Under the pieces are notes generated by a model, which worked only from the letters and a program-made list of their open reading frames with translations, was not told the origin of the DNA and did not search any database. A program made the translations under genes and the position numbers. Of a DNA stretch of 7,374 bases, positions 1-7,374 are shown one piece after another. The stretch comes from Calditrichia bacterium (GTDB taxonomy: Bacteria; Calditrichota; Calditrichia; RBG-13-44-9; J042), in the NCBI GenBank assembly GCA_030430345.1, contig JAUIFT010000111.1, positions 1-7,374 on the forward strand, read 5' to 3'. Each line of letters begins with the position of its first letter. Positions within the stretch are counted from its first letter, which is position 1.

Positions 1-501
1 GGTTTCTTCCCGGTGTTTACGGAAAGCATCGCGCATTTTCCGGCGGTCGCCATCCATATTATAGCGCAGCTCTTCCATCTCTTCGCGGGAAGTCGCCATA
101 ATATCAGCAACCTGTCCGGCCTGCGCATCGTCCAGACCAACATAGTCGACCAGGCTGCGGGTGCGGGGATCCAGCGATTGCCGGAACGCTAACATATCAT
201 CAAATAGCACTTTTTGGTCTTCGTTTAATAAAACGGCAATCTGTTTGTTCTTCAGATCCTCTCTTTTCTGATTGGCTTCCTGCATGGCCTCGCGGTTACC
301 CTTGTTTGCTTTCCGGTCCTCCATGGCCTGCTTTTCGCTCTCCTGAAGAATTTGCTCGACTTGACTCATCTGCGTTTCATTCAAGGCCAGTTTTTCACTC
401 AAGCGTTCCAACTCCCGGGCTGCCCGGTCTCTTTCTGCTGCCAGCAGCGGGCTGATAGCAAATAAGGTCAGTAAAATGATCATCAATTTTTTCAAGTGCA
501 T
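1..501 (-). CDS. Spy/CpxP-like (LTXXQ-type) exported protein, C-terminus cut by window edge
   Basis: The frame is open from the ATG at 501 to the window edge, giving 167 residues with no stop. Residues 1-22 form a signal peptide: Lys-Lys near the start, a hydrophobic core at about 6-20, then an Ala-Ala cleavage region. The mature part is highly charged and helical. It contains three spaced motifs of the Leu-x-x-x-Gln kind: LNETQ at 40-44, LNEDQ at 92-96 and LDDAQ at 123-127. Spy/CpxP-family periplasmic proteins carry such LTxxQ motifs; known members act as chaperones or envelope-stress modulators. A strong AGAGGAG sequence lies 6 bases before the ATG, which fixes the start. The gene points away from the tRNA pair and has its own candidate promoter. 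The family call rests on motif and architecture, not on overall similarity, so a generic helical periplasmic protein remains possible. Confidence 0.72.
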   Translation of the reverse strand, partial: MHLKKLMIILLTLFAISPLLAAERDRAARELERLSEKLALNETQMSQVEQILQESEKQAMEDRKANKGNREAMQEANQKREDLKNKQIAVLLNEDQKVLFDDMLAFRQSLDPRTRSLVDYVGLDDAQAGQVADIMATSREEMEELRYNMDGDRRKMRDAFRKHREET

Positions 502-551
502 TGTAGTCTCCTCTGGTAACTTTTATTTACTTTCCTGGTTAGACGCCCGGA

Positions 552-579
552 ATTTTATTTTCTTGCAAAGTAATTTCAA
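552..579 (-). promoter_or_regulatory. Candidate sigma-70-type promoter of the Spy-like gene
   Basis: On the minus strand TTGAAA (579-574) is followed after 16 bases by TAAAAT (557-552); each box differs by one base from the consensus. Transcription would start near 545, leaving a leader of about 44 bases that contains the AGAGGAG ribosome binding site. The region around it is AT-rich. This is a pattern match only; if the organism uses a diverged housekeeping sigma factor the boxes may mean little. Confidence 0.4.
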
Positions 580-690
580 AAATTTAAAATCGTTTTTCGT
601 GAAAATGGTAACAAAGTGATTGCCGGACTTGTGTATATTGCTTGCAGTTCAAGGATGAACGTTATTTTGAAGGGACTCAAAAATGCGGTA

Positions 691-765
691 GGGGCTGTAG
701 CTTAGCCGGGAAAGCGTCGCGCTGCTTGCAGAGCGAAGACAGAGGTTCGAATCCTTTCGGCTCCA
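691..765 (+). tRNA. tRNA-Ala-like gene, copy 1; non-standard anticodon arm, no encoded CCA
   Basis: Acceptor 691-697 pairs with 758-764, including G693-U762, the G3:U70 pair that marks tRNA-Ala for alanyl-tRNA synthetase. U8-A9 are at 698-699. The D arm is 700-703/712-715, with the GG of the D loop at 708-709. The T arm is 741-745/753-757 with loop TTCGAAT, and the discriminator is A765. The region between the D and T arms is two bases longer than in standard tRNA-Ala. Its best fold is 717-720/733-736 (TCGC/GCGA), a G-A mismatch (721/732), then CTG/CAG (722-724/729-731) capped by CTTG (725-728). If opened as a loop, U726 would act as U33 and TGC at 727-729 as the Ala anticodon, but the loop would be 10 bases with a mismatched closing pair. 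The 3' end reads ACTA, so CCA must be added enzymatically. It could be a true tRNA-Ala(UGC), a degenerate copy, or a charged tRNA-like RNA with another role. Confidence 0.75.
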
Positions 766-790
766 CTAAAAAATAATTTTGCAACAAGAC

Positions 791-868
791 GGGGCTGTAG
801 CTTAGTCGGGAAAGCATCGCGCTGCTTGCAGAGCGAAGACAGAGGTTCGAATCCTTTCGGCTCCACCA
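791..868 (+). tRNA. tRNA-Ala-like gene, copy 2; same arm, CCA encoded
   Basis: This copy starts exactly 100 bases after copy 1. The 75-base body differs at only two places: T806 for C706 in the D loop, and A816 for G716 at position 26. Both are unpaired sites, so every stem is preserved, including the G3:U70 acceptor pair and the long anticodon hairpin (817-836) with its CTTG cap. Unlike copy 1 it ends in ACCA, so the CCA tail is encoded (866-868). It is followed by a strong terminator, so the two copies are probably made as one precursor. As in copy 1, TGC at 827-829 is the anticodon an automatic tool would pick, but it lies inside a stem in the most stable fold. Confidence 0.77.
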
Positions 869-893
869 ATCTCCTCTCAATAAAATGATTATT

Positions 894-928
894 ACAGGTG
901 TTTGATGTTTTCAAACACCTGTTTTTTT
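894..928 (+). terminator. Strong intrinsic terminator after the tRNA-like pair
   Basis: ACAGGTGTTTGA (894-905) and TCAAACACCTGT (911-922) form a perfect 12-bp stem around a 5-base loop. A run of seven T follows at 922-928. The orientation suits plus-strand transcripts ending after the second tRNA-like gene. The same hairpin lies just past the stop codon of the convergent methyltransferase gene, but on that strand no solid T run follows, so termination there would be weaker. Confidence 0.85.
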
Positions 929-935
929 GTACCGC

Positions 936-1598
936 TTATCGTTTTCTCGCCAGGGTTAAACCATCAGCAATCGGCACCATGCTGATATCCACGCGATCAT
1001 CTTCGTGCAATTTCCGGTTAAGGCGCCGAATCGCCTCCGTATCATCGTCGGTAATTGAAGTATCTACGATTTTCCCATCCCAAAGCACATTGTCAATGGC
1101 GATAAGTCCGCCGGAGCGCAGCAGGCGTAATGTATATTCATAATATCCATCGTAATTTGTTTTATCCGCATCGATGAAGGCAAAATCGAAACTATTCTCC
1201 TGACCATCGCTAATTAACTGCTTGAGTGTTTCCAGCGCCGGGGCAAGGCGCAGGTCAATTTTGCCGGCAACACCGGCTGCGGCCCAATAGCGGCGGGCAA
1301 TCGCCGTAAATTCTTCGCTGACGTCGCAGGCAATAATTTCACCGTCATCCGGTAAAGCATTAGCGACAGCAAGGGCGCTGTAGCCGGTAAAAACACCGAC
1401 TTCCAGGGTTCTTTTTGCGCCAATCAGTTTGACGAGCATTGCCATAAATTGCCCTTGTTCCGGGGAGATTTGCATGTTTGCATCGGCGCGCGTGGCGGTT
1501 TCCCGGCGCAGGTCCGCCATGATCTCGCTTTCCCGCAGAGAAACATTAAGCAAATATTCATAAACAGTATCAGTGAGATTGAGCGTTTGGTTGGACAT
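936..1598 (-). CDS. SAM-dependent O-methyltransferase, class I, caffeoyl-CoA OMT-like family
   Basis: The product is 220 residues, the usual length for small bacterial catechol/caffeoyl-CoA-type O-methyltransferases (Methyltransf_3 family). Visible motifs are the SAM-binding LEVGVFTGYSAL at 65-76, the acidic CDVSEEF segment at 91-97, FIDADKTNYDGYYEY at 141-155 and IAIDNVLWDGK at 166-176. The C-terminal strand reads ISMVPIADGLTLARKR. Asp143, Asp169 and Asn170 match the divalent-metal ligands of this family, so a metal-dependent methyl transfer to a hydroxyl of a small, probably catechol-like acceptor is expected in the cytoplasm. The true acceptor cannot be read from the sequence. I chose the ATG at 1598 because AGAGG lies 6 bases upstream and the family-like N-terminus begins there. 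The frame runs further back to 1661, but that part overlaps the repeat element and has no family likeness. It converges on the tRNA terminator and appears to be a single-gene unit. Confidence 0.92.
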   Translation of the reverse strand: MSNQTLNLTDTVYEYLLNVSLRESEIMADLRRETATRADANMQISPEQGQFMAMLVKLIGAKRTLEVGVFTGYSALAVANALPDDGEIIACDVSEEFTAIARRYWAAAGVAGKIDLRLAPALETLKQLISDGQENSFDFAFIDADKTNYDGYYEYTLRLLRSGGLIAIDNVLWDGKIVDTSITDDDTEAIRRLNRKLHEDDRVDISMVPIADGLTLARKR

Positions 1599-1637
1599 TA
1601 AAAACCTCTTAGTTTTTCTGAAGTTACGTAAGGAATT

Positions 1638-1729
1638 AGCCACGGATGGACACGAATTCACACGGATGCTAAAATATTTACATATAAATATGAACGGGTA
1701 TCCGTATCAATCTGTGTAAATCAGTGGCT
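1638..1729. repeat. 92-bp palindromic intergenic element made of 10-bp units
   Basis: The left arm 1638-1669 and right arm 1698-1729 are 32 bases each and imperfect reverse complements. Each arm is itself three 10-base units after AG: CCACGGATGG, ACACGAATTC and ACACGGATGC on the left; CCACTGATTT, ACACAGATTG and ATACGGATAC when the right arm is read on the other strand. Between the arms a perfect AT-rich inner hairpin, ATATTTA/TAAATAT with loop CATA, completes a long cruciform. Elements of this ACACGGATT type occur between genes in various bacteria, from memory and not checked. It has no coding capacity and no transposase. It lies just upstream of the methyltransferase start on one side and of the deaminase on the other. 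Confidence 0.65.
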
Positions 1730-1911
1730 CTTAATATAGTGAATTCATTTGATTAGTTTACAGGAGAAATTTTTCGGCGCCGGATAGAAAACGCGTTGCC
1801 AGTTTCATGATGAGAAATGTATTTCCTGGAAATCAGAAGCGAAGAAAAAGCCTTGATAAGTTCGTGCGGAAATTCTATGTTTGATCTCTTCATAAATAGA
1901 GCGGGGTAAAA
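1730..1911. other. Spacer between repeat element and deaminase gene
   Basis: About 180 bases with no gene I can support. A 25-codon reading frame at 1807-1884 lacks a ribosome binding site. TAATAT at 1732-1737 resembles a -10 box, but no convincing -35 box sits upstream of it. The stretch presumably holds the promoter and leader of the deaminase operon. Confidence 0.4.
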
Positions 1912-2961
1912 ATGTCTCTGGAAAAATTTATTCGGGAGATGCCGAAGGTGGAATTGCATGTCCATCTGGAAGGTGCGATTCAACGAGAAACTTTGCTGGC
2001 GCTGGCGAAACGGAATAATGTGCCTTTACCAGCCAGCGACCCGGAAGAGTTGCGGCAGTGGTATCAATTTACCGATTTCCCGCATTTCGTTGAAATTTAT
2101 CTGACCCTTTCCCAATGCATTCGCAATGCCGATGATATCGAGTTGATTGCCCGGGAATTCCTGCGCGGTCAGGCGGCGCAGAATATCCTTTACAGTGAAG
2201 TTACCTATACTGCTTACACACATTATCAGAACTATCAGATACCCTTCGAGGAACAGCTGGCAGCATTAAACCGGGCGATTCGCTGGGCGGAAAAAACGCT
2301 CGGTGTCAGCATGCGAATGGTGATTGACATCGCCCGTCAGGTAACGCCGGAAGAAGGGATGATCACCGCCGAATGGGCGATAAAAGGAATGGATGATGGC
2401 GTGGTCGCCCTGGGACTGGGCGGGCCGGAAGTGGGCAATCCCCCGGAAAAATTTCAGACCGCTTTCGAGCGTGCATGGGCGGCGGGCTTGCCAGCGGTCC
2501 CCCATGCCGGGGAAACTGTTGGTCCGGAGAGCATTTGGGGCGCCCTGAAGCATTTAAATGCGCAACGTATTGGCCATGGCGTTCGTTGCGTTGAGGATGC
2601 GCAGCTAATGGCGGTTTTGCGGGATGAGCAAATTCCCCTGGAGGTGTGCCCGACCAGCAATCTTTGCCTGAAGGTCTATCCGGATATGCCCAGCCACCCA
2701 CTGCCGAAGATGCTGGCGGAAGGGCTGAATGTCTCCCTTAATTCCGACGACCCGCCGATGTTTAATACAACCCTTACCGATGAATATCTGCGTACTGCAA
2801 CAACTTTCGACTTCGACATTTTAATGCTGGAAAAGCTGGTGTTTAACGCCGTCGATGCGGTTCTTTTACCCACTGCCGGGAAGCGCGCGCTCTCGAAAAA
2901 GATGGCTGGTTTGTTTGCAGAATTGAAGCAGAATTACCCGGATACCAACGCCGGATTTTAA
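1912..2961 (+). CDS. Adenosine deaminase family protein (adenosine or aminodeoxyfutalosine deaminase)
   Basis: The product is a full-length 349-residue member of the adenosine/AMP deaminase family, a zinc-dependent TIM-barrel amidohydrolase. The motifs appear in family order: PKVELHVHLEGA at 11-22 (zinc ligands His16 and His18), LGLGGPEVGNPPEKF at 167-181, PHAGET at 197-202 (zinc ligand His198, catalytic Glu201), RIGHGVR at 219-225 (catalytic His222), CPTSN at 246-250 and LNSDDPPMF at 276-284 (zinc ligand Asp279). All catalytic residues are present, so it should be active, replacing an amino group on a purine ring with an oxo group. Adenosine to inosine is the default reading. Related bacterial proteins with an NSDDPPMF-type end motif include enzymes acting on 6-aminodeoxyfutalosine in the menaquinone pathway, so the substrate is open. 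The ATG at 1912 follows GCGGGG with a short A-rich spacer. The deacetylase gene follows in the same direction after 43 bases. Confidence 0.92.
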   Translation: MSLEKFIREMPKVELHVHLEGAIQRETLLALAKRNNVPLPASDPEELRQWYQFTDFPHFVEIYLTLSQCIRNADDIELIAREFLRGQAAQNILYSEVTYTAYTHYQNYQIPFEEQLAALNRAIRWAEKTLGVSMRMVIDIARQVTPEEGMITAEWAIKGMDDGVVALGLGGPEVGNPPEKFQTAFERAWAAGLPAVPHAGETVGPESIWGALKHLNAQRIGHGVRCVEDAQLMAVLRDEQIPLEVCPTSNLCLKVYPDMPSHPLPKMLAEGLNVSLNSDDPPMFNTTLTDEYLRTATTFDFDILMLEKLVFNAVDAVLLPTAGKRALSKKMAGLFAELKQNYPDTNAGF

Positions 2962-3004
2962 TTTAACAACAATAAATTATCGACGAAAAATTTGGAGATA
3001 TTCG

Positions 3005-3928
3005 ATGAATGTTTACTGGAAACATTGGTTTTTAATCCTGATTTTTGCATTTACGATGATCGGCGCAGCGCAGGAAAACATCCGGCAAATTGCCATCACT
3101 ATTGATGATTTGCCGCTGGTGCGCGGCCGGACAGCAGAACGAATGCAGCGAATCACTAGAGGCCTTCTTGATAATCTCCAGCAGCACAAAGCGCCGGCGA
3201 TCGGTTTTGTGAATGAACGGAAGCTGGGGGAGCCGGATGCATTGCCGGAGCGCGTCGCATTGCTCCAACAGTGGCTCGATGCGGGGATGGACCTCGGTAA
3301 CCATACCTATTCTCATCCTTCCCTTTACCGCACCCCGCTGGAAGATTACCAGGAGGAGGTGCTCCGCGGGGAAAAAGAAACGAAGAAACTCCTGGAGGCC
3401 GCCGGAAAAGAAATGCGCTATTTTCGCCATCCATACCTCAATACCGGGCCGGAGCTGGCGGTAAAAAATGCTTTCGAAGTATTCCTGAAAGAACACAACT
3501 ATGTGGTGGCGCCGGTGACGATTGATAATGAAGAATGGATTTATGCCCAGGCTTACGACAAAGCCAGCGATAAAGCAGAACGGCAAAAAATCGGTGAAGA
3601 TTATCTGCGATACATGGCGGAAGTGTTTGATTTTTACGAAGAATTGTCGCGGAACTTATTGGGCTATGAACCAGCGCAAATACTGTTGATTCATGCCAAT
3701 GCGCTCAATGCGGATTACCTGGGGAAATTATGCGAAATGATGGTAGAACGCGGCTACCAGTTTGTTTCTATTGATGCCGCTCTGCAGGATAAAGCGTACC
3801 AACAGGCAGATAACTATGTCGGTCGCAGCGGTATTTCCTGGCTGCAGCGCTGGCGCATTACCCGCGGGGAAGCATTCCTGCCGGAACCAACTTCCCCGGA
3901 TTGGCTGAAAGCGCTGGCGCGGTCTTAA
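3005..3928 (+). CDS. Secreted polysaccharide deacetylase family protein (NodB/CE4)
   Basis: The product is 307 residues with a signal peptide at 1-22 (hydrophobic core 8-20, Gly-Ala-Ala cleavage region). The CE4 fold motifs follow: ITIDDLP at 31-37 (Asp34 or Asp35 as base and metal contact), GNHTYSHPSL at 98-107 (metal ligands His100 and His104), FRHPYLNTG at 140-148 and LLIHAN at 227-232 (catalytic His230). CE4 enzymes remove N- or O-acetyl groups from polysaccharides such as peptidoglycan, chitin-like or exopolysaccharide chains; this one would act outside the cytoplasmic membrane. Motif 1 reads TIDDLP instead of the classical TFDDGP, and the domain contains a helical insert at about 178-225, so its substrate may not be a standard one. 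GGAG 8-11 bases before the ATG supports the start. It lies 43 bases after the deaminase gene, so co-transcription is likely, but the two activities have no obvious link. Confidence 0.88.
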   Translation: MNVYWKHWFLILIFAFTMIGAAQENIRQIAITIDDLPLVRGRTAERMQRITRGLLDNLQQHKAPAIGFVNERKLGEPDALPERVALLQQWLDAGMDLGNHTYSHPSLYRTPLEDYQEEVLRGEKETKKLLEAAGKEMRYFRHPYLNTGPELAVKNAFEVFLKEHNYVVAPVTIDNEEWIYAQAYDKASDKAERQKIGEDYLRYMAEVFDFYEELSRNLLGYEPAQILLIHANALNADYLGKLCEMMVERGYQFVSIDAALQDKAYQQADNYVGRSGISWLQRWRITRGEAFLPEPTSPDWLKALARS

Positions 3929-3945
3929 TAATATCAAATCTGCAA

Positions 3946-5322
3946 TTAAGTATTATCAGAACCGCCGCTTTTGCTGCTGTCGTTTCCGGATGATTTGCCA
4001 CCCTGCCGGGAACCGCCGCCGGATGGGCGTTTGCGCGGTGGCCGTTTCCGCCGCTGCCGGGAAGATGACTGGGGCTTTTCCGAACGATTCCCCTCAGATT
4101 TTGATGTGGCGCTCGCATTGGCGGCATCTCCCGACCCGCTGCTATCCGAAGATTGGTTTTTCCGGTTACTGCGATTCTTCGAATGCCCGCCGTAGCGTTT
4201 TCCGCGGGAACGGCTCCGGGAGTGCGCTGCTTCCGCCCGCCGCCGCCGTTTTAAGCCAGGCTGATAATATTCCAAGTAGATTTCCAGGGTGGTTACCAGA
4301 AAGATCATTATTACCGGGCCGTAAATAATGCCCAGGAAACCAAACATCCCCAGACCGCCAAAAGCACTTAGCAGCACCAGCGCAGAATTTAACTCGGTCT
4401 CTTTCGGTACCAGATATGGACGGAGCAAATTATCAATATTGCCGACGATGACCATACTGCCGGCAATTAAAAAGATGCCCTGCCAAATTTTCCCCAACAA
4501 AAGTAAAACTAAACCAGCGGGAATAGAAAGAAGCTGCGCTCCCATTGGAAGTATGGATAGAAAAATCGCCAGGATGGTAAAAAAGAGTACATAATCGATG
4601 CCGGCAATCCAAAACAGGAGGCCTGTCACCAAGCCCTGAATGAAGGCGATGATAAAAACCCCGCGGGACATCGATTTGGTCATTGCCGTCATGCGGTCGA
4701 TGTAAATCTGGTCAAGTTGATCATCCAACGGGCTGAGGTCTTTCAATAGCTGGATAAAGCGATGATATTGCGGTAGCAATACGATAATAATGGTCAGGAA
4801 AATAATGAACTTTGCCACCCATTCCACCGAAGAGCTGCCGATCGATAATACCTTGTTGCCAAGGAAAGTCGCAACCGGCTCGATGGTGTTGCGAACGGTT
4901 TCAATGACTTTCTCTTCGGTTAAGCGATAATTTTCAGAAAAGGGAATACGGGCAAGAATTTGGTTGACTTCATCGACGACGATGGTGAGAGAATCCCGCT
5001 CGAAAGAGACATCTTGCCGGGAGACCAGGGTGGATATTTCCCCCTGAAATTCCAGGGCTTGATTAACAGTGATATTAATAATCAGAAATACCGGAATGAG
5101 CAAAGTCAGGAAGATGGTTACCAGCGTCACCGCCGTTGCGATTGAGCGCCGGCATCCGAACCAGCGAAAATAGCGGTCGTAGACCGGGCGAAACATCAGT
5201 ACTACCACAAATGAAAAAGCGATGGTGGCGATATACTCCTCCAGTAAAAAATAGGAGATAAACAAGGCCACGGCCAAAAGTATATAGAAAAAAGTTTTTC
5301 CCTCTTCGGTATTGATTTTCAT
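3946..5322 (-). CDS. AI-2E family transporter/permease with long basic disordered tail
   Basis: The product has 458 residues. Residues 1-357 match the AI-2E family (formerly UPF0118): paired hydrophobic segments at about 10-45 and 62-84, a soluble stretch at 88-165, a membrane segment at 168-185, and a cluster at about 220-345. GNIDNLLRPYLV at 294-305 and IIYGPVIMIF at 332-341 fit the conserved C-terminal core. Family members are inner-membrane permeases; some export autoinducer-2 and others work in Na+/H+ exchange, so the substrate here is unknown. From 358 onward the protein is unusual: about 100 residues of Arg, Lys, Ser, Gly and Asn with an RRRR cluster, RSRSR, and RRKRPPRKRP near 424-433, surely disordered and probably cytoplasmic. 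AGGAG lies 5 bases before the ATG. The gene follows the phosphatase C-terminal region by 48 bases, and it converges on the deacetylase gene, leaving only 17 bases and no clear terminator. Confidence 0.9.
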   Translation of the reverse strand: MKINTEEGKTFFYILLAVALFISYFLLEEYIATIAFSFVVVLMFRPVYDRYFRWFGCRRSIATAVTLVTIFLTLLIPVFLIINITVNQALEFQGEISTLVSRQDVSFERDSLTIVVDEVNQILARIPFSENYRLTEEKVIETVRNTIEPVATFLGNKVLSIGSSSVEWVAKFIIFLTIIIVLLPQYHRFIQLLKDLSPLDDQLDQIYIDRMTAMTKSMSRGVFIIAFIQGLVTGLLFWIAGIDYVLFFTILAIFLSILPMGAQLLSIPAGLVLLLLGKIWQGIFLIAGSMVIVGNIDNLLRPYLVPKETELNSALVLLSAFGGLGMFGFLGIIYGPVIMIFLVTTLEIYLEYYQPGLKRRRRAEAAHSRSRSRGKRYGGHSKNRSNRKNQSSDSSGSGDAANASATSKSEGNRSEKPQSSSRQRRKRPPRKRPSGGGSRQGGKSSGNDSSKSGGSDNT

Positions 5323-5370
5323 TATTACTCCTCGAAAAAGTTAAAGGGCTGTTCGGGGTGAATGGTAAGA

Positions 5371-5997
5371 TTAACGGCCACTGGCAATCAGTCCGCTAAG
5401 CCGGATAGCGACTCGGCCGTTATTGGGCGGGGGTGTTGTGTTGTTCAGATCCGGTAAATCCGGTGAGGATTGCGGTTGAAACAGCTGGAGCTTCTCGCTT
5501 AACTCTCCGAGTATCTCCAGTGCGAGATTGGCATTCTCGAAACCTTTCCGCACAATCATCGGATCCTGCCTTTCACCAATTTTATCCAGGGCGTTCTGGT
5601 GAATTTCGGTTGACCAGCGTAGGGGGCTCTGGAAAATTTCCTGATTTCCGGTTTCAGCGCTGCCGTTATTCTGGTAAGATTCCAGGCGGGATGTTGTTGC
5701 GGTATGAATCTGCCAGAAAACCGTATTAACGATACGATTGACTTCCTGGGCAAGGTCCTCAAAGGGAAGCGCATTGATGAAAGCGAGCTGTTCCGGGGTC
5801 ATCAATTCAACTTCGCTGTGGATTTCGTGGGCTTTTTTTTTAAGCGCCTGAACTTCCCGTAACCAGATGCTGCGAATATTATTTCGTAAAAAAGTTTGAT
5901 CGTTATTTCTCAGGGCGATGAGCACTTCCAACTGTTGCTTCCATTGTAAAAAAGCAGCATTTGCAGAGTCGATGAGTGCATCTGCCTGATCATAGTC
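5371..5997 (-). CDS. C-terminal extension of the PP2C protein, separated by a frameshift
   Basis: This is the 208-residue continuation of the upstream phosphatase in the other frame, read from just after the A10 run. It has no convincing start of its own: the first possible start is a TTG at 5931 without a ribosome binding site, and the frame is open back to the A run. If one A is dropped, the phosphatase joins it seamlessly as ALKKK-DYDQADALIDSANAAF, giving one protein of 590 residues. The region is helical and rich in Gln, Glu and Leu, with TPR-like spacing around the junction, then a Pro/Asn-rich linker (PDLNNTTPPPNNGR) near the end. I do not recognise a named domain. It follows the single membrane segment of the phosphatase, so it should face the outside of the cytoplasmic membrane and may serve as a sensor or interaction part. 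The permease gene follows after 48 bases. Confidence 0.6.
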   Translation of the reverse strand, partial: DYDQADALIDSANAAFLQWKQQLEVLIALRNNDQTFLRNNIRSIWLREVQALKKKAHEIHSEVELMTPEQLAFINALPFEDLAQEVNRIVNTVFWQIHTATTSRLESYQNNGSAETGNQEIFQSPLRWSTEIHQNALDKIGERQDPMIVRKGFENANLALEILGELSEKLQLFQPQSSPDLPDLNNTTPPPNNGRVAIRLSGLIASGR

Positions 5998-7144
5998 TTT
6001 TTTTTTTCAAGGCGGCGTTTGATGCTTCCAAAACATTCAGAAATTGGTTAGCATCCGGAGAGGCCGGCATTTGTTGCAATGTTGGGGAATGGTTCTTTTT
6101 AAATGCGGTATATGCCTGTTCCAAAGAGGCGATCCGGCCTTCAATACGCCCGGAATCGCGGTCGCTTTGCCAGGAAGATAGCAGGAGGTAGGCGCAAAGT
6201 CCCAAAAATACAATGAGTGCAGGAAAGAGATACTTCGGGTTAAGATCGCGAATGGCGCGGGTGAGGCGATTGATTGACGACCTTAGCTTCTTGAGGTAAT
6301 CCCCGATAGAATGATAAAAAGATTCCGTGGCATCGTCATCCGGGACAGGATCGGAAAGGGAATCGTCATTAATGTGGGCGATGATTACGGTAATATTATC
6401 ATGACCGCCGCGGTCGTTGGCAAGGTTGATCAAATTATTGCAAGCTTTATCCAGCCCTTTCGAATGCAGGACGATTTCCAGCATCTCTTCTTTTTTGACC
6501 AGGCTGGAAAGTCCATCGCTGCAGAGCAGCAGATAATCATTTTGCTGTAAGGGAACCGGGGTAAAGGCGACGTTCATTTGTATCTGGTTTCCTAACGCCT
6601 GTAAAATAACATTGCGCCGCGGATGAGTTTCCGCTTCTTCCTCGGTTATTTTGCCGGCTTCCACCAATTGATTGACAAAAGACTGGTCTTTGGTTTTCTG
6701 GGAAATTTTTTCGTCGCGGATTAAGTAGGCCCGGCTATCGCCAATTTGCCCGAAGTAGGCGTAATTGTTGAGAATACCGGCAATTGTTGCCGTTGCCCCC
6801 ATGCCGCGCATTTCCGGGTGTTGCTGCGCATGTTCGCTGATGACCTTGTTGGCAGACTGCAAGGAAGCATCTATCTGCTCTATAAAATCTTCTTCGGAAG
6901 GAGGCTGGGGAAAGCGCATCACTTTCGAAACGGTTTTGACCGCCAGGCTGCTGGCGATTTCCCCGGCAGCAGCACCGCCCATGCCATCGGATACCATCAG
7001 GGTAATTCCGTGGGGATGCAATGGCGCTTCCAGGACCGCCGGCAGATAATCGATATCCTCGCTGGTTGTATCGACTACCAGGAAGCTGTCTTCGTTGCCC
7101 TTTCTTACTTTACCGGTGTCGGTGCGGGCAAATATTTTGATCAT
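5990..7144 (-). CDS. PP2C-family Ser/Thr protein phosphatase with membrane anchor
   Basis: As written this is 384 residues. Residues 1-258 form a bacterial PP2C (Stp/PrpC-type) catalytic domain with all metal-binding motifs: RTDTGKVRKGNEDSF at 7-21, VSDGMGG at 51-57, GMGATAT at 114-120, IGDSRAYL at 134-141, CSDGLSSL at 208-215 and RGGHDNITVI at 245-254. It should remove phosphate from phospho-Ser/Thr proteins in the cytoplasm, using Mn2+ or Mg2+. An acidic linker (259-275) and a basic helix precede one membrane segment at about 305-323; the rest would lie outside the membrane. The usual partner is a Hanks-type kinase, but none is in the window. I chose the ATG at 7144 because the family N-terminus starts there; a TTG at 7180 adds 12 unrelated residues. 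No clear Shine-Dalgarno sequence precedes the ATG. The last two residues (Arg-Leu) come from the frameshift at the A10 run. Confidence 0.93.
   Translation of the reverse strand: MIKIFARTDTGKVRKGNEDSFLVVDTTSEDIDYLPAVLEAPLHPHGITLMVSDGMGGAAAGEIASSLAVKTVSKVMRFPQPPSEEDFIEQIDASLQSANKVISEHAQQHPEMRGMGATATIAGILNNYAYFGQIGDSRAYLIRDEKISQKTKDQSFVNQLVEAGKITEEEAETHPRRNVILQALGNQIQMNVAFTPVPLQQNDYLLLCSDGLSSLVKKEEMLEIVLHSKGLDKACNNLINLANDRGGHDNITVIIAHINDDSLSDPVPDDDATESFYHSIGDYLKKLRSSINRLTRAIRDLNPKYLFPALIVFLGLCAYLLLSSWQSDRDSGRIEGRIASLEQAYTAFKKNHSPTLQQMPASPDANQFLNVLEASNAALKKKRL
5998..6007 (-). other. A10 homopolymer at the frameshift in the PP2C gene
   Basis: On the minus strand the codon TTG is followed by ten A and then GACTATGAT. 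As written, the frame reads Leu-Lys-Lys-Lys-Arg-Leu and stops at TGA (5992-5990). With nine A it reads Leu-Lys-Lys-Lys-Asp-Tyr-Asp and stays open for 208 more codons. A run of this length is prone to polymerase slippage in the cell, to contraction and expansion over generations, and to sequencing indels. The sequence alone cannot tell which applies. Confidence 0.8.
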
Positions 7145-7374
7145 AACATCGGACCAAATAAATATAATTAATCTATACAACGCCTGAGCAGCAATCAGTC
7201 ATCTTTATTCTCAAGCCGCTATAGTATCGGGAATTATTCCCTTCAGTGTTGTGCTGCGCGTCAGACAGCCCTTATTTATTGGCGTCTTTTTCCAGCATAA
7301 CTTTAGTTTAATCAATATTTCTTTCAGATCAAAATCAACGACTATCTTCATATTCTTTAATTAAGGTGCCGGAT
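7145..7374. other. Upstream region of the phosphatase gene, no supported gene
   Basis: About 230 AT-rich bases. A minus-strand frame of 46 codons at 7351-7211 exists, but it has a poor ribosome binding site and many ATA codons unlike the neighbouring genes, so I do not call it. The stretch should contain the promoter of the phosphatase-permease operon; I cannot point to boxes with confidence. Confidence 0.4.

Follow-up and report, generated by a model that had tools for sequence, protein, structure and literature searches.

Two tandem tRNA-Ala-like RNAs whose anticodon arm appears to be rebuilt as a hairpin of 20 nt were analyzed in a DNA stretch of 7,374 nucleotides from a Calditrichia bacterium (contig JAUIFT010000111.1; this whole stretch is referred to as the window). 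A pair of this kind is found in two close species, and an alanine-type RNA having an arm of the same shape is found in another genome of the class. We regard it as the most likely reading, at about even odds, that the pair represents non-decoding alanine tRNA-like carriers, which are kept by selection and donate alanine outside the ribosome. In the proposed mechanism both RNAs would be charged with alanine by AlaRS and would read codons poorly, because a CUUG-capped hairpin of 20 nt, interrupted by one mismatch, takes the place of the anticodon loop. The T stem may bind EF-Tu weakly so that alanine stays out of translation, and the alanine would then be donated via an aminoacyl-tRNA transferase to a peptide, lipid or polysaccharide.

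The wider proposal is somewhat short of an even chance and is put forward tentatively. It says that the class Calditrichia has anticodon-free alanine tRNAs with an 8-pair tetraloop arm and an EF-Tu-detuned T stem, in which alanine is reserved for non-ribosomal use, and that these have at least two origins or are old with a freely covarying arm. The recurrent anticodon-free design is better supported than the first-pass annotation of the window could know, and its role is what we infer from it.

The two RNAs and their locus

Both RNAs are placed on the plus strand. Copy 1 covers positions 691 to 765 (75 nt) and has no encoded CCA, and copy 2 covers positions 791 to 868, of which 791-865 form the 75-nt body and 866-868 the encoded CCA. 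ARAGORN called both genes as tRNA with an amino acid that is not assignable (691-766 and 791-868), with the Rfam tRNA model, for which the gathering score is 29, they reached 53.1 and 55.0 bits, and syntenic copies were located at 6154-6228 and 6253-6330 of stretch L002 in a close relative, G001. The presence of two tRNA-Ala-like RNAs, proposed in the first-pass annotation from the letters alone, was thus borne out by a gene finder and by a covariance model.

The acceptor stem of both RNAs is GGGGCUG/CGGCUCC including G3.U70, with A73 as discriminator; the D stem is GCUU/AAGC, G15 is accompanied by C48, the T stem is AGAGG/CCUUU and the T loop is UUCGAAU, so that all parts which had been described as intact could be read in the sequence. 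The T arms (741 to 757 in copy 1 and 841 to 857 in copy 2, plus strand, bases read from the sequence) have the same pairs A49-U65, G50.U64 and A51-U63. The part between these arms had been described as two bases too long, and this agrees with an anticodon arm of 20 nt (normal 17) and a variable region of 4 nt (normal 5), which give three bases more and one base less. The arm lies at 717 to 736 in copy 1 and with identical sequence at 817 to 836 in copy 2 (plus strand), and reads UCGC-G-CUG-CUUG-CAG-A-GCGA. Neither RNA has the five-pair stem and seven-base loop with an alanine anticodon at 34-36 which belong to a decoding tRNA-Ala.

The spacer upstream of copy 1 (502 to 690, plus strand) is presumed to be the promoter region, and the consensus scan gave one weak plus-strand promoter site at 563-590 and none closer. 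Downstream of copy 2 a terminator-like hairpin is followed by a T run (894 to 922, plus strand); its stem is the same in G001, where the loop is two bases shorter. The neighbouring genes of the window encode an LTXXQ protein, an O-methyltransferase, an adenosine deaminase, a polysaccharide deacetylase, an AI-2E transporter and a PP2C phosphatase, and no obvious partner for alanine transfer was seen among them. The PP2C frame is broken at a T run (5990-6012), where G001 has a single frame of 602 aa (L209:14841-16649); this is probably a homopolymer frameshift, either real or an assembly error. An imperfect inverted repeat, CACGGATGGACACGAATTCACACGGAT ... ATCCGTATCAATCTGTGTAAATCAGTGG, was also observed at 1641-1733; it is mostly present at the same place in G001, and its microRNA match in Rfam is far below the cut-off.

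Folding of the arm

In the minimum free energy (MFE) fold of the window arm, UCGC/GCGA is followed by a mismatched G.A and then by CUG/CAG, which is capped by CUUG; the CUUG hairpin is present in the MFE folds of each of the four tested RNAs, two from the window and two from G001. In the free-RNA ensemble the pair probability of the arm is 0.85-0.97 in copy 2 and just 0.40-0.47 in copy 1 (G26), where the hairpin is not dominant. Opening the inner part of the arm takes about 4.2 kcal/mol in each window copy, compared with 8.6 kcal/mol in copy 1 of L002.

The energies of whole RNAs were no better than those of shuffled sequences (z 0.40 to -1.18 for the four RNAs), and for the arm alone 38 of 200 shuffles folded equally well in the window and none of 200 in copy 1 of L002. 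Since shuffled sequences fold about equally well, energy alone proves nothing and the case for the hairpin rests on comparison. The CUUG-capped hairpin of the first-pass annotation is accordingly retained on the MFE fold together with two comparative results described below, which are a compensatory change in G001 and an arm of the same shape and other sequence in a third genome.

The pair in a close relative

The relative G001 is the Calditrichia MAG Calditrichia bacterium IP29b_bin.38, and its stretch L002 holds the RNA pair in tandem, with the order and the neighbouring genes of the window. When the genome collection (described as covering 84,980 species) was scanned for the arm plus T loop, 17 stretches were obtained, and L002 alone among them is a tRNA. 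Together with 3 stretches from viral_contigs, these 17 from genome_contigs make 20 matches to the exact arm; one lies in a tRNA, that of L002, and the other 19 are chance matches. When 40 genomes of the class were searched with model R1, a score above 100 bits was obtained in G001 only and the next best was 67.6 bits, among the matches listed. The search of related genomes for the same 20-base arm, which the first-pass annotation had suggested, therefore led to a tRNA with that arm in G001.

In copy 1 of L002, U30-A43 replaces C30-G43 (75-nt alignment numbering), which is a compensatory change, and G31.U42 replaces G31.A42, giving eight unbroken pairs in the arm. Three of the four changes of this copy fall in the arm and raise its pairs from 7 to 8, a number reached by random triple changes in the arm in 2% of trials. 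A single event accounts for the compensatory change, and equal covariation counts were reached in 126 of 500 shuffles. Of the 24 pairs, 23 are standard in all four RNAs, and the remaining one is a G.A mismatch in three of them and G.U in the fourth. An alternative arm fold of four pairs with an 8-nt loop was also considered; it fits the window copies, is disrupted in copy 1 of L002, which keeps the hairpin, and was rejected.

Between the window and G001 the two RNAs differ at 5/150 bases against 30/267 in a control spacer (OMT-ADA) (binomial P 0.0005), and four-fold sites differ at 215/638. The spacers around the RNAs are conserved too, with 9/187 aligned bases changed upstream, 2/24 between the copies and 1/68 downstream, and so is another short spacer elsewhere (2/48). 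Thus the intergenic region as a whole is conserved and not the RNAs alone. The neutral divergence and broken pairs of degenerate genes were not found in the RNAs of the window and G001.

A second RNA of the same shape

Among the model R1 matches listed for the 40 class genomes, one is an alanine-type RNA of 76 bases in G009 (C1:3227972-3228047), which has no ARAGORN call. Its arm, CUUGAAUG-GAUU-CAUUCAAG, is also 20 nt long and forms eight perfect pairs with a 4-base loop, in which none of GGC, UGC and CGC is present, and the whole fold beats 193 of 200 shuffles. The arm sequence is unrelated to that of the window and the shape is alike (20 nt, eight pairs and a tetraloop); it resembles the ordinary Ala(GGC) arm of the class, CUUGAAUGGCAUUCAAG, with three bases added. 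The two kinds of RNA were compared part by part, as MAFFT misaligned the G009 arm. They share the D stem GCUU/AAGC, U13-A22 and A51-U63, and differ in that the G009 RNA has A15 with U48 instead of G15 with C48, and G49.U65 instead of A49-U65. The D-stem strand GCUU is common to both kinds, and a sample of 33 distinct ordinary Ala tRNAs contains it once (tally excluding loci below L021 and L211).

Gene finders label such genes as unknown, as for the window pair, or miss them, as in G009. In 40 further stretches from the match lists ARAGORN called at least one ordinary tRNA in each, and more RNAs like that of G009 may exist, the match lists having been sampled in part. The two kinds may go back to one ancestor or have two origins. 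Inspection by eye of genes flanking the G009 RNA showed no obvious partner. G009 (a contig of 4.06 Mb with at least one run of N) has no tmRNA above the cut-off among the matches listed, and the gene may be masked or absent. Another genome, G030, has an Ala-like RNA of 71 nt (C137:23906-23976) with a 15-nt anticodon arm, an A1/C72 mismatch and, by eye, a terminator-like hairpin downstream; no Ala(GGC) was seen in G030 among the matches listed.

Alanine identity and the T stem

The identity elements of bacterial tRNA-Ala given in the passages cited from PMC9976931 are A73, G2-C71, G3.U70, G4-C69 and G20, and the window RNAs carry all five of those tabulated there. The acceptor stem is the part that AlaRS reads, which makes charging of the window RNAs likely; as all the listed elements are present and none is in the anticodon, AlaRS should charge them with alanine. 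The absence of an open loop in the arm makes decoding unlikely.

The T stem was compared with that of 31 distinct ordinary Ala tRNAs from the class and of 116 tRNAs for other amino acids (tally excluding loci L001, L003-L020 and L211). A51-U63 is present in all four RNAs of the window and G001 and in the G009 RNA, and in none of the 31 Ala tRNAs, all of which have G-C or C-G at this position. A49-U65 alone is ordinary (27/31 Ala tRNAs), and it occurs together with A51-U63 in the four RNAs of the window and G001, the G009 RNA having A51-U63 only. Among the non-Ala tRNAs 33/116 have A-U at 51-63, and 3/116, all Val, have it at both positions. These pairs are thus unusual for Ala and not for tRNAs at large.

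In the passages cited from PMC8219837, pairs 49-65, 50-64 and 51-63 matter most for the interaction with EF-Tu and alanine itself destabilises it, and in those cited from PMC4052509 a tRNA-Gly of S. aureus with A49-U65 and A51-U63 is predicted to bind EF-Tu weakly. As far as these sources go, the T-stem pairs and the destabilising effect of alanine together suggest an alanine carrier which is kept off the ribosome. A49-U65 with A51-U63, taken as the sequence sign of non-proteinogenic tRNAs, was found in the RNAs of the window and G001, and by such signs the window RNAs may work like a non-proteinogenic tRNA.

Ordinary alanine tRNAs and the alternative readings

In six reading frames of the window 84 of 170 alanine codons are GCA or GCG, hence some tRNA reading these codons must exist. 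The 50 tRNA matches of G001 include neither Ala(UGC) nor Ala(CGC) nor Ile(GAU); 47 of them were typed by ARAGORN, two are the pair and one is untyped and Phe-like by eye. This Phe-like tRNA (C54:82446-82522) has an enlarged D loop and no ARAGORN call, and adjoins a YrlA (Y RNA-like) match below its cut-off. A tRNA cluster of the same genome (C6:25000-25700) has Ser, Tyr and two Leu genes, and two of these four score below 33 bits; a tRNA-Sec match under its threshold lies between the genes.

These counts bear on a reading that we consider unlikely, in which the RNAs are functional tRNA-Ala(UGC) whose loop is longer by three bases at its 5' side, CUG/CAG opens on the ribosome and U33-UGC-A37 decodes GCA/GCG. 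Apart from three added bases the window arm is similar to that of Ala(UGC), the loop of a normal Ala(UGC) is matched by its 3' half UUGCAG (U-UGC-A-G), and the fold with the 8-nt loop is just 3.1 kcal/mol worse than the hairpin in the window copies; the lack of another Ala(UGC) or Ala(CGC) in the G001 matches and the share of GCA/GCG codons point the same way. Against it, G001 also lacks a 16S match (pattern search; 5/40 genomes positive), and three relatives keep an ordinary Ala(UGC) beside the 23S rRNA: in G025 and G028 the space from 16S to 23S holds it together with Ile(GAU), and in G006 it stands with another tRNA immediately before 23S. Since 16S is absent too and the gene of the relatives lies beside 23S, a missing Ala(UGC) is expected in the G001 assembly, and we infer that this gene probably sits in an unassembled rRNA operon. 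The Rfam SSU rRNA search was positive in 1 of 10 genomes and negative in G001, and is insensitive (9/14 controls found); the pattern for ordinary Ala(UGC) gave 0/40 genomes and is uninformative, as it had CTYAG and the real genes have CTCAA. The loss of the 8-nt-loop fold in G001 copy 1, the G009 arm of the same shape with no alanine anticodon in its loop and the absence of A51-U63 from the ordinary Ala tRNAs sampled also speak against decoding. The 23S match of G006 (C137, 3478-6104 of L208) covers 2627 bases against 1219 model positions, and seems to have a large insertion.

Non-ribosomal donation by charged carriers calls for a transferase, and two families were searched. LPG_synthase_C has no match in G001 and is present in 13/40 class genomes. 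FemAB matches occur in 32/40, with one in G001, whose best fit is to the XrtA/PEP-CTERM FemAB model (151.5 bits, below the cut-off of 260) and which fits the alanyltransferase FemX model just weakly (35.2 bits, cut-off 500). No convincing partner was thus found in these families, and this result favours a regulatory RNA that uses its likeness to tRNA as a decoy or sponge, the target being AlaRS, RNase P, EF-Tu or a tRNA sensor; such an RNA may be charged or not and donates no alanine. The terminator-like hairpin of the locus, its strongly conserved flanks and the Bacillus cereus tRNA-Other, a tRNA-like RNA outside translation in the passages cited from PMC3399842, agree with such an RNA; the retention of all alanine identity elements argues that charging matters, and we hold the regulatory reading to be rather improbable.

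A split or replaced tmRNA was rejected, as G001 has its own tmRNA (C30:40537-40894, 157.5 bits, above the cut-off). In the window ARAGORN called no tmRNA, no mRNA-like tag region was found between tRNA halves, and a permuted-tmRNA match (27.7 bits, cut-off 47) is the junction of the two tandem tRNA-likes. For a mobile origin, no plasmid match was obtained; of three weak phage matches, the one read belongs to a 309-kb phage and is an Ala(CGC) gene of ordinary type.

Decay of duplicate tRNA-Ala copies in which a small insertion altered the arm (quasi-palindrome repair would suffice) is very unlikely, as it draws on the presence of two copies with one lacking CCA, on arms that look like Ala(UGC) and Ala(GGC) arms with insertions in the window and G009 and on the odd G030 gene, and is opposed by the low divergence of the RNAs against the control spacer, by arm changes that keep or add pairs and by the intact tertiary bases and terminator stem.

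Comparison with known systems

tRNAs outside translation are known, and in the cited passages the two examples nearest to the window RNAs both keep an anticodon. The S. aureus tRNA-Gly of the pentaglycine bridge is alike in having extra genes for one amino acid and A49-U65 with A51-U63 (PMC4052509, passages cited). It keeps its glycine anticodon, UCC, as given in the passages of PMC8007984, and changes G18 G19, whereas the window RNAs have a rebuilt anticodon loop and keep G18 G19. The B. cereus tRNA-Other is alike as a tRNA-like RNA without work in translation; in the cited part of PMC3399842 it has a Trp anticodon, poor lysine charging and a location at an island, whereas the window RNAs are of alanine type, have no open anticodon and form a tandem pair.

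An anticodon-free alanine tRNA design was not found in the open-licence literature searched. A free-standing, anticodon-free tRNA with full synthetase identity, if true, would be a clean genetic marker of non-ribosomal aminoacyl-tRNA use; genomes that have a so far undescribed pathway of alanine transfer could be recognised by it, and it would show that gene finders can hide a class of RNAs.

The tRNA-like domain of tmRNA has alanine identity without a decoding loop. Unlike it, the window RNAs lack an mRNA part and have a complete D stem, and G001 has a separate tmRNA. The interpretation in the first-pass annotation, of an RNA that could be charged with alanine and read codons poorly or not at all, much as part of tmRNA is charged, stands as to the hairpin arm, the alanine identity and the ordinary Ala(UGC) in three relatives, and its comparison with tmRNA is just a likeness. 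The ordinary Calditrichia tRNA-Ala(UGC) shares with the window RNAs the acceptor type, the T loop and the tertiary bases, and the string UUGCA is found in the arm of both; the window RNAs differ from it by the arm of 20 nt in place of 17, by A51-U63 and U13-A22 and by a location that is not beside rRNA.
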